64,000 bases of DNA from Desulfobaccales bacterium (GCA_037481655.1 JBBFLF010000006.1:62001-126000); one strand, 5' to 3'; numbered from the stretch's first letter, positions 1-64,000 are shown. The notes: generated by a model not told the origin, from the sequence alone. Program-made: numbers and translations.

Positions 1-51
1 GAACTGATGAGGGTGGCCCGGTGGTATCTCAGCTTGGTGGAAGGGCATTGA
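1..51 (+). CDS. 3' end of an upstream gene, product unknown
   Basis: An open frame enters the window at base 1 and ends at TGA 49-51. It gives sixteen residues, ELMRVARWYLSLVEGH. Its stop overlaps the ATG at 51 as TGATG, which is the usual sign of translational coupling to the hdrC gene that follows, so it is probably the preceding member of the same Hdr operon. The visible tail is too short to assign to HdrB or any other family. Confidence 0.5.
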   Translation, partial: ELMRVARWYLSLVEGH

Positions 52-539
52 TGGATGTGCCCCTGAACCTGGAAGATTCTGATCCCTGGTTCCCGGAGAC
101 GGTGGCCCGGGAACCGGGCTGCGGGAATCTTTGGCGCTGCGTGGGCTGCGGCACCTGCACCGCTCTTTGCCCGGTGAGTGCCGTGCATCCGGAGTTCAGC
201 CCCGGCCTCATCCTCCGGCAGGTGCTCCTGGGCCTGAAGGGGGAAGTGCTGGGCTCGCCGCTCCTCTGGCAGTGCGCCCGCTGTGCCCGCTGCTCCTATT
301 ACTGCCCCCAGGAGGTGCGGTTTCTGGACATCATCCAGTCCCTCCGGCGGCTGGCGGTGGCTGAGGGCTTTGTCTCTCCGGAGCTGGCCCAGGCGGTGGC
401 GGAGGCGGACAGCCTGCTGGCCGAGCTGAGGCGGCGCACCCTGGAGCGCCTGGCTGCCCCCGGAGCGGAGAGCCTCCCCCCCCGGGAGGTGCTCACCTCT
501 ACCCTGAGGGAGATGGACCCGGGACATGAGGGGGATTAG
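51..539 (+). CDS. hdrC: Heterodisulfide reductase subunit C-like ferredoxin (HdrC)
   Basis: The protein is 162 aa with two four-cysteine motifs: C30/C33/C36/C40 (CVGCGTCTALCP) and C75/C78/C81/C85 (CARCARCSYYCP). This is the layout of HdrC, the small subunit that passes electrons through two [4Fe-4S] clusters between HdrA and HdrB. I chose ATG 51 over a GTG at 21 because a purine-rich GGAAGGG lies just upstream and the upstream gene stops at this ATG. It has no membrane segment, so a cytoplasmic complex is expected. It is followed after 39 bp by a double HdrA. No HdrB-type CCG domain is visible in the window; it may lie upstream of base 1. Confidence 0.85.
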   Translation: MDVPLNLEDSDPWFPETVAREPGCGNLWRCVGCGTCTALCPVSAVHPEFSPGLILRQVLLGLKGEVLGSPLLWQCARCARCSYYCPQEVRFLDIIQSLRRLAVAEGFVSPELAQAVAEADSLLAELRRRTLERLAAPGAESLPPREVLTSTLREMDPGHEGD

Positions 540-578
540 CGGCGTCCGGAGGCGGCCGACCCGGGGCGGAGGGCGGGC

Positions 579-3500
579 ATGGCGTTGATCAGCCCCCTGC
601 CCCGGGTGGCGAGCCCCCGCATCCTGGTGGTGGGGGGCGGCATCGCCGGACTCACGGCCGCCCTGGACCTGGCGGCGCTGGGGTTTCCCGTCACCCTGGC
701 GGAGCAGGGGCCCTCGGTGGGCGGCCTCATGGCGCAACTGGACAAGACCTTCCCCACCAACGACTGCGCCATGTGCATCCTCTCGCCCCGGATGCTGGAG
801 GCGGCCCGCCACCCCCTCATTGAAATCCTTACCTTGACCACCCTCAGCACCTTAAGGGGGGAGCCGGGTGATTTTGTGGCCACCCTGAGCCGCCGGCCCC
901 GGTATGTGGATCTTCAGCGTTGCTCCGGCTGCGGGGAGTGCACCCGGGTCTGTCCCCGCAGCCTGCCGGACCCCTTCAATCTGGGCTTAAGCCGGGTCAA
1001 GGCCATCCGGGTGCCCTTTCCCCAGGCCGTGCCCCAGGCGGCGGTTCTGGACCCTGGGGCTTGCCGCCACTTCCAGGGCCGGCCCTGCCGGGCCTGCGTG
1101 GAGGTCTGCCCCGCGGGCGCCGTGGACCTCTCTCAGGAGCCCGAGACCCTGGTACGGCACGTGGGCGCAGTGCTCCTCACCGGCGGCCTGTCTCCCGCTC
1201 CGGCCCAGGATTTCCCCGGGGCAAATCTCCCCGGGGTCCTCACCAGCCTCCAGTTTGAGCGCCTGCTCAGCGCCACCGGCCCCACCGGCGGCCGCCTGGT
1301 GCGCCCCGGCGACGGCGCCCCCATCCGGCGGCTGGCCTTCCTGCAGTGTATCGGCTCCCGGGAGCCGGAGCACGGCGCGCCCTTTTGCTCCTCCCACTGC
1401 TGCTTGGCCAGCCTCAAGGAGGCGGTGCTGGCCGCAGAGCTTGCCCCTCCCGGACTGGAGGCCCATATCGTGGCCATGGACCTGAGGGCCCCCGGCAAGG
1501 GCCAGGAAAGCTATCTCGAGCGGGCCCTGGCCCGGGGGATTCAGGTCCTCCGCGCCCGGGCCGGGGCGGTGGAACCCCGGCCCGACGGCGGGGTGGCAGT
1601 GCTATTCTCCGACGCCCACGGCCGCCGGCGGGAGCTGGCGGTGGACCTGGCGGTTCTGGCGGTGGGGCAGCGGCCGGCTGCGGGCTTCCCGGAGCTGGCC
1701 CGGCGGTTGGGACTCCCCCTGGGGCCGGGGCAGTATTTGCTCCCCACCGGCGTGGAGCCCTGGGAGACCCCCCGGCCGGGCATCTGGGTGGCGGGGGCCG
1801 CCCGGGAGCCCGGGGACATCACCGACTCCCTCACCTCCGCCGCGGCGGGAGCCCAGTCCGCGGCCACGCTCTTGGCCTTGGCGCCCCGGTCGAGCCCCGT
1901 GGCGGCGGCAATGCCGCCCCCGGCGGCGGTCACCGCCGCTTTGCCCCGCATCGGCGTCTACTTATGCCATTGCGGCACTAATATTGCCAAAAGCATTGAT
2001 CTCACCCGGCTGGCGGAGTATGTGCGGCGGCTGCCCGGCGTGGTGTGGGTGTCCGACCCCCTCTTTGCCTGCTCCGCCGACGCCACCCGGCAGTTGGCCC
2101 AGGCCATCCGGGACGAGGGCCTCACCCGGGTGGTGGTGGCCGCCTGCACCCCCCGCACCCACGAAGCCGTCTTCCGGGAGGTGCTGGCCCAGGCGGGCCT
2201 CAACCCGGGTTTCTTGTGCTTCGCCAATCTGCGGGAACAGTGCGCCTGGGTCCACCAGGGCGACCCGGAGGCGGCTTTGGAGACAGCCCGGGATTTGGTG
2301 GCCATGGCGGTGCGACGGGCCTGGGTGGTGCCGCCCATCGAGGTGCACGCCTTCCCGGTGAGTCCCCGGGCCTTGGTGATCGGGGGCGGCCCGGCGGGCC
2401 TCACCGCGGCCCTCGCCCTGGCCCACCAGGGCTTTCACACCTATGTAGTGGAGCGGGAAGCGCAGCTGGGCGGCATGGCCCGGCGCCTGGCGTACACCCT
2501 GGAGGGCACCGATCCTCGCCGCCTCCTCCAGGACCTGGAGGCCGCGGCCTATGGCCACCCTAACGTGGAGATCTTCACCGCCGCCGAGGTGGTGAGCATC
2601 TCCGGTCAGGTGGGACGCTTCCGGTCCCGGGTGCGGCGCCGCGGAGGCCAAGAGGTGTCCCTTGAACATGGCGTGGTCCTGCTGGCCACCGGCGGCCGGG
2701 AATTCCGGCCGGAGGGCCGCTTCGGCTACGGCCAGGACCCCCGGGTGCTCACGCAGCTGGAGCTGGAAGAGCGCCTGGCCGGGGAGGACCCGGAACTTGA
2801 CCGGGTCTATCACCTGGTGATGTTGCAGTGCGTCGGCTCCCGGGAACCAGAGCGCCCCTGGTGCAGCCGCCTGTGTTGCTCCCATGCCCTGAAAAATGCT
2901 ATCCTGCTGAAAAAGCGCCGTCCCGGGGTGGAGATCACCGTGCTCTACCGGGACCTGAGGGCGTACGGCCGCCGGGAGCTCTATTATCAGGAGGCCCGGG
3001 AGCTGGGGGTGCAGTTTCTCCCCTATGACCCCGGCCGGCCCCCGGAAGTGAGTCTGCCCCGGAAACGCCCCCTGGCCATCAGGGTATGGAATGAGCTCCT
3101 CAGCCGGGAGGTTACCCTGGCGGCGGATCTTCTGGTCCTGAGCGCCGGGGTGGAGCCCCATCCGGGCGGGACGGAGGCGGCCCGCCTGGTGGGGGTGCCT
3201 CTGGGCCCCGAGGGCTTCCTGCAGGAGGCCCATGCCAAGCTCAGGCCGGTGGAGACGGTGGTGGAGGGGGTCTTCCTGTGCGGTCTGGCCCATTCCCCCC
3301 GGAGTTTGGGCGAGGCCCTGATGCAGGCCGAAGCGGCGGCCGTGAAGGCGGCGGCCCTGCTTTCCCAGCCGGCCATCACCAGCGGCGAGCTCTATGCCCG
3401 GGTGGAGGAGGCCCACTGCCGCCGCTGCCTCACCTGCCTGGGGATCTGCCCCTACCAGGCCCTGCGCTTGGGTCCGGCCGGCCGCCCTCAGGTGGTGCTG

Positions 3501-3617
3501 GAGGCCTGCCGGGGCTGCGGCTTGTGCGCCACTGCCTGCCCGGCCCGGGCCATCCGGCTCAGTCGGGCCACGGAGCAGGAGATTCTGGCCCAGATCACGG
3601 CCGTCCTGGAGGCGTGA
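579..3617 (+). CDS. hdrA: Fused double HdrA-like flavoprotein (two HdrA modules in one chain)
   Basis: The protein is 1012 aa, much longer than the roughly 650 aa of ordinary HdrA. Module 1 (about 1-440) has a FAD-binding GGGIAG at 19-24, the NDCAMC motif at 61-66 and an inserted ferredoxin with C115/118/121/125 and C162/170/173/177. Module 2 starts near residue 455 with the HdrA N-terminal YLCHCG motif, has a second GGGPAG near 598, lacks the inserted ferredoxin, and ends with two [4Fe-4S] motifs (CRRCLTCLGICP, CRGCGLCATACP; about 946-990). HdrA carries the flavin at which electron bifurcation or confurcation takes place. Two flavins in one chain suggest a pseudo-dimer or two electron-entry points. 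A GGCGGAGGGCGGG ribosome site precedes ATG 579. The family is clear; the partner enzyme is not. Confidence 0.88.
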   Translation: MALISPLPRVASPRILVVGGGIAGLTAALDLAALGFPVTLAEQGPSVGGLMAQLDKTFPTNDCAMCILSPRMLEAARHPLIEILTLTTLSTLRGEPGDFVATLSRRPRYVDLQRCSGCGECTRVCPRSLPDPFNLGLSRVKAIRVPFPQAVPQAAVLDPGACRHFQGRPCRACVEVCPAGAVDLSQEPETLVRHVGAVLLTGGLSPAPAQDFPGANLPGVLTSLQFERLLSATGPTGGRLVRPGDGAPIRRLAFLQCIGSREPEHGAPFCSSHCCLASLKEAVLAAELAPPGLEAHIVAMDLRAPGKGQESYLERALARGIQVLRARAGAVEPRPDGGVAVLFSDAHGRRRELAVDLAVLAVGQRPAAGFPELARRLGLPLGPGQYLLPTGVEPWETPRPGIWVAGAAREPGDITDSLTSAAAGAQSAATLLALAPRSSPVAAAMPPPAAVTAALPRIGVYLCHCGTNIAKSIDLTRLAEYVRRLPGVVWVSDPLFACSADATRQLAQAIRDEGLTRVVVAACTPRTHEAVFREVLAQAGLNPGFLCFANLREQCAWVHQGDPEAALETARDLVAMAVRRAWVVPPIEVHAFPVSPRALVIGGGPAGLTAALALAHQGFHTYVVEREAQLGGMARRLAYTLEGTDPRRLLQDLEAAAYGHPNVEIFTAAEVVSISGQVGRFRSRVRRRGGQEVSLEHGVVLLATGGREFRPEGRFGYGQDPRVLTQLELEERLAGEDPELDRVYHLVMLQCVGSREPERPWCSRLCCSHALKNAILLKKRRPGVEITVLYRDLRAYGRRELYYQEARELGVQFLPYDPGRPPEVSLPRKRPLAIRVWNELLSREVTLAADLLVLSAGVEPHPGGTEAARLVGVPLGPEGFLQEAHAKLRPVETVVEGVFLCGLAHSPRSLGEALMQAEAAAVKAAALLSQPAITSGELYARVEEAHCRRCLTCLGICPYQALRLGPAGRPQVVLEACRGCGLCATACPARAIRLSRATEQEILAQITAVLEA

Positions 3618-3673
3618 GGATATGAGCGTCCGGTCCGGCGGCTAGCCGGTCGCCCCGGGGGGAGGGAAACCAC

Positions 3674-4096
3674 ATGGTACGAGAAAGTTATTGCGGCCTC
3701 TGTGACGACTGCCAACTGGGGCACCCGGAATTCCTGAAGACCGTGCGCCAGATGCAGGAATACCTGCTCCGCTTCCGGGCCAACTGGTGGGTGCACTGCT
3801 TCCCGGCCGAGGAAGGCTTCGACTTCAACGAATTCCGCAAAGGCCTGGAGTGGTTCTTGAGCCACACCGAGTGCCCGGGGTGCAAGGGCGGCCGGGGGGT
3901 GGAGATCTGCCCCATCCGCCGCTGCGCCATGGAGCGGGGGCTGCCCCAGTGCTCCCACTGCCCGGACCTGGCCGCATGTGACAAATTCGACTTCCTGATG
4001 ACGGAGTTCCCCGACGTCAAGACCAATCTGCGCCGCAAGCAGTTGAAGCTCAAGGCCCGGGAATTCCATCAGAAGCTGCAGGGTGAGAGCACCTGA
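3674..4096 (+). CDS. Cysteine-rich DUF3795-type protein
   Basis: The protein is 140 aa with eleven cysteines, beginning YCGLCDDC and containing CPGCKGG, CPIRRC and CSHCPDLAAC. This is the layout of the small DUF3795 family of predicted metal- or iron-sulfur-binding proteins, whose function is not known. A strong GGGGGGAGGG site precedes ATG 3674. Its end overlaps the start of the polyferredoxin by 14 bases, so it belongs to the Hdr operon. It may be a small electron carrier or an assembly factor for the neighbouring iron-sulfur proteins; that is inference from position only. Confidence 0.65.
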   Translation: MVRESYCGLCDDCQLGHPEFLKTVRQMQEYLLRFRANWWVHCFPAEEGFDFNEFRKGLEWFLSHTECPGCKGGRGVEICPIRRCAMERGLPQCSHCPDLAACDKFDFLMTEFPDVKTNLRRKQLKLKAREFHQKLQGEST

Positions 4097-4979
4097 CCCT
4101 GCCCTCCCCCTGGTGCGCCGGATGGACCGCCTGCCGCCCCTTCGCCTGCGGGAGACTGACGCCGCCCTGGAGCTCGCCCTCCGCCTGTTCACGGAGGAGG
4201 TGCGCCTGACGCTGGACAAGGGGCGCTGCATCCGCTGCGACGTCTGCTCCGTGGTCTGCCCCCGGCAGGCGGTGCGCCTGCTGCCCGGAGAGGAGAGCCT
4301 GGAGGTGGCCATCGACCCCTGGCTCTGCGTGCTCTGCGAAGTCTGCTCCCATTTCTGCCCTGTGGGGGCCATCACCCTGACCTATAAAGGGCGGCCCAAA
4401 TCGGTGCTGGCCACCCACCAGGCCCTGGCGCCCTTCTACCCCAAGGTGGAACTGGACCCGGGAAAGTGCCCGGAGCCCTGTCCGCCACTCCCCGAGGGGG
4501 AGGAGCATTGGTGCCGGGCCCAACGGAAGCTGGTGCCCAACGACCTCACCGAGTGCCCCAAAGAATGCCGCCGCTGTCTCCAAGCCTGCCCCCGCCAGGC
4601 GCTGGTGCCCGATGAGGCCAGCGGCCGGCCGCGGCCCGAGCCCGACCTATGCCTGCGCTGTCAGCGCTGTCTCACCGTCTGTGAGCAGGGGGCCTTATGT
4701 GTCACTCCCCAGTTCAAAGGCCGGGTGGAGATCGATGACCGCAAATGCCCGCCGGAGTGCCTGAAGTGCATCCATCTCTGCCCGGTGCAGGTCATTGCCC
4801 GGGAGGGTCCCCGGGTCTATCTGACCGCCGAGACCTGCAGCCTCTGCGGGGTCTGTCAGGCCATCTGCGACCAGGACGCGGTCACCCTCATCCGGGAAGA
4901 GGTGGTGGCCCGGGAAGGAAGCTACTCCCATGCCTGGGAGCAGGCGGTGGCCCGGCTGCTGGGCACCTCTGACCGCTGA
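4083..4979 (+). CDS. Polyferredoxin with six [4Fe-4S] motifs
   Basis: The 298 aa protein contains six ferredoxin motifs in three pairs: CIRCDVCSVVCP with CVLCEVCSHFCP, CPKECRRCLQACP with CLRCQRCLTVCEQ, and CPPECLKCIHLCP with CSLCGVCQAICDQ. The last motif of pairs two and three ends in CEQ or CDQ instead of CP. It is likely a multi-cluster electron wire between the HdrA proteins and a donor or acceptor such as a hydrogenase, formate dehydrogenase or soluble ferredoxin. The start given is GTG 4083, overlapping the previous gene. ATG 4122 is an alternative that removes 13 residues and no cysteines. The hdrA-mvhD gene follows three bases after its stop. Confidence 0.8.
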   Translation: MRAPDPALPLVRRMDRLPPLRLRETDAALELALRLFTEEVRLTLDKGRCIRCDVCSVVCPRQAVRLLPGEESLEVAIDPWLCVLCEVCSHFCPVGAITLTYKGRPKSVLATHQALAPFYPKVELDPGKCPEPCPPLPEGEEHWCRAQRKLVPNDLTECPKECRRCLQACPRQALVPDEASGRPRPEPDLCLRCQRCLTVCEQGALCVTPQFKGRVEIDDRKCPPECLKCIHLCPVQVIAREGPRVYLTAETCSLCGVCQAICDQDAVTLIREEVVAREGSYSHAWEQAVARLLGTSDR

Positions 4980-4982
4980 GCC

Positions 4983-7373
4983 ATGAGTGCGGACCGGCCC
5001 CGCCATCCCAGCCCCGCCGACAAGCCCCGCATCGGCTTGTACATCTGCCACTGCGGCCTCAACATTGCCGGGGTGATCTCGCCGGTGGAGCTGGCCCGCC
5101 GCGGCCAGGAGCTGCCGGAGGTGGTGGTCTGCCGGAATCAGCTTTACGCCTGCTCCGAGGCCGGGCAGCGGGAGATCGCCCAGGATATCGCCGAGCTGGG
5201 CCTCTCCCGGGTGGTGGTGGCGGCCTGCTCCCCGAGGATGCATGAGCTCACCTTCCAGCGCCTCCTCAAAGAGCAGGGCCTCAACCCCTACCTGGTGGAG
5301 ATGGTGAATATCCGGGAGCACTGCACCTGGGTGCATGCCCTGGAGCCGGAGGAGGCCCAAGCCAAGGCCTGGGAGCTCATCCTCATGGGGCTGGCCAAGG
5401 TGCGGCTGGCCCAACCCCTGGCGGAGCGGCAGGTGCCGGTGACCCGCCGGGCCCTGGTTGTGGGAGGCGGCCCCGCCGGGCTTAAGGCGGCCCTGGAGAT
5501 GGCCCAGGCGGGCCATGAGGTGGTCCTGGCAGAACGCCGCCCGGTCCTGGGAGGTCTGGCGGCCCGTTGGCACCGCACCTTTCCTAGCGGCCGCCACGCC
5601 GCCACCCTGCTGGGGCCACTCATGGCCGGCGTCAGCCGTCACCCCCGTATCCGGGTCCTTACCGACACCGAGATCGTGGACTTCGGGGGCTATGTGGGCA
5701 ATTACCACGTGCGCCTGAGGCGCCATTTGCCCTGGGTGAGCGCCGCCTGCGACCGCTGCGGCGCCTGCCTGGAGGCCTGCCCCGTCACCCGGCCGGATGA
5801 CTTCCAGGCCGGCATGGCGGAGCGGCGGGCCATCTGGCTCCCCTCCCCTGCCCTCTTCCCTCCCGTGGCGGTGGTTGACCGGGAGGCCTGCGACCGCTGC
5901 GGCGCCTGTGTGTCCGCCTGCCCGCAGGGGGCCATTGAATTGGAGGCCGGCGTTGCCGAGGAGGAGCTCACGGTGGGCGCAGTGGTGGTGGCCACCGGCG
6001 CGGTGCCCTATGACCCGGCAATGGAGCCGGGCTCGCCTTGGCCCCTCGCCCCCCAGATCCTCACCACCGCGGCCCTGGAGCGCCTGCTGGCCCCGGACGG
6101 CCCCAGCGGCGGGCAGGTGCTGCCGCCGGGGCTGGCGGCTGAGCCCCGGGAGATCGCCTTTGTCTTGTGCGTCGGTTCCCGGGAGGAGGAGGGCTTCCGG
6201 TCCTGCTCCCGCATCTGCTGCAGCATTGCCCTCAAGCAGGCCCTGGAGCTGAAAAAGCGCCTTCCCCAGGCCCGCATCCGCATTTATTACCGGGATATCC
6301 GCACGCCCAAGCCCGCCGGGGAGGTCCTCTATGCTGCGGCCCGGGAGGCGGGGGTGATTTTCCTGCGCGGGCAGGTGACGGAGGTGGTGCCGGAGGCCAC
6401 CGGCAAGGTCCTGATTCGCGCTGAGAACGAAATTTTCCAGCGACCCACCACCGACCGGGTGGACCTGGCGGTGCTGGCGGTGGGCTTACGGCCCGGAGAC
6501 GGCTCCGATCTGCGCCAGATCCTCCGGCTGCCGGTGGGGCCGGACGGCTTCTTCCTGGAGGCCCACCCCAAGCTCCGGCCCCTGGAGACGGTGTTGGACG
6601 GGGTCTATCTGGCGGGCACCTGCCAGGGGCCCAAGGACCTGACGGAGACCTTCACCCAGGCCACCGCCGCGGCGGGCAAGGTGATGGCCCTCTTCGCCCA
6701 CGAGGCCCTCACCCTGCCCGGCCTGGTGGCGGTGGTGGACCCGGAGGCCTGTGTGGGCTGCGGGCGGTGTGTGCAGGAATGCCCGTATCAGGCCATTTAT
6801 CTGGAGGGGGAAGGGGACGAGGCCGTGGCCCGGGTGGTGACTGCGGCCTGTAAAGGCTGCGGGGTGTGCGCCGGGGCCTGCCCCACCGGCGCGGCCCAGG
6901 TCCTGGGCTTCACCGACGACATGCTCCGGGCCCAGATCGACGCCGCCCTGGCCGAGGCCCCGGAACGCAAGATCCTGGCCTTCTGCTGCAACTGGTGCGC
7001 CTACGCCGGGGCGGACTTTGCCGGCACCGCCCGCCTCCCCTACCCGGCCAACGTGCGCATCCTCCGCACCCTGTGCGCCGGCCGGGTGGGGACCCGGCTG
7101 CTTTCCTATGCCCTCCGGAAGGGGGCCGGCCGGGTGCTGGTGGCCGGCTGCCATCCGCCGGGGGACTGCCACTATCTGTCAGGGAATCTTCGGGCTGCGG
7201 CCCGGGTGGCCCGCCTGCAGAAAAAGCTGGCGGCCAAGGGCGAGGACCCCCGGCGTCTGCGCCTGGCCTGGATCTCCGCCACCGAGGGCCAGGCCCTGCA
7301 GCGCCTCCTCACCGAGCTGGCCGCGGAGCTGGCCCCGGCGGCCCACCCTCACGCCGCCGGGGACGGCAAGTAA
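4983..7373 (+). CDS. hdrA: HdrA fused to a C-terminal MvhD/FlpD-like domain
   Basis: The protein is 796 aa. In order it has the HdrA N-terminal motif ICHCG (about 19), a FAD-binding GGGPAG (about 161), an inserted ferredoxin with two CDRCGAC motifs, two C-terminal ferredoxin motifs (CVGCGRCVQECP, CKGCGVCAGACP), and from about residue 660 an MvhD-like domain with CCNWC and a later GCHPPGDCH. MvhD carries a [2Fe-2S] cluster and links HdrA to a hydrogenase or formate dehydrogenase in methanogens. HdrA-MvhD fusions are known from sulfate reducers and other anaerobes. This protein is therefore the probable contact point to a dehydrogenase, whose gene is not in the window. Cytoplasmic; last gene of the operon. 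Confidence 0.87.
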   Translation: MSADRPRHPSPADKPRIGLYICHCGLNIAGVISPVELARRGQELPEVVVCRNQLYACSEAGQREIAQDIAELGLSRVVVAACSPRMHELTFQRLLKEQGLNPYLVEMVNIREHCTWVHALEPEEAQAKAWELILMGLAKVRLAQPLAERQVPVTRRALVVGGGPAGLKAALEMAQAGHEVVLAERRPVLGGLAARWHRTFPSGRHAATLLGPLMAGVSRHPRIRVLTDTEIVDFGGYVGNYHVRLRRHLPWVSAACDRCGACLEACPVTRPDDFQAGMAERRAIWLPSPALFPPVAVVDREACDRCGACVSACPQGAIELEAGVAEEELTVGAVVVATGAVPYDPAMEPGSPWPLAPQILTTAALERLLAPDGPSGGQVLPPGLAAEPREIAFVLCVGSREEEGFRSCSRICCSIALKQALELKKRLPQARIRIYYRDIRTPKPAGEVLYAAAREAGVIFLRGQVTEVVPEATGKVLIRAENEIFQRPTTDRVDLAVLAVGLRPGDGSDLRQILRLPVGPDGFFLEAHPKLRPLETVLDGVYLAGTCQGPKDLTETFTQATAAAGKVMALFAHEALTLPGLVAVVDPEACVGCGRCVQECPYQAIYLEGEGDEAVARVVTAACKGCGVCAGACPTGAAQVLGFTDDMLRAQIDAALAEAPERKILAFCCNWCAYAGADFAGTARLPYPANVRILRTLCAGRVGTRLLSYALRKGAGRVLVAGCHPPGDCHYLSGNLRAAARVARLQKKLAAKGEDPRRLRLAWISATEGQALQRLLTELAAELAPAAHPHAAGDGK

Positions 7374-7436
7374 GGTTGCGCCCTCACCCTCCCGTCTCCC
7401 AAGCGTCCTCCTCAGCCCCGGTGATGCCGGATCCCC

Positions 7437-8195
7437 TCACGGCAAGGCGTTCACCACCGCGGTCACTGAGGCGTCGTAATACGTCTGCCAGTTCTTGCCC
7501 GGGACCAGGAGCTGCAGGAGCGCCTCGGAATTTTCCGAGCCTCCCCTGGCTTCGTGGAGGGCGTAGTTCGCCTCGATGGCTCGCCTTAAGGTAGTCAGGG
7601 CCTCCCGGGTCATCCAGGGATAGACCGGCCGGCGTCCTTTGGTGTAAAGGACGGAGGCCCAGTAAAGCAGCGCCGGATCGCAGGCCGCCTCGCTGATATT
7701 CACCTCCCGCCAGGAATCCCCCAGGGCATCGGGCACCGGCTTTTGATAATAGACGCAAGTATCCACTGCCAGCTCCACCAGCTCGTGACGGGGCGAGTCA
7801 GGCGGCACGTACTGACTGTGGGCCACCTCATCCGCAGCCAAATGCGCCCGCCAGGCGGCGGCGATCACCGGCCAGGTGGGGCGCCAGGCGGATTTCCAGC
7901 GCCAATCCTTGGGATGGGAAGCCACATAGTCCATGGCGGCGAGAAACCCCTGATCGTGCACATAATCCCGGTCGCTGGCCTGGAAAAGCAAGGTGGAGGC
8001 CAGATCCGGACCGGCGGCGGCCTCCACGAACAGGGGGAAGAGGTCGGCATCGAACGTGGCCGCAAATTTGGTCTGCACTTCCGCCTCGCCGCAGAGACTG
8101 AAATGCGTGGGCGCATCGCCCCAGGCCCGGACCTCCCCGGCCCAGGCCGCCACCATCAAAGCTGCCAGCATCACCCGGACAACCATGGCTCCCAT
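7437..8195 (-). CDS. Secreted zinc-dependent phospholipase C-like protein
   Basis: The protein is 252 aa. Residues 1-24 look like a Sec signal peptide (hydrophobic VVRVMLAALMVAAWA, then VRA-WGD). The predicted mature chain begins with Trp, and His/Asp/Glu-rich segments follow (DAPTH, YVHDQG, HLAADEVAHSQY). This matches the helical zinc-dependent PLC/S1-nuclease fold, in which the N-terminal Trp and several His/Asp side chains hold zinc. The substrate is unknown. A GGAGGTGAG site lies upstream of ATG 8195. It converges on the Hdr operon and diverges from the operon at 8635. The family call rests on motif appearance only. Confidence 0.55.
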   Translation of the reverse strand: MGAMVVRVMLAALMVAAWAGEVRAWGDAPTHFSLCGEAEVQTKFAATFDADLFPLFVEAAAGPDLASTLLFQASDRDYVHDQGFLAAMDYVASHPKDWRWKSAWRPTWPVIAAAWRAHLAADEVAHSQYVPPDSPRHELVELAVDTCVYYQKPVPDALGDSWREVNISEAACDPALLYWASVLYTKGRRPVYPWMTREALTTLRRAIEANYALHEARGGSENSEALLQLLVPGKNWQTYYDASVTAVVNALP

Positions 8196-8634
8196 GACTC
8201 ACCTCCACTCTTCGGGGATTCCCCCGGTTTTTCCGGCCCTTTGCAACTGCAGCGTTTCTGTCAGCTGCGGCATTGACCTTTGGCAAGGGATCAGAGAGCA
8301 GTTCTTAACTCCCCCTTCGCACCCTCCCTTTTCGCCCGCTTTTGTGGGAAAGCCAGGGAGGTGGATGCAATCGGCGGCTCATGGGAGAGCAGGAATCCTC
8401 ACACTCTCCTTCACCTCCCACGCTGTGGGCGCCCCCGCCTCACCTGTCCCCAGGGTAGCACATTTCCTGCCTGGCGGACCATGGTGCCCAAGAATTTCTT
8501 TCCTTGCCTCCCTCTTCCATACCGGCCACCTTTCTATCTTTCTCAAAATAAAAATTCCTTATCATTTTGACAAAAAGGCCGACCCATGGTATCAATAACC
8601 CAGGAGAAACGCATTTTCCCCTCCCAAGGATCCC
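8196..8634. other. 439-bp divergent intergenic region
   Basis: The stretch separates two divergent genes. Its right end is AT-rich and carries a good sigma-70-like promoter for the (+) operon (listed separately). Its left end holds the ribosome site of the (-) gene. The middle (about 8280-8480) is pyrimidine-rich on the + strand and has short complementary segments. I recognise no riboswitch class and no credible gene in it. Confidence 0.6.
8567..8595 (+). promoter_or_regulatory. Sigma-70-type promoter of the 8.6-12.1 kb operon
   Basis: TTGACA at 8567-8572, a 17-base spacer, and TATCAA at 8590-8595, followed by about 40 bases to ATG 8635 with AAGGA ahead of it. The -35 is perfect and the -10 has four of six consensus bases. 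Predicted from sequence only. Confidence 0.6.
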
Positions 8635-10119
8635 ATGCCGTCGGCCCCGCTGCTGTTTGACCCCCTCTACTTCGGCGACAAGCTCCTGGTGATCAACCCC
8701 GCCGGAGTCATTGGGGTGGTCACCTTATGGTCCCGGCCGGAGTATGTCCGGGACCGCTTCCAGGCAGCGGGGGTGGACCTGGACCCGGCCACCAGCCCGG
8801 TGGCGGTCTTCGGCACCCTCTACGGCAACGGCCTGCGGGAGATGCTGCGCAATCTCCTGTGGAATCCCCAGATCCAGGAGCTGTGGCTGTGCGGCCGGGA
8901 TCTGTCCGGCTCCCGCACCGAGCTCCTGCATTTCTTCCGCTACGGTCTGGAGCCGGTGCCCGAAGCCGCCATCCAGTATCTCAGCGGGGACGGTCTGCCC
9001 CGGCACCCCTGGCGCATCGTGGGCACCCACCGCCTCATTGACGGTCTGGTGACCCCGGAGCACTTCCCGCGGCCGCCCCGGCTGGTGGACCTGGGATCTC
9101 CGGAGGGGGAGGGATCCTTGGAGCGCCTGCGGGCCGCCTGGGCCGCCTTCCGGCCGCCGACTACCGCGGGCTTGCGCCGGCCCGAGGCCGTACCGCCCCT
9201 GCCCCAGGTGCACATCGAGCACTTCCCCAGCAATCCCCGGGCCCACCAGGTGGTGCAGGACACCCCTCTCGAGGCCTGGCTGGAGCTGGTGTATCTCTTG
9301 CGGCGCTTCGGCCGCCGGGTCAGCTTGGCCAAAGGGGAGCGCCTGGAGCTGCAAAACGTCCGGGTGGTGGTGGAAGAGCCACAGAAAGCCACGCCGGAGC
9401 AGCTCCGGGAGCTGAATCTCGACCCGGCGCGGGTGGAGCGCTATTACCAGGACTTCCTGAAGCCCGAGCTCCCTCCGGATGCCAGCTACACCTACGGCCA
9501 CCGCCTGCGCACTTACTTCGGGGTGGATGCGCCCGCGGTCCTGGCGGCCCGGCTCCAGGCCGACCCCGAGGACCGTAAGGCCTATTTCACCCTGTGGGAT
9601 AACCGCCGGGACCTGTCCGGGGAAGAGAGCCGCCCCTGCCTGGTGTCGGTGTATGTCCGCAAATTCGAGGGCCGACTCACCCTCACCGCCACCTTCCGCA
9701 CCCACAACGGCCTGGACGCCTGGCTCCTGAACCTGTACGGCCTCATGCGTCTGCAACGTGAGATAGCAGGGCAAGCGGGTCTGCCCTCCGGGGCCATCAC
9801 CGTGTTCAGCCATTCCATCTCCTTGGACCCGAGGGAGCTGGACCGGGCCGCGGCGGTGGCCGGCAAACGCCGCTGGCGCCTGCGCCTGGACCCCATGGGC
9901 TATTTCCGCATCACCCTGGACGGGGGCGAAATCCTGGTGGAGCACCGCTTTGGGGATGCCACCCTGACGGAATACCGGGGGAAGAGCGCCGTGAGCCTGC
10001 AGCACCAGATCGCCCGGGATCTGGCCCTTTCGGATATCAACCATGCCATGTATCTGGGCCGCCAGTTGGCCCGGGCGGAGCTGGCCCTGAAAGAAGGCCG
10101 GGAATTTGTCCAGGATTGA
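8635..10119 (+). CDS. DUF4346-type domain fused to a thymidylate-synthase-like domain
   Basis: The protein is 494 aa. The N-terminal third contains the SPVAVFGTLYGNGLREML segment typical of the DUF4346/tetrahydromethanopterin-methyltransferase-A-like domain. The C-terminal part resembles archaeal-type thymidylate synthase: a candidate nucleophilic Cys near residue 335 (RPCLVSV), then FRTHN, which aligns with the dUMP-phosphate Arg of the RSxD motif, a conserved Asn in LLNLYGL, and FSHSISLD. The usual Asp of RSxD is Asn here, which could change folate or substrate handling. It is probably a folate- or pterin-dependent C1 transferase acting on a nucleotide, but whether it makes dTMP cannot be told from sequence. 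First gene of a four-gene operon. Confidence 0.65.
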   Translation: MPSAPLLFDPLYFGDKLLVINPAGVIGVVTLWSRPEYVRDRFQAAGVDLDPATSPVAVFGTLYGNGLREMLRNLLWNPQIQELWLCGRDLSGSRTELLHFFRYGLEPVPEAAIQYLSGDGLPRHPWRIVGTHRLIDGLVTPEHFPRPPRLVDLGSPEGEGSLERLRAAWAAFRPPTTAGLRRPEAVPPLPQVHIEHFPSNPRAHQVVQDTPLEAWLELVYLLRRFGRRVSLAKGERLELQNVRVVVEEPQKATPEQLRELNLDPARVERYYQDFLKPELPPDASYTYGHRLRTYFGVDAPAVLAARLQADPEDRKAYFTLWDNRRDLSGEESRPCLVSVYVRKFEGRLTLTATFRTHNGLDAWLLNLYGLMRLQREIAGQAGLPSGAITVFSHSISLDPRELDRAAAVAGKRRWRLRLDPMGYFRITLDGGEILVEHRFGDATLTEYRGKSAVSLQHQIARDLALSDINHAMYLGRQLARAELALKEGREFVQD

Positions 10120-10140
10120 TTTCACTTGCGAGGCACGGTC

Positions 10141-10653
10141 ATGACGCCGCGTTTCATCTACATTGACTGGGACGGGCCTTACTCTTTTGATGAGCTGGAC
10201 GAGCTGGACGACCGCAGCTCGGATTACGGCATCTATCAGGTGTACGGCAACCATCCCCTCTATGGCGAGGAGGTGCTCCTGTATCTGGGCACCACCGACG
10301 AGGGCACCTTTGCCCACAAACTCCGGGGCGAACGGGAGTATTGGGAGGCGGAGCCCGAGTTTCACCCCCTAAGCCTTTACGTAGGCCGGCTGGCGGGGCT
10401 CTCCACCCCCTCCGGCGAGGTCTGGGCCCAGGAGATTGATCTCGCGGCCCGGCTCCTCATCTACGCCCATGCCCCGGCCTTCAACGGCCGGGAGGTGGGG
10501 GCCAACCCCGACGCCGACCTGGCGGATCTGCATATCATCAACTGGGGCAACTACCGGGATCTGGCGCCTGAGGTCTCCGGCGCCCGCTGGCTGTATAAAT
10601 TCGAGGAGCTGCCCAGCTACAACATCTATGGCCGTCACGGCGAGTCGCACTGA
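10141..10653 (+). CDS. GIY-YIG-like domain protein
   Basis: The protein is 170 aa from ATG 10141, preceded by CGAGG; a TTG at 10126 is less likely. It has DYGIYQVYG, then LLYLGTTDEGTFAHKLRGER, and about 60 residues later QEIDLAARLLIYAHAPAFN. This order matches the GIY, YIG and catalytic-Glu/Asn segments of GIY-YIG nucleases such as UvrC, though the match is divergent and the Arg and Glu positions need alignment. It starts 21 bases after the thymidylate-synthase-like gene, so co-transcription is likely. Whether it cuts DNA is unknown. Confidence 0.5.
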   Translation: MTPRFIYIDWDGPYSFDELDELDDRSSDYGIYQVYGNHPLYGEEVLLYLGTTDEGTFAHKLRGEREYWEAEPEFHPLSLYVGRLAGLSTPSGEVWAQEIDLAARLLIYAHAPAFNGREVGANPDADLADLHIINWGNYRDLAPEVSGARWLYKFEELPSYNIYGRHGESH

Positions 10654-10678
10654 GGCGGGGAAAGGGAATTGGGCGATT

Positions 10679-11440
10679 GTGGCTCCTTGCAGCCCGAGCC
10701 TGCCCCGCGTCTGGGAGAAGCCTCAGGAGGCCGGGGCGCCTGAAGCCTCCGGGCTCATCCTGGTGGGCACGGTGCATGGCGATCCGAAGGGCCATGCCCG
10801 GGTCCGGCACCTGCTGGAGCAGCTCCGGCCTGAGGCCGTGAGCGTGGAGATCAGCTCCTTTTCCGTGCGCTACCGGACGCGCCACGGACCCGGCTGGCAG
10901 CGCCAACTGGAGGGGGCTTTGGCCGTTTTGCCGCCCGAGGTGAAGGAACACCTGGCGGTGCGCCGCCTGGCCGCCACCGTGAGACTCCCATATGAATGGC
11001 AGGCGGCGGTGGCTTTCGGCCGCCGGCACCGGGTGCCGGTCGTGGCGGTGGACGCCAGCGCTCCGGCCCGGGAGCATCTGCCCCGATATGCCCGAAAGCT
11101 TCTCACCCCGGAGAACCTCCTCGCCTTGGCCGCCCTGCCCGATGGCCCCGTCACGGCATGGGCGGCCGGGGAATACCGCCGGGCCCGCCTGTGTGCCTGG
11201 CGGCCCTTGAGGTGGCTTCCGGGGGAAACCCTGGCGGAAGTGCAGCACCGGGAGGAGGTCATGGCCCGGCGGCTGCGGCGGCTGGCCCGCCGGTTCCGGT
11301 GCCTGGTGCACCTGGGCGGCTGGGAGCATCTGGCCCCCCGGGAGCCGGAGGGGAACCTCTTTGACCGGCTGGCGGACCTTCACCCCCGGCGCTGGCTGTT
11401 GGAGGACGTGGAGGCGCGGCCGGCCCGGCCCGCTCTCTGA
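10679..11440 (+). CDS. TraB/PrgY-like protein
   Basis: The protein is 253 aa from GTG 10679, the first plausible start after the upstream gene, with AAAGGG twelve bases before it. The frame stays open further upstream but overlaps the previous gene. The opening segment LILVGTVHGDPKGHARV...LRPEAVSVEIS matches the first strand-helix of the TraB/GumN/PrgY fold (usually VGTxH...P..V..E). A second segment, FRCLVHLGGWEHL, may match the conserved GxxH near the fold's end. The family includes predicted metal-dependent enzymes of poorly known function. It shows no membrane segments. It lies inside the operon starting at 8635. Confidence 0.45.
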   Translation: MAPCSPSLPRVWEKPQEAGAPEASGLILVGTVHGDPKGHARVRHLLEQLRPEAVSVEISSFSVRYRTRHGPGWQRQLEGALAVLPPEVKEHLAVRRLAATVRLPYEWQAAVAFGRRHRVPVVAVDASAPAREHLPRYARKLLTPENLLALAALPDGPVTAWAAGEYRRARLCAWRPLRWLPGETLAEVQHREEVMARRLRRLARRFRCLVHLGGWEHLAPREPEGNLFDRLADLHPRRWLLEDVEARPARPAL

Positions 11441-11453
11441 GGGAGGACCTGGT

Positions 11454-12119
11454 ATGGAGAAACGCCGCCTCACCCTGCCCGTGGCCCCGGACCGGCGCAT
11501 CAGCCTGGAGCTGGCCGTGCCCCGCACCGCCTCCATGGAGGCCCTGCTGGTCTTGGCCCACGGCGCCAACAACACCATGGATCACCCCGTCATCCAGGGG
11601 GTGGCGGAGCGCCTGGCCCGGGAGGGCGTGGTCACCGCCCGCTTCAACTTCCCCTACAGCGAAGCCGGCCGCTCCCACCCGGACCCGGATCCGGTCCTGG
11701 AGGGGGTCTTCCGGCTGGTGGTGGAATACCTGAGCGAACTGGAGGAGTTCAAGGGCCTGGGGCTGTTTATCGGCGGCAAATCCATGGGAGGCCGCATCGC
11801 CGCGCAGCTGGCCGCCCAGGGCCTGGGGGTCAACGGCCTGGTGTTCCTGGGCTATCCTCTGCACCCGCCGGGCCGGCCGGAGCAGCTCCGGGACCGCCCC
11901 TTGTATGCCCTGCCCTGCCCGGTCTTATTCATCCAGGGCGCCAGCGACCCCTTCTGCCACTTCGACCGCCTGGGGCCGGTCCTGGCCAAAATCCCGGTGC
12001 GCACCGACCTGCATGTGCTGCCGGGCCTGGGGCATTCCTTTGAGTGCGGCCAGACCATCGCCCAGGACACCCTGGACGAGGTGAGCCGGGTCATCGTGGG
12101 CTGGCTGGACAGTTTGTGA
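11454..12119 (+). CDS. Alpha/beta hydrolase (KANL3/Tex30-type)
   Basis: The protein is 221 aa from ATG 11454, with GGGAGGA seven bases upstream. It contains LVLAHGANNTMDHP (oxyanion region), a nucleophile elbow GGKSMGGR, an acid in FIQGASDPF and a His in LPGLGHSF: a complete Ser-Asp-His triad of the dienelactone-hydrolase/KANL3-Tex30 type. It is cytoplasmic and the substrate is unknown. It follows the TraB-like gene by 13 bases and closes the operon; a GC-rich repeat begins right after its stop. Confidence 0.75.
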   Translation: MEKRRLTLPVAPDRRISLELAVPRTASMEALLVLAHGANNTMDHPVIQGVAERLAREGVVTARFNFPYSEAGRSHPDPDPVLEGVFRLVVEYLSELEEFKGLGLFIGGKSMGGRIAAQLAAQGLGVNGLVFLGYPLHPPGRPEQLRDRPLYALPCPVLFIQGASDPFCHFDRLGPVLAKIPVRTDLHVLPGLGHSFECGQTIAQDTLDEVSRVIVGWLDSL

Positions 12120-12228
12120 GGTTGTGGGGAGGGGGCTAGGGGCCAATGGCCCTTACACCTTCCCCAAACGCACCCCCCTCCCTTATGAAGGGAGGGAGAA
12201 ATTTAGGGGCTCAGGAGAGGGAGGGAGC
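12120..12228. repeat. Dispersed GC-rich hairpin repeat, copy A
   Basis: This is a copy of an intergenic repeat family seen at least six times here. A first imperfect hairpin of the form GGGGAGGGGGCTAGGGGCC...GGCCC...TTCCCC is followed by a second short one (CCCTCCCTTATGAAGGGAGGG). It starts directly after the hydrolase stop codon. See the related entries at 14488, 16452, 17438, 22585 and 58165. Confidence 0.6.
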
Positions 12229-12247
12229 TTACCCTTCGGGTAATTTT
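12219..12247 (+). promoter_or_regulatory. Hairpin between Shine-Dalgarno and start codon of the NtrC-type gene
   Basis: GGGAGGGAG (12219-12227) is the only good ribosome site, but it lies 23 bases from ATG 12248. Between them TTACCC (12229-12234) and GGGTAA (12238-12243) form a six-base-pair hairpin followed by TTTT. Folding would shorten the effective spacing to about 8 bases. The same hairpin plus T-run could instead act as a weak terminator. Both readings are inference. Confidence 0.45.
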
Positions 12248-13614
<1,367 letters not shown>

Positions 13615-13615
<1 letters not shown>

Positions 13616-14490
13616 TGGCCCATCTCACCTTTCTCGACCTCAAATTCCTGCCGGTGAAGGAGGCGGAGGCCATCATCCTCCCCATCCCTTATGAAGCCAC
13701 CACCACCTATGGCGCCGGCACCCGGGAGGCCCCGGAGGCCATCCTGGCCGCCTCCCGGCAACTGGAGCTCTGGGACGAAGAGGACAACTGGGACCCCAGC
13801 GCCAAAATCGCCCTGGCCACCGCCCCGCCCCTGACGCCGGAGGCCGCCGGCCCCCAGGCCATGCTGGACAAAATCCGCAAGACCGTGCAGCCCTGGTTCT
13901 CCCAAGGGAAGACGGTCCTGGCCCTGGGCGGCGAACACACTATCACCCTGGCCCTGGTGCAGGCAGCCCAGACCAAATACCCGGACCTGCAGGTGGTGGC
14001 CCTGGACGCCCACGCCGACCTTAGGGACACCTACGACGGCAGCAAGCTCTCCCACGCCTGTGCCCTGCGCCGGGTCTATGAGCTGGGACGGCCCCTGACT
14101 CTCCTGGGCGTCAGGGCCTACTCCCAGGAAGAGCACCAGCTCATGGCCGTGGCCCCCCGGATGACGGTCTTCAAAGCCTCGGCCCTGGCCACCCCCGAAG
14201 GCTGGCAGGCCGCCCTGACCCACCTGCAAGGCCTCACCGGTCCGGTATACCTCACCTTGGACGCCGACGCCCTGGACCCCGGAGTCATCCCCGGCGTGGG
14301 CACCCCCGAACCCGGGGGCTTAACCTACCGCCAGGCGCTGGAAATCATCCGCACCCTGGGGGCCCGGGGGCCCATCATCGGCGCCGACCTGGTGGAACTC
14401 ACCCCTCTCCCCGGCCAACGGGTGAGCGAATTCACCGCCGCCCGCCTGGTGTACAAAATGCTGGCGGCCATGTACCGGCAGCGCCGGTGA
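13615..14490 (+). CDS. speB: Agmatinase / ureohydrolase
   Basis: The protein is 291 aa, the usual length for the family. The manganese-binding signatures GGEHT, DAHADLRD and DADALDP are all present. Agmatinase hydrolyses agmatine to putrescine and urea in polyamine synthesis. Related ureohydrolases act on arginine or guanidino acids, so substrate assignment depends on context: the next gene is deoxyhypusine-synthase-like, which supports a polyamine role. It overlaps the upstream regulator gene by one base, and its stop codon lies inside the first hairpin of a dispersed repeat. Confidence 0.85.
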
Positions 14491-14632
14491 GGGGAGGGCC
14501 GGGGGAGCAGTGGCTCCCCCGCCCTCCCCTCACACTCCCCTCCCCACCCCCTTTAAGGGGTTGGGGGAGAGGGCTTGGGAGAGGGGGCAGGGGTCCATGA
14601 CCCCTGGCCCCCTCTCCCAAATTCTCCAAAGG
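14488..14632. repeat. Dispersed GC-rich hairpin repeat, copy B (reverse module order)
   Basis: Three hairpins in a row: 14488-14532 (TGAGGGGAGGGCC...CCCTCCCCTCA, which includes the speB stop), about 14535-14571 (CTCCCCACCCC...GGGGTTGGGGGAG), and about 14577-14618 (GAGAGGGGGCAGGGGTC...GACCCCTGGCCCCCTCTC). The module order is the reverse of copy F at 58165, so the element occurs in both orientations. Confidence 0.7.
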
Positions 14633-14640
14633 AATTGCCC

Positions 14641-15732
14641 ATGCGTAGGAAGATTGAGGAGTTTCATGATGGGGCCCAGGATGGGTTGGAGCCGTTGGAG
14701 GCCCTGGATCTGAGCCGGGTGGAGGATTTTGACGACCTGTTGAGGGCGATGGGGAGGACGGCCTTTGGGGGGCGCAGTCTGGGGGAGGCGGCGGAGGTCT
14801 TCACCGCCATGGTGACGGATCCGGACTGTCTGGTGGTGGGCACCTTTTCCGGGGCCATGAGTGTGGCCAAGATGGGGCTCCTCATCTGCGACATGGTGGA
14901 CCGGGGCTGGCTCAAGGTCATTATCACCACCGGCGCCTTGGTGGCCCACGGTTTCATTGAGAATCTGGGCCGGGTGCACTACAAATGCCCCGCGGATCGC
15001 GGCGATCGCACCTTGTATCTCCAGGGCTATAACCGCATCTATGACACCCTGGAGATGGAGGCCAACCTGGATTATGCCGAGGAGATCTTCCGGGGGGTGC
15101 TGGCCGGGCTGGATCTGGGGGTCACCTGGAGTTCGGAGAGCCTCTGCCGGGAGTTGGGGCGGCATCTGGCGGCCACCACCGACCAGCCGGGGTTGCTCCG
15201 CAATGCCTATCTCAAGGGTGTGCCGGTCTATATCCCGGCCTTCACCGATTCGGAGCTGGGGCTGGATGTGGCGGGCTTCAACGTGCGCCAGGGGCTGGCG
15301 GCGGGCCAGGACCTGGCCACGGCCCTGAGCCACCTGGCCTTGTCCTACAACCCCTTCCTGGATCTGGGGAGCTATGCCCGTAAGGTGCTGGGCGCCAAGC
15401 GGCTGGGCATCTTCACCGTGGGCGGCGGGGTGCCCCGCAACTGGGCTCAGCAGGTGGCCCCTTTCCTGGAGCTCCTGCACGCCCGGCTGGGTCTGGAGCT
15501 CCCCGAGGTGCGGTTCACCTATGGGGTGCGCCTCTGTCCGGAGCCGGCCCACTGGGGGGGCTTAAGCGGCTCCACCTACCGGGAGGGGGTGAGCTGGGGG
15601 AAGTTCGTGCCGCCGGAGGAGGGCGGGCGCTTTGCCGAGGTGCTGTGCGACGCCACCATCACCTGGCCTTTGCTGCTGAAGGCGGTGCAGCAGCGCCTGG
15701 AGAAGCGCCAGGCCGCCTCCGGGCCGAAGTGA
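14641..15732 (+). CDS. Deoxyhypusine-synthase-like NAD-dependent aminobutyl transferase
   Basis: The protein is 363 aa from ATG 14641, with AAAGGA ahead of it. It has the deoxyhypusine synthase fold signatures VVGTFSGAMSVAK, an NAD-binding IITTGALVAHG and a C-terminal EGVSWGK containing the catalytic Lys that forms the enamine/imine intermediate. Bacteria lack eIF5A, and bacterial homologues are thought to transfer the aminobutyl group of spermidine to other amines, for example forming homospermidine. Lying after speB, it most likely works on putrescine or agmatine. The exact acceptor is not shown by the sequence. Cytoplasmic, expected tetramer. Confidence 0.8.
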   Translation: MRRKIEEFHDGAQDGLEPLEALDLSRVEDFDDLLRAMGRTAFGGRSLGEAAEVFTAMVTDPDCLVVGTFSGAMSVAKMGLLICDMVDRGWLKVIITTGALVAHGFIENLGRVHYKCPADRGDRTLYLQGYNRIYDTLEMEANLDYAEEIFRGVLAGLDLGVTWSSESLCRELGRHLAATTDQPGLLRNAYLKGVPVYIPAFTDSELGLDVAGFNVRQGLAAGQDLATALSHLALSYNPFLDLGSYARKVLGAKRLGIFTVGGGVPRNWAQQVAPFLELLHARLGLELPEVRFTYGVRLCPEPAHWGGLSGSTYREGVSWGKFVPPEEGGRFAEVLCDATITWPLLLKAVQQRLEKRQAASGPK

Positions 15733-15811
15733 GGGGGGTGGTTCCGGGCCTCCGCCCATGACCTGCAGGCAGTCAGGGCAGGCGTTCTCCCGGACCCACC
15801 CCTGAAATACC

Positions 15812-16447
15812 TCAGTCTTTGCCGCAGGCCACTGCGCCGCAGGTGCAGAGTTTTCCCTGCCGCCAGGCTTCTAAGCCCTCTTTCACCAGCACCGCGCCGA
15901 TGACCAGGCCGATGACCGGGTCCGCCTGCCAGAAGCCAAAGAGGTAGTTGGCCCCCAGACCGATGAGCAGCGCCGCGGAGAGAAAGGCGCAGGCCAGGGT
16001 CTGGCGGGAGTCGGCCACCAGACTCCGGCTCCCCAGCTGCCGGCCGGTTCTGGCCTTCAGGTAATAGAGCAGCGGCATGGCCAGAAGGGAGAACAGGGCG
16101 ATGGCAATGCCCAGGAGGGTGGGGTCCGGCGCCTCCCGGTGCCAGAGCTTTTCCCCTGACTCGTAGAGCACGTAGGCGGCCAGCAGGAAGAAGGTGAGGC
16201 CCACCAGCTTGACGGCCCGCTGCTCCCGGCGTTCCACTTCGGCCGCGGTCAAAAAGGCATGGGGGCGGAACCGCCAGATCATCACCAGGCCGGAGAGGGA
16301 CTCCACGAAGCTGTCCAGGCCGAAGCCCACCAGGGCGATGCTCCCGGCCCCGGCGCCGGCCAGGACCGAAACCAGGCCCTCCAGCACATTGTAGCCCACC
16401 GTGAGGTAGGACAGGGCCAAGGCCCGACGGTTGAGGTCAGTGGTCAT
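15812..16447 (-). CDS. CDF-type cation efflux membrane protein, short form
   Basis: The protein is 211 aa with five to six hydrophobic segments. It has GFGLDSFVESLSG and LVADSRQTLACA, which match the two Asp-containing metal sites of cation diffusion facilitator transmembrane helices (usually HxxxD and HxxxD; here the His positions are Gly/Phe and Asp/Ser). The cytoplasmic C-terminal domain of typical CDF proteins is missing, and the chain ends with CTCGAVACGKD. It would export a divalent metal such as Zn or Fe, but the altered ligands make the substrate uncertain. Confidence 0.7.
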   Translation of the reverse strand: MTTDLNRRALALSYLTVGYNVLEGLVSVLAGAGAGSIALVGFGLDSFVESLSGLVMIWRFRPHAFLTAAEVERREQRAVKLVGLTFFLLAAYVLYESGEKLWHREAPDPTLLGIAIALFSLLAMPLLYYLKARTGRQLGSRSLVADSRQTLACAFLSAALLIGLGANYLFGFWQADPVIGLVIGAVLVKEGLEAWRQGKLCTCGAVACGKD

Positions 16448-16451
16448 GGGA

Positions 16452-16590
16452 TTGCTGCTGGGGGAGGGGGCTAAGGGGCGGTGGCCCCTTACCCCCTCCC
16501 CCAGTCCCCCACCCCCAAACCCTTGTAAGGGCTGGGGAGGGGAGCTTGAAGGGAGGGGGGAGCCGCCGCTCTCCCGGCCCTCCCCTCAAA
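16452..16590. repeat. Dispersed GC-rich hairpin repeat, copy C
   Basis: Three hairpin modules fill the gap upstream of the CDF gene: GGGGGAGGGGGCTAAGGGG...CCCCTTACCCCCTCCCCC, then CCCCCAAACCC(TTGTA)AGGGCTGGGG, then GAAGGGAGGGGGGAG...CGGCCCTCCCCTC. The order is the same as in copies E and F when read on the + strand. Confidence 0.65.
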
Positions 16591-16656
16591 AGCTATCTTT
16601 ATGAAAGCAAATATAAGCCTTAGGGGATTAAGAGTAAACCCAGGCAGGCCCTCGCT

Positions 16657-17424
16657 TCACTTCTCCGCCTGGGGACCGTGGTAAATGAAGCGCTTCAGGC
16701 GGGCGAAATATTCCTTGCCCCCCACGAGGTAGGTATCGTTGTGGTGAGCGCCGGGGATGAGGTAGAGCTCCTTAGGGGCCCTGGCCGCGGCATAGACCCG
16801 ATCCCCCATGGACACCGGAATGACCTCGTCGGCGGTGCCGTGAATCACCAGAACCGGCACCCGCACCGCACCGATCTTCCCCAGATTGTCGTAAGGGACC
16901 GAGGGCCGCCAGTCAAAGAGGAAAGGGGCATAGAGCCGGGCCATCTCCTGGGAGTTGGTGAAGGCCGCCTCGATGATCAGGCTGCGGCAGGGGACTTTGG
17001 TGGCCAGGTCCGTGGCCAGCGCGGTGCCCAGCGAGCGGCCGAAGAGCACGATGTCGGCGGGCGCAAAGCCCAGCTCTGCGGTGGCCGTGCGATAGGCCGC
17101 GGCAGCATCCAGATACGTCCCCTCCCGGGTGATGCGACCCTGGGAGAGGCCGTATTCCCGGTAATCGAAGATAAACACCTGCACATCCGCAAGGTCGTGC
17201 AGGAGTTTGATGTTCTCCAGGCGGTGGCTGATGTTGCCGGCATTGCCATGGAACCATAAGAAAAGGGGGCAGCCCGGTTTGGGCACCAGCCAGCCGTGCA
17301 GGCGCACCCCATCGGCAGCGGTGAACCACACTTCCTGATAGGGGAGGCCCCAGTCCGCCGGCGTGCCCTCCAGATGCGGGTCCGGGAAAAAGACGATGCC
17401 CTTTTCTGAGTATTCCAGGCTCAC
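16657..17424 (-). CDS. Alpha/beta hydrolase, ABHD17/BAAT-like
   Basis: The protein is 255 aa with LWFHGNAGNISHR, a nucleophile elbow GRSLGTA, an acid in VIHGTADEVIP and His in IPGAHHND. These complete the Ser-Asp-His triad of ABHD13/17-type hydrolases. It has no clear signal peptide. Substrate unknown; thioesterase or carboxylesterase activity is most likely for the family. Short GC-rich repeats lie on both sides, so it may be transcribed alone. Confidence 0.75.
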   Translation of the reverse strand: MSLEYSEKGIVFFPDPHLEGTPADWGLPYQEVWFTAADGVRLHGWLVPKPGCPLFLWFHGNAGNISHRLENIKLLHDLADVQVFIFDYREYGLSQGRITREGTYLDAAAAYRTATAELGFAPADIVLFGRSLGTALATDLATKVPCRSLIIEAAFTNSQEMARLYAPFLFDWRPSVPYDNLGKIGAVRVPVLVIHGTADEVIPVSMGDRVYAAARAPKELYLIPGAHHNDTYLVGGKEYFARLKRFIYHGPQAEK

Positions 17425-17437
17425 AAGGCCTCCCAGA

Positions 17438-17508
17438 CAAGGGGTAGGGGGAGGGAGTTTGAGGGAGGGGGCAGGGGTCCGCGACCCCTGACCCCCTCCC
17501 TCAACTCC
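17438..17508. repeat. Dispersed GC-rich hairpin repeat, copy D (short)
   Basis: One clear hairpin, GAGGGAGGGGGCAGGGGTC(CGC)GACCCCTGACCCCCTCCCTC, preceded by GGGGTAGGGGGAGGG. It sits between the TauE-like and hydrolase genes and ends at the TauE-like stop codon. Confidence 0.7.
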
Positions 17509-18474
17509 TCACCCCAGCCAGAATCCCACGATATAGCGCAGGGCCAGGCCGACGATGATGATTCCCAGGCCGATGCGGATGGTGGTGCCGGGGAGGAATT
17601 TTTGCAGGCGGGCGCCGATATACATGCCCAAAAAGCCGCCGAGACCGAACAGGGCCCCCAAAAGCAGGTCCGGGGCCACGGCCTGGCCGGGAAAATAGGG
17701 GGCCAGACCGTAGTAGATGGCCACTCCGGCCACCGAGGTGATGAAGGAGCCCAGCAGCGCCGCGCCGGCGATGGTGTAGATGGGGAGCTGGAAGACCGCG
17801 GCCAGAAAAGGGGCGATGATGGCGCCGCCGCCGATGCCGTAGGTGCCGCTGATGAGGCCCACCACCAGGGCCAGGATGAAGACGCCCATGGTGTTGAAGG
17901 TGAAGGTCTCCCCCAGGAAGTCATAAGAGATGTGGCGCAGACCCACCGAGCGGGTGCGCACCCGGGCGGCCTCCGGCAAGGGCGCGCCGGCCCGGTAGCC
18001 CGCCGCCTTGAGCACTTCCTGCAGCCGCACATTGACCTTGGCCTCGAACTCCTGGATGGCGGCCTTTTTGCGCTTGGCCCAGGGGGTCTGGTCCCACAGG
18101 AGCCGACCGCCGAAATACAAGAGGACCAAGCCGACAAAGAGCTTGAAATGCCGGGGGTCCGGCAGCCAGCGGATGCGGATAAGGGCCCCGGCAATGAGCC
18201 CCGGCAGGGTCCCCAAAATGGTGACTCCGGCCACCGGCCAGTTCATGCGGCCCTCCCTCAGGTAACGGTACACCCCGCTGGGAATGGCCACGATATTGAA
18301 GACCAGGTTGGTGGGGCTCACCGCCGGGCTGGAGAACCCCAGCACACTCACCTGGAAGGGCAGGAGCAAAAAGGCCCCGGAGACTCCGCCCATGGAGGTG
18401 AAGGTGGAAACCACCAGCGCCACCACCACCGGCACCAGGGGGTTGACATCCACGCCGGAAACGGGAAAATGCAT
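17509..18474 (-). CDS. TauE/SafE-family sulfite or organosulfur anion exporter
   Basis: The protein is 321 aa with about eight membrane helices and the TauE/SafE repeats (NPLVPVVVALVVSTFTSMGGVSGAF near the N-terminus and GLISGTYGIGGGAIIAPF in the second half). A hydrophilic insert of about 75 residues between the two helix bundles (WAKRKKAAIQEFEAKVN...) is longer than usual and probably lies in the cytoplasm. The family moves sulfite, sulfoacetate or similar anions. In a sulfur-metabolising anaerobe sulfite or thiosulfate handling is plausible but not proved. Confidence 0.8.
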   Translation of the reverse strand: MHFPVSGVDVNPLVPVVVALVVSTFTSMGGVSGAFLLLPFQVSVLGFSSPAVSPTNLVFNIVAIPSGVYRYLREGRMNWPVAGVTILGTLPGLIAGALIRIRWLPDPRHFKLFVGLVLLYFGGRLLWDQTPWAKRKKAAIQEFEAKVNVRLQEVLKAAGYRAGAPLPEAARVRTRSVGLRHISYDFLGETFTFNTMGVFILALVVGLISGTYGIGGGAIIAPFLAAVFQLPIYTIAGAALLGSFITSVAGVAIYYGLAPYFPGQAVAPDLLLGALFGLGGFLGMYIGARLQKFLPGTTIRIGLGIIIVGLALRYIVGFWLG

Positions 18475-18603
18475 GGGACCCCCAAATTTTTGTGAAATTT
18501 TTCTTATTCTATGGAGAAAAGGTTTCCCGGTGCAAGAACTTAAACCGACATGGGGAAAAATCAGTCAAGGTCGTCTTTGCCGGCCATCCCGGAGAGGTGA
18601 ATC

Positions 18604-20103
18604 ATGACCCCGGAGCAGGCCTATCAGCATCTGGTGGAGCATCATCGGGAGACCGCCTATCTGAGGGAGGCCCAGAAGCTCCTGTTTTGGGACCAGCGCA
18701 CCATGCTGCCCCCCAAGGGTCATGCCCACCGGGCCCGGCAGCTTGCCGCCCTGACCCGCTTCATCCATGCCCGGGACACTGACCCCCGGGTGGGCGAGTG
18801 GCTGGCGGCGGTGGAAGGGACCCCGCTGGTGGCGGATTCCCTTTCCCCCGCGGCGGTGAATGTCCGGGAGTGGCGGCGCCGCTACGAGCAGGCGGTGCGC
18901 ATCCCCCCGGAGCTGGCCACCGCCCTGGCCCAGGCCGCCTCGGAGGGCCAGACCGCCTGGGAACAGGCGAGGGCGAAAAACGACTGGCCGGGCTTTCAGC
19001 CATATCTGGAGCGCCTTTTGGGCCTCAAGCGGGAGCAGGCCGCGGCCCTGGGATATGACACCGAGCCCTATGACGCCCTGCTGGATTTATATGAGCCCGG
19101 GGAGCGGGCTCAGGCCCTGGCGCCCCTGTTTGAGGAGCTGGAGAGGGCTCTCAGGGAGCTGCTTCCCCGGGTGGCGGCGCCCTTCCGACGGGGGGACCAG
19201 GTGCTTAGGGGCACCTTTCCCCGGGAGCGCCAGGAGGCTCTGGCCCGGCAGGCCACCCAAGCCCTGGGCTATGACTTCGCCGCCGGCCGCCTGGACACCA
19301 CCGCCCACCCCTTCAGCATCAACCTGGGGCTGGGGGACGCCCGCATCACCACCCGCTACGATGAGCAGTATTTCGGCTCTGCCTTTTTTGCCGCCCTGCA
19401 CGAGGCGGGCCACGCCCTCTACAGCCAGGGCCTGCCGCCGGAGCATTGGGGCACCCCCCGGGGCGAGTCCGTCTCCCTGGGCATTCACGAATCCCAGTCC
19501 CGCCTGTGGGAGAACCTGGTGGGCCGCTCGCTCAGCTTTTGGCGATTCTTCCTGCCCCAGGTGCAGGCCGCCTTCCCGGAACTCAAAGGCGCGCGGCTGG
19601 AGGAGTTTTACGCCGCGGTGAACCAGGTGCGCCCTAGCCTCATCCGGGTGGAGGCCGATGAGCTCACCTATAATCTGCACATCATCTTCCGCTTCCATTT
19701 GGAGCGGGAACTAATCAACGGCGGGCTGGCCGTGGGGGACCTGCCCGGGGCCTGGAACGAGCAGGTGCGCCGCGGCCTGGACCTTGAGGTGCCCGACGAC
19801 GCCCGAGGAGTGCTTCAGGACGTGCATTGGTCCGGCGGGCACTTCGGCTACTTCCCCACCTACACTTTGGGGAATCTCTACGCCGCCCAGTTTTTTGCCA
19901 AAGCCCAGGAGGAGCTGGGAGACCTGCCAGGGGCCTTTGCCCGGGGGGATTTTCCGCCGTTGCTCACCTGGCTGCGGGAAAAGATCCACAGCCAGGGTTC
20001 CACTTTCTGGCCCCGGAACCTGGTGCGGCAAGTGACCGGCGAAGATCTGAGCCCCCGGTATTTCCTAAGGTATGTGGAGGATAAATTCACCCGGGAGCCT
20101 TGA
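18604..20103 (+). CDS. Carboxypeptidase Taq (M32 metallopeptidase)
   Basis: The protein is 499 aa, the normal M32 length. It contains the zinc-binding HEAGH followed by the glutamate ligand in [15 protein letters not shown], and the family's HPFS, DxRITTRY and [10 protein letters not shown] motifs. It is a cytoplasmic metallocarboxypeptidase with broad specificity, releasing C-terminal residues from peptides. GGAGAGGTGAATC precedes ATG 18604. It ends seven bases from the convergent PrmA-like gene. Confidence 0.92.
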
Positions 20104-20111
20104 CAAGGCTC
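20095..20111. terminator. Small inverted repeat across two convergent stop codons
   Basis: GAGCCTT (20095-20101), GAC, AAGGCTC (20105-20111) form a seven-base-pair hairpin that includes the stop codons of both convergent genes. There is no T-run on either side, so a role in termination is only a suggestion. Confidence 0.3.
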
Positions 20112-20766
20112 AGCCCGCGGCCGGCGCCAGCAGCCCGGCCACCCAGACAAAGCTCACCTCCGAGGGCAGGCCGGGAGGGGTAAACCCCCGGGTGCGGCGC
20201 TCATCAAGCCGCCAGCCGGCCGCGGCATAGGCGGCCCAGAGCTTAGCCTCGTCGGGCTCCCTCAGACCGGCCAGGAGAAGACGGCCCCGGGGAGCGGTAA
20301 GGCGCAGGAGCTCGGAGACCTTGGCCCGGTGGACCTCGGGGTGGAGGTTGGCCGCCACCAGCTCAAAGGGGCCTTTCAGGCACTCGGTGGAGCCGTGGAT
20401 GACATGCAGGCGGGAGGCCAAGCCGTTGGCCAGGGCGTTTTGCCGGGTGGCCCGCACCGCCGCCGGGGCGATGTCCACCCCCACCACTTTGGACACCCCC
20501 AGGGCCGCGGCGGCCAGTGCCAGGACCCCGCTGCCGCAGCCCACGTCCAGGAAGCTGTGGACCGGTCCGGCGGCCAAGGCGACGCTGAGCAGCTCCAGGC
20601 ACAGGCGGGTGGCGGGATGGCTGGGGGGAAAGGCGCCCTCCGGGTTGATCAGGAGCACCCGCTCTCCTTCCGGGGTGCCCGCCGGCCGCCGGGTTCTCAG
20701 GCTCAGCCCGGGCCTGAGGTAGTAGCACCAGCCGGCAGCGGGGTCCGCCGCGGGGTTTGCACACAT
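20110..20766 (-). CDS. PrmA-like class I SAM-dependent methyltransferase
   Basis: The protein is 218 aa with motif I FLDVGCGSGVLALAAAALG, VVGVDIAP and ANLHPEV, where L11 methyltransferases usually have ANI. It is shorter than PrmA (about 300 aa) and lacks its N-terminal substrate-recognition domain, although AFPPSHPATRLCLELL matches the PrmA FGTGxHxTT region loosely. It may methylate a ribosomal or other protein. The name prmA is not assigned because of the missing domain. Confidence 0.65.
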   Translation of the reverse strand: MCANPAADPAAGWCYYLRPGLSLRTRRPAGTPEGERVLLINPEGAFPPSHPATRLCLELLSVALAAGPVHSFLDVGCGSGVLALAAAALGVSKVVGVDIAPAAVRATRQNALANGLASRLHVIHGSTECLKGPFELVAANLHPEVHRAKVSELLRLTAPRGRLLLAGLREPDEAKLWAAYAAAGWRLDERRTRGFTPPGLPSEVSFVWVAGLLAPAAG

Positions 20767-20821
20767 AAGAACAGGTGAAACGAGGAAGAATTTCCGGCTC
20801 TTGTCTGCAAGTTAACCTTGG

Positions 20822-20840
20822 TCTTGTCCGAATGACAAGA
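20822..20840. promoter_or_regulatory. Inverted repeat between divergent genes
   Basis: TCTTGTC (20822-20828), CGAAT, GACAAGA (20834-20840) is a perfect seven-base inverted repeat between the divergent PrmA-like and L,D-transpeptidase genes; a further TCTTGTC half-site lies just upstream. It could be a repressor site or a hairpin in the leader. Nothing further supports either reading. Confidence 0.35.
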
Positions 20841-20885
20841 GATGAGAAGCAAAAGAGTCCTTTCTCATGAGCCTGCGGTGACCTG

Positions 20886-21368
20886 ATGCTGACCGGAACC
20901 CGTCTGGAGGCCAAGAAATTGTTGTTCATGGCGATCCTGTGGCTGATTCCCCTGCTTATCCCGGGGGCAGCCGCCGCCGAGCCCGAGCTCCCCGCCGGCA
21001 AGGTCATCTGGATCGACCAGACCAGGCAGGTGGGCCGGGCTTATGAAGACGGCAAAAAGATCATGGAATTTCCCGTGCTCACCGGCGATGACGAAACCAC
21101 CACACCTCCGGGGGTCTACCGGGTGCGCCAGAAGGTGGAAGATTACTTTTCCCGCAAATATCAGGTGCCCATGCCCTACTCCCTCTTTTTTGACCTGAAG
21201 CACCGCCGGGCCATCCACGAGGGCGAGGTGCCGCCGGCTCCCCAGCGCCGGGAATATGCCACCCACGGCTGCGTGCACGTGGAATCCCCCTATATCGAGC
21301 GTCTCTTTGACTGGGCCGAGGAAGGCACCACCCTGGTCATCATCACCGGCTGGCGCACCGAGGAGTAA
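20886..21368 (+). CDS. L,D-transpeptidase (YkuD domain), exported
   Basis: The protein is 160 aa. Residues 10-31 form a hydrophobic signal or anchor (LLFMAILWLIPLLIPGAAAA). A compact YkuD domain follows, with TPPGVYRV and the active-site segment ATHGCVHVE (consensus SHGCxR; the usual Arg is His here). L,D-transpeptidases form 3-3 cross-links in peptidoglycan or attach proteins to it, in the periplasm. The chain is short, near the minimal size of the domain. Confidence 0.75.
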   Translation: MLTGTRLEAKKLLFMAILWLIPLLIPGAAAAEPELPAGKVIWIDQTRQVGRAYEDGKKIMEFPVLTGDDETTTPPGVYRVRQKVEDYFSRKYQVPMPYSLFFDLKHRRAIHEGEVPPAPQRREYATHGCVHVESPYIERLFDWAEEGTTLVIITGWRTEE

Positions 21369-21483
21369 GGCGGATGGCGCACCGTTCCCAAGCCCCCTGG
21401 CCGATACCCGCGCCACCGGAAAAAAAGCATCTTTTACCGGCAGAAACTGATAAAATGAAGCATTACAGGCTGTGAAAGGAAGC

Positions 21484-22584
21484 ATGATCACATTACCCAC
21501 AGTAGAGGTCAAAGGCGCCGCGCGGGGAGTCATCTTTATCCAGGGAGGGATGGGCATCGGCATCTCCCTGGCACCCCTGGCCAAGGCGGTGGCCCGGCGG
21601 GGCGGCATCGGCACCATCTCCAGCGCGGCATTGCATACCCTGGTGAGCAAACGCATCGGCCGGCGGGTGGACGCCCGGGAGGCCGCGGCCATCGAGGTGG
21701 CGGAAGCCAAAAGCGAAGGCGGCTTCATCGCCATCAACATCATGGTGGCCCTTCACAAAACCTTCTTCAAATCCATCCTGGGGGCCATTGACGGCGGGGT
21801 GAACGCCCTCATCCTGGGCGCCGGCCTCCCCACCACCCTGCCCGACGAAGTCAAGACCGCGCCGGTGGCCCTCATCCCCATCGTCTCCTCGGTCAAGGCC
21901 CTGAAGATCATCCACAAACGCTGGCTGGAGCGCTACCAGCGCCCCCCCGACGCCGTGGTCCTGGAGGGGCCCATGGCCGGCGGACACTTGGGCTTCACTC
22001 TGGCGGACTTGCAGAAAAAGGAATTCCAACTGGAGAACCTCTTCCCGCCCATCAAGGAATTCGCCCAGAAAAACGGGGATTATCCGGTCATCGTGGCCGG
22101 CGGCATCTACTACCGGGAAGATATTGTGCGCTGGGTCAATGACATGGGCGCCGATGGGGTGCAGATGGGCACCCGCTTCGCCGCCACGGTGGAGAGCGGC
22201 GCCAGCGAGGAGTTTAAGCGAGCCATCATCAACTGCCGCCCCCAGGACATCATTGTCAGCGACAAACCCGGCTCGCCCTGCGGCCTGCCCTTCCGGCTGC
22301 TTAAGACCTCCCCCGGCTATCAGCTGGCCCTCAAAAAGGCCCGCCCTCCTAAGTGCAACCGGGGCTATGTGCTCAAAAAGGACGCGGAAGGCAACTTCAC
22401 CGTCTGCTCCGCCAAGGATTCCTGCGAAGACTTCTGCATCTGCAACGTGCTTTTGAGCGCCCACGGCTACACCGATGAGGAGGCCCCCATCTTCACTGTG
22501 GGCCAGCGGGCCTATCTGGTGGACCGCATCCTCACGGTGGACGAGCTCATGGACGAGCTCCTGGGCGTGACACCGACCCAGTAA
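21484..22584 (+). CDS. Nitronate monooxygenase-like FMN protein (NMO/NPD family)
   Basis: The protein is 366 aa from ATG 21484, with AAAGGA nine bases upstream; a GTG at 21472 is less well placed. It has IFIQGGMGIGIS (FMN site), LEGPMAGGHLGFT with the catalytic-type His, and VIVAGGIYYREDI...GADGVQMGTRF for the phosphate site. A C-terminal extension carries five cysteines (CNRGY, CSAKDSCEDFCICN), not usual for class I enzymes, and may bind a metal or cluster. In anaerobes such proteins may act as dehydrogenases or enoyl reductases rather than monooxygenases. Confidence 0.75.
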   Translation: MITLPTVEVKGAARGVIFIQGGMGIGISLAPLAKAVARRGGIGTISSAALHTLVSKRIGRRVDAREAAAIEVAEAKSEGGFIAINIMVALHKTFFKSILGAIDGGVNALILGAGLPTTLPDEVKTAPVALIPIVSSVKALKIIHKRWLERYQRPPDAVVLEGPMAGGHLGFTLADLQKKEFQLENLFPPIKEFAQKNGDYPVIVAGGIYYREDIVRWVNDMGADGVQMGTRFAATVESGASEEFKRAIINCRPQDIIVSDKPGSPCGLPFRLLKTSPGYQLALKKARPPKCNRGYVLKKDAEGNFTVCSAKDSCEDFCICNVLLSAHGYTDEEAPIFTVGQRAYLVDRILTVDELMDELLGVTPTQ

Positions 22585-22725
22585 TGGTTTGTGGGAGAGG
22601 GGCCAGGGGGTCATGGTCCCCTGCCCCCCTCCCCTGCCCTCTCCCCCAACCCCATAAGGAGGCCGGAGAAGTCTGGTGGGAGGACCGGAGGCCTGTAATG
22701 CCCCGGCCCTCCCCTCGGTCTGCAG
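22585..22725. repeat. Dispersed GC-rich hairpin repeat, copy E
   Basis: Between two convergent genes. Hairpin one (GGGAGAGGGGCCAGGGGGTC...GTCCCCTGCCCCCCTCCC) is followed by a CTCTCCCCCAACCCCATAAGG module and a degenerate third module ending CCCGGCCCTCCCCTC. Same + strand order as copy F. It begins right after the TAA of the upstream gene. Confidence 0.65.
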
Positions 22726-22727
22726 GC

Positions 22728-23753
22728 TCACTTGCCGAAGGCGCAGCGGGGGTAGCTGCACTCCGGGCAATGGCGGCACAGACCCCCGTGGCCCATGAGG
22801 GCCAGCTCCCTCCTCCCCACCCGCTCCCCGGCCAGGACCCGGGGAAGCACCAGGTCCAGCACCGTCACCGGGTGGTGCAAAGCGCAGGCCGGCACCCCCA
22901 ACACCGGCACCTCCCCGATATAGGCGCAGAGAAACATGGCCCCGGGCAGCACTGCGGCGCCGTAGTGGATCTCGCCGGCGCCGGCCTCCCGGATCCCCTG
23001 CCGGGTGACGTCGTCCGGGTCCACGCTCATGCCGCCGGTCACCAGAATCAGGGTGCAGCCGGCCTCCAGATGCGCCCGGATGGCCCCGGCGATGAGCCGG
23101 GCGTCATCCGGCGCGAAGCTGACGCCGCCGGACTTCACCCCCAGGCGGGCCAGCTTGCCCTCCAGGATGGGGGCGAAGCGGTCGGGAATGAGGCCGTGAA
23201 AGACCTCGTTGCCGGTGATGACGATGCCCGCCTTGGCGGCCTGAAGAGGCAGGACCCGCAGCACCGCGCCGTGCTGGCGGGCAATGGCCGCGGCCCGCTC
23301 GATGACTGCCCGCTTCATGATGAGGGGGATGGCCCGGGTGCCGGCCACCAGGTCCCCCTGCTGCACCAGGGTGTGGCTGTGGAGGGTGGCGCACATCACC
23401 TCCTCCACCATATTGAAGGCCGCCAGGGCCGGCACATCCACCACCAGCAGGCCGTCCCGCCCGGCGTAGAGGTTGATGCGCCCCTCTTTGGGGTGGTTCT
23501 GCCACACCACCCCCTCCCCCGCCAGAGCCTCAGCCAGGATAGCGGCGGCCTCGTTTTCGTGGATTTCGTCCTCCTCCAGGTCGATGACGTAGAGGTGGTT
23601 TTTCCCCAGGCGCTGCAAGCGGCAGAGGTCCGCCTCGCATACCAGGTGACCCTTGGTGAAGGCCGGGCCTTTGAATTCCCCGGGCCTGATTTCGGTGATG
23701 TCGTGGGCCAGGCGGGTGCCCACGGCCTCAGACAAGGGAATCTTCTTGATCAT
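22728..23753 (-). CDS. Molybdopterin-binding (MoeA/MogA-type) domain protein with Cys-rich tail
   Basis: The protein is 341 aa. The C-terminal half has the MoCF_biosynth fold: GIVITGNEVFHG, LILVTGGMSVDPDDV and VLGVPACALHHP. The N-terminal half (MIKKIPLSEAVGTRLAHDIT) is typical of stand-alone MoeA-like proteins in anaerobes. The last 16 residues, CRHCPECSYPRCAFGK, add four cysteines that could hold an iron-sulfur cluster or zinc. Its start overlaps fmdE by 26 bases, and the genes upstream encode a molybdo- or tungsto-enzyme, so a role in cofactor delivery or sensing for that enzyme is likely. Confidence 0.75.
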   Translation of the reverse strand: MIKKIPLSEAVGTRLAHDITEIRPGEFKGPAFTKGHLVCEADLCRLQRLGKNHLYVIDLEEDEIHENEAAAILAEALAGEGVVWQNHPKEGRINLYAGRDGLLVVDVPALAAFNMVEEVMCATLHSHTLVQQGDLVAGTRAIPLIMKRAVIERAAAIARQHGAVLRVLPLQAAKAGIVITGNEVFHGLIPDRFAPILEGKLARLGVKSGGVSFAPDDARLIAGAIRAHLEAGCTLILVTGGMSVDPDDVTRQGIREAGAGEIHYGAAVLPGAMFLCAYIGEVPVLGVPACALHHPVTVLDLVLPRVLAGERVGRRELALMGHGGLCRHCPECSYPRCAFGK

Positions 23754-24450
23754 GGTCGTCCTCAGGGGCTGAGGTCAGCCGGGGAGGATTGAGGTTCTCC
23801 GGGAAAGACAAGGGCTCGGGGGTGGGGACCCAGTTCATTTCCGGCCAGGCAATCTCCCGGGGCCGGCTGAAATAGGCGTCGCCGGCGCAGGGCCGGCAAA
23901 GCACCCGGCCGTGGCGCCGCACTTCCCGGCCGTCCCGCACCACCTGGCCGCAGGCCTGGCAGGTGGCCTTGGCCCGGGTGGGGCCCGGGAGGTCCACCGC
24001 CCTCAATTCCACTTCCACCTCCTGCACCCGGAAAAGCACGCTGTCGGGCATGCGCCGGTAGGCGACGAGCTGCCGGCGCACCTTGTCGGTCTCCTCGGGG
24101 GCATACAGGGCCGCCAGCTCCCGGGATTCCTCCGTGGAGAGGATGCGGTAGGCCCGGCCGGTCCTGAGATGCACGAAGGTGGCGGCCATGATGCCGTAGT
24201 CCGCAAACTTGAGGGAGCGCCGACCCAGCCTGACGCCGGTGACGTAGGCCACCGCATCCCCGGCGCAGCGGTCCATCTCCACAAAGACGATGAGGTCCTT
24301 CAGTTGGGCCAGGTTGGGGGGCACCGCCATGCCCTGCAGGCGCAGGCCCAGGATGGCCAAGCGCACCCCCACCACCTGCCCGGGGCAGAGATGCCCGTGG
24401 GCCGCGGCCGAGGCCGTGAGGAGCTCGTCAAAGGTCATAGCTTTTTCCAC
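23728..24450 (-). CDS. FmdE family protein with C-terminal zinc ribbon
   Basis: The protein is 240 aa. The N-terminal domain has the FmdE signature AHGHLCPGQVVGVRLA and DRCAGDAVAYVTG. The C-terminal part has CQACGQVVRDGREVRRHGRVLCRPC, a four-Cys zinc ribbon. FmdE was named from the molybdenum formylmethanofuran dehydrogenase operon; in bacteria it often accompanies molybdoenzymes, but its biochemical task is unsettled. The start is a GTG at 24450; ATG 24438 is the alternative. Last-but-one gene of the (-) operon. Confidence 0.8.
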   Translation of the reverse strand: MEKAMTFDELLTASAAAHGHLCPGQVVGVRLAILGLRLQGMAVPPNLAQLKDLIVFVEMDRCAGDAVAYVTGVRLGRRSLKFADYGIMAATFVHLRTGRAYRILSTEESRELAALYAPEETDKVRRQLVAYRRMPDSVLFRVQEVEVELRAVDLPGPTRAKATCQACGQVVRDGREVRRHGRVLCRPCAGDAYFSRPREIAWPEMNWVPTPEPLSFPENLNPPRLTSAPEDDHDQEDSLV

Positions 24451-24509
24451 GCGGAACAGGGCCTGGGAACCCCGGTCCTCCTGCGACCATCACTCACCGC
24501 GGGATGACT

Positions 24510-27500
24510 TTACACCTTCACCAGCTTCACCTGGCTCTGATAAAAGACGGCGCTGCCGCCCACCGGGTCCACCAGGCCGGTGTTTTTCAGGACCGGGTCC
24601 ACCCGCATGGCGGCGTTGGCGTGGATGCCCGTGGCCCGCCGGGGGTCACCCTTGATGCGCACCCCGTCGATGAGCACCGGCTCGGCGCCGTAGGCCCAAT
24701 GGCCGTGGCCCAGGGTAAAGCCGATGACCCCGGGCCGGATGCCCTCGTGGATCTTGATCTTGCCGATCATGGGCTTCTTCCAGCCGTGGCCCAGGTCCCA
24801 GACCCCGTCCTCGTTGGTTGGGGAGACCACCATCACCCGGTCTCCGGGTTTGAGGCCCAGGCGCCGGGTGTCTGTCGGGGAGATGTCGATGAAGTTCTCC
24901 GGATACACCGCCTGTAGCCAGTAATTCCCGGGAGTGCGGGATTTGGTGTGGGCGATGTGCCGGTAGGTGATGAGGGTGAGGTCATAGCCCTGGGCCTCGT
25001 CCGTGAGCTTGCGGCCCAGACAGTCATGGGGCCCCTCGATATAGGCCACGGTGGGCACATAGGGCTTGCCGGTCATGGAGTTTTTGGTGCTGGCCAGCTT
25101 GTCGAAGTAAATGCCCACCATCTTGCCGTATTTGTTGGCCAGCTGGCCGTCCTTGTAGGCCTTCTGATACTCCTGGAAGCGGCCGCCCCGGTTAAGCACA
25201 TAGACCACCCGGGGCCAGAGCTCGGGCCCCACCGCCTTTTGCCAGCGCTCATAGTCATAGACCGTGGGCGGCAGGTGGCGCCGGGCCTCCTTGAAGATGC
25301 GCAGCTCCTCGGCGTCTGCCGCCGGCACCATTTCCGAGCCGTCCGCCTTGTCGCCAAAGGCGATGTTGGCCACCATACGCAGGTACATATCCTCGTCCCG
25401 CTTCAGGTGCAGACCCGGCCCGAAGGCGTCCTGGCCGAAGCCGGGGAGCTTGAGTTTCTCCGCCAGGCCCAGGACCAGGGCCTCCAGGGACAGGGGCATC
25501 TTCTCCCCGAAGACCGTCACCGTGTCCGTGAGGGGCGCCGAGACCGGCTGGCGGAAAGGCGCCACCTTGGGGGTGACGGAGGGGTGGGAGCCGGAGAACT
25601 CCCAGCGCTCCAGAAAGGTGAGGTCCGGGAAGATGTAGTCGGCGTACATGCTGGTCTCGCCGATGACGATGTCCGAGGCGAAGATCAGGGGGATCTTCTT
25701 GGGATCCATCAGGATCTCCACGTGCTTGTGCCCCGCGGGGAGGGCATAGACCGGGGAGCCCATATAAAGGAACAGGGCTTTGATCTGATAGGGGTACATG
25801 TCCCCGGCGCTGGGGATGATCTCCTGATAGATGTCGCTGGCGAAGGGATACCACACCCGCTTGGCCGGAAAGCCGCTAAAGAGGGTGGTCTTGTCATAGG
25901 CCGTCTCGTGCCGGATGATGGAGATGCCCCAGGGTTTCAGTTTGCCCTTCTGTTTGGTGAGGTTGAAAGGCTTGCCTTCCTTGTCGCCGTCCAGGTTGTA
26001 GGTGGTGGCCTTGGCCAGACCGCCCATCCAGTCGTGGTTGCCGATGAGGGTGTTTAAGGTCATGTAGATGAGGACATTGTAAAAGCCCGAGGTGTTCTGG
26101 GAGACGCCCCGGTGGATGTCCGCCACCGCCTTTTTGCCGTGACTGGTGAATTCCCGGGCCAGATCCTCCAGGTCGCTGGCCCGGACCCCGGCCAGCTCGG
26201 CCCATTCACTGAGCTTTCGGGCGCTCACCGTGTCCTTGAGGATCTGAAAGACGCTCTTCACTTTGAGGCCGCTGCCCGGCACCTCGGTGTCCACCAACAG
26301 CTCGCCCTCCACCGGCTCGGTCTCGCTGTCGGGGTCAAAGGGGATGAATTTGCCGTCCTTGAAGGCCACGAAGGGGTCGAAGTCCCACTCGCCACCGTCC
26401 TTTTTGGGCCGCTTCTGGGGCGGCAGGCCCAGATCGGAGCCCCGGAGGAAGGTGGTGGGCTGGCCGTCTTTCAGCTTCACCAGCCAGGCGGTCTGGGTCC
26501 AGGTGGGCTCGTGGTCGGCCAGGGCCGCAGCCTTGTTGGCATTGGCCAGGTAACGGGCGTCGTAGCGCTGGTTGTCGATGATCCAGCGCATCATCCCCAG
26601 GCCCACCGCGGCCACCCCGTTGGGCCTGACCGGCAGCCACTTCCAGGCCCGGGAGGCGGCCTTGTTGCAGCGGGGGTCCACCACCGCGATCTTCAGGCGG
26701 CCGTCAATCAGGCCGTTGGTGATCTTCACCGAGCGCAAGGGCGGCCCATAGTTGCCCTCATAGAGGTTGGCGCCCACAAAGAGGATGAACTCGGCGTTGC
26801 CGGTGTCCGCCTGCCAGTAGAATTTGCTGCCGCCGGTGAACTTGCCTTCCACAAACTGGTCGCTCATGGCCTTGCAGGTGAAGTACAGGGAGCCCTGGCA
26901 CACCGTGGTGTGGCCGTGAGTGTTCACCGAACCCATGGCGCTTCCCACCAGGCGCTTCAGGAGCTCGCTGCGCCCGGCCTTGAGGCGCCCCCACTGCAGG
27001 CAGAACTGGTTGTTTTTGGGGCCCAGGTCCGGGTGATCCGGGTCAATGAGGTATGTGAGATTGTCCTTGTGCTTCTCTTTGAAGGCCGCCAGATCCATCT
27101 TTTTGGCCGTCACCAGCCCGGCGTCGGCGGCCAGCTCGGCGGCGATTTTGGGATCCCTGAGCACCAGGATGTCCTTCAAGCCCTCCACCTGGCCTTCGCC
27201 GAAGAGGTTCCCCCCTTCCACAATCTCGGTGATGGCCTGCTCAAAGGAGATGGTCTGCCATTTGTTTTCGCCCCGCTTGCCGGCCCGCTTCAGGACCTTC
27301 ACCAGCCGGTACGGGTCATAGAGGGCCTGGAGGCCCGCCTGCCCCTTGGGGCAGATGGCCCCCTCCACCGTGGCCGCCTGGGCAATGGGCGTGTGGTAGG
27401 GGAGCTGGGGGGTCAGGGTCCAGGGACTGTAAGGATTGCCGTCGATCTTGGCCACCAGGCCGTCCACCAGCTTCACCTTGATGCCGCAGTTGGTGTTGCA

Positions 27501-27734
27501 CTGCTGGCAGACGGAGTAGATCTGGTTTTCCGGGCGGTGGTGCACGTAGGCGTCCCCCACGTCAAAGACGGGGGAGCGCTCCTCCGCCGCCCAGCCCAAG
27601 CGGGGCAGGCAGCTCACGGCCGCCACCGACCCCCCCAGCAGCGCCGAGCACTTGAGAAAGTCCCGGCGGTCCAAGGGCTGGTTGATCATCTCCAGGAACT
27701 CACCCTCCGGGGCTGCAAACTCAGGCTTCGACAT
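24510..27734 (-). CDS. TtrA-like molybdopterin oxidoreductase catalytic subunit, Tat-exported
   Basis: The protein is 1074 aa. A Tat motif RRDFLK lies at 23-28 with a hydrophobic stretch to about 50. A [4Fe-4S] site follows at C76/C79/C83/C128, and then a DMSO-reductase-family catalytic domain. HGHTTVCQGS (C279) is the candidate Mo/W ligand. The size and the gene order B-C-A match tetrathionate reductase (TtrBCA) better than polysulfide or thiosulfate reductases of about 750 aa; arsenate or selenate reductase cannot be excluded. It would act on the outer face of the membrane. It overlaps the NrfD-like gene by 14 bases. No ttrRS regulator genes are present nearby. Confidence 0.75.
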   Translation of the reverse strand: MSKPEFAAPEGEFLEMINQPLDRRDFLKCSALLGGSVAAVSCLPRLGWAAEERSPVFDVGDAYVHHRPENQIYSVCQQCNTNCGIKVKLVDGLVAKIDGNPYSPWTLTPQLPYHTPIAQAATVEGAICPKGQAGLQALYDPYRLVKVLKRAGKRGENKWQTISFEQAITEIVEGGNLFGEGQVEGLKDILVLRDPKIAAELAADAGLVTAKKMDLAAFKEKHKDNLTYLIDPDHPDLGPKNNQFCLQWGRLKAGRSELLKRLVGSAMGSVNTHGHTTVCQGSLYFTCKAMSDQFVEGKFTGGSKFYWQADTGNAEFILFVGANLYEGNYGPPLRSVKITNGLIDGRLKIAVVDPRCNKAASRAWKWLPVRPNGVAAVGLGMMRWIIDNQRYDARYLANANKAAALADHEPTWTQTAWLVKLKDGQPTTFLRGSDLGLPPQKRPKKDGGEWDFDPFVAFKDGKFIPFDPDSETEPVEGELLVDTEVPGSGLKVKSVFQILKDTVSARKLSEWAELAGVRASDLEDLAREFTSHGKKAVADIHRGVSQNTSGFYNVLIYMTLNTLIGNHDWMGGLAKATTYNLDGDKEGKPFNLTKQKGKLKPWGISIIRHETAYDKTTLFSGFPAKRVWYPFASDIYQEIIPSAGDMYPYQIKALFLYMGSPVYALPAGHKHVEILMDPKKIPLIFASDIVIGETSMYADYIFPDLTFLERWEFSGSHPSVTPKVAPFRQPVSAPLTDTVTVFGEKMPLSLEALVLGLAEKLKLPGFGQDAFGPGLHLKRDEDMYLRMVANIAFGDKADGSEMVPAADAEELRIFKEARRHLPPTVYDYERWQKAVGPELWPRVVYVLNRGGRFQEYQKAYKDGQLANKYGKMVGIYFDKLASTKNSMTGKPYVPTVAYIEGPHDCLGRKLTDEAQGYDLTLITYRHIAHTKSRTPGNYWLQAVYPENFIDISPTDTRRLGLKPGDRVMVVSPTNEDGVWDLGHGWKKPMIGKIKIHEGIRPGVIGFTLGHGHWAYGAEPVLIDGVRIKGDPRRATGIHANAAMRVDPVLKNTGLVDPVGGSAVFYQSQVKLVKV

Positions 27735-28962
27735 GTCCCGCTTCTCCTTTGCCGGCGCTGACGATGGGCAGGTATTTGGATCCCAGCATGAAGGCCAGCA
27801 GCCCCAGGGAAAAGACCCACAGGCTCACCAGCCATTCGTTGAGGTTGGGGAAATACTGGTCGGTCCTGAGACGCCAATGGTAAAAGGTGGCCTCCAGGCC
27901 CTCCAGTTTATAGACCGCCTGGTCCGGGATGACAAAGTTGAGGCGCACTGCAATGAAGGTGATGATGATGAGGAAGCTGGCGGCGGCCACCGCCTGGGCG
28001 CTCTCATGCCGGAAGGACAGGAGGTAGAGGGGAATCGCGCTCCCCAGGAAGAGGTGCACCACCCAGAAGACCCACCAATACGGCCCGAAGGCGATGATGT
28101 CCAGGGAGGCCCGGTTGATGGTCATGCCGGTGCGGTAACCCACAAAGAACTGCAGGGCCTCCAAAAAGAGAAACACCACCAGCAGAAAGCGGATGACGTG
28201 CCCCAGATAGTGCACCAGGGCGTCATCAATCCTGAAGATAAAGGTGAGGAAGGTGATGAGGGCGCCACCGGAGAGGAGCGCGGTGACGATGAACAAAAGC
28301 GGGGTCAAAGCGCCGTTCCAGATGGGCCGGTTTAGGAGAATGGCGAAGATGGCGCCGTTGATGCCGTAAAAGATGAGCCCCACCGGCAGGCTGATGATGG
28401 AGAGCAGGCGCACCCGGCGGTGGTCCGCCTGCCGGTCCGCGGCGGTGAAATCCGTCTTGCCGAAGCTCAGCAGGCGGTAGAGCCAGCGGGCCGGGGTGCC
28501 CTCCTGCTGCGCGCCCTCCACCAGGCTCTCCCGCAGGAGGAAGTAGCACTCCAGGGCATAGATGATGATCATGGCGTTGGTGAAGACCACCATCCAGAAG
28601 ATCATGGAGGTCCAGCCCGGATTGGTGAGAAAGCGCCAGACCCGGGAGAAATGCCCCAGATCGAAGCTGATGATGATCACTTCGCAGAGGATGGCCACCA
28701 GCACGGTGAAGGCCGACAGAGGCCCGATGGGCGCAAAGATCTTCACCCGAAAGACATAGGTGAGGATGGTGATGAGGAAGGCGCCGGCGGTGAGGCCGAG
28801 GAAGAAGAGATAGACCGCCACCCACAGGCCCCAGGGCACATACGACCCGAGGGCGGTGGCCCGTTTGCCGTAGAGGAGGACATTGGCCACGCCCCAGGTG
28901 CCCACCATCAGGCCCGCCGCCGCCAAACCCACCAGAATCTTGTAGTAGCGGTTGTCGTGCAT
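27721..28962 (-). CDS. NrfD/TtrC-like integral membrane quinol-oxidising subunit
   Basis: The protein is 413 aa with about ten hydrophobic helices (for example GLAAAGLMVGTWGVANVLLYG, LTAGAFLITILTYVF, SLPVGLIFYGINGAIFAILL), the NrfD/PsrC family topology. It anchors the iron-sulfur and molybdopterin subunits and passes electrons from menaquinol. It is longer than Salmonella TtrC and nearer the ten-helix members. It lies 11 bases after the iron-sulfur subunit gene. Confidence 0.85.
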   Translation of the reverse strand: MHDNRYYKILVGLAAAGLMVGTWGVANVLLYGKRATALGSYVPWGLWVAVYLFFLGLTAGAFLITILTYVFRVKIFAPIGPLSAFTVLVAILCEVIIISFDLGHFSRVWRFLTNPGWTSMIFWMVVFTNAMIIIYALECYFLLRESLVEGAQQEGTPARWLYRLLSFGKTDFTAADRQADHRRVRLLSIISLPVGLIFYGINGAIFAILLNRPIWNGALTPLLFIVTALLSGGALITFLTFIFRIDDALVHYLGHVIRFLLVVFLFLEALQFFVGYRTGMTINRASLDIIAFGPYWWVFWVVHLFLGSAIPLYLLSFRHESAQAVAAASFLIIITFIAVRLNFVIPDQAVYKLEGLEATFYHWRLRTDQYFPNLNEWLVSLWVFSLGLLAFMLGSKYLPIVSAGKGEAGHVEA

Positions 28963-28973
28963 GTCCGCCCCCT

Positions 28974-29726
28974 TTATTTCAGGTAATAGACCGCCGGCTG
29001 GGTGCCCAGCTCCTCTTTCAGGCGGAAGAGGCGGGGGGAGCCCAGGGCTTCAAAGATGAGGCTGTCCGGGTCGGTGCGGTCGCCGAAGATGGTGGCCCGG
29101 CCGATGCAGGAGGTGACGCAGGCCGGCAGCATCCCCACCTTCAGGCGGTGGAGACAGAAGTGGCACTTGCGGGCGTTGCCGAAGGGGGAGCCGCCGTTGC
29201 GGTCCGGCCAGCGTCTGCCGTACTCCGCCGCGGGGCGCTCCTCGTAACCGGCAAAGGCGGCCCGGCGGCCGAAGAGCTTCCCGGGCATCTCCGGGGTGTC
29301 GTTGGTATAGCGCTCGCCGAAATCCGAGGTCCGGGCGGCATAGGGGCAGGCCACCAGGCAGTAGCGGCAGCCGATGCAGCGCAGGTAGTTCACCCGCACC
29401 ACCCCCTGCTCATCCCGGTAGGTGGCGTTGACCGGGCAGACCTTGGTGCAGGGCGGGTTCTGGCAGTGGACGCAGGGCCGAGGCACAAAACGCTGGCGCA
29501 CCATGGGGTAATGGCCCACTTCCTCTTCCAGGACCACCCGGTAGACCACCCCCGGCGGCAACTTGTTCTCCGCCACGCAAGCCAGGGTGCAGGCGTGGCA
29601 GCCGATGCAGCGGGCCAGATCGATGACCATCCCCCATCTGATCTCCCGGGGGTCTTTGGCCAAGGCCCGTCTCAGGTCCCGCTGCATGCGCATCAGGGCA
29701 TCCTCCAGCGGCAAGGCTCGGGTCAT
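28974..29726 (-). CDS. TtrB-like four-cluster iron-sulfur subunit
   Basis: The protein is 250 aa with cysteine groups [35 protein letters not shown] and CHFCL...CVTSC. These are the four [4Fe-4S] sites of the DmsB/PsrB/TtrB family. There is no signal peptide, so export with the Tat-tagged catalytic subunit is expected. It links the membrane subunit to the molybdopterin subunit. An AAGGAGGAG site precedes ATG 29726. First gene of the operon. Confidence 0.87.
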
Positions 29727-30038
29727 GGGGCTCCTCCTTGGGGCACGGGGTGATCATGATCCAGCCCGGGACAACCGGGGCAAAGCGGGAAGAGAAAACC
29801 GGAGAGGGAGGGGGAAGGGAATGGGAGCACGTGGGGCGCCGGCACCATGCCGGGAAGGTCACCTAAAGGCCGCGGGGAAAATAAGGCGCCCGCCTGTGGC
29901 GGAGGATGGCAGGACCCCAGGCGGACCGGCCCGGGACAGGCCCCGGAGGGCGGCGGGCCCGCCGCCGGGGTCGTCCCGATGAGGAGGTCTCTCAATCTGT
30001 GCTGGGCTTCGGCCGGACTGGGGGGCAGCATCTCTCCC
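29727..30038. other. 312-bp intergenic region upstream of the TtrB-like gene
   Basis: It holds the leader of the Ttr-like operon (read on the - strand) and the end of the isc-like operon. A GC-rich palindrome CGGCGGGCCCGCCG lies near 29952-29965. I see no T-run after it, no recognised molybdenum-cofactor riboswitch, and no convincing sigma-70 promoter. Confidence 0.5.
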
Positions 30039-30416
30039 TCAGTGGGCGGTGCCGTGCTTGCGGCGGTAGTCTGCAATGGCCCGGGCCAAGGCATCCGCCC
30101 CCAGGTTGGAGCAGTGCAGCTTGTTCTTGGGCAGGCCCCCCAGGACCCCGGCCACGTCCTTGTTGGTGATGCGGGCGGCTTCCTCCAGGGTCTTGCCTTT
30201 GGCCATCTCGCTCACCATGCTGGAGACCGCGATGGCCGCCACGCAGCCGAAGGTCTGGAATTTGATGTCCACAATCCTATCATCTTTGACCTTGATGTAA
30301 AAGGTCATCATGTCGCCGCAGGCGGGATTGCCCACCTCGCCGACGCCGTCGGCATCCTCCATCACCCCGGCGTTGCGGGGATGGTTGAAATGCTCCATGA
30401 CGATGGGGCTATACAT
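30039..30416 (-). CDS. iscU: IscU/NifU-type iron-sulfur cluster scaffold
   Basis: The protein is 125 aa with the three conserved scaffold cysteines in NPACGDMM, FGCVAA and LHCSNLG; the Asp of CGD is also present. IscU holds a nascent [2Fe-2S] cluster for transfer to apoproteins. The LPPVK motif that HscA binds in classical IscU is GGLPKNK here, as in many anaerobic NifU-N proteins. GGAGGG precedes ATG 30416, and the start overlaps a 49-residue ORF by eight bases. Confidence 0.93.
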   Translation of the reverse strand: MYSPIVMEHFNHPRNAGVMEDADGVGEVGNPACGDMMTFYIKVKDDRIVDIKFQTFGCVAAIAVSSMVSEMAKGKTLEEAARITNKDVAGVLGGLPKNKLHCSNLGADALARAIADYRRKHGTAH

Positions 30417-30558
30417 GTGCTTTTCCCTCCGAAGACTCCTGGCCCGATTGCAGCAACTCGGCCAGGGTGAGGCTCTTCAGCTTGTCGTAGAAGGCCTGGC
30501 CCGCCTCTGCCAGACCCGGCGGCCGGGTCCCACAGCGGCTGCGGGCCGATAGGCTCAC
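30409..30558 (-). CDS. Small 49-residue ORF coupled between iscS-like and iscU
   Basis: GTG 30558 overlaps the iscS-like stop as GTGA, and its TAG (30409-30411) overlaps the iscU start. The product begins MSLSARSRCGTRPPGLAEAG and continues with an amphipathic FYDKLKSLTLAELL segment. The iscU ribosome site lies inside this ORF. The double overlap suggests that it is translated, but no homologue is recognised. It could alternatively be a ribosome relay that merely couples iscU to iscS. Confidence 0.5.
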   Translation of the reverse strand: MSLSARSRCGTRPPGLAEAGQAFYDKLKSLTLAELLQSGQESSEGKAHV

Positions 30559-31745
30559 GGCGCCGCCCCTCCGGCGGCCATCTTTTTGTGCCACACCGGC
30601 GAAAAGGACCGCAGCCGGCTCACCGCCGGCGGCAGATGGGTGAAGACCGCCTCCAGGTCCGCCTCCGTGTTGCTCCGCTCCAGGGTAAAGACCAGGGAGC
30701 CCTGGGCCACCGCCGGGGTGAGCCCGATGGCGCACAGGACCGGCGACACCTTCAGGGCCTTGGAGGCGCAGGCCGAGCCGGTGTTGGCATACACCCCTTG
30801 GCGGCTCAAGAGAAACAACAGGGCTTCCCCCTCCACGCCTTCGAAGCAGAAGCTGGCATGGCCGGGCAGGCGCTTTTCCGGGTGACCGGTGTGGATGACC
30901 TCGGGCACGGAAGCCAGCACTCCCGCCACCAGCTTATCCCGTAGGCCCGTGAGATACGGCCCCTTGGCGGCTAGCTCCTGGGCGGTGAGCTCCGCGGCCT
31001 TGCCCAACCCCACGATGCCGGGCACGTTCTCCGTGCCCCCCCGGCGACCATCCTCCTGGATGCCGCCATGGATCTGGGGCACCAGCCGGAGGCGCCGACG
31101 GAAATAGAGGGCGCCCACGCCCTTGGGGCCGCCCAGGGCCGGGCCGGAAAGGGTGATGAGATCCACCCCCAGCTCCTCCACATTGAGGGGCACCTGCCCC
31201 GCCGCAGCCACCGCGTCGGTGTGAAAGAGCACCCCGGCCTCCCGGCAGACCCGGGCCAGCTCGGCCACTTCCTGGAGGGTGCCGATCTCGTTGCTGGCCA
31301 CCTGGATGGAGACCAGCACCGTGGCCGGGGTGAGGGCCTGGCGCAGCCGCTCCGGATCCACCTGGCCATAGCGGTCCACGGGGAGAAAGGTGGCCTCGAA
31401 ATCGTGGAATTTCTCCAGGTAGCGGGCGGCGTTGAGCACCGAGTGATGCTCGATCCCGGAGACGATAACGTGCCGCCCTTTTTTGAGGTGCGCCAGGGCC
31501 GCGCCTTTGACGGCCAGATTGTTGGCCTCGGCCCCGGAGGAAGTGAAGATGATTTCCTGGGGCTTGGCATGGATGAGCCGGGCCACCTTGGCCCGCTGCT
31601 CCTCCAGCACCTCCTTGACCTCACTCCCCAGGTCATAGACCGCCGAGGGGTTGCCGAAGCGCTCCCGGAAAAAGGGGAGCATCTCCTCCAGGACCTCCGG
31701 CCTCACCGGGGTGGCGGCGGCGTGATCAAAATAGGCGATGGCCAT
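30555..31745 (-). CDS. Cysteine desulfurase-like protein lacking the PLP lysine
   Basis: The protein is 396 aa from ATG 31745, with GGAGG upstream; the longer frame to 31982 covers the tusA-like gene and is rejected. The overall NifS/IscS fold is clear (YFDHAAATP, SSGAEANNLAV, GIEHHSVL, SNEIGT, GGTENVPGIVG), and the mobile-loop cysteine C326 in NTGSACASK is kept. The segment that normally reads S-x-H-K is S200-G-P-A203: the lysine that binds pyridoxal phosphate is Ala, and the Gln of the DAVQ motif is Ala180. Archaeoglobus IscS is a known case without this lysine. The protein probably serves as a partner or scaffold for IscU rather than releasing sulfur from cysteine. Confidence 0.85.
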   Translation of the reverse strand: MAIAYFDHAAATPVRPEVLEEMLPFFRERFGNPSAVYDLGSEVKEVLEEQRAKVARLIHAKPQEIIFTSSGAEANNLAVKGAALAHLKKGRHVIVSGIEHHSVLNAARYLEKFHDFEATFLPVDRYGQVDPERLRQALTPATVLVSIQVASNEIGTLQEVAELARVCREAGVLFHTDAVAAAGQVPLNVEELGVDLITLSGPALGGPKGVGALYFRRRLRLVPQIHGGIQEDGRRGGTENVPGIVGLGKAAELTAQELAAKGPYLTGLRDKLVAGVLASVPEVIHTGHPEKRLPGHASFCFEGVEGEALLFLLSRQGVYANTGSACASKALKVSPVLCAIGLTPAVAQGSLVFTLERSNTEADLEAVFTHLPPAVSRLRSFSPVWHKKMAAGGAAP

Positions 31746-31755
31746 GGCGCCTCCT

Positions 31756-32013
31756 TCAGGCCACCTTGCGGATATACATTCGGTAGCAGTGGTCGCAGTC
31801 ATCCTCGCACAGCCCCATGAACTCCTGGCCGTGCTTGGCGCACCAGGCCGGGATGTCCTCCAGGGCGCCGTCGTAGTCGGTGAGAATCTCCAGCACCTGG
31901 CCGGGCTTGAGATCCTTGAGGAGCTCCGCCGGCTCCAGGAGGTGCATGGGACAGACCCGATAGACCAGATCGGCGGTGACATCCGCCGGACACGCCTGCT
32001 CCAGGAACTTCAT
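31756..32013 (-). CDS. TusA/SirA-like sulfur-carrier protein
   Basis: The protein is 85 aa. The first part carries CPMHLLEPAELLKDLKPGQVLEIL, which matches the TusA CPxP-helix region with His in place of Pro after Met. A tail with CEDDCDHC adds three cysteines. TusA proteins carry sulfur as a persulfide on the first Cys. GGAGG precedes ATG 32013. It heads the operon tusA-like, iscS-like, small ORF, iscU, so it may supply sulfur or sulfide-derived persulfide in place of an active desulfurase. Confidence 0.75.
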   Translation of the reverse strand: MKFLEQACPADVTADLVYRVCPMHLLEPAELLKDLKPGQVLEILTDYDGALEDIPAWCAKHGQEFMGLCEDDCDHCYRMYIRKVA

Positions 32014-32046
32014 GTCCAGCCTCCAACTACTTTACTTTTATAATCT

Positions 32047-32075
32047 ATACTAAATTTGTAGAATATATTTGTCAA
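32047..32075 (-). promoter_or_regulatory. Promoter of the tusA-iscS-iscU-like operon
   Basis: On the - strand TTGACA (32075-32070), a 17-base spacer, and TAGTAT (32052-32047). The -35 is perfect. The surrounding 45 bases are strongly AT-rich, unlike the rest of the window. Start of translation is about 34 bases downstream of the -10. Confidence 0.65.
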
Positions 32076-32248
32076 GGGCCCGGCCAGATATGCATGGCAA
32101 TTTCATGGGTCAGGTGAGGGGTCGGGAGACTCCCCGCCATTTTCCTTGCGACGCGGTGCCCGGCGGCAATGATTGCCAAAGAGCAGCCCGGGGCTTTCCG
32201 GCGCGAAGGTCCCTCCCGGGATTATTCTCTCCGGGGCCGGGAAAAGAT

Positions 32249-32277
32249 TTTTACCGGGGATAACCGGATGGTATAAT
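32249..32277 (+). promoter_or_regulatory. Promoter of the kup leader
   Basis: A perfect TATAAT at 32272-32277 with a weak -35 (TTTTAC at 32249-32254, spacer 17). Transcription would start near 32284, exactly at the 5' end of the riboswitch aptamer. Confidence 0.55.
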
Positions 32278-32282
32278 AAACC

Positions 32283-32405
32283 CAGCCGAGTTCCGCCGGT
32301 GAGGGCGGAAGCGGGGGACCCGAGCAGTAGGGGCGCATCGCCAAAGCGGCGTAGGACAACCTCATCGGTCCGAGCCCGTCAGCTAACCTCGTAGGCGTCG
32401 ATGGG
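32283..32405 (+). ncRNA. c-di-AMP riboswitch (ydaO/yuaA motif)
   Basis: The leader of the kup gene contains the conserved blocks of the ydaO class in order: CCGAGTTCCG...CGGAAGCGGGGGACCC at the 5' side, the internal GGGGCGCATC block, and the 3' block CCGAGCCCGTCAGCTAACC followed by TCGTAGGCGTC. The class binds cyclic di-AMP and usually turns off genes for potassium uptake or cell-wall enzymes. A Kup potassium transporter downstream is a classic target. The exact ends are estimated. Confidence 0.88.
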
Positions 32406-32425
32406 GAGAACCCTTCCGGGCCGTA

Positions 32426-32467
32426 GGTTCGGAGGCGTGTCCTCCCGAACCAACGGTGCGGAGGTTC
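32426..32467 (+). promoter_or_regulatory. Likely expression platform of the kup riboswitch
   Basis: GGTTCGGAGG (32426-32435) pairs with CCTCC-C-GAACC (32441-32451), a ten-pair stem with one bulge and a CGTGT loop. The same CCTCC and GAACC can pair instead with the ribosome site GGAGG and GGTTC at 32460-32467. Two exclusive structures around the Shine-Dalgarno point to control of translation. There is no T-run typical of a terminator. Confidence 0.5.
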
Positions 32468-32475
32468 TTTGTCGC

Positions 32476-34434
32476 ATGAGTACGTCTGCCTTGCGCAGCG
32501 GCACGGATGCATCAGCATCCGACTCCGAACAACGTCTGTCCCCTTCCCTGAACAACTCCTCCCCGGACTTTCGCCACCTTCTCTCCCTGGCCCTGGGGGC
32601 CCTGGGCGTGGTCTTTGGCGACATCGGCACCAGCCCCCTGTACGCCATCAAGGAATGTTTCCATGGCCTGCACGCCATTGAGATCACCCGGGGCAATATC
32701 CTGGGGGTCATGTCGCTGATCTTCTGGTCCCTGACCGTGGTGGTGACCATCAAATACGTCACCTTCATCCTCAGGGCGGACAACCAGGGCGAGGGCGGCA
32801 TCTACGCCCTGGCCGCCCTGTTTTTGGGGGGCGCCAGCCGCAAGGTCTCGGAGCGGACCGTGAAGCGCCTCACATACTTGGCTATCTTCGGCGCCGCGCT
32901 CCTGTACGGCGACGGCCTCATCACCCCGGTCATCTCCGTGCTCTCGGCCGTGGAAGGCCTCACGGTGGCCACTACCGCGGCGGAGCCCTTTATCCTGCCC
33001 CTCACCTGCGCCCTCCTCATCGGCCTGTTTGCCATTCAGCGCCAGGGCACCGCCCGCATCGGCCGGGTGTTCGGCCTGGTCATGCTCCTGTGGTTCCTGT
33101 CCCTGGCCGCCTTCGGCCTGGTGCAGGTCTTCCGGGTTCCCCTGGTGCTCACGGCCCTGGATCCCCGCCACGCCGTGGCCTTCTTTGCCGCCAACCGGCT
33201 CCATGGCCTGGTGGTCCTGGGGGCGGTGGTCCTGGTCATCACCGGCGGCGAAGCCCTGTACGCCGACCTGGGGCATTTCGGTCGGGGGCCCATCCGGTTT
33301 TCCTGGCTGGCCCTCGTCTTCCCCGCCCTCCTCCTCAATTATTTGGGGCAAGGCGCCCTGCTCCTGGAAAACCCCCAGGCTGCTTACAATCCCTTCTATG
33401 AGCTGGTGCCGCGGGTTCTGCTCTATCCCATGGTCCTCCTGGCCACCTCGGCCACCATCATCGCCTCCCAGGCCATGATTTCCGGGGTCTATTCCCTCAC
33501 CCAACAGGCCATCCAGATCGGCTACTGCCCCCGGTTGCACATCATTCACACCTCCGGGGAGGTCAAGGGCCAGATCTTTCTGCCCTGGGTGAATACCGTG
33601 ATGCTCCTCGGCTGCCTGGGACTGGCCTTGATGTTCAAGGAATCCAGCCGCCTGGCGGCCGCCTACGGCATCGCGGTGACCGGCACCATGGGGATCACCA
33701 CCATCCTCTACTACTACGTGGCCCGCTACCACTGGAATTGGCCCGGGTGGAAGGTGTTGCCCGTGGTGGGCGTGTTTTTCTCCTTTGACCTGGCCTATTT
33801 CAGCTCCAACCTGCTGAAGTTTGTGGACGGCGGCTGGTTCACCCTCTCAGTGGCGGCCCTTCTCACCCTGGTGATGGTCACCTGGCGGGACGGCCGGGCC
33901 ATTTTGGCCAAGCGGTTTGAGGAAGCCCGGATTCCCATCGAGGTGCTCCTCCGGGACATTGCCACCTACAAGCTGGTGCGCACCCCCGGCACCGCGGCCT
34001 TTCTGTCGGTATCCCCCACCGGCACGCCCGTGGCGCTGCTGCACCACCTGAAGCACAACGACGCCCTGCACGAGCGGGTCATCCTGCTGTCCATGGTTTC
34101 CACAGACACCCCTTATGTGCGGCCTCAGGAGCGCCTGGCCCTCACCGACCTGGGCTACGGCTTTTACCGCCTTGTGGCCTCTTACGGCTTCATGGAAACC
34201 CCCAGGGTTCCGGAGATCATCGCCTTGGCCAATGCCCAGGGACTGGACCTGGACATCTATTCCACCTCCTTCTATCTGGGGCGGGAGTCCCTCCTGCCCA
34301 CCGGCCCCGGCCGCATGGCCCGCTGGCGCAAGGCGCTGTTCATCTTTCTCTCCCGCAACGCCTGGAATGTCGCCACCTTTTTCGACATCCCCCCCAACCG
34401 GGTGGTGGAACTGGGCAGTCAGGTGGAGCTGTAG
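32476..34434 (+). CDS. kup: Kup-type potassium uptake transporter
   Basis: The protein is 652 aa from ATG 32476, with GGAGG 11 bases upstream; in-frame codons back to 32401 lie inside the riboswitch and are not the start. It has the Kup signature GALGVVFGDIGTSPLYAIKE, about twelve membrane helices, and a C-terminal soluble domain of about 190 residues (YVRPQERLALTDLGYGFYRL). It takes up K+ with protons across the inner membrane. The c-di-AMP leader indicates repression when potassium, and with it c-di-AMP, is high. Confidence 0.95.
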   Translation: MSTSALRSGTDASASDSEQRLSPSLNNSSPDFRHLLSLALGALGVVFGDIGTSPLYAIKECFHGLHAIEITRGNILGVMSLIFWSLTVVVTIKYVTFILRADNQGEGGIYALAALFLGGASRKVSERTVKRLTYLAIFGAALLYGDGLITPVISVLSAVEGLTVATTAAEPFILPLTCALLIGLFAIQRQGTARIGRVFGLVMLLWFLSLAAFGLVQVFRVPLVLTALDPRHAVAFFAANRLHGLVVLGAVVLVITGGEALYADLGHFGRGPIRFSWLALVFPALLLNYLGQGALLLENPQAAYNPFYELVPRVLLYPMVLLATSATIIASQAMISGVYSLTQQAIQIGYCPRLHIIHTSGEVKGQIFLPWVNTVMLLGCLGLALMFKESSRLAAAYGIAVTGTMGITTILYYYVARYHWNWPGWKVLPVVGVFFSFDLAYFSSNLLKFVDGGWFTLSVAALLTLVMVTWRDGRAILAKRFEEARIPIEVLLRDIATYKLVRTPGTAAFLSVSPTGTPVALLHHLKHNDALHERVILLSMVSTDTPYVRPQERLALTDLGYGFYRLVASYGFMETPRVPEIIALANAQGLDLDIYSTSFYLGRESLLPTGPGRMARWRKALFIFLSRNAWNVATFFDIPPNRVVELGSQVEL

Positions 34435-34620
34435 GCCGAGGGCGGGCTGGGGCTGGCCAGGAGGCTCTCCGTCCGGCAGCACCGCCCAGCTGAAGTCGCC
34501 CCTCAGGGCAAGGGTATGGCAGGGGAAAGAGAAGAGGTCCTGGTTATCAGGTGTCTGGCCTCAGAGCAGTCTTCAGGCCCGATGGGGGGGGAGTCTTCTC
34601 AGTCTGAAGAGGCCAGGGCT

Positions 34621-35598
34621 TCAGTCGGCCTTCTTCTTTTTGCCGGTCTCAAACATCTGGCTCTGCAGTTTTTCCAGGGCCCGGTCCAGATTGACCTTGG
34701 CCTCCTGGTAATGGGTGGGCCTCAGCTCCAGGGCCTTCTGGAAGCACTTGGCGGCCTCCTCGTATTTCCCGTCCAGATAAAAATGCACGCCCACGTTGTT
34801 GTAGGCCTGGGCTTCATCCCCGGCCTTGAGGAAGGCAGCGAAAGCCTCGTCATAACGCTGCTGGCCGGCCAGGGCCAGCCCCATAAGATGGTTGAGCTTC
34901 TTGTTGGCGGGGTCCATCTCCAGGCCCCGTTTCACCCAGCTCATGGCCTGGGTGTAGTTTTTCAGATCTAAGTACGCCTGCCCCAGGGCGGCGTAAGGCA
35001 TGGGGTTTTTGGGTTCCAGGCGGCTGGCCGCCTCCAGCTCGGTGATGGCCTCCCGGGGGCGCCCGGCGAGCAGGGTGGCCAAGCCCAAGAGATAGCGGGA
35101 TTTGGCCCGGGTAGGGTCCTGGGCCACCAGCTGGCGGAATTCCTGGATGGCCTCGGAGTTCTTTTTGTCCTGGAGATACGCCAGCCCCAGCCCTTCCCGG
35201 GCCTCCAGCATCTGGGGCTGGGCCGCCAGCACCCGGGCAAACTCCTGCCGGGCCGCCTCATACTGGCCGGTGAGGAGGAGCGCCACCCCCAGCTTATAGC
35301 GGATGTCATGGCGGTCAGGCTGCTCCGCCAGGACCTGGAGGTAGGTCACCAGGGAGCTGTCATACTCCCGCTTCTTCAGGAGCATGTCCCCTAGGGCCTC
35401 CTGTCGCATGGGGAGCATCCCTTTAATATCCTCGGAGGGGGGCTCCAATTTGCCGGGCCCGTAAATGCGCTGCAGTTTGGCGACTTCCGACTGCTTGAGG
35501 GCCCGCACCGGGGCATCCGGCTTTTTGCTGCAGGCCGTCAGCATCAGGGCCACACCTGCCAGAGCCACCGCCTGGGCCAGATATCTGCTGCTCATCAT
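34621..35598 (-). CDS. TPR-repeat lipoprotein
   Basis: The protein is 325 aa from ATG 35598; the adjacent ATG 35595 is better spaced from GGGGGAGGTGA. The N-terminus has a hydrophobic segment and lipobox LTAC, then SKKPD. From about residue 70 there are six to seven tetratricopeptide repeats (for example ALGDMLLKKREYDSSLVTYLQVLAEQP), ending in a Lys-rich tail. A membrane-anchored scaffold for protein contacts is expected. It lies 37 bases downstream of the degenerate NtrC-like gene's stop and is probably in the same transcript. Confidence 0.8.
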   Translation of the reverse strand: MMSSRYLAQAVALAGVALMLTACSKKPDAPVRALKQSEVAKLQRIYGPGKLEPPSEDIKGMLPMRQEALGDMLLKKREYDSSLVTYLQVLAEQPDRHDIRYKLGVALLLTGQYEAARQEFARVLAAQPQMLEAREGLGLAYLQDKKNSEAIQEFRQLVAQDPTRAKSRYLLGLATLLAGRPREAITELEAASRLEPKNPMPYAALGQAYLDLKNYTQAMSWVKRGLEMDPANKKLNHLMGLALAGQQRYDEAFAAFLKAGDEAQAYNNVGVHFYLDGKYEEAAKCFQKALELRPTHYQEAKVNLDRALEKLQSQMFETGKKKKAD

Positions 35599-35683
35599 CT
35601 CACCTCCCCCGGCTCCCAGTGTAGCGGGAATGACGTCGCTTGGCAACGAGTTCCCTGGCCTGCCGATTCGGGGTGCCGGTATC

Positions 35684-37075
35684 TCAGGCCCGGAGACGGT
35701 ATTTTTTCAGCAGGGCATAGAGCCGGGGCAAAGAGAGGGCAGAGAGGCGGCAGGCCTCCTTGACGTTGTGCTGCGTCCGGGTCATCAGGGCCTCCATGTA
35801 GGCCTTTTCAGCCTGGGCCACGACCCGGCGCCGGTATTCCTTGAAGCTGACTTCCGCCGGAACCAGCTCCGCTGCCCCCGTCGGTTCCGGCTCGGGGAGA
35901 GGGCACCGGACCGGCCGCACTCCGGAGGGCAGATGCCAGGCCCGGAGCACCGGCTCGGCGCCCGCGGCTTTGAGAGCCTGGGTGAGCACCGCCACCAGCT
36001 CCGCCACATTCCCCGGCCAGGGGTAGGCCAAAAAAGCCTCCAGGACATCCGGCCCCAGGCCTTTAAAGTTGCCGGAGGGGCAGAGGCGCAGCAGGTGAAA
36101 GAAGGCCAGTTCGGGGATGTCCTCCCGTCGCTCCCGCAGGGGCGGCAGCCGAATGACCATATCGGCAAAGTGATCCCACAGATCCCGGAGGAAAAGCCCG
36201 TCCCGGACCAGGGGGGCCAGCTCCCGGGAACTGGCGGCCACCAGCCGGAAGCCCCTCCCCGGGCCAGCCTGGCGCCGGGACAGCAGCTCTGCCAGACTGT
36301 GCTGGAGCTGCGGGCTGAGAGCCTCCACCTCCCGGAGGAACAGGGTGCCCCCCTGGGCCTGGCGGCTGAGGGCCGGCCAGGGCGAGGCCGCAGGAGACGA
36401 GGCCTCCCCTTCCCTGCCGGCCAGAGAACCGGCGGAAACAGTCACGAAGGGGCCATGGCGGCCGGCGCGGTGGAGGTGCAGGGTGCGCGCAAAGAGACTC
36501 CGGCCGGTGCCGTCCTCCCCCAGTATCAGGACCGGCCTCTCCTGGCCGGCGGCCCGGGCCAGGGCTTCATAACAGGGCCGCATGGCGGCGCTCCGGCCCA
36601 CCACTTCCTCCAGAAGAAGAGGTAAATGCACCACCTCGGGAGAGCCGGCCTCCCGGAAGGCCAAGGCCCGGCCCAAAAGGGCGCGGGTCTCCGGGAGGGA
36701 GTCGGTGCGGCGGAGAATGCCTGCCACCCCCCCGTGGAAGGCAGGGCTGTCCGGAGCCGCCTCCCCGGCTCCAAGAATGAGGAAGACCCGGGGAGGCTGA
36801 GGCAGGCGCTGCACCTGGGGCAGGATCTCCAGGCCGCTGCCATCCGGCAGCCGCAGGTCCACCAGCACCAGATCCCAGGAGTCCTCTGCGGCCTTGGCCA
36901 CCCCTTGGGCCACACTGGCGGCCGTCTCCACCCGGTGCCCCATCTCCCTCAGCAGGTCCGCCAACATCTCCCGGAAGAGTTCATCATCCTCAATGAGCAG
37001 GACCCGGGCCTGACCGCCGCAGAAAGAAATTCCGGGCTCGGAAAGGGGAGCTTTCCTGATGGGGGCGTATGACAT
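35684..37075 (-). CDS. Degenerate NtrC-like response regulator (AAA+ site lost)
   Basis: The protein is 463 aa from ATG 37075, with AGGAGG nine bases upstream. The receiver domain looks usable: E29-D30-D31 and phospho-Asp D73. The AAA+ domain is eroded: Walker A is GEDGTGR with Arg192 in place of Lys, the GAFTGA sigma-54 loop is absent (about 215-240), and Walker B reads TLFLREV with Arg248 in place of Asp. LPPLRERREDIPEL and a C-terminal Fis-type helix (QHNVKEACRLSALSLPRLYALLKK) remain. It cannot be expected to hydrolyse ATP or activate sigma-54; it may bind DNA as a repressor or bind a partner. The preceding gene encodes an equally degenerate kinase. Confidence 0.8.
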   Translation of the reverse strand: MSYAPIRKAPLSEPGISFCGGQARVLLIEDDELFREMLADLLREMGHRVETAASVAQGVAKAAEDSWDLVLVDLRLPDGSGLEILPQVQRLPQPPRVFLILGAGEAAPDSPAFHGGVAGILRRTDSLPETRALLGRALAFREAGSPEVVHLPLLLEEVVGRSAAMRPCYEALARAAGQERPVLILGEDGTGRSLFARTLHLHRAGRHGPFVTVSAGSLAGREGEASSPAASPWPALSRQAQGGTLFLREVEALSPQLQHSLAELLSRRQAGPGRGFRLVAASSRELAPLVRDGLFLRDLWDHFADMVIRLPPLRERREDIPELAFFHLLRLCPSGNFKGLGPDVLEAFLAYPWPGNVAELVAVLTQALKAAGAEPVLRAWHLPSGVRPVRCPLPEPEPTGAAELVPAEVSFKEYRRRVVAQAEKAYMEALMTRTQHNVKEACRLSALSLPRLYALLKKYRLRA

Positions 37076-37101
37076 GGCCGACACCTCCTGGCCTCCCCCG
37101 C

Positions 37102-39261
37102 TTAAGAGGCCAAGCCCTTCGGTCCGGGAGGGGGGAAAATCCGGTCCAGGGCGGCAGTGAGTTCACTCAAGGACCATGGTTTCAGGGCGAAGTCCTGCAC
37201 CCCGGCGGTTTTGGCCTTCTCCAGGGTGACGAGATCCAAGGGGTCAAGACTGAGAATCACCGGCAGGCCGGGATGAAGGGTCCGCACTTCCCGGGCCAGG
37301 TCCAGACCGCTGATGGGGGCCAGGTCCTGATCCGCCAGCAGCAGATCAAAGTCCTGGGGCCGGGTCCGGAAAAGTTCCAGCGCCTCCTGGCCGTTGAGGG
37401 CCAGGTGGACCTCAAAGCCCAGACTGTGGAGGATCTCCCGCCAGAGAGCCCCTTGGCTCTCGTCTCCGGCGGCCAGGAGGATCCGCCCCCGGGCCTGACG
37501 GCGGCGCGCCGGCGCTTCCGGCCCCTCTCCGGCCTCCTCGGGCTGAGACCGCCGCTCCCAGGGCCGGCTGAAGGCCAGAATCTGCTGCACCAGGTCCCGC
37601 CCCCGGCGGCCGGCCTTCAGAACCTGAGCCAGTTTGGCCCTGGCCGGGTCCTCCTCCGGCAGGGCGGCCTGGGCCATCTCCGCATACCCCAGCATCACCG
37701 CCAGGATCTGGTCGAAGTCCCGGGCCAGGGAGCCGGCCAGACTTCCCAGGGCCTCCAGGCGCTCCCGTCGCCGGCGCGCCGCGTCCTCCCCGGCGCCCCT
37801 CAGGACTGGCATGGGTCCGGGGCCGCCGCTGACCTCCGTTTCAGGGGCAACCTCCAGGGGGACTGGACCTTCCAGGAGACGTCTGATCACCATGATGCCG
37901 CCGTCAGCTTCCCCCTTGGCATCCCGCAGGGGGGTCAGAAAGGCGTCATAACAGGCCGCCGTCCCCCCGGGGACAAGCTGCACCGGCTGCTTGGGATCGA
38001 GAAGCCGCCTGGCCTCCCTGATCTCCCGGAGTTTCTCCCCTGCCGTCAGTCCCGGCAGCACCCGGCTCACTTCCTGGCCGTACACCTCCTGCCGGGTCAG
38101 GCCGGTGATGGATTCCATGGCCCGGTTCCAGTGAGTCAGCCGGCCCTCCCGGGTGAAGGCCGCCACCCCCGCCTCACAGGCCGCCAGGGCAGTATCGGCC
38201 ACCTGGCGCTCCCGGGTAAGTTCCCGGTTCAGGTCCTCCTGTTCCGCCTGGGAGAGGAGGGAAGCCCCCAGATACTGCTCCTTCAGGAGACGATGAGACC
38301 GTTGGAGCCTGGCCAGCTCCTCCTCCAGCTCCCGGAGGCGGCTTATGTCCACGGCCACCCCGGTGAAGCCTTCCCGGGCCTCATCCCACTTACCCCACAG
38401 GCGCAACGTGGCCACCTTCCCGTCCCGGCGCAGGAAGGGGACCTCCACGCCCACCACCCGTCCCTGAGCCGCCTGGGCCAGGAGGCGTTCCCAGGCCGCC
38501 GGCTCCGCCACCCGGTCTTGCGGCACAAATTCTTCAAGCAGGCTGTCGGCCTCCGGCCAACCCAACATACGGGCCAGGGCGTCATTGGCGGCCACGAGAC
38601 TGAAGCCGGGTAAGCGGGCCTGAAATCTCCCCACGCCGGCTTCCTCCTCCCATAAAACCCCTGGGGCTGCGGCGACCGTCCCCCGGCCCTGGGCTGCTCC
38701 CTCCCGCAGTCGGCGGCATTCCTCCCCGTGCCGCCGGATTACGAGTCCCGCGGCGGCAACGCCGGCCAGAAGCTCCGCCAGATCTTTCTGGGCGCTGAGC
38801 CGGCGCCCTTCGGGGCCCAAGACCGCCAGGACTCCCATGGTCTTTCCGGCCACTCGCAGCGGCACGGCCAGACAGGCGGCCAGATGCGCCTCCCGGAGCG
38901 CCGCCGCCCAGGGAAGGGGCCCAAAATCTTCTGCCACCAGATCGCCCCACACCGCCACCCCGGTCTGGTAAGCCTGGCTGAAAGGATGCTGCTCCGGAGC
39001 ACCCAGGAGAGTGAAGGAAGCAGCGATGAACACCGGGGGGAGGGAGCCGGCCCAGGCCACGGGCTTGAGCCTCTCGTCCTGGGGCAGAAGAATCACCGCG
39101 GCAGCCCCGCCCACGGCTTCCACCGCCAGGTGGCAGACTTCCCGGAGAAAGGGGCCTTCTTCCATCTCGCCGGCCAGGAGCTCCAAAGCCCGGCGGAGTG
39201 ACCGGGGCACTGAAGCCGGCGAGGAAAGCCCCGTTTCCTTGTCTGGGATGTCAACCGTCAT
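37102..39261 (-). CDS. Histidine-kinase-like protein without phospho-His or ATPase domain
   Basis: The protein is 719 aa. In order: GAF-like domain (about 25-180), a PAS domain (about 215-320), a coiled stretch, a second PAS (about 355-450), an HisKA-like segment, and a receiver-like domain (about 590-710). The H-box reads LGSLAGSLARDFDQIL, with Arg514 where IAHDFNNIL kinases have His. No HATPase_c domain follows. The receiver keeps an Asp (LLLADQDLAP) and Lys (FALKPW) but its N-terminal acidic pair is AGDE. It may sense a ligand and signal by protein contact. Its stop lies 26 bases before the start of the NtrC-like gene. Confidence 0.8.
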   Translation of the reverse strand: MTVDIPDKETGLSSPASVPRSLRRALELLAGEMEEGPFLREVCHLAVEAVGGAAAVILLPQDERLKPVAWAGSLPPVFIAASFTLLGAPEQHPFSQAYQTGVAVWGDLVAEDFGPLPWAAALREAHLAACLAVPLRVAGKTMGVLAVLGPEGRRLSAQKDLAELLAGVAAAGLVIRRHGEECRRLREGAAQGRGTVAAAPGVLWEEEAGVGRFQARLPGFSLVAANDALARMLGWPEADSLLEEFVPQDRVAEPAAWERLLAQAAQGRVVGVEVPFLRRDGKVATLRLWGKWDEAREGFTGVAVDISRLRELEEELARLQRSHRLLKEQYLGASLLSQAEQEDLNRELTRERQVADTALAACEAGVAAFTREGRLTHWNRAMESITGLTRQEVYGQEVSRVLPGLTAGEKLREIREARRLLDPKQPVQLVPGGTAACYDAFLTPLRDAKGEADGGIMVIRRLLEGPVPLEVAPETEVSGGPGPMPVLRGAGEDAARRRRERLEALGSLAGSLARDFDQILAVMLGYAEMAQAALPEEDPARAKLAQVLKAGRRGRDLVQQILAFSRPWERRSQPEEAGEGPEAPARRRQARGRILLAAGDESQGALWREILHSLGFEVHLALNGQEALELFRTRPQDFDLLLADQDLAPISGLDLAREVRTLHPGLPVILSLDPLDLVTLEKAKTAGVQDFALKPWSLSELTAALDRIFPPPGPKGLAS

Positions 39262-39405
39262 TGCCGTGGCTCACCTAAATCATCCATAGCCTGCCGCAGA
39301 AAATGTAAGGGGAGAAGTATTACATTCTCACATAGCAAAAAAATTCTCTTTTTTAAAGAAAAAAGGGGCAAATAAAGTAGAGGGCCAGATCAGGGAGGGC
39401 TTCTA

Positions 39406-39422
39406 TTCTTATCGAATAAGAA
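39406..39422. promoter_or_regulatory. AT-rich inverted repeat upstream of the kinase-like gene
   Basis: TTCTTAT (39406-39412), CGA, ATAAGAA (39416-39422) is a perfect seven-base inverted repeat in the 248-bp gap between UPF0280 and the kinase-like gene. The gap is AT-rich compared with its surroundings. The repeat could be an operator or a weak terminator of UPF0280. Confidence 0.35.
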
Positions 39423-39509
39423 AAGCCAGTTGGCAGGCAGGCCCGATGGTTATCCTGGCGGCAGTCCCTGAAGGCCGAAAACATATCCTTTCATCGGACC
39501 GGCTCACGG

Positions 39510-40238
39510 TCACAGAGGCACCAGCTCTACCCGGCCCCAGGCCCCCAGGGTCTCTCCCACCACCACCACTGCGCCCACAGCACCGGGAATGCCCGCCAGC
39601 CAGGCCAGGGCCGGGTCGATATCCTGAGGCCTCCGCACCCGATTACCCAGGGCGGTGGCCAGGGCATCGGCCAGCGCCGCGGTGGGCGCCAGCACGCAGG
39701 CGGCGTCGGCCCGGCCCAAACTGAGGGAATGACCCACCGTGCCCGAGGAGGTGCACACCCCCAGGGGGGTGTCTTCGGCGCCTATCCTTAAGCCCACCCG
39801 GTGGCTTAAGGGCGAGGCCCCGGCATAGAGGGCCACGGTGGCCGGCTGGGTGAGGGCGAGAAAGACATCCCCGCCATTTTCCACGATGACTTCGGGGCTT
39901 ACGGCCATCAGGACCCGGCCCACCCGCTCCGCCAAAGCCCCCGCCACCGCCGCCATGGGCCCCACCCCGGCCACCTGGGCCGCGGCCACCATCTCCCGCA
40001 CCACCGGGGGCGCAAAGGGGTCATCGGGCCATGGCGTCAGCACCTCGAGAAAATCGGGGTGGGCGGCGATGTAGCTCTCCAGCCGGGCCCGCTCCTGCAC
40101 CACCGTCTCCCGGGCCAGACCGCTCAGATCCCGCTCGGCCAGGATGAGGAGGTCCGTCTGCTGCACCGCCACCCGGAAGGCCACCAGGCCCTCCCGGGCC
40201 ATGCGGGTGCGATAGGTGCGGGGTTCATGTGGCGCCAT
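39510..40238 (-). CDS. UPF0280 family protein (ApbE-like fold)
   Basis: The protein is 242 aa with PMAAVAGALAERVG, VIVENGGDVFLAL and GVCTSSGTVGHSLSLGRADAACVLA, the family signatures of UPF0280. The fold is related to ApbE flavin transferases and these proteins often occur near methanogenesis or Hdr genes. The biochemical activity is not established. It is cytoplasmic, with no visible partner next to it. Confidence 0.82.
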   Translation of the reverse strand: MAPHEPRTYRTRMAREGLVAFRVAVQQTDLLILAERDLSGLARETVVQERARLESYIAAHPDFLEVLTPWPDDPFAPPVVREMVAAAQVAGVGPMAAVAGALAERVGRVLMAVSPEVIVENGGDVFLALTQPATVALYAGASPLSHRVGLRIGAEDTPLGVCTSSGTVGHSLSLGRADAACVLAPTAALADALATALGNRVRRPQDIDPALAWLAGIPGAVGAVVVVGETLGAWGRVELVPL

Positions 40239-40376
40239 CGGCTTAAGATACCTCAGAAACGTTGCCCCAGAAGGTTGAAATAGACTGGCAGGAAGCGGTG
40301 GCCCCCTGCCCTCTCCCGATTCCCTTGCCCGAAGCCCTATGAGTGACGCGGGCTTCTCCTTCAGCCCGAGCCTTCT

Positions 40377-41249
40377 TCAGCCCCGGAGGGCAATGAGCAC
40401 TGCGCCCCCCACCATGAAGAGCACCCCGGCCAGGCGGGGCAAAAACGGCCTTTCATGGAGCCACAGGCCGCCCAGCAGCACCCCGAAAAGCAGGCTTAAG
40501 CGCTTGACCCCGATGAGATAGGCGGTGGAGGTCAGCATCACCCCGAAGGTGAAGCACAGGATACTGGTGACCACGGATAAGCCCAACAAGACTCCCCACA
40601 CCAGCCGGCCCCGGAGCCCGTCTTTGAGGCGCACCCGGCTGAAAGGGTAACCCGTGAGCATGACCCCGCCGAAAAACAAGGGGTAGGCAATGCCCATGAA
40701 CAGGGGACTGGAGTGGAGGATGGCCAGCTTGTAGAGGGTGGCGGTGAAGGAAAAGATGAAGGCCACCAGGAGCATCATGCGGGCGCCCCGCTCCCGAAAC
40801 AGGGCGGCCAGCGGCCCTAAGACGCCCTTGACCCCGGTGCCCAGGCTGAGAATGTAGCCCCCCACCCCGATGAGCACGATGCCCACCAGGCCTGCCCGGT
40901 CCGGCATCTCCCCCAAAAGCAGCCACCCCGTGCCCAGGATGAAGACCGGGGTAAAGGAGAGGAAGGGGATGCACAAAGACAGGTGGCAGGTCTTCAGGCT
41001 GGCCATATAGAGCAACGACGAGCTCACCTCCAGCACCGTGAGGACTGCCAGGGTCAGGAGGAGGTGCCAATGAAAGGCGGGCCACTCCACCAGGAAAGCA
41101 GCAGCTGCAAGAAAGGGCGCGGCGCACAGGATGCGGGTGAGCCCCATGCCGTAGGGAGTGAGATGGCTAAAATGGCGCTTGATGAGGGCGTCCGCCCCGG
41201 CGTCCCCCAGCGCCGCTCCCAAGCCAAAGAGGAGCCAGAGGTACTCCAC
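40377..41249 (-). CDS. EamA/DMT-family transporter
   Basis: The protein is 290 aa from GTG 41249, which has GGGGAGG ten bases upstream and follows the ksgA stop by four bases; a TTG at 41279 is less likely. It has ten hydrophobic helices in two EamA repeats (ALGDAGADALIKRHF, SSSLLYMASLKTCHL; TSTAYLIGVKRLSLLFGVLLG). The substrate is unknown; metabolite or amino-acid efflux is usual. Probably the last gene of the fadD-DUF2062-ksgA string. Confidence 0.8.
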   Translation of the reverse strand: MEYLWLLFGLGAALGDAGADALIKRHFSHLTPYGMGLTRILCAAPFLAAAAFLVEWPAFHWHLLLTLAVLTVLEVSSSLLYMASLKTCHLSLCIPFLSFTPVFILGTGWLLLGEMPDRAGLVGIVLIGVGGYILSLGTGVKGVLGPLAALFRERGARMMLLVAFIFSFTATLYKLAILHSSPLFMGIAYPLFFGGVMLTGYPFSRVRLKDGLRGRLVWGVLLGLSVVTSILCFTFGVMLTSTAYLIGVKRLSLLFGVLLGGLWLHERPFLPRLAGVLFMVGGAVLIALRG

Positions 41250-41253
41250 CGCC

Positions 41254-42126
41254 TCAGGCCTCCCCTTGAGCCCCGGCAACCTTCATGGCCGCCAGGTGGT
41301 TGGCCAGGGCCACAAACTCCGCCACGCTCAGGGTCTCGGCGCGGCGTTGCGGCTCAATCCCCACGGCCTGCAAGAGCTCCGGCACCTGGGCGGGAGAGAG
41401 TCCCAGGTCCGCGGCACCCGCCCCCAGGCTGTTGTGCAGGGTCTTGCGCCGCTGCCCGAAGGCCAGGCGCACCAGCCGCCGCAGCAGCTCCGGGTCGGCC
41501 GCCGCCGGCTGGAAAAGCCGCGGCCGCAGGCGCACCACGGTGGAGTTGACCTGAGGCGGCGGGTAGAAATTCCCCGGGCCCAGGGTAAACAGGGACTCGA
41601 TGGCGAAGTGATACTGCAGGAGCACGGAGAGGATGCCGTAATCCTTGTTGCCGGGCGCGGCCATGAGCCGCCGAGCCACTTCCTGCTGCATCATCAGCAC
41701 CGCCCGCTCCATGGCCGCCTTGTCCGTCGCCAGCTTGAATAGCAAGGGGGAAGTGATCTGGTAAGGCAGATTCCCCACCACCTTGAGGGGCCACCCCACC
41801 TCCCGGGCCAGGGCCGTCAGGTCGTAGGTGAGGACGTCCTGGCAGAGGATGAGGACCTGGGGCTGGTTTTGAAATTCCTGCTGAAGAAACTCCGCCAGAC
41901 GGTGGTCCAGCTCCAGAGCCACCAGGCGGCCGGCCTGCTCCGCCAGAAGGCTAGTAAGAGCCCCCAGCCCCGGGCCCACCTCCACCACCACATCCTCCGG
42001 TGTGAGGTCCAGGGCAGCCACGATGCGCCGGGCCTGCTTGGGCTGGGTGAGGAAGTGCTGCCCCAAGGATTTCTGGGGCTTGAGACCCAGGCGTTCAAGA
42101 AGCGTCCGGGGAGAGGGGCTGGACAC
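41254..42126 (-). CDS. ksgA: 16S rRNA dimethyladenosine transferase KsgA
   Basis: The protein is about 290 aa from GTG 42126. The frame extends to 42213, but KsgA proteins start shortly before KKSLGQHFL; here it is PQKSLGQHFLTQP. It has VVEVGPGLGALTSLL (SAM site), NLPYQITSPLLFKL (catalytic NLPY) and the C-terminal domain. It dimethylates two adjacent adenines near the 3' end of 16S rRNA during ribosome assembly. It overlaps the DUF2062 gene by 32 bases. Confidence 0.92.
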   Translation of the reverse strand: MSSPSPRTLLERLGLKPQKSLGQHFLTQPKQARRIVAALDLTPEDVVVEVGPGLGALTSLLAEQAGRLVALELDHRLAEFLQQEFQNQPQVLILCQDVLTYDLTALAREVGWPLKVVGNLPYQITSPLLFKLATDKAAMERAVLMMQQEVARRLMAAPGNKDYGILSVLLQYHFAIESLFTLGPGNFYPPPQVNSTVVRLRPRLFQPAAADPELLRRLVRLAFGQRRKTLHNSLGAGAADLGLSPAQVPELLQAVGIEPQRRAETLSVAEFVALANHLAAMKVAGAQGEA

Positions 42127-42580
42127 AGACAGACCTGCCGCGGCGGCGCTGCCGTTGGCGCCGCACGGCCCACAGGGTGAGGAAATAAGAGGCCACCGCC
42201 GGCGGCAGAGCAATGATCACCCCGCCCACCTGCAGCGCCAGGCCCCCCCGCCAGAGGACCTCCAGGGCGCTTTTCCAGGTCCAGACCTCCGGCAGGGTGA
42301 GCACCCCGCCGGGAAAGAGCAGGTAGGCTCCCACCTCAAAGGCCAGGATATACAAGGGCACGATGGTCAGCGGATTCATCACCCAGATGCCGAGATAGGC
42401 GGTGACCACCGAGACCCGGAGCAGGGGCGCCAGGGTGAGCACCGTCACCATATGGAAGGGCACCGTGGGGGTGATGCCCACAAAGACCCCCAGGGCCATC
42501 CCCCAGGCCAGCTTGCGGGGATCGCCCCGCAGCCGGCTGAGCCTCAGCCAGTAATAGCGGAGCAGCCGCCTCAGTTTCAT
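42095..42580 (-). CDS. DUF2062 membrane protein
   Basis: The protein is 161 aa. A basic N-terminus (MKLRRLLRYYWLRLSRLRG) leads into DPRKLAWGMALGVFVGITP, the DUF2062 signature, then NPLTIVPLY and a third hydrophobic region. It is a small integral membrane protein of unknown role, often near glycosyltransferases or lipid genes. It overlaps fadD by four bases (ATGA). Confidence 0.8.
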   Translation of the reverse strand: MKLRRLLRYYWLRLSRLRGDPRKLAWGMALGVFVGITPTVPFHMVTVLTLAPLLRVSVVTAYLGIWVMNPLTIVPLYILAFEVGAYLLFPGGVLTLPEVWTWKSALEVLWRGGLALQVGGVIIALPPAVASYFLTLWAVRRQRQRRRGRSVCVQPLSPDAS

Positions 42581-44262
42581 GCGGGCCCGGATTCCGCCGC
42601 CGGAGGCGGGTGCCCCTCCTCCCGCAGGCGCCGCCGGAGCACCTTGCCCACCGCGCTCTTGGGGAGCTCCGTGCGGAATTCCACCTGCCGGGGCACCTTG
42701 TAGGCCGCCAGGCGCTCCTTGCAGAAGGACTGCACTTCCTCCGGAGTGAGCTGGGCTCCGGGCTGGGGCACGATGACCGCCTGTACCATCTCCCCCCGAT
42801 ACGGGTCCGGCACTCCCACCACCACCGCCTCCTTGATACCGGGGTGCTGGAAGAGGACCTCCTCCACCTCCCGGGGGAAGATCTTGTAGCCGGCGCTGAT
42901 AATGATGTCCTTTTTTCTGTCTATTATATAAAAATATCCGTCCTCATCCATCCGGGCCAGATCGCCGGTATAGAGCCAGCCGTCCCGGAGCACCAGGGCG
43001 GTCTCCGCGGGTTGGCGCCAGTAGCCCTGCATCACCTGGGGCCCCCGGATGATGAGCTCCCCCACCTCCCCCGGCGGCAGGTCCCGCTCACCGGTGACGG
43101 CGTCCATAATGCGGGCGTCGGTGCCGGGAAAAGGCACCCCGATGCTCCCCACCGGTCGCGGGCCGCCAAAGGGCATGAAGTGGGTGACGGGGCTGGCCTC
43201 GGTAAGGCCGTAACCCTCCAGAATGGTGCAGCCGGTGAGGCGCTCGAAGCTCTGCCGCACCTCCGCCGGCAAAGGCGCGGAGCCGCTGACGCAGGCCCAC
43301 AGGGAGGAAAAATCCACCGTGCGGATCTCCGGGTGATGAATCAGGGCCACAAACAGGGTGGGCACCCCGGGGAGCAAGGTGGGCCGGCCTTTTTTGAGGA
43401 GGCGCAGAAACTCCCGGATCTCAAAGCGGGGCAAGAGCAGGACCTGGGCGGCCACCGACACCGGCCAGTTGAGGCAGACGGTGAGCCCGAAGGCATGAAA
43501 CATGGGGAGCAGGCCCACCAGGCGCTCCTCCCCCACCTTCACCTGGGGCAGCCAGGCGTTGATCTGGGCCACGTTGGCCATGAGGTTGGCGTGGGTGAGG
43601 ATGGCGGCCTTGGGCGTGCCGGTGGTGCCGCCGGTGTATTGCAGCACCGCCACGTCCGCCGGACCGGGCCGGGGCGGCTCCGGGTAAGGGGGCGAGGCCA
43701 GCAGGCGGGCGTAGCGGGCATACCCCGCGGCCTTGGGGCAGCCCCGGGGCAGTCCCTGGCGCCAGGCCTTGAGCGGATAGAGCCAGTTAAGGGGCCAGGG
43801 GAGGGCATCGGTGAGGGAGGTGACAATGATGCGGCTGAGCTTGCCCTCCGCCAGCAGCCCCGCCGCCTTGGGGAGGAGATGGTCCAAGGCCACCAGCATC
43901 CGGGCCCCGGAGTCCTCCACCTGGTGGCGCACCTCGCTTTGGCTGTTTAAGGGGTTGATGAGCACCACCACCGCGCCCAAGGATAGGGCGGCGAAATAGG
44001 CGGTGACCAATTGCGGGCAGTTGGGCAGGAGGAGGGCCAGGCGCTCCCCGGGGGCCAGGCCCAGCTCCGTGAGGCCCTGGGCCAGCCGGGCAACCTGGTC
44101 CCTCAGGGCGGCATAAGTGGTAATGCGGCCGTAAAAATTCAGGGCCGGCCGGTCCCCAGCGCGCGCCGCCGCCTGCCACAGGAGCCAGGGCACCGGCTCC
44201 TCCGGCACCTCAATCTCCGGTGGCACCCCGGGATCATAATGTCGGAGCCAAGGCCGGTTCAT
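42577..44262 (-). CDS. fadD: Long-chain acyl-CoA synthetase (AMP-binding)
   Basis: The protein is 561 aa, with YTGGTTGTPKAAILTHANL (P-loop), EGYGLTEASPVTH, YTGDLARMDEDGYFYIIDRKKDIIISAGYKIFP and the C-terminal catalytic Lys in PKSAVGKVLRR. It activates fatty acids to acyl-CoA through an acyl-adenylate, probably at the inner membrane. No Shine-Dalgarno is obvious before ATG 44262. A 12-base palindrome lies 14 bases upstream. The substrate chain length is inferred from similarity only. Confidence 0.9.
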   Translation of the reverse strand: MNRPWLRHYDPGVPPEIEVPEEPVPWLLWQAAARAGDRPALNFYGRITTYAALRDQVARLAQGLTELGLAPGERLALLLPNCPQLVTAYFAALSLGAVVVLINPLNSQSEVRHQVEDSGARMLVALDHLLPKAAGLLAEGKLSRIIVTSLTDALPWPLNWLYPLKAWRQGLPRGCPKAAGYARYARLLASPPYPEPPRPGPADVAVLQYTGGTTGTPKAAILTHANLMANVAQINAWLPQVKVGEERLVGLLPMFHAFGLTVCLNWPVSVAAQVLLLPRFEIREFLRLLKKGRPTLLPGVPTLFVALIHHPEIRTVDFSSLWACVSGSAPLPAEVRQSFERLTGCTILEGYGLTEASPVTHFMPFGGPRPVGSIGVPFPGTDARIMDAVTGERDLPPGEVGELIIRGPQVMQGYWRQPAETALVLRDGWLYTGDLARMDEDGYFYIIDRKKDIIISAGYKIFPREVEEVLFQHPGIKEAVVVGVPDPYRGEMVQAVIVPQPGAQLTPEEVQSFCKERLAAYKVPRQVEFRTELPKSAVGKVLRRRLREEGHPPPAAESGPA

Positions 44263-44275
44263 GGCCGCGGGTCAA

Positions 44276-44287
44276 GGCCGTACGGCC
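44276..44287. promoter_or_regulatory. Perfect palindrome upstream of fadD
   Basis: GGCCGTACGGCC is a 12-base perfect palindrome 14 bases before the fadD start. It could be an operator for a TetR- or GntR-type fatty-acid regulator, but in GC-rich DNA such palindromes also occur by chance. Confidence 0.3.
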
Positions 44288-44414
44288 GGGGAAAGGAGAC
44301 CTCCCCCGGTCCATAAAATTCACCCTCGTGGCGCCGGGCTCGTCACCGGGGGCAGCCGGCATACCCGGATGACCGCCCGCCGATGCCCCGTGAGGCCCAG
44401 AGGGTGCGGGCGAA

Positions 44415-44906
44415 TCAGGCTGGGCCAGTCCCGGTGCTGCAGGCCTCGCAGGTGCAGGCGGCCCGGTCGGCGGCGGTGGCCTCCCGCACCTCCCGCACGG
44501 TGACGCTGACGTCCAGAGCCTGGCCCGCCAGAGGGTGGTTGAAGTCCACCACCACGGTGTCGTCCTTCACTTCCATGAGGATGAAATACACCGGATGGCC
44601 TTCCTCATCCTCAGTCTCAAAGACCACCCCAGGGGTGAGCTCCACGTTGGGATCGAACTCCGCCTTGGGGATCTCGACGATGAGGTCCTCATCCACCTCG
44701 CCGTAGGCCTGCTCCGGGGTGAGGTGCACGGTGCGGGAGTCGCCCACCGTAAGGCCCACCAGGGCGGCCTCCAAATCCGGGGGCATGATGCCGTGGCCCA
44801 TGCAGAAGGAGAGGCGCTCCGGCGTGCCGCCGGGAGGAAAGCTCTGCCCGCTGGGCAGGCGGATGAGGTAATCCACGGTCACAAAGGATTCTGGAGTGAT
44901 CTGCAC
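44415..44906 (-). CDS. slyD: SlyD-like FKBP-type peptidyl-prolyl isomerase
   Basis: The protein is 163 aa from GTG 44906, with AAGGA six bases upstream. It has the SlyD layout: an FKBP half (VTVDYLIRLPSGQSF), an inserted flap (AYGEVDEDLIVEIPKAEF) and FNHPLAGQALDVSVTV. The tail ADRAACTCEACSTG has three cysteines and could bind nickel or zinc as in metal-binding SlyD. It is a chaperone and proline isomerase, cytoplasmic. Confidence 0.88.
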   Translation of the reverse strand: MQITPESFVTVDYLIRLPSGQSFPPGGTPERLSFCMGHGIMPPDLEAALVGLTVGDSRTVHLTPEQAYGEVDEDLIVEIPKAEFDPNVELTPGVVFETEDEEGHPVYFILMEVKDDTVVVDFNHPLAGQALDVSVTVREVREATAADRAACTCEACSTGTGPA

Positions 44907-44935
44907 AATGTATCCTTTTTAAACTTTCAGGAGTG

Positions 44936-44968
44936 AAAAGAAAAGGGGAGCCCTCCCCGGGCTGCCCC
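44936..44968 (-). terminator. Rho-independent terminator of the methyltransferase gene
   Basis: Read on the - strand: GGGGCAGCCC, loop GGGGA, GGGCTCCCC, then TTTTCTTTT. The stem is GC-rich with one unpaired C and is followed by an interrupted T-run. It lies 38 bases after the stop of the methyltransferase gene at 45007. Confidence 0.8.
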
Positions 44969-45006
44969 TGGGTCATAGAATATGGCGGCGGCGGCCAGCT
45001 TTGGGA

Positions 45007-45642
45007 TCAGGCCTCCTTGTGCCCGAGGATGATGCGGCCGGTATTGAACAGATTGCACGGGATGACCTGGTCGATGATGATACCGGCCTCCTTCATCACC
45101 CCAATGACATCCAGGTCGGTGGTGAAGCCGATGCGCACAAAGATGGGGGCCAGGAGCTCTTCCAGGCGCCCCCAGTAGTTGCCGTTGTTGCTGCGGGTGT
45201 GGTTCACCACGATGAACTTGCCCCCGGGCTTCACCACCCTCAGCATCTCCCGGCAGACACGGTAGGGGTCGGAGACCGTGGTGATGACGTAGGCGCTCAT
45301 CAGGGCGTCGAAGGTGTTATCGGGGAACTCCAGATTGGCGGCGTCCATCACCTGGAGGGTGAAGCGGCAGCCGCTGTTGAGGCGCTGGGCCTTGGCCTTG
45401 GCCTGCTCGATCATGGCCGGCGAGATGTCAATGCCCACTACCTCGGTCTGGGGCGGGTAGAATTCCAGGGTGGAGCCGGGACCGACGCCGATCTCCAGGA
45501 TCTTCTGATGGGGCCGCTTGTCCAGGTAGTGAAAGGCGCGGCGCCGACCCGGGCCCAGCAGGTGGCCGAAGATGTGATCATAAAAAGGGGAATAAAAAGA
45601 ATATAATTTTTCCATATATGAAGGGCAGACCTTGCACTTCAT
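45007..45642 (-). CDS. Class I SAM methyltransferase, UbiE/PmtA-like
   Basis: The protein is 211 aa from ATG 45642, with GAGG seven bases upstream. Motif I is ILEIGVGPGSTLEFYP, then EVVGIDISPAMIEQAK, FDALMSAYVITTVSDP and LRVVKPGGKFIVVNHT. This resembles bacterial phosphatidylethanolamine N-methyltransferases of the PmtA type and UbiE. The N-terminal CKVC adds two cysteines. A phospholipid or quinone substrate is plausible, but context gives no help. Confidence 0.78.
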   Translation of the reverse strand: MKCKVCPSYMEKLYSFYSPFYDHIFGHLLGPGRRRAFHYLDKRPHQKILEIGVGPGSTLEFYPPQTEVVGIDISPAMIEQAKAKAQRLNSGCRFTLQVMDAANLEFPDNTFDALMSAYVITTVSDPYRVCREMLRVVKPGGKFIVVNHTRSNNGNYWGRLEELLAPIFVRIGFTTDLDVIGVMKEAGIIIDQVIPCNLFNTGRIILGHKEA

Positions 45643-46092
45643 GGGCAAACCTCGCTCACTGGATTGTGGCTGGATAGTTGGGGAAAGAGGCCAGGATTTT
45701 TAACAGGCCAATTATACTGCAGTCTGCTCACGAAAGTAAATGGATTTTTTTGCCATGGGCCTCTGGAGGGGCATTTTTTCCTCCGCCGGCCGCGGGGTTG
45801 CTCTCCCTGTCCGGACCTGTGACCTGTCCTGGTTCGTCCGGGGTATCCGGTTGACAGTCCCCCCTGCTTCCGGATATGGTGAAGGCTGTCTCACCGTGGT
45901 GAAGGAAGGTTCTGCCCATTCGGGCCGGTCTGAGGCGACAGCCCATAAACAGGTCTGTCCTCAAAGGGGCCGGGAGGCGGCGCTCTCCCGGAGGGGCCGC
46001 TGGTCCTGAAACTCCTGAGGGCGGATTTTCCCTGAATCTGATACAGTAAAGTAAAGTCAACCTGACCCCGGAAATCTGGCGGAGGAGAGTGC
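45643..46092. other. 450-bp divergent intergenic region
   Basis: It contains the promoter of the (-) methyltransferase gene (listed) and, for the (+) fabF, a possible promoter TTGACA 45851-45856, 18 bases, TATGGT 45875-45880. The fabF ribosome site GGAGGAGAG lies at its right end. No credible gene is seen. Confidence 0.5.
45711..45740 (-). promoter_or_regulatory. Promoter of the methyltransferase gene
   Basis: On the - strand TTTACT (45740-45735), an 18-base spacer and a perfect TATAAT (45716-45711), about 70 bases ahead of ATG 45642. Confidence 0.6.
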
Positions 46093-47406
46093 ATGGCCAA
46101 CAACAAACCCCAGGGCCTGAGGCGGGTGGTGGTGACCGGAGTGGGCATGGTCACCTCCATGGGCCTGGATGTGGAGACGGTGTGGCGCAAACTTCTGGCG
46201 GGGGAGTCCGGCATCCGGCGCCTCAGCCCCCGCTACGAAGAGGCCGCCCGGGCCTTCAAGGCCCCGGAGGACTTCCCCCTCATCGGCGGCGAGATTGTGG
46301 ACTTCGACCTCAAGGCCCTCATGGAGGCCCGCAAGAAAGTGGTCACCAAGGAGGACCTGAAGCAGATCAAATATACCGACCGCTTCACTCAGTACGCCTT
46401 GGCCGCCAGCCTGGAGGCCATCAAGGATTCCGGCATCGATCTGGAGGCCGAGGACCCGGAGCGGGCCGGGGTGATCATCGCCAGCGGCATGGGGGGCGTG
46501 GCCTCCTGGGAGGAGTCCATGATCCGCATGCTCAATGAAGGGGTGCGGCGGGTCTCGCCTTTTCTCGTGCCCAAGATGATTCCCAACCTGGCCGCGGGCA
46601 ACGTCTCCATCAGCTTCAAGGCCAAAGGCCCCAACATCGCCCTGTCCACCGCCTGCGCCGCCGGCTCGCACGCCATCGGCATGGCCCTGCGCTCCATCCA
46701 GCTGGGGGAGTCCGACATGATGGCCGCTGGCGGCAGCGAAGCGGCCATCACGCCTCTCACTATCACCGGCTTTTACCGCATGGGGGCCCTGGCCCTGGGC
46801 TACAACGACAGGCCAGAAGCCGCCAGCCGTCCCTTTGACGTGCACCGCTGCGGCTTTGTCATGGCCGAGGGTGCTGGCATCCTGGCCCTGGAGGAGCTGG
46901 AGCACGCCAAAAACCGGGGGGCCCGCATCTATGCTGAGGTGGTGGGTTTCGGCATGACCGGGGACGCCCACCATATCACTGACCCGCACCGGGAAGGGGC
47001 CATGCGCTGCATCCGGGCCGCCCTGGAGGATGCCGGGCTGGCGCCGGAAGACATTGACTACGTCAATCCCCACGCCACCGCCACCCCGGTGGGGGACAAA
47101 AACGAAGCCCAGGCGCTGTGCGAGATCTTTCCGCCGGGGCATCGGCCGCTGGTGAGCGGCACCAAGTCCATGACCGGGCATCTTCTGGGAGCCGCAGGCG
47201 CGGTGGAGGCCATCTTCACCATCCTCTCCATCCGGGACGGCATTGTGCCCCCCACCATCAACCTGGAGGAGGTGGACCCGGAGTGTGACGGGTTGGACTA
47301 TGTGGCGGGCCAAGCCCGCAAGGCCGACATCCGCTGCGCCCTCTCCAACTCCTTCGGGTTCGGCGGCACCAACGCCACCCTGGTGTTCAAACGCTACGAG
47401 GAGTGA
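46093..47406 (+). CDS. fabF: Beta-ketoacyl-ACP synthase II-like (FabF)
   Basis: The protein is 437 aa with the KAS triad: Cys in STACAAGSHAI, His in NPHATATPVGD and His in KSMTGHLLGAAGA, and the gate loop SNSFGFGGTN. The second motif usually reads NAHGTxTxxxD; Ala here replaces Gly, a mild change. It condenses malonyl-ACP with acyl-ACP in fatty-acid elongation, in the cytoplasm. GGAGGAGAG precedes ATG 46093. It stands alone, without fab neighbours, so it may serve a special lipid. Confidence 0.88.
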   Translation: MANNKPQGLRRVVVTGVGMVTSMGLDVETVWRKLLAGESGIRRLSPRYEEAARAFKAPEDFPLIGGEIVDFDLKALMEARKKVVTKEDLKQIKYTDRFTQYALAASLEAIKDSGIDLEAEDPERAGVIIASGMGGVASWEESMIRMLNEGVRRVSPFLVPKMIPNLAAGNVSISFKAKGPNIALSTACAAGSHAIGMALRSIQLGESDMMAAGGSEAAITPLTITGFYRMGALALGYNDRPEAASRPFDVHRCGFVMAEGAGILALEELEHAKNRGARIYAEVVGFGMTGDAHHITDPHREGAMRCIRAALEDAGLAPEDIDYVNPHATATPVGDKNEAQALCEIFPPGHRPLVSGTKSMTGHLLGAAGAVEAIFTILSIRDGIVPPTINLEEVDPECDGLDYVAGQARKADIRCALSNSFGFGGTNATLVFKRYEE

Positions 47407-47501
47407 GCCGGCCGCCGCCCGGCCGGTGGCCACCTCACGGGCGCAGGATCCGAATTTAGGAGCAGGAACTGGGAGCAACGGACCGAGAATCCTCTCCCCG
47501 C

Positions 47502-48956
47502 ATGAATCAGCCCCCCGCCACCATCCGCATTGCGGTCATCGTGGACCGCGGCCCCTGCGGCTGCCTGCCGCTGGTGCTCCCCTTTTCGGTGGCGGGCTAT
47601 CCCCTGGTGGAGGTGGAATTCTTTCAGGCGCCCACCACGGGCGAGGCCCTGCCGCCCCGGTCAGGTCCCCGGGCTTTCCCCGAAGCCCTGGAGCTGGGAC
47701 TTATTGAGGAGCGCCCCCCCTCCGCCCTCAGGCCCCTGACGGAGCTCAACCCTGACGCCTTCGACCTCATTTTGGACTGGCAGCATTGGCTGGAGCAGGT
47801 GCTGGGCATCCCCCCGGAACGCCTGGGGAACCTGGTCACCGGGCCCGGCACCGCCTACCTGGGGGAGATCATCTGCCAGTTCCAGGAATTGCGCCAGAAG
47901 ATGGAGCTCTCCGGCGCCATCCTCCTCAACGTCACCGACGCCATCGTCACCATCAATGAAGATCACATCATCATCGGCTACAACTACGGCGCCGAAAAGA
48001 TGCTGGGATACAAGCGGGAGGAGGCCCTGGGGCAGGATCTGAGCATCATCATCCCGCCCCCCCACAAGGAGCAGCACAAGGAGTATGTGCGCCGCTACCT
48101 GGCCACCCGGGTGCCTCGGGTCATCGGCAAGCACCTGGAGCTCAACGCCCAGCGCCGGGACGGCAGCGAGTTCCCCATGGACATCTCCTTTTCGGTGGCG
48201 GAGATCCGGGGCAATTTCTATTTCACCGGCATCATCCGGGACATGACGGAAAACAAGCGCCTGGAGGAGCGCCTGCTGCAGAGCGAACGCCTGGCTGCGG
48301 TGGGGAACACTGTGAGCCACATCGCCCATGAGATCAAAAACCCCCTGGCCATCATCGGCGGCTTTGCCCGCCAGTTGGCCAAGGCCGAGACCCTGGATGA
48401 CAAAGGCCGCCAGAAGCTGAACATCATCGTGGAGGAGGTCTCCCGGCTGGAAGGGATGCTGGCCCAGATGCGGGACTTCGTCAAGCGCCCGCCGGCCCGC
48501 AAGTCCGTCAACGACCTGGAGCAGCTCCTGGATGAGGTCATAGACCTTTTCCAGGACACCTTTCAGGAGCATCACATCACAGTCACGCGGGTGAAGGAGG
48601 CGGAGCTGCCCCTCCTGGAGTTCGACCGGCAGCAACTTCACCAGGTGCTGGTCAACTTGTTCAAGAATGCCCTGGAAGCCATGCCCCGGGGCGGAGAGCT
48701 GAGGGTAGCCACCGCCCTGAGCGACGGGCAGGCGGAGATCCGCATCACCGATACCGGCGAGGGCATGGCGCCGGAGGTGTTGTCCCGCATCTTCACGCCG
48801 TATTTCACCACCAAGGAAAAGGGCACCGGCCTGGGGCTGGCCATCTGCCGCAACATCGTGGAGGAGCACGGCGGCTGCCTCATCGCCGACAGCGCCCCCG
48901 GGCATGGCTCCACTTTCACCATCCGCATCCCCTTGTCGGACCCGCCGGAATCGTGA
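47502..48956 (+). CDS. PAS-domain sensor histidine kinase
   Basis: The protein is 484 aa. An N-terminal region of about 130 residues without recognised domain is followed by a PAS domain (about 145-250, AILLNVTDAIVTINEDH), a HisKA segment with intact H-box IAHEIKNPLA, and a complete HATPase with N-, G1- and G2-boxes (NLFKNALEAMP, ITDTGEGMAPE, GTGLGLAICRN). It has no membrane helix, so it is a cytoplasmic sensor. Its cognate regulator is not adjacent; the NtrC-type protein at 12248 is a possible but unproved partner. Its stop overlaps the ABC ATPase start. Confidence 0.88.
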   Translation: MNQPPATIRIAVIVDRGPCGCLPLVLPFSVAGYPLVEVEFFQAPTTGEALPPRSGPRAFPEALELGLIEERPPSALRPLTELNPDAFDLILDWQHWLEQVLGIPPERLGNLVTGPGTAYLGEIICQFQELRQKMELSGAILLNVTDAIVTINEDHIIIGYNYGAEKMLGYKREEALGQDLSIIIPPPHKEQHKEYVRRYLATRVPRVIGKHLELNAQRRDGSEFPMDISFSVAEIRGNFYFTGIIRDMTENKRLEERLLQSERLAAVGNTVSHIAHEIKNPLAIIGGFARQLAKAETLDDKGRQKLNIIVEEVSRLEGMLAQMRDFVKRPPARKSVNDLEQLLDEVIDLFQDTFQEHHITVTRVKEAELPLLEFDRQQLHQVLVNLFKNALEAMPRGGELRVATALSDGQAEIRITDTGEGMAPEVLSRIFTPYFTTKEKGTGLGLAICRNIVEEHGGCLIADSAPGHGSTFTIRIPLSDPPES

Positions 48957-49924
48957 GCCCCCCTCCCCTCCTGGCCCTGCATGACCTGGAAGTTCACTTC
49001 CACCTGCCCGCCGGCCGTCTGCAGGCGGTGGGCGGCGTGAGCCTGGAGCTCTGTTCCGGGGAGACCCTGGGGCTGGTAGGGGAATCGGGCTGCGGCAAGA
49101 CGGTGACCGCCCATGCGGTGCTGCAGCTCCTGCCCGAGACCGCCCAGGTGCGGGGGCGAATACTTTTTGAAGGTGAGGATCTCCTCTCCTGGCCGCCGGA
49201 GCGCCTGCGGCAGGTGCGGGGGAACCGCATCGGCATGGTCTTCCAGGAGCCCATGACCGCCCTCAACCCGGTGTTCACCATCGGCGAGCAGGTGGCGGAG
49301 GTTCTCATGGTGCACCGGGGCCTCTCCCGGGCGGCGGCCTTGCAGGAGGCGGCCCGGGCCTTGAGCCGGGTGGGGCTCCCCGATGCCGAGCGGCGCCTGA
49401 AGCAGTATCCCCACCAGCTCTCCGGGGGTCTGAGGCAGCGGGTGCTCATCGCCATGGCCCTGGTGCTGTCCCCGGCTCTGCTCATCGCCGATGAGCCCAC
49501 CACCGCCCTGGACGTCACCATCCAGGCCCAGATTCTGGAGCTGCTCCGGCGGCTCAAGCGGGAGCTGGGGCTGGCGGTGCTCTTCATCACCCACAACCTG
49601 GGCATTGTGGCCCAGGTGGCGGAGCGGGTGGCGGTGATGTATGCCGGCCTGCTGGTGGAGGAGGCCCCCACCCCCCGCCTCTTCAAGTCTCCCAGCCACC
49701 CGTACACGCAAGGCCTGTTAGCCTCGGTGCCCCGCCTGGACTTCACCCGGCCGGCCGGAGCGCCGTTGCAGCCCATCCCCGGGCAGGTACCGGATCTTTT
49801 TCACCCGCCGACGGGGTGCCTGTTTGCCGAGCGCTGTCCGCACCGCTTCAATCCCTGCGGGGAGCCACCCCCCTGGAAGACCGTGGCTCCGGGCCACCGG
49901 GTGCGCTGCTGGCTGTACTCCTGA
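48953..49924 (+). CDS. Oligopeptide/dipeptide ABC transporter ATP-binding protein, orphan
   Basis: The protein is 323 aa from GTG 48953, overlapping the kinase stop as GTGA. It has Walker A GESGCGKTV, the ABC signature LSGGLRQRV, Walker B LIADEPT and the C-terminal oligopeptide-transporter domain (FHPPTGCLFAERCPHRF) with its cysteines. It is of the DppD/OppD type and energises peptide or nickel uptake. No permease or binding-protein genes are in the neighbourhood, so its partners must be encoded elsewhere. Confidence 0.87.
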   Translation: MSPPPLLALHDLEVHFHLPAGRLQAVGGVSLELCSGETLGLVGESGCGKTVTAHAVLQLLPETAQVRGRILFEGEDLLSWPPERLRQVRGNRIGMVFQEPMTALNPVFTIGEQVAEVLMVHRGLSRAAALQEAARALSRVGLPDAERRLKQYPHQLSGGLRQRVLIAMALVLSPALLIADEPTTALDVTIQAQILELLRRLKRELGLAVLFITHNLGIVAQVAERVAVMYAGLLVEEAPTPRLFKSPSHPYTQGLLASVPRLDFTRPAGAPLQPIPGQVPDLFHPPTGCLFAERCPHRFNPCGEPPPWKTVAPGHRVRCWLYS

Positions 49925-50028
49925 CCCGGCCCTGCCGAGCCGGCGATAGGGCTTTGTCCGCGCCGGACCCGGCATCCCACTCACCCGTGAATCCCCTCCC
50001 CTGCCCGGCCCGTGGTATACTTTTTTCT

Positions 50029-51099
50029 ATGGCCAGGATCCTGTACGGCGTCCAGGGGAGTGGCACCGGTCACGCAGTGCGAGCCCTGACGGTGGCCCGG
50101 CGCTTTCCGGAGCATGAGTTTCTCTTTGTCAGCTTCGGCTCCGGGGCCCAGGTGCTTAAGGCCGAATACCCGGTGGCGGTCCTGCCGGCTCCAGACACCG
50201 TCTACCGCCGGCACCGCCTGGTGGTCTCCGCCACCGTGATTGCGGCCCTCCGGTATGCCGGCCAGGACCGGCTCAATAAAGAGCGCCTGCTGAGGCTCAT
50301 TGACGCCTTCCAGCCGGAGGTGGCCCTGTCGGATTATGATTACCTGGTGCCCTGGGCCAGCCGGCGGCTGGGGCTCCCCTGCCTGGGGTTAGACCACCAG
50401 CATGTCATCACCTGCTGCCGCCACCGCCTGCCGCCTGTTTCCCGGCCCGCCTACTGGGTGACCTCTACCGTCATCCGCCGGCTCTACGGTGAGGTCACCT
50501 GGCGCCTGGTGACCTCCTTTTTCCATCCTCCCCTCAGAAACGGGGTCAGGGCCCGGCTGGTGCCGCCCCTGTTGCGGGAGAGCGTGCTTAAGCGGCAGCC
50601 CACCTCCGGGGAGCACGTGGTGGCGTATCAGAGTGTGTCCACCTTCCGGCACTTCCTCCCTTTCCTGCGCTCCCTCCCCCGGCCGGTGTATGTCTATGGG
50701 CTGGGCGAGCGGGGGCAGGAGGGCAATCTCCATTTTAGGCCCCGCTCGGAGGAGGGGTTTCTGGACGATCTGGCGTCATGTGCCTATGTGGTGGCCGGGG
50801 GCGGCCATACCGCCATCTCCGAGGCCCTGTATTTCGGCAAGCCGGTGCTCTCTTTCCCCATCCGCCGCCACACCGAGCAATTTCTCAACGCCTATTACCT
50901 GGATAAGCTGGGCTATGGGATGAGGGTCAGCCGCTTCCGTCCCGGCCCCGGCCTGTGGCGTCGCTTTGAGAGACGACTGGCGGACTTTGCCGCTCGCATC
51001 CGGGAGGGGAGCTTCGTGGGCAATGAGGAGATCTTCGCCCGGGTGGCGGCCTTCATTGACAGCCGGGGGCGCCATCTCGGAGGAGAGGATGCCCCCTGA
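50029..51099 (+). CDS. Glycosyltransferase, MurG/GT28-like
   Basis: The protein is 356 aa from ATG 50029; upstream in-frame codons overlap the ABC gene. It has ILYGVQGSGTGHAVRALTVARRFPEHEFLFVSFG at the N-terminus (GT-B GxGH motif) and ASCAYVVAGGGHTAISEALYFGKPVLSFPI at the nucleotide-sugar site. This is the pattern of GT28-type transferases of archaeal MJ1255-like proteins. It probably makes a glycolipid or polysaccharide at the inner membrane. The following gene overlaps by 11 bases and encodes a deacetylase-like protein, which fits a sugar pathway. Confidence 0.75.
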   Translation: MARILYGVQGSGTGHAVRALTVARRFPEHEFLFVSFGSGAQVLKAEYPVAVLPAPDTVYRRHRLVVSATVIAALRYAGQDRLNKERLLRLIDAFQPEVALSDYDYLVPWASRRLGLPCLGLDHQHVITCCRHRLPPVSRPAYWVTSTVIRRLYGEVTWRLVTSFFHPPLRNGVRARLVPPLLRESVLKRQPTSGEHVVAYQSVSTFRHFLPFLRSLPRPVYVYGLGERGQEGNLHFRPRSEEGFLDDLASCAYVVAGGGHTAISEALYFGKPVLSFPIRRHTEQFLNAYYLDKLGYGMRVSRFRPGPGLWRRFERRLADFAARIREGSFVGNEEIFARVAAFIDSRGRHLGGEDAP

Positions 51100-52099
51100 A
51101 CGCCCCCTGAAGGTGGCAGTCACCGTGGATGTGGAGGAGGAGGGCCTCTTTGTGGGCCGCTTCCCCCGCCAGGCCTTGGGGGTGAAAAATGTGGCCCATC
51201 TTTCCCGGGTGGAGTTCATCTCCCAGGACTTCGGCCTGCCCCTGACCCTCCTGACCACGTACCAGGTGGCCCGGGAGCCCGCCGCAGTCCGGGTGCTGGC
51301 GGACTTTAAGCGGCGCTTCGGGGCGGAGGTGGCCGCGCATCTCCACCCCTGGAACACGCCTCCTTTCCTCCCGGGCCCCGAACCGATGCGCTCCGAGGCC
51401 CTGCCCCGGGAGCTTTTGGCTGCCAAGCTGGCCACCCTGCTTTCCACCCTGCAGGAGGCGGGCTTTCCTGCGCCCGTCTCCTTCCGCATGGGCCGCTTTG
51501 ACTGGGGGCCGAAGATCCTCTCCCTCCTGCCGGAGCGCGGCCTGCGGGTGGACAGCAGCATGGTGCCCCTGACCCAGATCATTGGCGGCCCGGACCATTT
51601 CCTGGCGCCGCCGGACCCTTTCCACCTAGGGGACGCCCGGGGAAAGCCCCTGCCCCTTGTGGAGGTGCCCCTGACCCTGGTGCCCCTGCATCCGGCGGCC
51701 GCCCGGGGGGTATACCGCCTCTCGACCCGGTTCCCCGGCCGCCTGGGCCAGCTCCTCAGGGCCTGGTTTCCCTATGTGCTGAGCGCCGGGGTGCAGCCGG
51801 TGTGGTTCCCCCTGCCCTGGATGCGCCTGGCGGCCCGGCTGCATGCCGCCCGGGGCGGGGAGGTGCTCTGCCTGTTTTTCCACTCCTCCGAACTCATGCC
51901 CGGCGGCACCCCCCACAATAAAACTGAGGCTGCGGTGGCCCGGCTGGTGGGGAAAATTCGGGCCTTCCTCGGCTGGCTCACCCGGCATTTCCGGGTCACC
52001 GGGGTCACCCTGGGGGAGCTGGGGCAGACGGCGCCCGCCCCAGAGCGAACAGAGGCCCGGCTCTGGTCCCCCCCGGATTTCCCAGGGTGCATAAACTGA
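51089..52099 (+). CDS. Polysaccharide-deacetylase-like protein
   Basis: The protein is 336 aa from ATG 51089, with GGAGGAGA upstream and an 11-base overlap with the glycosyltransferase gene. It has VAVTVDVEEEG (TxDxE as in NodB-type TFDDG variants), HLHPWNTPPF, FRMGRFDWGPKIL and FFHSSELMPGG. These match the divergent polysaccharide deacetylase/glycoside hydrolase fold with Asp and His metal ligands. Likely acts on the sugar made by its neighbour. The precise reaction is unknown. Confidence 0.65.
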   Translation: MPPERPLKVAVTVDVEEEGLFVGRFPRQALGVKNVAHLSRVEFISQDFGLPLTLLTTYQVAREPAAVRVLADFKRRFGAEVAAHLHPWNTPPFLPGPEPMRSEALPRELLAAKLATLLSTLQEAGFPAPVSFRMGRFDWGPKILSLLPERGLRVDSSMVPLTQIIGGPDHFLAPPDPFHLGDARGKPLPLVEVPLTLVPLHPAAARGVYRLSTRFPGRLGQLLRAWFPYVLSAGVQPVWFPLPWMRLAARLHAARGGEVLCLFFHSSELMPGGTPHNKTEAAVARLVGKIRAFLGWLTRHFRVTGVTLGELGQTAPAPERTEARLWSPPDFPGCIN

Positions 52100-52347
52100 G
52101 AGCGCGAAGGGGGATGGGCAAGGTCGATGAAGCTGACTCGCCCCCCTCACTCCCCTCCCCCTATGACCATCTGGCCATCGAGGACACGGCTGCCGTTGCA
52201 TTTATAAAACTTAAGAAGGGTGAGGAAACGGGCTGGGAGCGAAGGACGAGGTGAACGCTCCATGTCCCTTTCTCCGCACTAGTTTGAAATAAACCCGGGG
52301 GAATGAGGCGATCGCCGCACCGGCGTTGAGGATAACAGAATTTTAAT

Positions 52348-52376
52348 TTGACAATAACCGGATAAACGATTATATG
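52348..52376 (+). promoter_or_regulatory. Promoter of arsR, leaving almost no leader
   Basis: TTGACA (52348-52353), a 17-base spacer and TATATG (52371-52376). ATG 52384 is only seven bases after the -10, so transcription would begin at or next to the start codon. An AT-rich imperfect dyad (ATAACCGG...TTATATGCAT) covers the site and could be the ArsR operator. Confidence 0.55.
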
Positions 52377-52383
52377 CATAGGT

Positions 52384-52764
52384 ATGAAACTGCAGGCCCG
52401 TTTTTTCAAATCCCTGGCCGATGAGACCCGGCTTCAGATCCTCTTTCTCCTCTCTCAGAAAGAGGAGCTCTGCGTCTGTGACATCATGGAGGTCCTGGGC
52501 ATCACCCAGTCCAAGGCCTCTCGCCACCTGCGCACCCTGCTGCACCTGGGATGGGTCACCGACCGGCGGGACGGCGTGTGGATGTATTACCGCCTGAACC
52601 TCACCCCCGGCAGCATGACGGAGCAGCAGCTGAAGCTCCTGAAGCGCTGGTGGCAGGACCTGCCCGAGGCCCGGGAGCTCAAGGCGCGCCTCACGCAGTG
52701 GCTGGCCGCCAAGGGCCGCCAGCCCCGGCCGGCCACCGCCCCCGCGGCCTGCACCTGCGGCTGA
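52384..52764 (+). CDS. arsR: ArsR-family metalloregulator
   Basis: The protein is 126 aa with a winged-helix domain: FFKSLADETRLQILFLL, then ELCVCD, the CxC metal site in the recognition-helix region used by arsenic sensors, and SKASRHLRTLLHLGWVTDRRDG. Its tail ends CTCG. It should repress the downstream acr3 operon and release DNA on binding As(III). It heads the arsenic island; 101 bases separate it from acr3. Confidence 0.9.
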   Translation: MKLQARFFKSLADETRLQILFLLSQKEELCVCDIMEVLGITQSKASRHLRTLLHLGWVTDRRDGVWMYYRLNLTPGSMTEQQLKLLKRWWQDLPEARELKARLTQWLAAKGRQPRPATAPAACTCG

Positions 52765-52865
52765 CCGCCGGCCCCGGCAAAGGGAGAGAAAGCGGCTAAA
52801 ACCGCAGGCCAAAGTGACTGCCTCGGCAGGGTGACCCAAACACAAAAACGCCTCAGGAGCCCTGA

Positions 52866-54035
52866 ATGACCGCCACCGTCGCCAAGCGCCTGGGATTTGT
52901 GGAGCGCTTCCTCACCCTCTGGATCATCCTGGCCATGGTCTTGGGGGTGCTGGTGGGCTACACTTTTCCCGGGGTGGCCAGATTCATTGATTTCTTCACC
53001 GTGGGCACCACCAATCTGCCCATCGCCGTGGGCCTCATCCTCATGATGTATCCGCCCCTGGCCCGGGTCAACTACCATGAGCTGCCCCGGGTCTTCTCCC
53101 AGGTGCGGATCCTGTCGCTGTCCCTGATCCTCAACTGGGTCATCGGGCCGGTGCTGATGTTCGCCCTGGCGGTCATCTTTCTTTCCGGCTACCCGGAATA
53201 TGCCGTGGGCCTCATCCTGGTGGGGCTGGCCCGCTGCATTGCCATGGTCATCGTCTGGAACGAGCTGGCCGGCGGCCACCGGGAGTACTGCGCCGGCCTG
53301 GTGGCCTTCAACGCCATCTTCCAGATGGCCCTCTACGCCGTCTATGCCTATCTCTTCATTTCGGTCTTCCCCAAGTGGCTCCATCTGGCCTTCGCCCGGG
53401 ACGTGCATGTGGGAATCCTGGAGGTGGTGGTGACGGTGCTCATTTACCTGGGCATCCCCTTTTTCGCCGGCCTCCTGAGCTATTTCATCCTGGGCGGCCT
53501 CAAGGGCCGGGAGTGGTACGAGACCAAGTTCATCCCGAAAATCAGCCCCATCACCCTCATCGCCCTGCTCTTCACCATCGTGGTGATGTTCTCCCTCAAG
53601 GGGGAATACATCGTCAGCCTGCCCCTGGATGTGGTGCGCATCGCCATCCCCCTGGCCATCTACTTCGTGGTCATGTTCCTCCTCACCTTCTTTCTGGCCA
53701 TGCGGCTGGGGGCCACCTATCCGGTGTCCGCCACCTTGTCCTTTACTGCGGCCAGCAATGACTTTGAGCTGGCCATCGCCGTGGCCATTGCGGTCTTCGG
53801 CATTCACTCCGGCATGGCCTTTGCCACCGTCATCGGGCCGCTTCTCGAAGTGCCCATTCTCCTTTCCCTGGTGCATGTGGCCCTGCATTTCAAGCGCAAA
53901 TATTTCACCTGTGCCGGCTGCGGCCGGGAGGCCGGGCTGGAGATGCTCTTCCGCTTCCGCCAGGGCAGTCGGGAAGGCTACCTCTGCCCCGCCTGTGTTC
54001 AGGGCACCCTGACGGGCGGCAACCCCCAACGCTGA
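52866..54035 (+). CDS. acr3: ACR3-type arsenite exporter with C-terminal zinc-ribbon tail
   Basis: The protein is 389 aa with ten membrane helices and the ACR3 signatures [15 protein letters not shown] (essential Cys) and [14 protein letters not shown] (essential Glu). It expels As(III) using the proton-motive force. The last 45 residues are extra: [15 protein letters not shown]...YLCPACVQG, two CxxC pairs forming a zinc-ribbon-like domain in the cytoplasm, not usual for ACR3. It could bind As(III) or a partner. AGGAG precedes ATG 52866. Confidence 0.92.
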
Positions 54036-54064
54036 GGTCCACCCCTCAATAAAGGACTTTCGCC

Positions 54065-54940
54065 ATGTTTGATAAAATCCTGCTGGCCACCGATCTCTCC
54101 TCCGCCTGGGACGAGATCATCGCCTGCGCCGGCGAATTCAAGGTGCTGGGCGCCCGGGAGCTCATCCTGGTGCATGTGATCACCGTGAAGTTCCTGGGGG
54201 GCATGGAGGCGAAGCTCCTGGCCGAGGCCGAACCCCGGCTGGCGGCCCAGAAAGAGAAGCTCGCGGCCCAAGGCTTCCAGGTCGCCACCGAGGTGGTCAC
54301 GGGCCTCCCGGGCTACGTGCTCTACGATGTGGCCCGTCAGTATGGGGCCAAGCTCCTGGTGGTGGGGCCCCAGAAGACCTCCCGCTGGCAGGAGCGCCTG
54401 CTGGGCTCCGTCACCGGCGCCGTCCTCCACCGGGCCGAGCTCCCCATCCTGCTCCTCAAGGCCCGCATCACAGAAGAGATGCCGGAGGGCACCTGCCGCC
54501 TGCAGGCCACCGAGCTGCTCCGCCATGTGCTTTTCCCCACGGATTTCTCCGAGACCGCCCAGGGCGCTTTGGAAGTGCTGCAGGAACTGGGACCCCGGGG
54601 GGTGGCCAAGGTGAGCCTGCTCCATGCCCTGGATGTCCCCGGGGGCTTTGAATACCCGCCGGGCTTTCAGGAGCTGGCGGTGGCCCAGGCCGAGGGGCAG
54701 CTGGCCGACTGGGCCGGAAAACTCCGGCAAGCCGGCATCCCTGAGGTGCAGACGATCTTTGATCCCGGCCGGCCGCTCCCCGCCATCCTCAGGGCCCTGG
54801 AAACGGAGGACATCTCCCTCATCCTCATGGGCACCCAGGGAAAGGGTTTTCTCAAGGAGTTGTTTTTGGGGAGCGTGGCCCACAACGTGGCCCGTCTGGC
54901 CCCTTGCCCGGTGCTCCTCATCCCGCCGGCCCGGCGCTGA
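54065..54940 (+). CDS. Tandem universal stress protein
   Basis: The protein is 291 aa, with two Usp domains. Domain 1 (about 1-140) has ILLATDLSSAWDEII and VVGPQKTSRWQERLLGSV. Domain 2 (about 155-291) has VLFPTDFSETAQGAL and LMGTQGKGFLKELFLGSVAHNV, with the ATP-binding G-2x-G-9x-G(S/T) pattern best kept in domain 2. It probably binds ATP or an adenylate and modulates the exporter or a stress response. It follows acr3 by 29 bases. Confidence 0.87.
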   Translation: MFDKILLATDLSSAWDEIIACAGEFKVLGARELILVHVITVKFLGGMEAKLLAEAEPRLAAQKEKLAAQGFQVATEVVTGLPGYVLYDVARQYGAKLLVVGPQKTSRWQERLLGSVTGAVLHRAELPILLLKARITEEMPEGTCRLQATELLRHVLFPTDFSETAQGALEVLQELGPRGVAKVSLLHALDVPGGFEYPPGFQELAVAQAEGQLADWAGKLRQAGIPEVQTIFDPGRPLPAILRALETEDISLILMGTQGKGFLKELFLGSVAHNVARLAPCPVLLIPPARR

Positions 54941-55039
54941 GGAGGGATGTGAAGGGGGGTAATAAACGCCGGCTACTCAGGTACGGCCCGGCGCTGTCCG
55001 CACTCTTAGCAATGTGAATCTGAAAAGGATACCAGCCTG

Positions 55040-55441
55040 ATGCCCAAACGAGTTGTGACCGTCGCCCTGCTGGTGCTTCTGGGGGCGGCCCTGATGGCGG
55101 CCTGCAGCTCCGAGACGGAAAAATCGCCACCGGCCGCCGCCGGTGAGGCCCTCACCACCCCCGGACGCCCGGCGGTGCTGGAATTCGGCGCCAAGACCTG
55201 CCTGCCCTGCATCCAGATGCAGAAGGTCATCGCCGAGCTCACCGCCAGCCACGGGGACCGGGTGGACTTCCGCATGATTTATGCCGACGAGCAGCGGCAT
55301 CTCTTTCCCCGCTTCCGCATCACCCTCATCCCCACCCAGGTCTTCGTGGACGCCCAGGGCCGGGAGGTGGAGCGGCACATCGGGCCCCTCACCCGGGAAG
55401 AGCTGCTGGCCAAGCTGAAGCAGTTGAATTTCATTCAATAA
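55040..55441 (+). CDS. Thioredoxin-like lipoprotein
   Basis: The protein is 133 aa. The N-terminus is a lipoprotein signal with lipobox MAAC (Cys 22). A thioredoxin fold follows with active site TCLPC and a cis-Pro in LIPTQVF. It is anchored on the outer face of the inner membrane (or the outer membrane) and likely exchanges thiols with the CcdA-like protein encoded next. This pair is the usual layout for export of reducing power from cytoplasm to periplasm. Confidence 0.85.
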   Translation: MPKRVVTVALLVLLGAALMAACSSETEKSPPAAAGEALTTPGRPAVLEFGAKTCLPCIQMQKVIAELTASHGDRVDFRMIYADEQRHLFPRFRITLIPTQVFVDAQGREVERHIGPLTREELLAKLKQLNFIQ

Positions 55442-55452
55442 CGGCGGAGAAC

Positions 55453-56151
55453 ATGGTGGGATTGAGTGACTCCCTGGGGCAGGTCCTGCTGACCCGGCCT
55501 TGGTTGGCCTACGGCGCCTCATACCTCGGCGGCGTCATCGCCACCGCCAGCCCCTGCATTTTGGCCAGCATCCCCCTGATCATCGGCTTTGTGGGGGGCT
55601 ACGCCCGGGACAGCCGGAGCCAGGCCTTCCTCTTCTCCCTCACCTTTGTGGTGGGCCTGGCCGTGGTCATGTCCGGGCTGGGCGCCCTGGCGGCCCTCAT
55701 GGGCACCCTGCTGGGGGACATCGGCACGTACTGGTATTTCATCGTGGCCGCCATCCTTATGCTCATGGGCCTGCAACTCACTGGCGTCCTGAAGCTGAAC
55801 CTGGGCGGTAATTCCCGGCGCGTGTTCTCCCGCCGGACCGGTCTTTTAGGCGCCTTGGTCCTGGGCATGCTCTTCGGGTTGGTGCTTTCCCCTTGCGCCA
55901 GCCCGGTGCTGGCGGTCATTCTCACCCTGGCCGCAGTCCAGGGCCAGGTGGCCTACGGCAGCACCCTGCTCTTTACCTACGCCCTGGGCCAGGGCACCCT
56001 CATCATCCTGGCCGGAACCTTCACCGGAGTGATCAACGCCTTCCTCCAGTCCCGGGGTGCCAGGGCCGGGGCGGCCATGCAGCAGGTGGCCGGCCTGCTC
56101 ATCTTTGCGGCCGGCGTCTACGTCCTCATCCAAGGAGTCCGCAGTTGGTGA
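55453..56151 (+). CDS. ccdA: CcdA/DsbD-like membrane thiol transporter
   Basis: The protein is 232 aa with six membrane helices. It has TASPCILASIPLIIGFVGGYA and LVLSPCASPVLAVILTLA, the two helix Cys-Pro motifs that shuttle disulfide electrons in CcdA. It carries electrons from cytoplasmic thioredoxin to the thioredoxin-like lipoprotein. The start is 12 bases after the lipoprotein stop. The gene overlaps the next as GTGA. Confidence 0.87.
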   Translation: MVGLSDSLGQVLLTRPWLAYGASYLGGVIATASPCILASIPLIIGFVGGYARDSRSQAFLFSLTFVVGLAVVMSGLGALAALMGTLLGDIGTYWYFIVAAILMLMGLQLTGVLKLNLGGNSRRVFSRRTGLLGALVLGMLFGLVLSPCASPVLAVILTLAAVQGQVAYGSTLLFTYALGQGTLIILAGTFTGVINAFLQSRGARAGAAMQQVAGLLIFAAGVYVLIQGVRSW

Positions 56152-56663
56152 AGCGCCCCCAATCCCCCTGCGACGCCGCCCTGGAAGTGACCCGGATCAT
56201 GGTGGGAGGTCTGCCCGTGGGCATCACCGGCCTCAAGGCCGCCATCGAAGAGGTGGCCGCCCTGGGGGAGCTCTCCGAGGCCGAGATCGCCCAGGCCCTC
56301 TATGACCGCCTTAAGCCCCTGAACTACATCCCGCCCCGGGCCGCGGAGGAATACAAACAGGCCTTCCTGCGGGAATACAAAAAGGCCCGGGGTGAGGCCG
56401 TGCCCGAAGAGAAAGGCGCCCTGAGCATCACCATCCTGGGGCCCGGCTGCCCTAACTGCCACCGCCTGGAGCAGATGGTCTATGAGGTCCTCACCGAGCT
56501 TTCCCTGCCGGCCCAGGTGGAGATGGTGACGGACCTGACGGAGATCACCGCCCGCGGCGTCTTTGCCACCCCGGCCCTCCTCATCAACGGCCAGGTCCGG
56601 GTCATGGGCAAGGTGCCGTCGCGAGATACCCTGAAGGAGTGGCTAAAAGCCCTGGCCACCTAA
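56148..56663 (+). CDS. Thioredoxin_3-type protein with N-terminal accessory domain
   Basis: The protein is 171 aa from GTG 56148, which overlaps the ccdA stop; AAGGAG lies ten bases upstream. Residues 20-85 (MVGGLPVGITGLKAAIEEVAAL...) form a helical domain that recurs with Thioredoxin_3 proteins in anaerobes. Residues 90-171 are a minimal thioredoxin with CPNC (GPGCPNCHRLEQMV) and cis-Pro ATPALLING, the TM0996/MTH895 type. It is the likely cytoplasmic electron donor to the CcdA-like protein. Confidence 0.8.
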   Translation: MKRPQSPCDAALEVTRIMVGGLPVGITGLKAAIEEVAALGELSEAEIAQALYDRLKPLNYIPPRAAEEYKQAFLREYKKARGEAVPEEKGALSITILGPGCPNCHRLEQMVYEVLTELSLPAQVEMVTDLTEITARGVFATPALLINGQVRVMGKVPSRDTLKEWLKALAT

Positions 56664-56760
56664 ACCTGCCCCCGGAGGGGCCCCCGGCCGCGGGCTTAGG
56701 AAGAGGCCCTTCCCCAAATCCAACGTAAAGCCGGCATGTGAAAGGAGTTGTATCAACGCC

Positions 56761-58164
56761 ATGGACAAAAACCCCGGCAAGGTCCTCACCGGGACCGCCC
56801 CCGTCAAAGAGAGCTATTGGATCGCCGCCTGGAAGGCCGGCAAGGACTGGCTCCTGGGCCGGGAGGGCAAGATCTTTCTTCTGTTCGTCGGCATCTTCCT
56901 CTTTGCCTACTACCTGCCCATGAGCAGCCCCAAGGTGCAGGAGGCCATCCTGGAGGCCTTTCTTATGCTCCAGGCCTACGCCCGCAACCACACCCTCACC
57001 TGCGTGGTGCCGGCCCTGTTCATTGCCGGGGCCATCATCACCTTCCTCTCCCAGGCCTCGGTGATGCGTTACTTAGGCCCCACCGCCAACAAAGTGCTGG
57101 CCTACTCCGTGGCCTCGGTCTCCGGCACCATCCTGGCGGTGTGCTCCTGCTCGGTCCTTCCTATGTTCGCCGGCATCTACAAGATGGGCGCCGGCCTGGG
57201 GCCGGCCTCGGCCTTCCTTTACAGCGGCCCGGGCATCAACATCCTGGCCATCTTCCTCACCGCCCGGGTTTTGGGCTTTGAGCTGGGGCTGGCCCGGGTG
57301 GTGGGCGCCGTGGGCTTCGCCTTCCTGGTGGGCTTGGCGATGGCCTTCATCTTTCGGAGCGAAGAAAAGGCCAAAGTGGCCGCGGCCATGGCCCTGCCGC
57401 CCCCGGAGGCCCCCCGCCGCCCCTTCTGGCAGACCGCGGTCTTCTTCTTCAGCCTGGTGGCCTTCCTCATCTTCGCCGCCTGGGTCACCCCCAGAGACGT
57501 CACCATCCACCTAACCGATGGCCGCCAGGTGAAGGCCGTGGTCCTGGAAGAACGCTCCCTGGACATGATCTTCCAGCTGGCCCAGGACTTCGACGGCAAG
57601 AAGAAAGACGAGCAGCTCATCCTCCCCAAGGAGCGCTTCACCCGCCTGGAGCGGGAACCCAGCCTGGCCCTCACCATCGCCCAGGTGAATTTTTACATCG
57701 CCGGCGCCATCCTCCTGGCCATTCTCCTCATGCTCTGGCGCTGGTTCACCAAACCGGAGATCGACGAGTGGCTGCACCACACCTGGGAGTTCACCAAACT
57801 CCTGGCGCCGCTCCTCTACGGCGGAGTGCTGGCGGTGGGCTTTGTCTCCGCCCTCATCCCCGCCCAATACGTGGCTTCCCTGGTGGGCGACAACAGCCTT
57901 GCCGCCAATTTCACCGCCTCCCTGGTGGGGGCCTTCTGGTACTTCGCCACCTTAACCGAAGTGCCCATCACCCAGGCCCTCATCAAAATGGGTATGGCCA
58001 AAGGCCCGGCCCTGGCTCTGCTCTTGGCCGGCCCGGCCCTGTCCCTCCCCAACATGATTGTCCTCGGTCGGGTCATGGGCTGGAAAAAGACCATAGTTTT
58101 CGTCTCCATCATCGTCGTCGTCGCCACCTTCGTCGGCATGGGCTTCGGCTGGCTGGTGGGCTGA
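56761..58164 (+). CDS. ArsP/DUF318-type permease
   Basis: The protein is 467 aa with about ten membrane helices and the permease signature AVCSCSVLPMFAGIYKMGAGLGPASAFLYSGPGINI. It has a hydrophilic domain of about 90 residues in the middle (VTPRDVTIHLTDGRQVKAVVLEERSLDM). ArsP exports trivalent methylarsenicals or aromatic arsenicals; the CS-C near the helix start is the family's substrate thiol pair. Placed in an ACR3 island, it likely widens the range of arsenic species exported. Other DUF318 members have unknown substrates. Confidence 0.8.
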   Translation: MDKNPGKVLTGTAPVKESYWIAAWKAGKDWLLGREGKIFLLFVGIFLFAYYLPMSSPKVQEAILEAFLMLQAYARNHTLTCVVPALFIAGAIITFLSQASVMRYLGPTANKVLAYSVASVSGTILAVCSCSVLPMFAGIYKMGAGLGPASAFLYSGPGINILAIFLTARVLGFELGLARVVGAVGFAFLVGLAMAFIFRSEEKAKVAAAMALPPPEAPRRPFWQTAVFFFSLVAFLIFAAWVTPRDVTIHLTDGRQVKAVVLEERSLDMIFQLAQDFDGKKKDEQLILPKERFTRLEREPSLALTIAQVNFYIAGAILLAILLMLWRWFTKPEIDEWLHHTWEFTKLLAPLLYGGVLAVGFVSALIPAQYVASLVGDNSLAANFTASLVGAFWYFATLTEVPITQALIKMGMAKGPALALLLAGPALSLPNMIVLGRVMGWKKTIVFVSIIVVVATFVGMGFGWLVG

Positions 58165-58310
58165 GAAGCAGGAATTGAGGGAGGGGGTCAGGGGTCGCAG
58201 ACCCCTGCCCCCTCCCTCAAACTCCCTCCCCCAACCCCATATCGGGGGGATGGGAGGGGAGTTTGAGGGGAGGGCGGGGGAGCCAGGCTCCCCCGGCCCT
58301 CCCCTCAACC
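58165..58310. repeat. Dispersed GC-rich hairpin repeat, copy F (best copy)
   Basis: Three hairpins in order 1-2-3. Hairpin 1 is 58175-58220: TTGAGGGAGGGGGTCAGGGG...CCCCTGCCCCCTCCCTCAA. Hairpin 2 is about 58222-58262: CTCCCTCCCCCAACCCC...GGGGGGATGGGAGGGGAG. Hairpin 3 is 58263-58308: TTGAGGGGAGGGCGGGGGAG...CTCCCCCGGCCCTCCCCTCAA. It starts right after the ArsP-type stop. No T-run follows any stem. Confidence 0.75.
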
Positions 58311-58329
58311 GGACTAAAGGAGGAGTGAC

Positions 58330-58563
58330 ATGAAAAAGGTGCAGGTGTTGGGGCCTGGGTGTCCCAAATGTGAGCAGTTGGCCAGGAATGCCGAGGAGGC
58401 GGCCAAGGCGTTGGGCGTGGAGTATGAGTTGGAGAAGATCAAGGATCTCAACCAGATGATGGCCATGGGGATCTTTATGACCCCGGCGTTGGTGGTGGAC
58501 GGCGAGGTGAAGGTGGTGGGCAAGGTGCCCAGTGTGGAGGAGCTGAAGGCCATGTTGGCCTGA
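58330..58563 (+). CDS. Small Thioredoxin_3/glutaredoxin-like protein
   Basis: The protein is 77 aa with GPGCPKCEQLARNAEEAAK and a cis-Pro in FMTPALVVDG. It is the stand-alone TM0996/MTH895 type, the same domain as the C-terminus of the protein at 56148. It may deliver or reduce thiols for the arsenic permease or arsenate chemistry. AAAGGAGGAG precedes ATG 58330. Confidence 0.88.
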   Translation: MKKVQVLGPGCPKCEQLARNAEEAAKALGVEYELEKIKDLNQMMAMGIFMTPALVVDGEVKVVGKVPSVEELKAMLA

Positions 58564-58587
58564 GGGAGGCCGGAAACGGAAGGGGCA

Positions 58588-58908
58588 ATGGAGGAAGAGC
58601 GCGATTCGGTGTCCTCCCGGCGGCTTCATCTCCGAAGGCCGGGGGATTTCCGGCGGCTGGGGCTCCCGCCGGTGCGGGCGCGGGTGCGTCTGGCCACCCG
58701 GGTGCCGGGGCGGCGCCCTTCCTTTGGTCGCCGCCTTTCGGGTAGGCTCACCCGGCTCAAGGCCTGGTTTCTCCCCTTTCTCGCCTTTTTCGGGCTCTAT
58801 GCCTCGTCCTCGGTGTGTGTCTTTTGCGGCAGCCCCGGCTGTCCGGTGGGGCCGGGGCCGCGGCGGTGGCCGGGGGCTTTTTTGCCGCCCTCTGGCAAGG
58901 GGGGATGA
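58588..58908 (+). CDS. Hypothetical membrane protein, probably frameshifted near 58847
   Basis: The frame gives 106 aa: a basic N-terminus, one hydrophobic helix (AWFLPFLAFFGLYASSSVCVF), then CGSPGCPVG before it turns into Pro/Arg-rich residues. From about 58847 the +2 frame continues sensibly as AGAAAVAGGFFAALWQGG...WLLGLLEGF to a stop at 59000. That fits a Cys-rich hinge followed by a second helix. One missing G in the run GTGGGGCC would join the halves into about 137 aa. It may be a sequencing error or a real mutation. Function unknown. Confidence 0.5.
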   Translation: MEEERDSVSSRRLHLRRPGDFRRLGLPPVRARVRLATRVPGRRPSFGRRLSGRLTRLKAWFLPFLAFFGLYASSSVCVFCGSPGCPVGPGPRRWPGAFLPPSGKGG

Positions 58909-58971
58909 GGGGGGGCCAATGGCTGCTGGGGCTCTTGGAAGGATTCCGGCGGGCCTGGAGAAGAGGGGGCC

Positions 58972-59526
58972 ATGCTCCTGCAGAAAATCAAAAGCTATGA
59001 CATCTTCCGCCCCAAGTGCGACGCCTCCAAAGAGGTCTTGCACAGTATCGCCACCCTGGAGGAGGACATCTCTCCGGTCTTCCCGTATCTCAATGCCGAG
59101 CTGGGGGGCTGGGATTATGATCAGCGCAATCAGGTTCTGCTCCTCAAGCTCTCCGAGGGCAAGTGGATCACCCTGCACCCCCGGGAGATCGCCATCCGGG
59201 GGGCCCTGGATATGGAGGAGTCCCACGCCCTTCTCAAGTGGATCAAAGGCCAGATCAATGACGTCTGGGAGCGCCGGGAGCAGATCCGGCCCCGCTACAC
59301 CTCCCAGGCGGGCCTCAAGGTGATGGAGATCCTGAAACTCCTGCCCCTGACCAACTGCAAGGCCTGCGGTTATGCCACCTGCATGGCGTATGCGGCCGCC
59401 TTGCGGGAGGGGGAGACCACTCCCGAGAACTGCCCGCCCTTGTGGGAGGACAGCTACCGGGAAAAACGGGAGAGGCTCCAGGCTTACCTGGATAGCTACG
59501 GCTGGCGGGCCCTGGATACTTTCTGA
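58972..59526 (+). CDS. Fe-S (CFeSP-type) domain protein
   Basis: The protein is 184 aa. The C-terminal part has LPLTNCKACGYATCMAYAAALREGETTPENCPPL, the four-Cys PF04060-type [4Fe-4S] motif of the corrinoid iron-sulfur protein and RnfB. The N-terminal 130 residues have no recognised domain. It may pass electrons to a redox partner. Start ATG 58972 has AAGAGGGGG ahead of it. It lies at the end of the arsenic island. Confidence 0.78.
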   Translation: MLLQKIKSYDIFRPKCDASKEVLHSIATLEEDISPVFPYLNAELGGWDYDQRNQVLLLKLSEGKWITLHPREIAIRGALDMEESHALLKWIKGQINDVWERREQIRPRYTSQAGLKVMEILKLLPLTNCKACGYATCMAYAAALREGETTPENCPPLWEDSYREKRERLQAYLDSYGWRALDTF

Positions 59527-59668
59527 GGCGCGGGCGGCCTCCCCCCTTTCCCCGGCGGCCACGTGGGGCTGGGCCACCGGGACCGGCCCGGCTCGCACAG
59601 GTGGCGGCACTCCTTCGCTTTAAGGCCCCGGAGACTGTCAGCTCATCAAAGCGGCGGGAGAGACAAAC

Positions 59669-60019
59669 TCATAGTTTGGCGCTGAGCCAGCCGGCCAGGC
59701 GGTTGCCGGTGATGACAAACAGGGAGATGATGAGAATTTCCACGGCCGCCTTCCGGCTGATGACCCCCGTGATCAGGGCGGCCAACAGGTCGGTGGCCAC
59801 GGCAAACCCCAGGGCTGCGGCAAAGCCATAGTTCCTCAGGAGGGCCACCATCACGAGCAGCAGGGGGACGCTGACCAGGGTCCCCGCAATCACCAGAAAC
59901 ACCAGGTTGCCCGGGGCGTGCCGGTGACAAATGGCGGTCATGGCCGCCATGCGGGGACAGACAATAAACATGGCAAAACCTACTGAGGCAAGCAAAAAAG
60001 CCCAGAAATCCTCCGACAT
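59669..60019 (-). CDS. Small integral membrane protein (four helices)
   Basis: The protein is 116 aa from ATG 60019, with a perfect GGAGGAGG eight bases upstream; ATG 60064 lacks such a site. It has four hydrophobic segments, including LLASVGFAMFIVC and NLVFLVIAGTLVSVPLLLVMVALL, and MAAMTAICHRHAPG between helices one and two. No known family is recognised. It is convergent to the arsenic island. Confidence 0.6.
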   Translation of the reverse strand: MSEDFWAFLLASVGFAMFIVCPRMAAMTAICHRHAPGNLVFLVIAGTLVSVPLLLVMVALLRNYGFAAALGFAVATDLLAALITGVISRKAAVEILIISLFVITGNRLAGWLSAKL

Positions 60020-60515
60020 GGCCTCCTCCGGATGATTGTCACCAGGAAAGCAAAATCGTCTCACCCGCTATAGTATCACTTCGTGGACTCTTTGCATCTG
60101 GGTCAGGTTCGGTGACTGGACTCCTTGCCAATTTCTGCCCCCTTCCCTTCGGGCAGGACGTAAAAGGAGCCTCAGCCCCATCAGCTTGCCAATGCGTACA
60201 CATAGCTTGATCCGGTAAAATTTTCATGAAGTTCTAAGTACTTTCCTGAGAGGTCGGCCCTCCGGAAACCGCTTCCCCCGCCGGGGCACGTGAACTGCAT
60301 CGGGCCGTCTTGCTATGGCCGGTGGCTGGCTTTTTCACGGTAACCGGCCCGGCGGGTTAGGTTGGCGAGACTCCCCGTCGCCCCCCAGCCGCTCCGGGAG
60401 CTCCGGGCCTTGCTCCCGCTTTCTTCCTGGATACCTGCCTGAGACCCAAAAAGCGGGCCCGGGGCTGTCCCGGCCGTTGCAGAATCGAGGCAGAGCCTCT
60501 ACAATAGAGGGCGAA
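60020..60515. other. 496-bp intergenic region between the small membrane protein and tRNA-Thr
   Basis: The right end holds the tRNA promoter (listed). The rest has no credible open frame; the GC-rich right half gives short overlapping frames on both strands without gene-like properties. No recognised RNA motif. Confidence 0.5.
60477..60505 (+). promoter_or_regulatory. Promoter of tRNA-Thr
   Basis: TTGCAG (60477-60482), 17 bases, TACAAT (60500-60505), eleven bases before the mature tRNA end. The spacer holds a small palindrome GAGGC-AGA-GCCTC. Confidence 0.65.
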
Positions 60516-60590
60516 GCCGGCATAGCTCAGAGGTAGAGCAGCTGATTCGTAATCAGCAGGTCGGGGGTTCGAATCCCCCTGCCGGCTCCA
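60516..60590 (+). tRNA. tRNA-Thr (anticodon CGT)
   Basis: A complete cloverleaf. Acceptor GCCGGCA pairs with TGCCGGC. The D-arm is AGCTCAGAGGTAGAGC. The anticodon arm is GCTGA-TTCGTAA-TCAGC with anticodon CGT, reading ACG. The T-arm is GGGGGTTCGAATCCCCC, and the CCA end is encoded (60588-60590). Confidence 0.97.
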
Positions 60591-61043
60591 GTTTCTGCCA
60601 GCTTCATGACAGCCAGGCCGCTTAAGAGTTCCCCGGGCGCCCTCCTGATCCACCTCCCCGGCGGACGCGGCAGGTTTCCTCACTACTGCATTTCTGTTAT
60701 TGCCCTCCCGGCCACAAACCCCTTGACACCCTCCCGGCTTCCATATTACAAAGGGGAAAATTCCGGGGGCCCATTCACAAAGAAACATAAGGGGATTCCC
60801 GGCGACAAGCTGTGGACTTCGTTATCACAAATGCACATTTGCGGAGCTCAGGGGTCGGAAAGCTAAGTGGTTGAAATCATTGAATCGGGGTCCTGTGAGC
60901 CTCGCATCGGCAACCATATGGAATCATTGGCAAAAGCGGAATTTTTGCAAAATGCCTCCCGGGGTAGGGGGGGTGGGGGGGGGGTGGGATCCCCGTTTTT
61001 GCCCCCGGAAGGCCCCGTGTGATGCGGGCGCCAGGGGGCAGGG
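60591..61043. other. 453-bp region between tRNA-Thr and the CRISPR array, probably containing the leader
   Basis: No credible gene. The part next to the array (about 60860-61043) is the likely leader: it has two AATCATTG copies (near 60877 and 60922), an inverted repeat GCAAAA...TTTTGC near 60930-60950, and then a long G-run. A palindrome CAAATGCACATTTG is at 60828-60841. A weak promoter may start with TTGACA at 60723. Confidence 0.5.
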
Positions 61044-62042
61044 GTAGGAATCCTTGACCCGATTAGAGGGGATTGCGACCAAAAACGGTAGCACTCTTCG
61101 CAATATGTGTGGTCGTCGGTAGGAATCCTTGACCCGATTAGAGGGGATTGCGACCTGGATGCTACCCCGGAGCCGGTGGAGGGGCCTTACGTAGGAATCC
61201 TTGACCCGATTAGAGGGGATTGCGACTTTTCGCCTGCAAGCCATCTGTCCATAAATTTGATGAAGTAGGAATCCTTGACCCGATTAGAGGGGATTGCGAC
61301 CATTAGCCATTGTTAAATCCCCTTTCACTTAGTTTTCGGTAGGAATCCTTGACCCGATTAGAGGGGATTGCGACTGAGCCCCAGGTCTTGTGCGACCTGG
61401 AGTTCCTCTGTGGTAGGAATCCTTGACCCGATTAGAGGGGATTGCGACTTATCAATGATGACGGATTTACCAGTTGAGCTATCCCGGTAGGAATCCTTGA
61501 CCCGATTAGAGGGGATTGCGACCGGTCGTGGCCAATTTCACCACAAGACACGTATTTTTTGTAGGAATCCTTGACCCGATTAGAGGGGATTGCGACACAG
61601 CCCTCACAAATCGGTTGGGTTCCTCCACATATTGTAGGAATCCTTGACCCGATCAGAGGGGATTGCGACTTCACTTCAAGATCATTAACCGCAATGCTAT
61701 CGGCCTCATCGTAGGAATCCTTGACCCGATCAGAGGGGATGGCGACCAGTTCCAGGATTGCCACGCAACCCCACAAGTTATCCGTAGGAATCCTTGACCC
61801 GATTAGAGGGGATTGCGACAGGAGAGCCTTCTCATAGAAGTCTTTCGGACCGGTAAGCGTAGGAATCCTTGACCCGATTAGAGGGGATTGCGACTCGACC
61901 TCGGCCTCGTCCTCGGCCGAGGCGATAGCCGAGGTAGGAATCCTTGACCCGATCAGAGGGGATTGCGACCCCGGAGAGAGCTCCAGCCAACCCGCAAGCA
62001 ACCCCACCCAGGAATCCTTGACCCGATTAACGGCATTGCGGT
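61044..62042 (+). CRISPR. CRISPR array, 14 repeats and 13 spacers, type III-like repeat
   Basis: The 36-base repeat begins GTAGGAATCCTTGACC and ends AGGGGATTGCGAC. Repeats start at 61044, 61119, 61191, 61265, 61339, 61413, 61487, 61561, 61634, 61711, 61784, 61859, 61934 and a degenerate one near 62008. Spacers are 36-41 bases. Repeats at 61634, 61711 and 61934 have GATCAG for GATTAG, and the one at 61711 also has GGATGGCGAC. Variants cluster toward high coordinates, so the leader is at the left and transcription runs +. The repeat end gives the eight-base crRNA handle ATTGCGAC, as in type III systems of Thermus. cas6 follows 104 bases on. Confidence 0.97.
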
Positions 62043-62146
62043 TTTTTCGCGTTTGGAACCGGAAACCTGCATTAAAAGCGGGCGGACCTTACCCCCCCAC
62101 CCTTTTTTCTTGACGTAATGCCTCACAACACCTGAAAATAGCCTCG

Positions 62147-63109
62147 ATGGGCCCCCTTCAGGCCCCCAGAATCTCCCTCTTATCAATGCAGCTCGGGGAA
62201 TATCGCTTCCACGCCGTCCTGGAGGAGGAGGCTTGGCTCCCGGCCTACAAAGGCTCCACTTTCCGGGGGGTCTTCGGGCTGGCCCTGAAGCAGGTGGTCT
62301 GTGCTCTCCGCCAGCAGGAATGCCCCACCTGCCTCCTCCGGGAGCAGTGCCTCTATCCCCGGATCTTCGAAACCCCGCAGGCCGCCGGGGCCCCTCCCCC
62401 CCACCCCTTCGTCATCGAGCCGCCCCTGGAGACCAAAACCCACTATCAGCCCGGGGAGGCCTTTGATTTCACCCTGCTGCTTTTCGGCTGGGCCAACGAC
62501 TGCCTCCCCTATTTCGTTTACGCTTTCCGGGAGATGGGGCGCTTAGGCATCGGCCGCCGGCTGGCGGGACGCCGGGGGCGCTTCCGGCTGGTGCAAGTGA
62601 CCTCGCCTGATGCCGGGTTGCTTTATCGGGAGGAGGATGGCACTCTGAGCACTCCGACGCCCCGTGCCCTGAAGCCCCCTCATCCCGGAGCCCCCGGGGG
62701 TCCGGAGCTGGAGCTCACCCTGACCCTCCTCACCCCCTTGCGCCTGAAGTTCCGCAATCACCTGCAGGCGGAGCTCCCCTTCCATGTGCTTCTGCGGGCG
62801 GTGCTGAGGCGTCTGGCCAGCCTCTGGCAGCACTTCGGGGGCGGCGAGCCGGACCTGGACTACCGGGGACTCATCCGCCGGGCGGAGGAGGTGGCGGTGG
62901 CCCGCCACAGGCTCCGCTGGTTCGACTGGCGCCGCTACTCCAACCGCCAGGAGGCGGAGATGTATCTGGGAGGGCTGACCGGCGAAGTCACCTACCGGGG
63001 CCGGCTGCAGGAGTTTCTCCCCCTCCTCACCCAGGCCGCGCCCCTGCACCTGGGCAAGAACACCACCTTCGGATTGGGAAAGATCGCCCTTTCCGGCCCT
63101 CCGCCGTAA
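62147..63109 (+). CDS. cas6: Cas6-family CRISPR RNA endoribonuclease
   Basis: The protein is 320 aa from ATG 62147; ATG 62186 is also possible, and neither has a good ribosome site. It is a RAMP protein with YKGSTFRGVFGLALK near the start, CPTCLLREQCLYPRIFE (a Cys pattern of the Cas6 PF10040 group) and a C-terminal glycine-rich loop LHLGKNTTFGLGKI. Cas6 cuts the repeat RNA of the pre-crRNA, leaving the eight-base 5' handle. It lies 104 bases after the array. Confidence 0.87.
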   Translation: MGPLQAPRISLLSMQLGEYRFHAVLEEEAWLPAYKGSTFRGVFGLALKQVVCALRQQECPTCLLREQCLYPRIFETPQAAGAPPPHPFVIEPPLETKTHYQPGEAFDFTLLLFGWANDCLPYFVYAFREMGRLGIGRRLAGRRGRFRLVQVTSPDAGLLYREEDGTLSTPTPRALKPPHPGAPGGPELELTLTLLTPLRLKFRNHLQAELPFHVLLRAVLRRLASLWQHFGGGEPDLDYRGLIRRAEEVAVARHRLRWFDWRRYSNRQEAEMYLGGLTGEVTYRGRLQEFLPLLTQAAPLHLGKNTTFGLGKIALSGPPP

Positions 63110-63129
63110 AAGGGCCAAGGAGAAAGGAG

Positions 63130-64000
63130 ATGCGCCACACCCTGATCTGCACCGTGGGCACCAGCCTCAAGGCCAATCTGGGGCGCGAGCGGCCGGAATG
63201 GCATGAGCTCTATGTTCAGGGGCGGCTCAAAGATCTGGCCCGGGCCCTTGCCTCCCTGCCGCCCCAGGACCGCCTCCTGGGGGCCGAAATCAACTCCATC
63301 GACAGCATCCTCAGCAAGGGCATTCTCACCCGGCCGGACAATCTCTATCTGCTGGTGTCGGACACCGAAGACGGCCGGGCCATCGGGGAGCTCCTGAAGC
63401 TTTATTACCTGGAGCCTGCCAACCCCCGGCGCTTTGAGCAGGCCCACTGGGAGGTGCTGGCGGGCCTCACCGATGCCTCCCACGAGCGCTTCCGGCGGGA
63501 GGGCCTGCGGCATCTGGTCACCGCGGTGGCCGACATCGCCCGCCAATGGGGCCCGGAGCAGGTGGTCATCAACGCCACCGGGGGCTACAAGGCCCAGATC
63601 TCCTTTGCCGGCCTCATCGGCCAGGCCCTGGACATCCCGGTCTGTTATCTCTTTGAGCGCTTCTCGGAAGTCATTACTCTGCCGCCCCAGCCCGTGTCCC
63701 TGGACCTGAGCTTCTGGCTGGCTCACGTGCACCGTTTCTATCTTTTGGCCGAGGACCAGGGGGAGCCCGAGGACTACGAGGCCCTGGACCCCCGCTTTGC
63801 CAGCCTGGTGGAGACGGTGGAGGTGGAGGGAGAGCAGCTGGCGGGGCTCACCGCCATGGGCCAGCTCTTTCATGAGACCTTCCGGCACCGCTTCGCCCGT
63901 CAGAAGGAGCTGCTCCTGCCGCCGCCTGCCGGTCTGAGGCCGGAAGATAAAAAAATCACCTACGAAAAGAACTTGGGCCCCCGGCCGCCGGGGATTGAGA
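63130..64000 (+). CDS. CARF-domain protein (APE2256/Csm6-like), cut by window end
   Basis: At least 290 codons from ATG 63130 with AAGGAG just upstream, open to the window end. The N-terminus MRHTLICTVGTSLKANLG and INATGGYKAQISFAGLIGQALDIPVCYLFERFSEVITLPP match the CARF domain of the APE2256 type that binds cyclic oligoadenylate. After about residue 195 comes a helical region and then DKKITYEKNLGPRPPG at the edge. The effector domain is outside: HEPN (Csm6), a RelE-type toxin or a ring-nuclease-only form are all possible. It is 20 bases after cas6. Confidence 0.82.
   Translation, partial: MRHTLICTVGTSLKANLGRERPEWHELYVQGRLKDLARALASLPPQDRLLGAEINSIDSILSKGILTRPDNLYLLVSDTEDGRAIGELLKLYYLEPANPRRFEQAHWEVLAGLTDASHERFRREGLRHLVTAVADIARQWGPEQVVINATGGYKAQISFAGLIGQALDIPVCYLFERFSEVITLPPQPVSLDLSFWLAHVHRFYLLAEDQGEPEDYEALDPRFASLVETVEVEGEQLAGLTAMGQLFHETFRHRFARQKELLLPPPAGLRPEDKKITYEKNLGPRPPGIE

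Follow-up and report, generated by a model that had tools for sequence, protein, structure and literature searches.

A pseudo-histidine kinase and a linked NtrC-like pseudo-activator as a putative repurposed two-component system in a Desulfobaccales bacterium

Two adjacent genes encode a histidine kinase-like protein and an NtrC-like regulator that have both lost their catalytic residues, with the main losses common to the three species of the genus that were compared. The sequence comparisons described here suggest, at roughly even odds (a probability of about 0.5), that the pair is a repurposed pseudo-two-component system, in which sensing by GAF/PAS domains would be passed by contact to a Fis-type DNA-binding protein that acts at σ70-type promoters. 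The parts of this reading differ in strength. Continued function of the pair is well supported, and the signal is probably carried without phosphate or ATP; we infer that the path from sensor to DNA is contact-based and that the regulator would act at σ70-type promoters.

Gene pair and catalytic losses

The window analysed is a stretch of 64,000 nucleotides (G000:C6:62001–126000) from a genome of 2.87 Mb. Both genes lie on its minus strand, as do all features below unless stated, with the kinase gene (37102–39261, 719 aa) first and the regulator gene (35684–37084, 466 aa from a GTG start, or 463 aa from an ATG at 37075) second. Each assignment is based on the open reading frame, Pfam matches and orthologues in two other species of the genus (G001 and G002), which carry the pair with 69–72% (kinase) and 74–77% (regulator) identity and conserved synteny.

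The kinase-like protein has the order GAF-PAS-PAS-DHp remnant-REC and no HATPase. Pfam identifies GAF, PAS and Response_reg domains, with HisKA below threshold (22.0 bits, cut-off 26.9), and an AlphaFold model (mean pLDDT 70) contains the GAF domain, two PAS-like domains, a two-helix DHp hairpin and a REC domain. The GAF domain (38728–39171; Pfam GAF_2, 2.4e-12) is modelled confidently. The first PAS-like domain (38332–38646) matches the PAS region of an intact kinase and displays PAS-like fold elements in the model, and the second (37876–38205) is a Pfam PAS match (1.6e-12). The DHp (HisKA) remnant (37564–37794), formed by helices 490–533 and 539–565 in the model, is 83% invariant. Alignment to HDFNN homologues reveals that the phospho-acceptor histidine is replaced by Arg514 (codon 37720–37722) and the two asparagines by Asp517 and Gln518, giving “LARDFDQI” where intact relatives have “IAHDFNNI”; Arg514 is present in all three species. 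HATPase_c, about 165 aa in intact homologues, is replaced by a short linker (37495–37563); no Pfam match to it occurs in the 719-aa protein, and it is likewise absent from the kinase of locus L061 and present in those of the intact loci L063 and L064. A PAS-containing stretch of ~270 aa is also missing relative to intact homologues. In the C-terminal pseudo-receiver (37132–37494) the aspartate and lysine are kept, the acid pair DD has become AG, and the threonine is leucine. The protein thus has neither the phosphorylatable histidine nor the HATPase_c domain of a HisKA histidine kinase, and with its catalytic features gone and its sensor and DHp parts retained it classes as a pseudo-histidine kinase.

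The regulator (REC-AAA-HTH) gives Pfam matches to Response_reg, to a weak σ54 AAA domain (about 65–66 bits) and to the AAA lid. It begins with a genus-specific N-terminal extension (37013–37084), followed by a pseudo-receiver (36644–37012) in which Asp76 is kept, threonine is replaced by leucine or alanine, and lysine by arginine. Asp76, which is D73 in the earlier numbering and becomes D76 under the GTG start, is retained in all three species; G001 has additionally lost one acid (D→P). A catalytic receiver is defined by a full set of five residues (PMC12632262), and neither the kinase’s receiver nor the regulator’s holds the complete set. The AAA+ domain has a degenerate Walker A motif, GEDGTGRS (36497–36520, K→R), a deletion at the L1 loop that removes GAFTGA (36380–36424), and Arg251 (codon 36332–36334) at the Walker B aspartate position (LFLRE). 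Both arginine fingers are gone (R→L; R→H/E), as are the sensor I asparagine (N→S) and the sensor II arginine (R→A). The residues that define a σ54-dependent NtrC-type activator, or bEBP (GAFTGA, Walker A lysine, Walker B aspartate, arginine fingers and sensor II arginine) are therefore all missing. The regulator shares the loss of GAFTGA with the σ70 NtrC-like regulators that lack this motif, but does not keep the ATP site as Rhodobacter capsulatus NtrC does. For the regulator, AlphaFold gave a poor model (mean pLDDT 50, from an alignment of five) that is uninformative on the AAA core. The C-terminal Fis-type HTH (35687–35836) scores 19.5 bits against HTH_8, under the cut-off of 22; it is 86% invariant, its recognition segment (SALSxPRLYALLKK) is that of intact homologues, and we accordingly class it as a Fis-type HTH.

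The initial annotation had described Arg514 in place of the phospho-histidine, the missing ATPase domain, the arginines at the Walker A lysine and Walker B aspartate, and the missing GAFTGA loop; Pfam and alignment with intact relatives confirm the kinase losses, and alignment confirms those of the regulator. The intact frames that it reported also stand, and its 26-base gap between the genes holds for the ATG start, the GTG start giving 17. The arginine fingers, sensors I and II, the residues of both receivers and the ~270-aa PAS-containing stretch extend its list of losses.

Intact relatives, selection and the control region

In each of the three species compared, the two genes lie side by side. 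Because the two other species display the same catalytic losses, an assembly error is excluded, and because the losses are common to all three, they predate the species split. With motif status in homologues read from the alignment, the Walker A lysine or Walker B aspartate is missing in only 5 of 127 aligned homologues, the three from this genus plus two more, and the other 18 strong σ54 activator domains of the genome score normally (201–258 bits, versus 66 for this regulator); the losses are therefore not due to chance. A σ54 factor is present in all three species, with a single one in the genome studied here, and its persistence alongside the 18 normal activators implies that the losses are specific to the pair and do not reflect genome-wide loss of σ54.

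The nearest homologues, in sister genera, form catalytically intact pairs of a hybrid kinase and an adjacent regulator, with HDFNN, HATPase_c, a full REC, GxTGTGK, GAFTGA, DE, arginine fingers and sensor II. In G003 (L063) the intact pair is a positional orthologue, occupying the same locus in the order ksgA-EamA-UPF0280-HK-RR, and intact linked pairs also occur in G005, G008, G013, G016 and G021. These sister-genus pairs (L063, L064, L065–L069 and L073) resemble the degenerate pair in locus (L063) or in gene order and domain types, and L063 and L064 also have the HTH recognition segment in common with it. They differ in that all catalytic residues are present, and L063 and L064 have an upstream σ54 promoter. 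In the regulator tree, the genus clusters with G003 and G005 (support 100/99). The existence of intact pairs in sister genera, one at the same locus, indicates that the pair descends from a working σ54 two-component system. No further members of the degenerate clade were found among the matches listed in a contig scan, which were homologues of ≤36% identity.

A first regulator tree showed a very long stem for the genus. A burst of change on this branch was considered and rejected, since the ratio of the distance to G003 to that within the genus (3.9–4.2) lies inside the range of neighbouring genes (3.4–9.0). The intact pairs in G003 and G005 adjoin a Tad cluster. The idea that decay followed the loss of a Tad pilus target nearby was also rejected: all three species of the genus have some CpaB, two of them a close homologue.

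Pairwise codon models for the three species give ω values of 0.23–0.27 for the kinase and 0.17–0.22 for the regulator, with unsaturated dS (0.63–1.01) and likelihood ratios of 102–171 against ω = 1. All six reading frames are intact across the three species, and since the losses are common to them, the selection measured is that which acted after the losses. Purifying selection on the pair is 3–5 times weaker than on two NtrC-like genes that are intact in these genomes (ω 0.04–0.07); neighbouring genes have values of 0.03–0.15. By domain, using a composite likelihood over three non-independent pairs for which the likelihood ratios are approximate, ω is lowest in the AAA lid (0.10), HTH (0.11), DHp remnant (0.14) and kinase REC (0.16), followed by the N-terminal extension (0.18), regulator REC (0.19), first PAS-like domain (0.20), AAA core (0.22), GAF (0.28) and second PAS domain (0.33), with 0.30–0.63 in linkers. 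The pattern matches two proteins that fold and are used but are no longer under catalytic constraint.

The initial annotation had proposed co-evolved pseudoenzymes rather than decay, expecting homologous pairs to lack the same residues under purifying selection, and had named intact nearest relatives together with relaxed selection as evidence to the contrary. Simple decay is indeed not indicated by these ω values and likelihood ratios; as to co-evolution, what is demonstrated is concerted loss. Shared losses and purifying selection hold within the genus, but the nearest relatives outside it are catalytically intact, as one part of that contrary evidence required. Selection, with ω far below 1, is clearly weaker than on the intact NtrC-like genes.

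Strong σ54 −24/−12 sites lie 60–80 bases before the kinase start in both intact operons examined (TGGCATTTCTTTTGCTA in L063 and TGGCATTTGTCTTGCTA in L064), and no such site is found upstream of any of the three degenerate operons. Comparison of the three species identified a conserved 35-nt upstream element, TTCTTTAAAAAAGAGAATTTTTTTGCTATGTGAGA (39326–39360), as a candidate promoter or operator. Its 3′ 22 bases are invariant in the three species, the surrounding intergenic DNA aligns poorly, and a 20-base core is single-copy in each of the three genomes. The element is probably inherited, because, across 1.74 Mb of other loci, it aligns best without gaps (25/35) to a site upstream of the intact kinase in G003. 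By inspection it is possibly readable as an extended −10 promoter (TTTGCTAT) with A/T tracts; a consensus scan called no promoter there. A perfect dyad, TTCTTATTCGATAAGAA (39406–39422, no strand assigned), is a second candidate operator, compensated in G002 (TTCTTGTTCCACAAGAA) and not seen in G001. The dyad was rejected as a guide to a regulon, its near-matches genome-wide being hardly above a reversed-pattern control. A/T-tract dyads common to the upstream regions exceed block shuffles, and may reflect A-tracts only.

Proposed mechanism and rival explanations

The kinase-like protein retains a GAF/PAS sensor and a two-helix DHp docking module, and the regulator retains the AAA lid and a nearly unaltered Fis-type DNA-binding domain; both also keep a receiver-shaped domain. 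In the proposed mechanism, a signal sensed by the GAF/PAS region would alter binding of the sensor’s DHp/REC part to the receiver of the regulator, and this contact, instead of phosphate or ATP, would set the regulator’s dimer state or its occupancy of DNA. The regulator would then act as a repressor or co-activator at σ70-type promoters, among them probably the conserved element that precedes its own operon. The strictest form of this proposal, a full path from sensor to DNA by direct DHp/REC contact from pseudo-kinase to linked pseudo-activator, with no phosphotransfer or ATPase chemistry in either protein, is put forward tentatively. A likely partner (from gene linkage), a catalytic relative at the same locus, an unchanged HTH segment and a candidate DNA site are all available. 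Switching without phosphate could be put to a direct test in such a linked pair, for which the intact sister pair offers an internal control. The pair also illustrates how an entire two-component system can become a system of pseudoenzymes.

Gradual decay of a pair that is no longer needed, with the signal or target gone and the remaining constraint either left over or due to folding and the avoidance of harmful products, is an unlikely alternative, but one that would account for several observations: catalytic residues are gone across both proteins together with the σ54 promoter, ω exceeds that of intact NtrC-like genes 3–5-fold and is roughly double the values for neighbouring genes, and the further loss of a receiver acid in G001 counts against repurposing. 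Against this, the losses are older than the species split (dS of about 0.6–1), yet six frames are intact with ω far below 1, constraint on the HTH and AAA lid matches that on ordinary genes nearby, and the core of the upstream element is kept exactly. We consider it similarly improbable that the two proteins act apart, the sensor modulating another, intact kinase or regulator in the manner of DivL and the regulator serving as an orphan repressor that binds DNA. Adjacency of the genes in all three species and their joint degeneration argue for a common role, although pseudo-histidine kinases such as DivL do have other signalling proteins as their targets (PMC4211667), orphans make up most of the atypical response regulators characterised so far (PMC12632262), and the REC and DHp parts are retained.

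Two further readings appear very unlikely. The regulator could be a dominant-negative protein that joins hexamers of intact NtrC-like activators and damps σ54 transcription, in keeping with its still recognisable AAA lid and core and with a genome that has 18 intact activators and one σ54 factor; however, the regulator lacks the arginine fingers, sensor residues and L1 loop, and its HTH, one of the best-kept parts, points to DNA sites of its own. Equally remote is phosphorylation of Asp76 by another kinase, with the regulator working as a σ70 activator without GAFTGA, like R. capsulatus NtrC. Phosphotransfer from another kinase to this aspartate had been suggested in the initial annotation, and Asp76 is retained in all three species, but the suggestion is weakened by loss of the receiver threonine and switch lysine in all three and of one acid in G001, which makes phosphotransfer unlikely as a working switch. 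Moreover, R. capsulatus NtrC needs ATP binding (PMC10274813), whereas both Walker motifs are substituted here.

Relation to known systems

NtrC-like proteins that lack GAFTGA and work at σ70 promoters are already known (PMC3162934; PMC10274813). The NtrC proteins of R. capsulatus and Caulobacter, HupR, TyrR and VpsR resemble the regulator in having an NtrC-family AAA domain with GAFTGA deleted or altered and σ54 contact lost (PMC3162934; PMC10274813). The R. capsulatus and Caulobacter proteins, however, depend on ATP-site residues, a phospho-aspartate and a working kinase, whereas the present regulator has lost Walker A and Walker B as well as its arginine fingers, sensor II and receiver switch, and is linked to a kinase that is itself dead. 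The closest in mode of action is VpsR, which reportedly requires neither ATP nor phosphorylation.

The kinase-like protein resembles DivL, which has a tyrosine in place of the phospho-histidine (PMC4211667), and the ChrS pseudokinase variant of Corynebacterium glutamicum, in that sensor domains and DHp are kept without the phospho-histidine. DivL differs in retaining an ATPase-fold domain and acting on another kinase, whereas the protein described here has had its ATPase domain deleted and is linked to a regulator that is also catalytically dead. The histidine is missing from 0.9% of HisKA domains and the aspartate from 2.0% of receivers (PMC12632262). A 2025 review describes the switching of atypical response regulators as a mystery and the characterised cases as almost all orphans, with non-orphans accounting for 2 of the 20 atypical regulators discussed (PMC12632262). 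Full-text searching of open-access papers returned no linked pair in which both partners lack all catalysis, although its absence from the literature is not proven by this. In contrast to FleQ, HP1043, GlnR and CmrT, which are pseudo-receiver or atypical regulators, the atypical regulator here is paired with a pseudo-kinase that bears its own pseudo-receiver. GAFTGA-less NtrC-like regulators, pseudo-histidine kinases and pseudo-receivers are thus each known already; what appears to be new is their combination in a linked pair with both partners predicted to be catalytically dead.

The degenerate pair and its neighbours

The NtrC-like regulator of the degenerate pair carries an N-terminal extension of 24 residues (window 37013-37084, minus strand; SAMSYAPIRKxxLxEPGIS), which is kept across the genus and is absent from intact homologues. 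Some 85 bases after the regulator gene, and on the same strand, lies a gene for a TPR-repeat lipoprotein (34621-35598, minus strand), whose synteny is retained in all three species of the genus; it may form part of the operon of the pair, or be its target. A gene for a KUP-type potassium transporter (32401-34434, plus strand) is positioned between the TPR lipoprotein gene and a NifS-like gene, and has no match in the syntenic stretches of the two other species (L061 and L062).

Surroundings of the intact pairs

At the sister-genus loci L063 (G003) and L064 (G005), each intact hybrid kinase operon is immediately preceded by a strong sigma-54 −24/−12 promoter on the minus strand (L063:10427 and L064:10519), an arrangement suggesting that the catalytic relatives are autoregulated. 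A Tad/Flp pilus cluster is located 3′ of the intact regulator on the same strand at both loci (L063:251-2099; L064:224-3941, encoding a prepilin peptidase, TadE, CpaB, and a secretin). A Tad pilus may formerly have been under the control of the pair; Tad loci are present in the degenerate genus, at sites other than that of the pair.

Similar losses outside the genus

An NtrX-like regulator from a gammaproteobacterial MAG (L143:13985-15343, minus strand) has lost the Walker A lysine (GEGGSGR), the GAFTGA motif, and Walker B. These losses arose independently, and the adjoining NtrY-like kinase appears intact.
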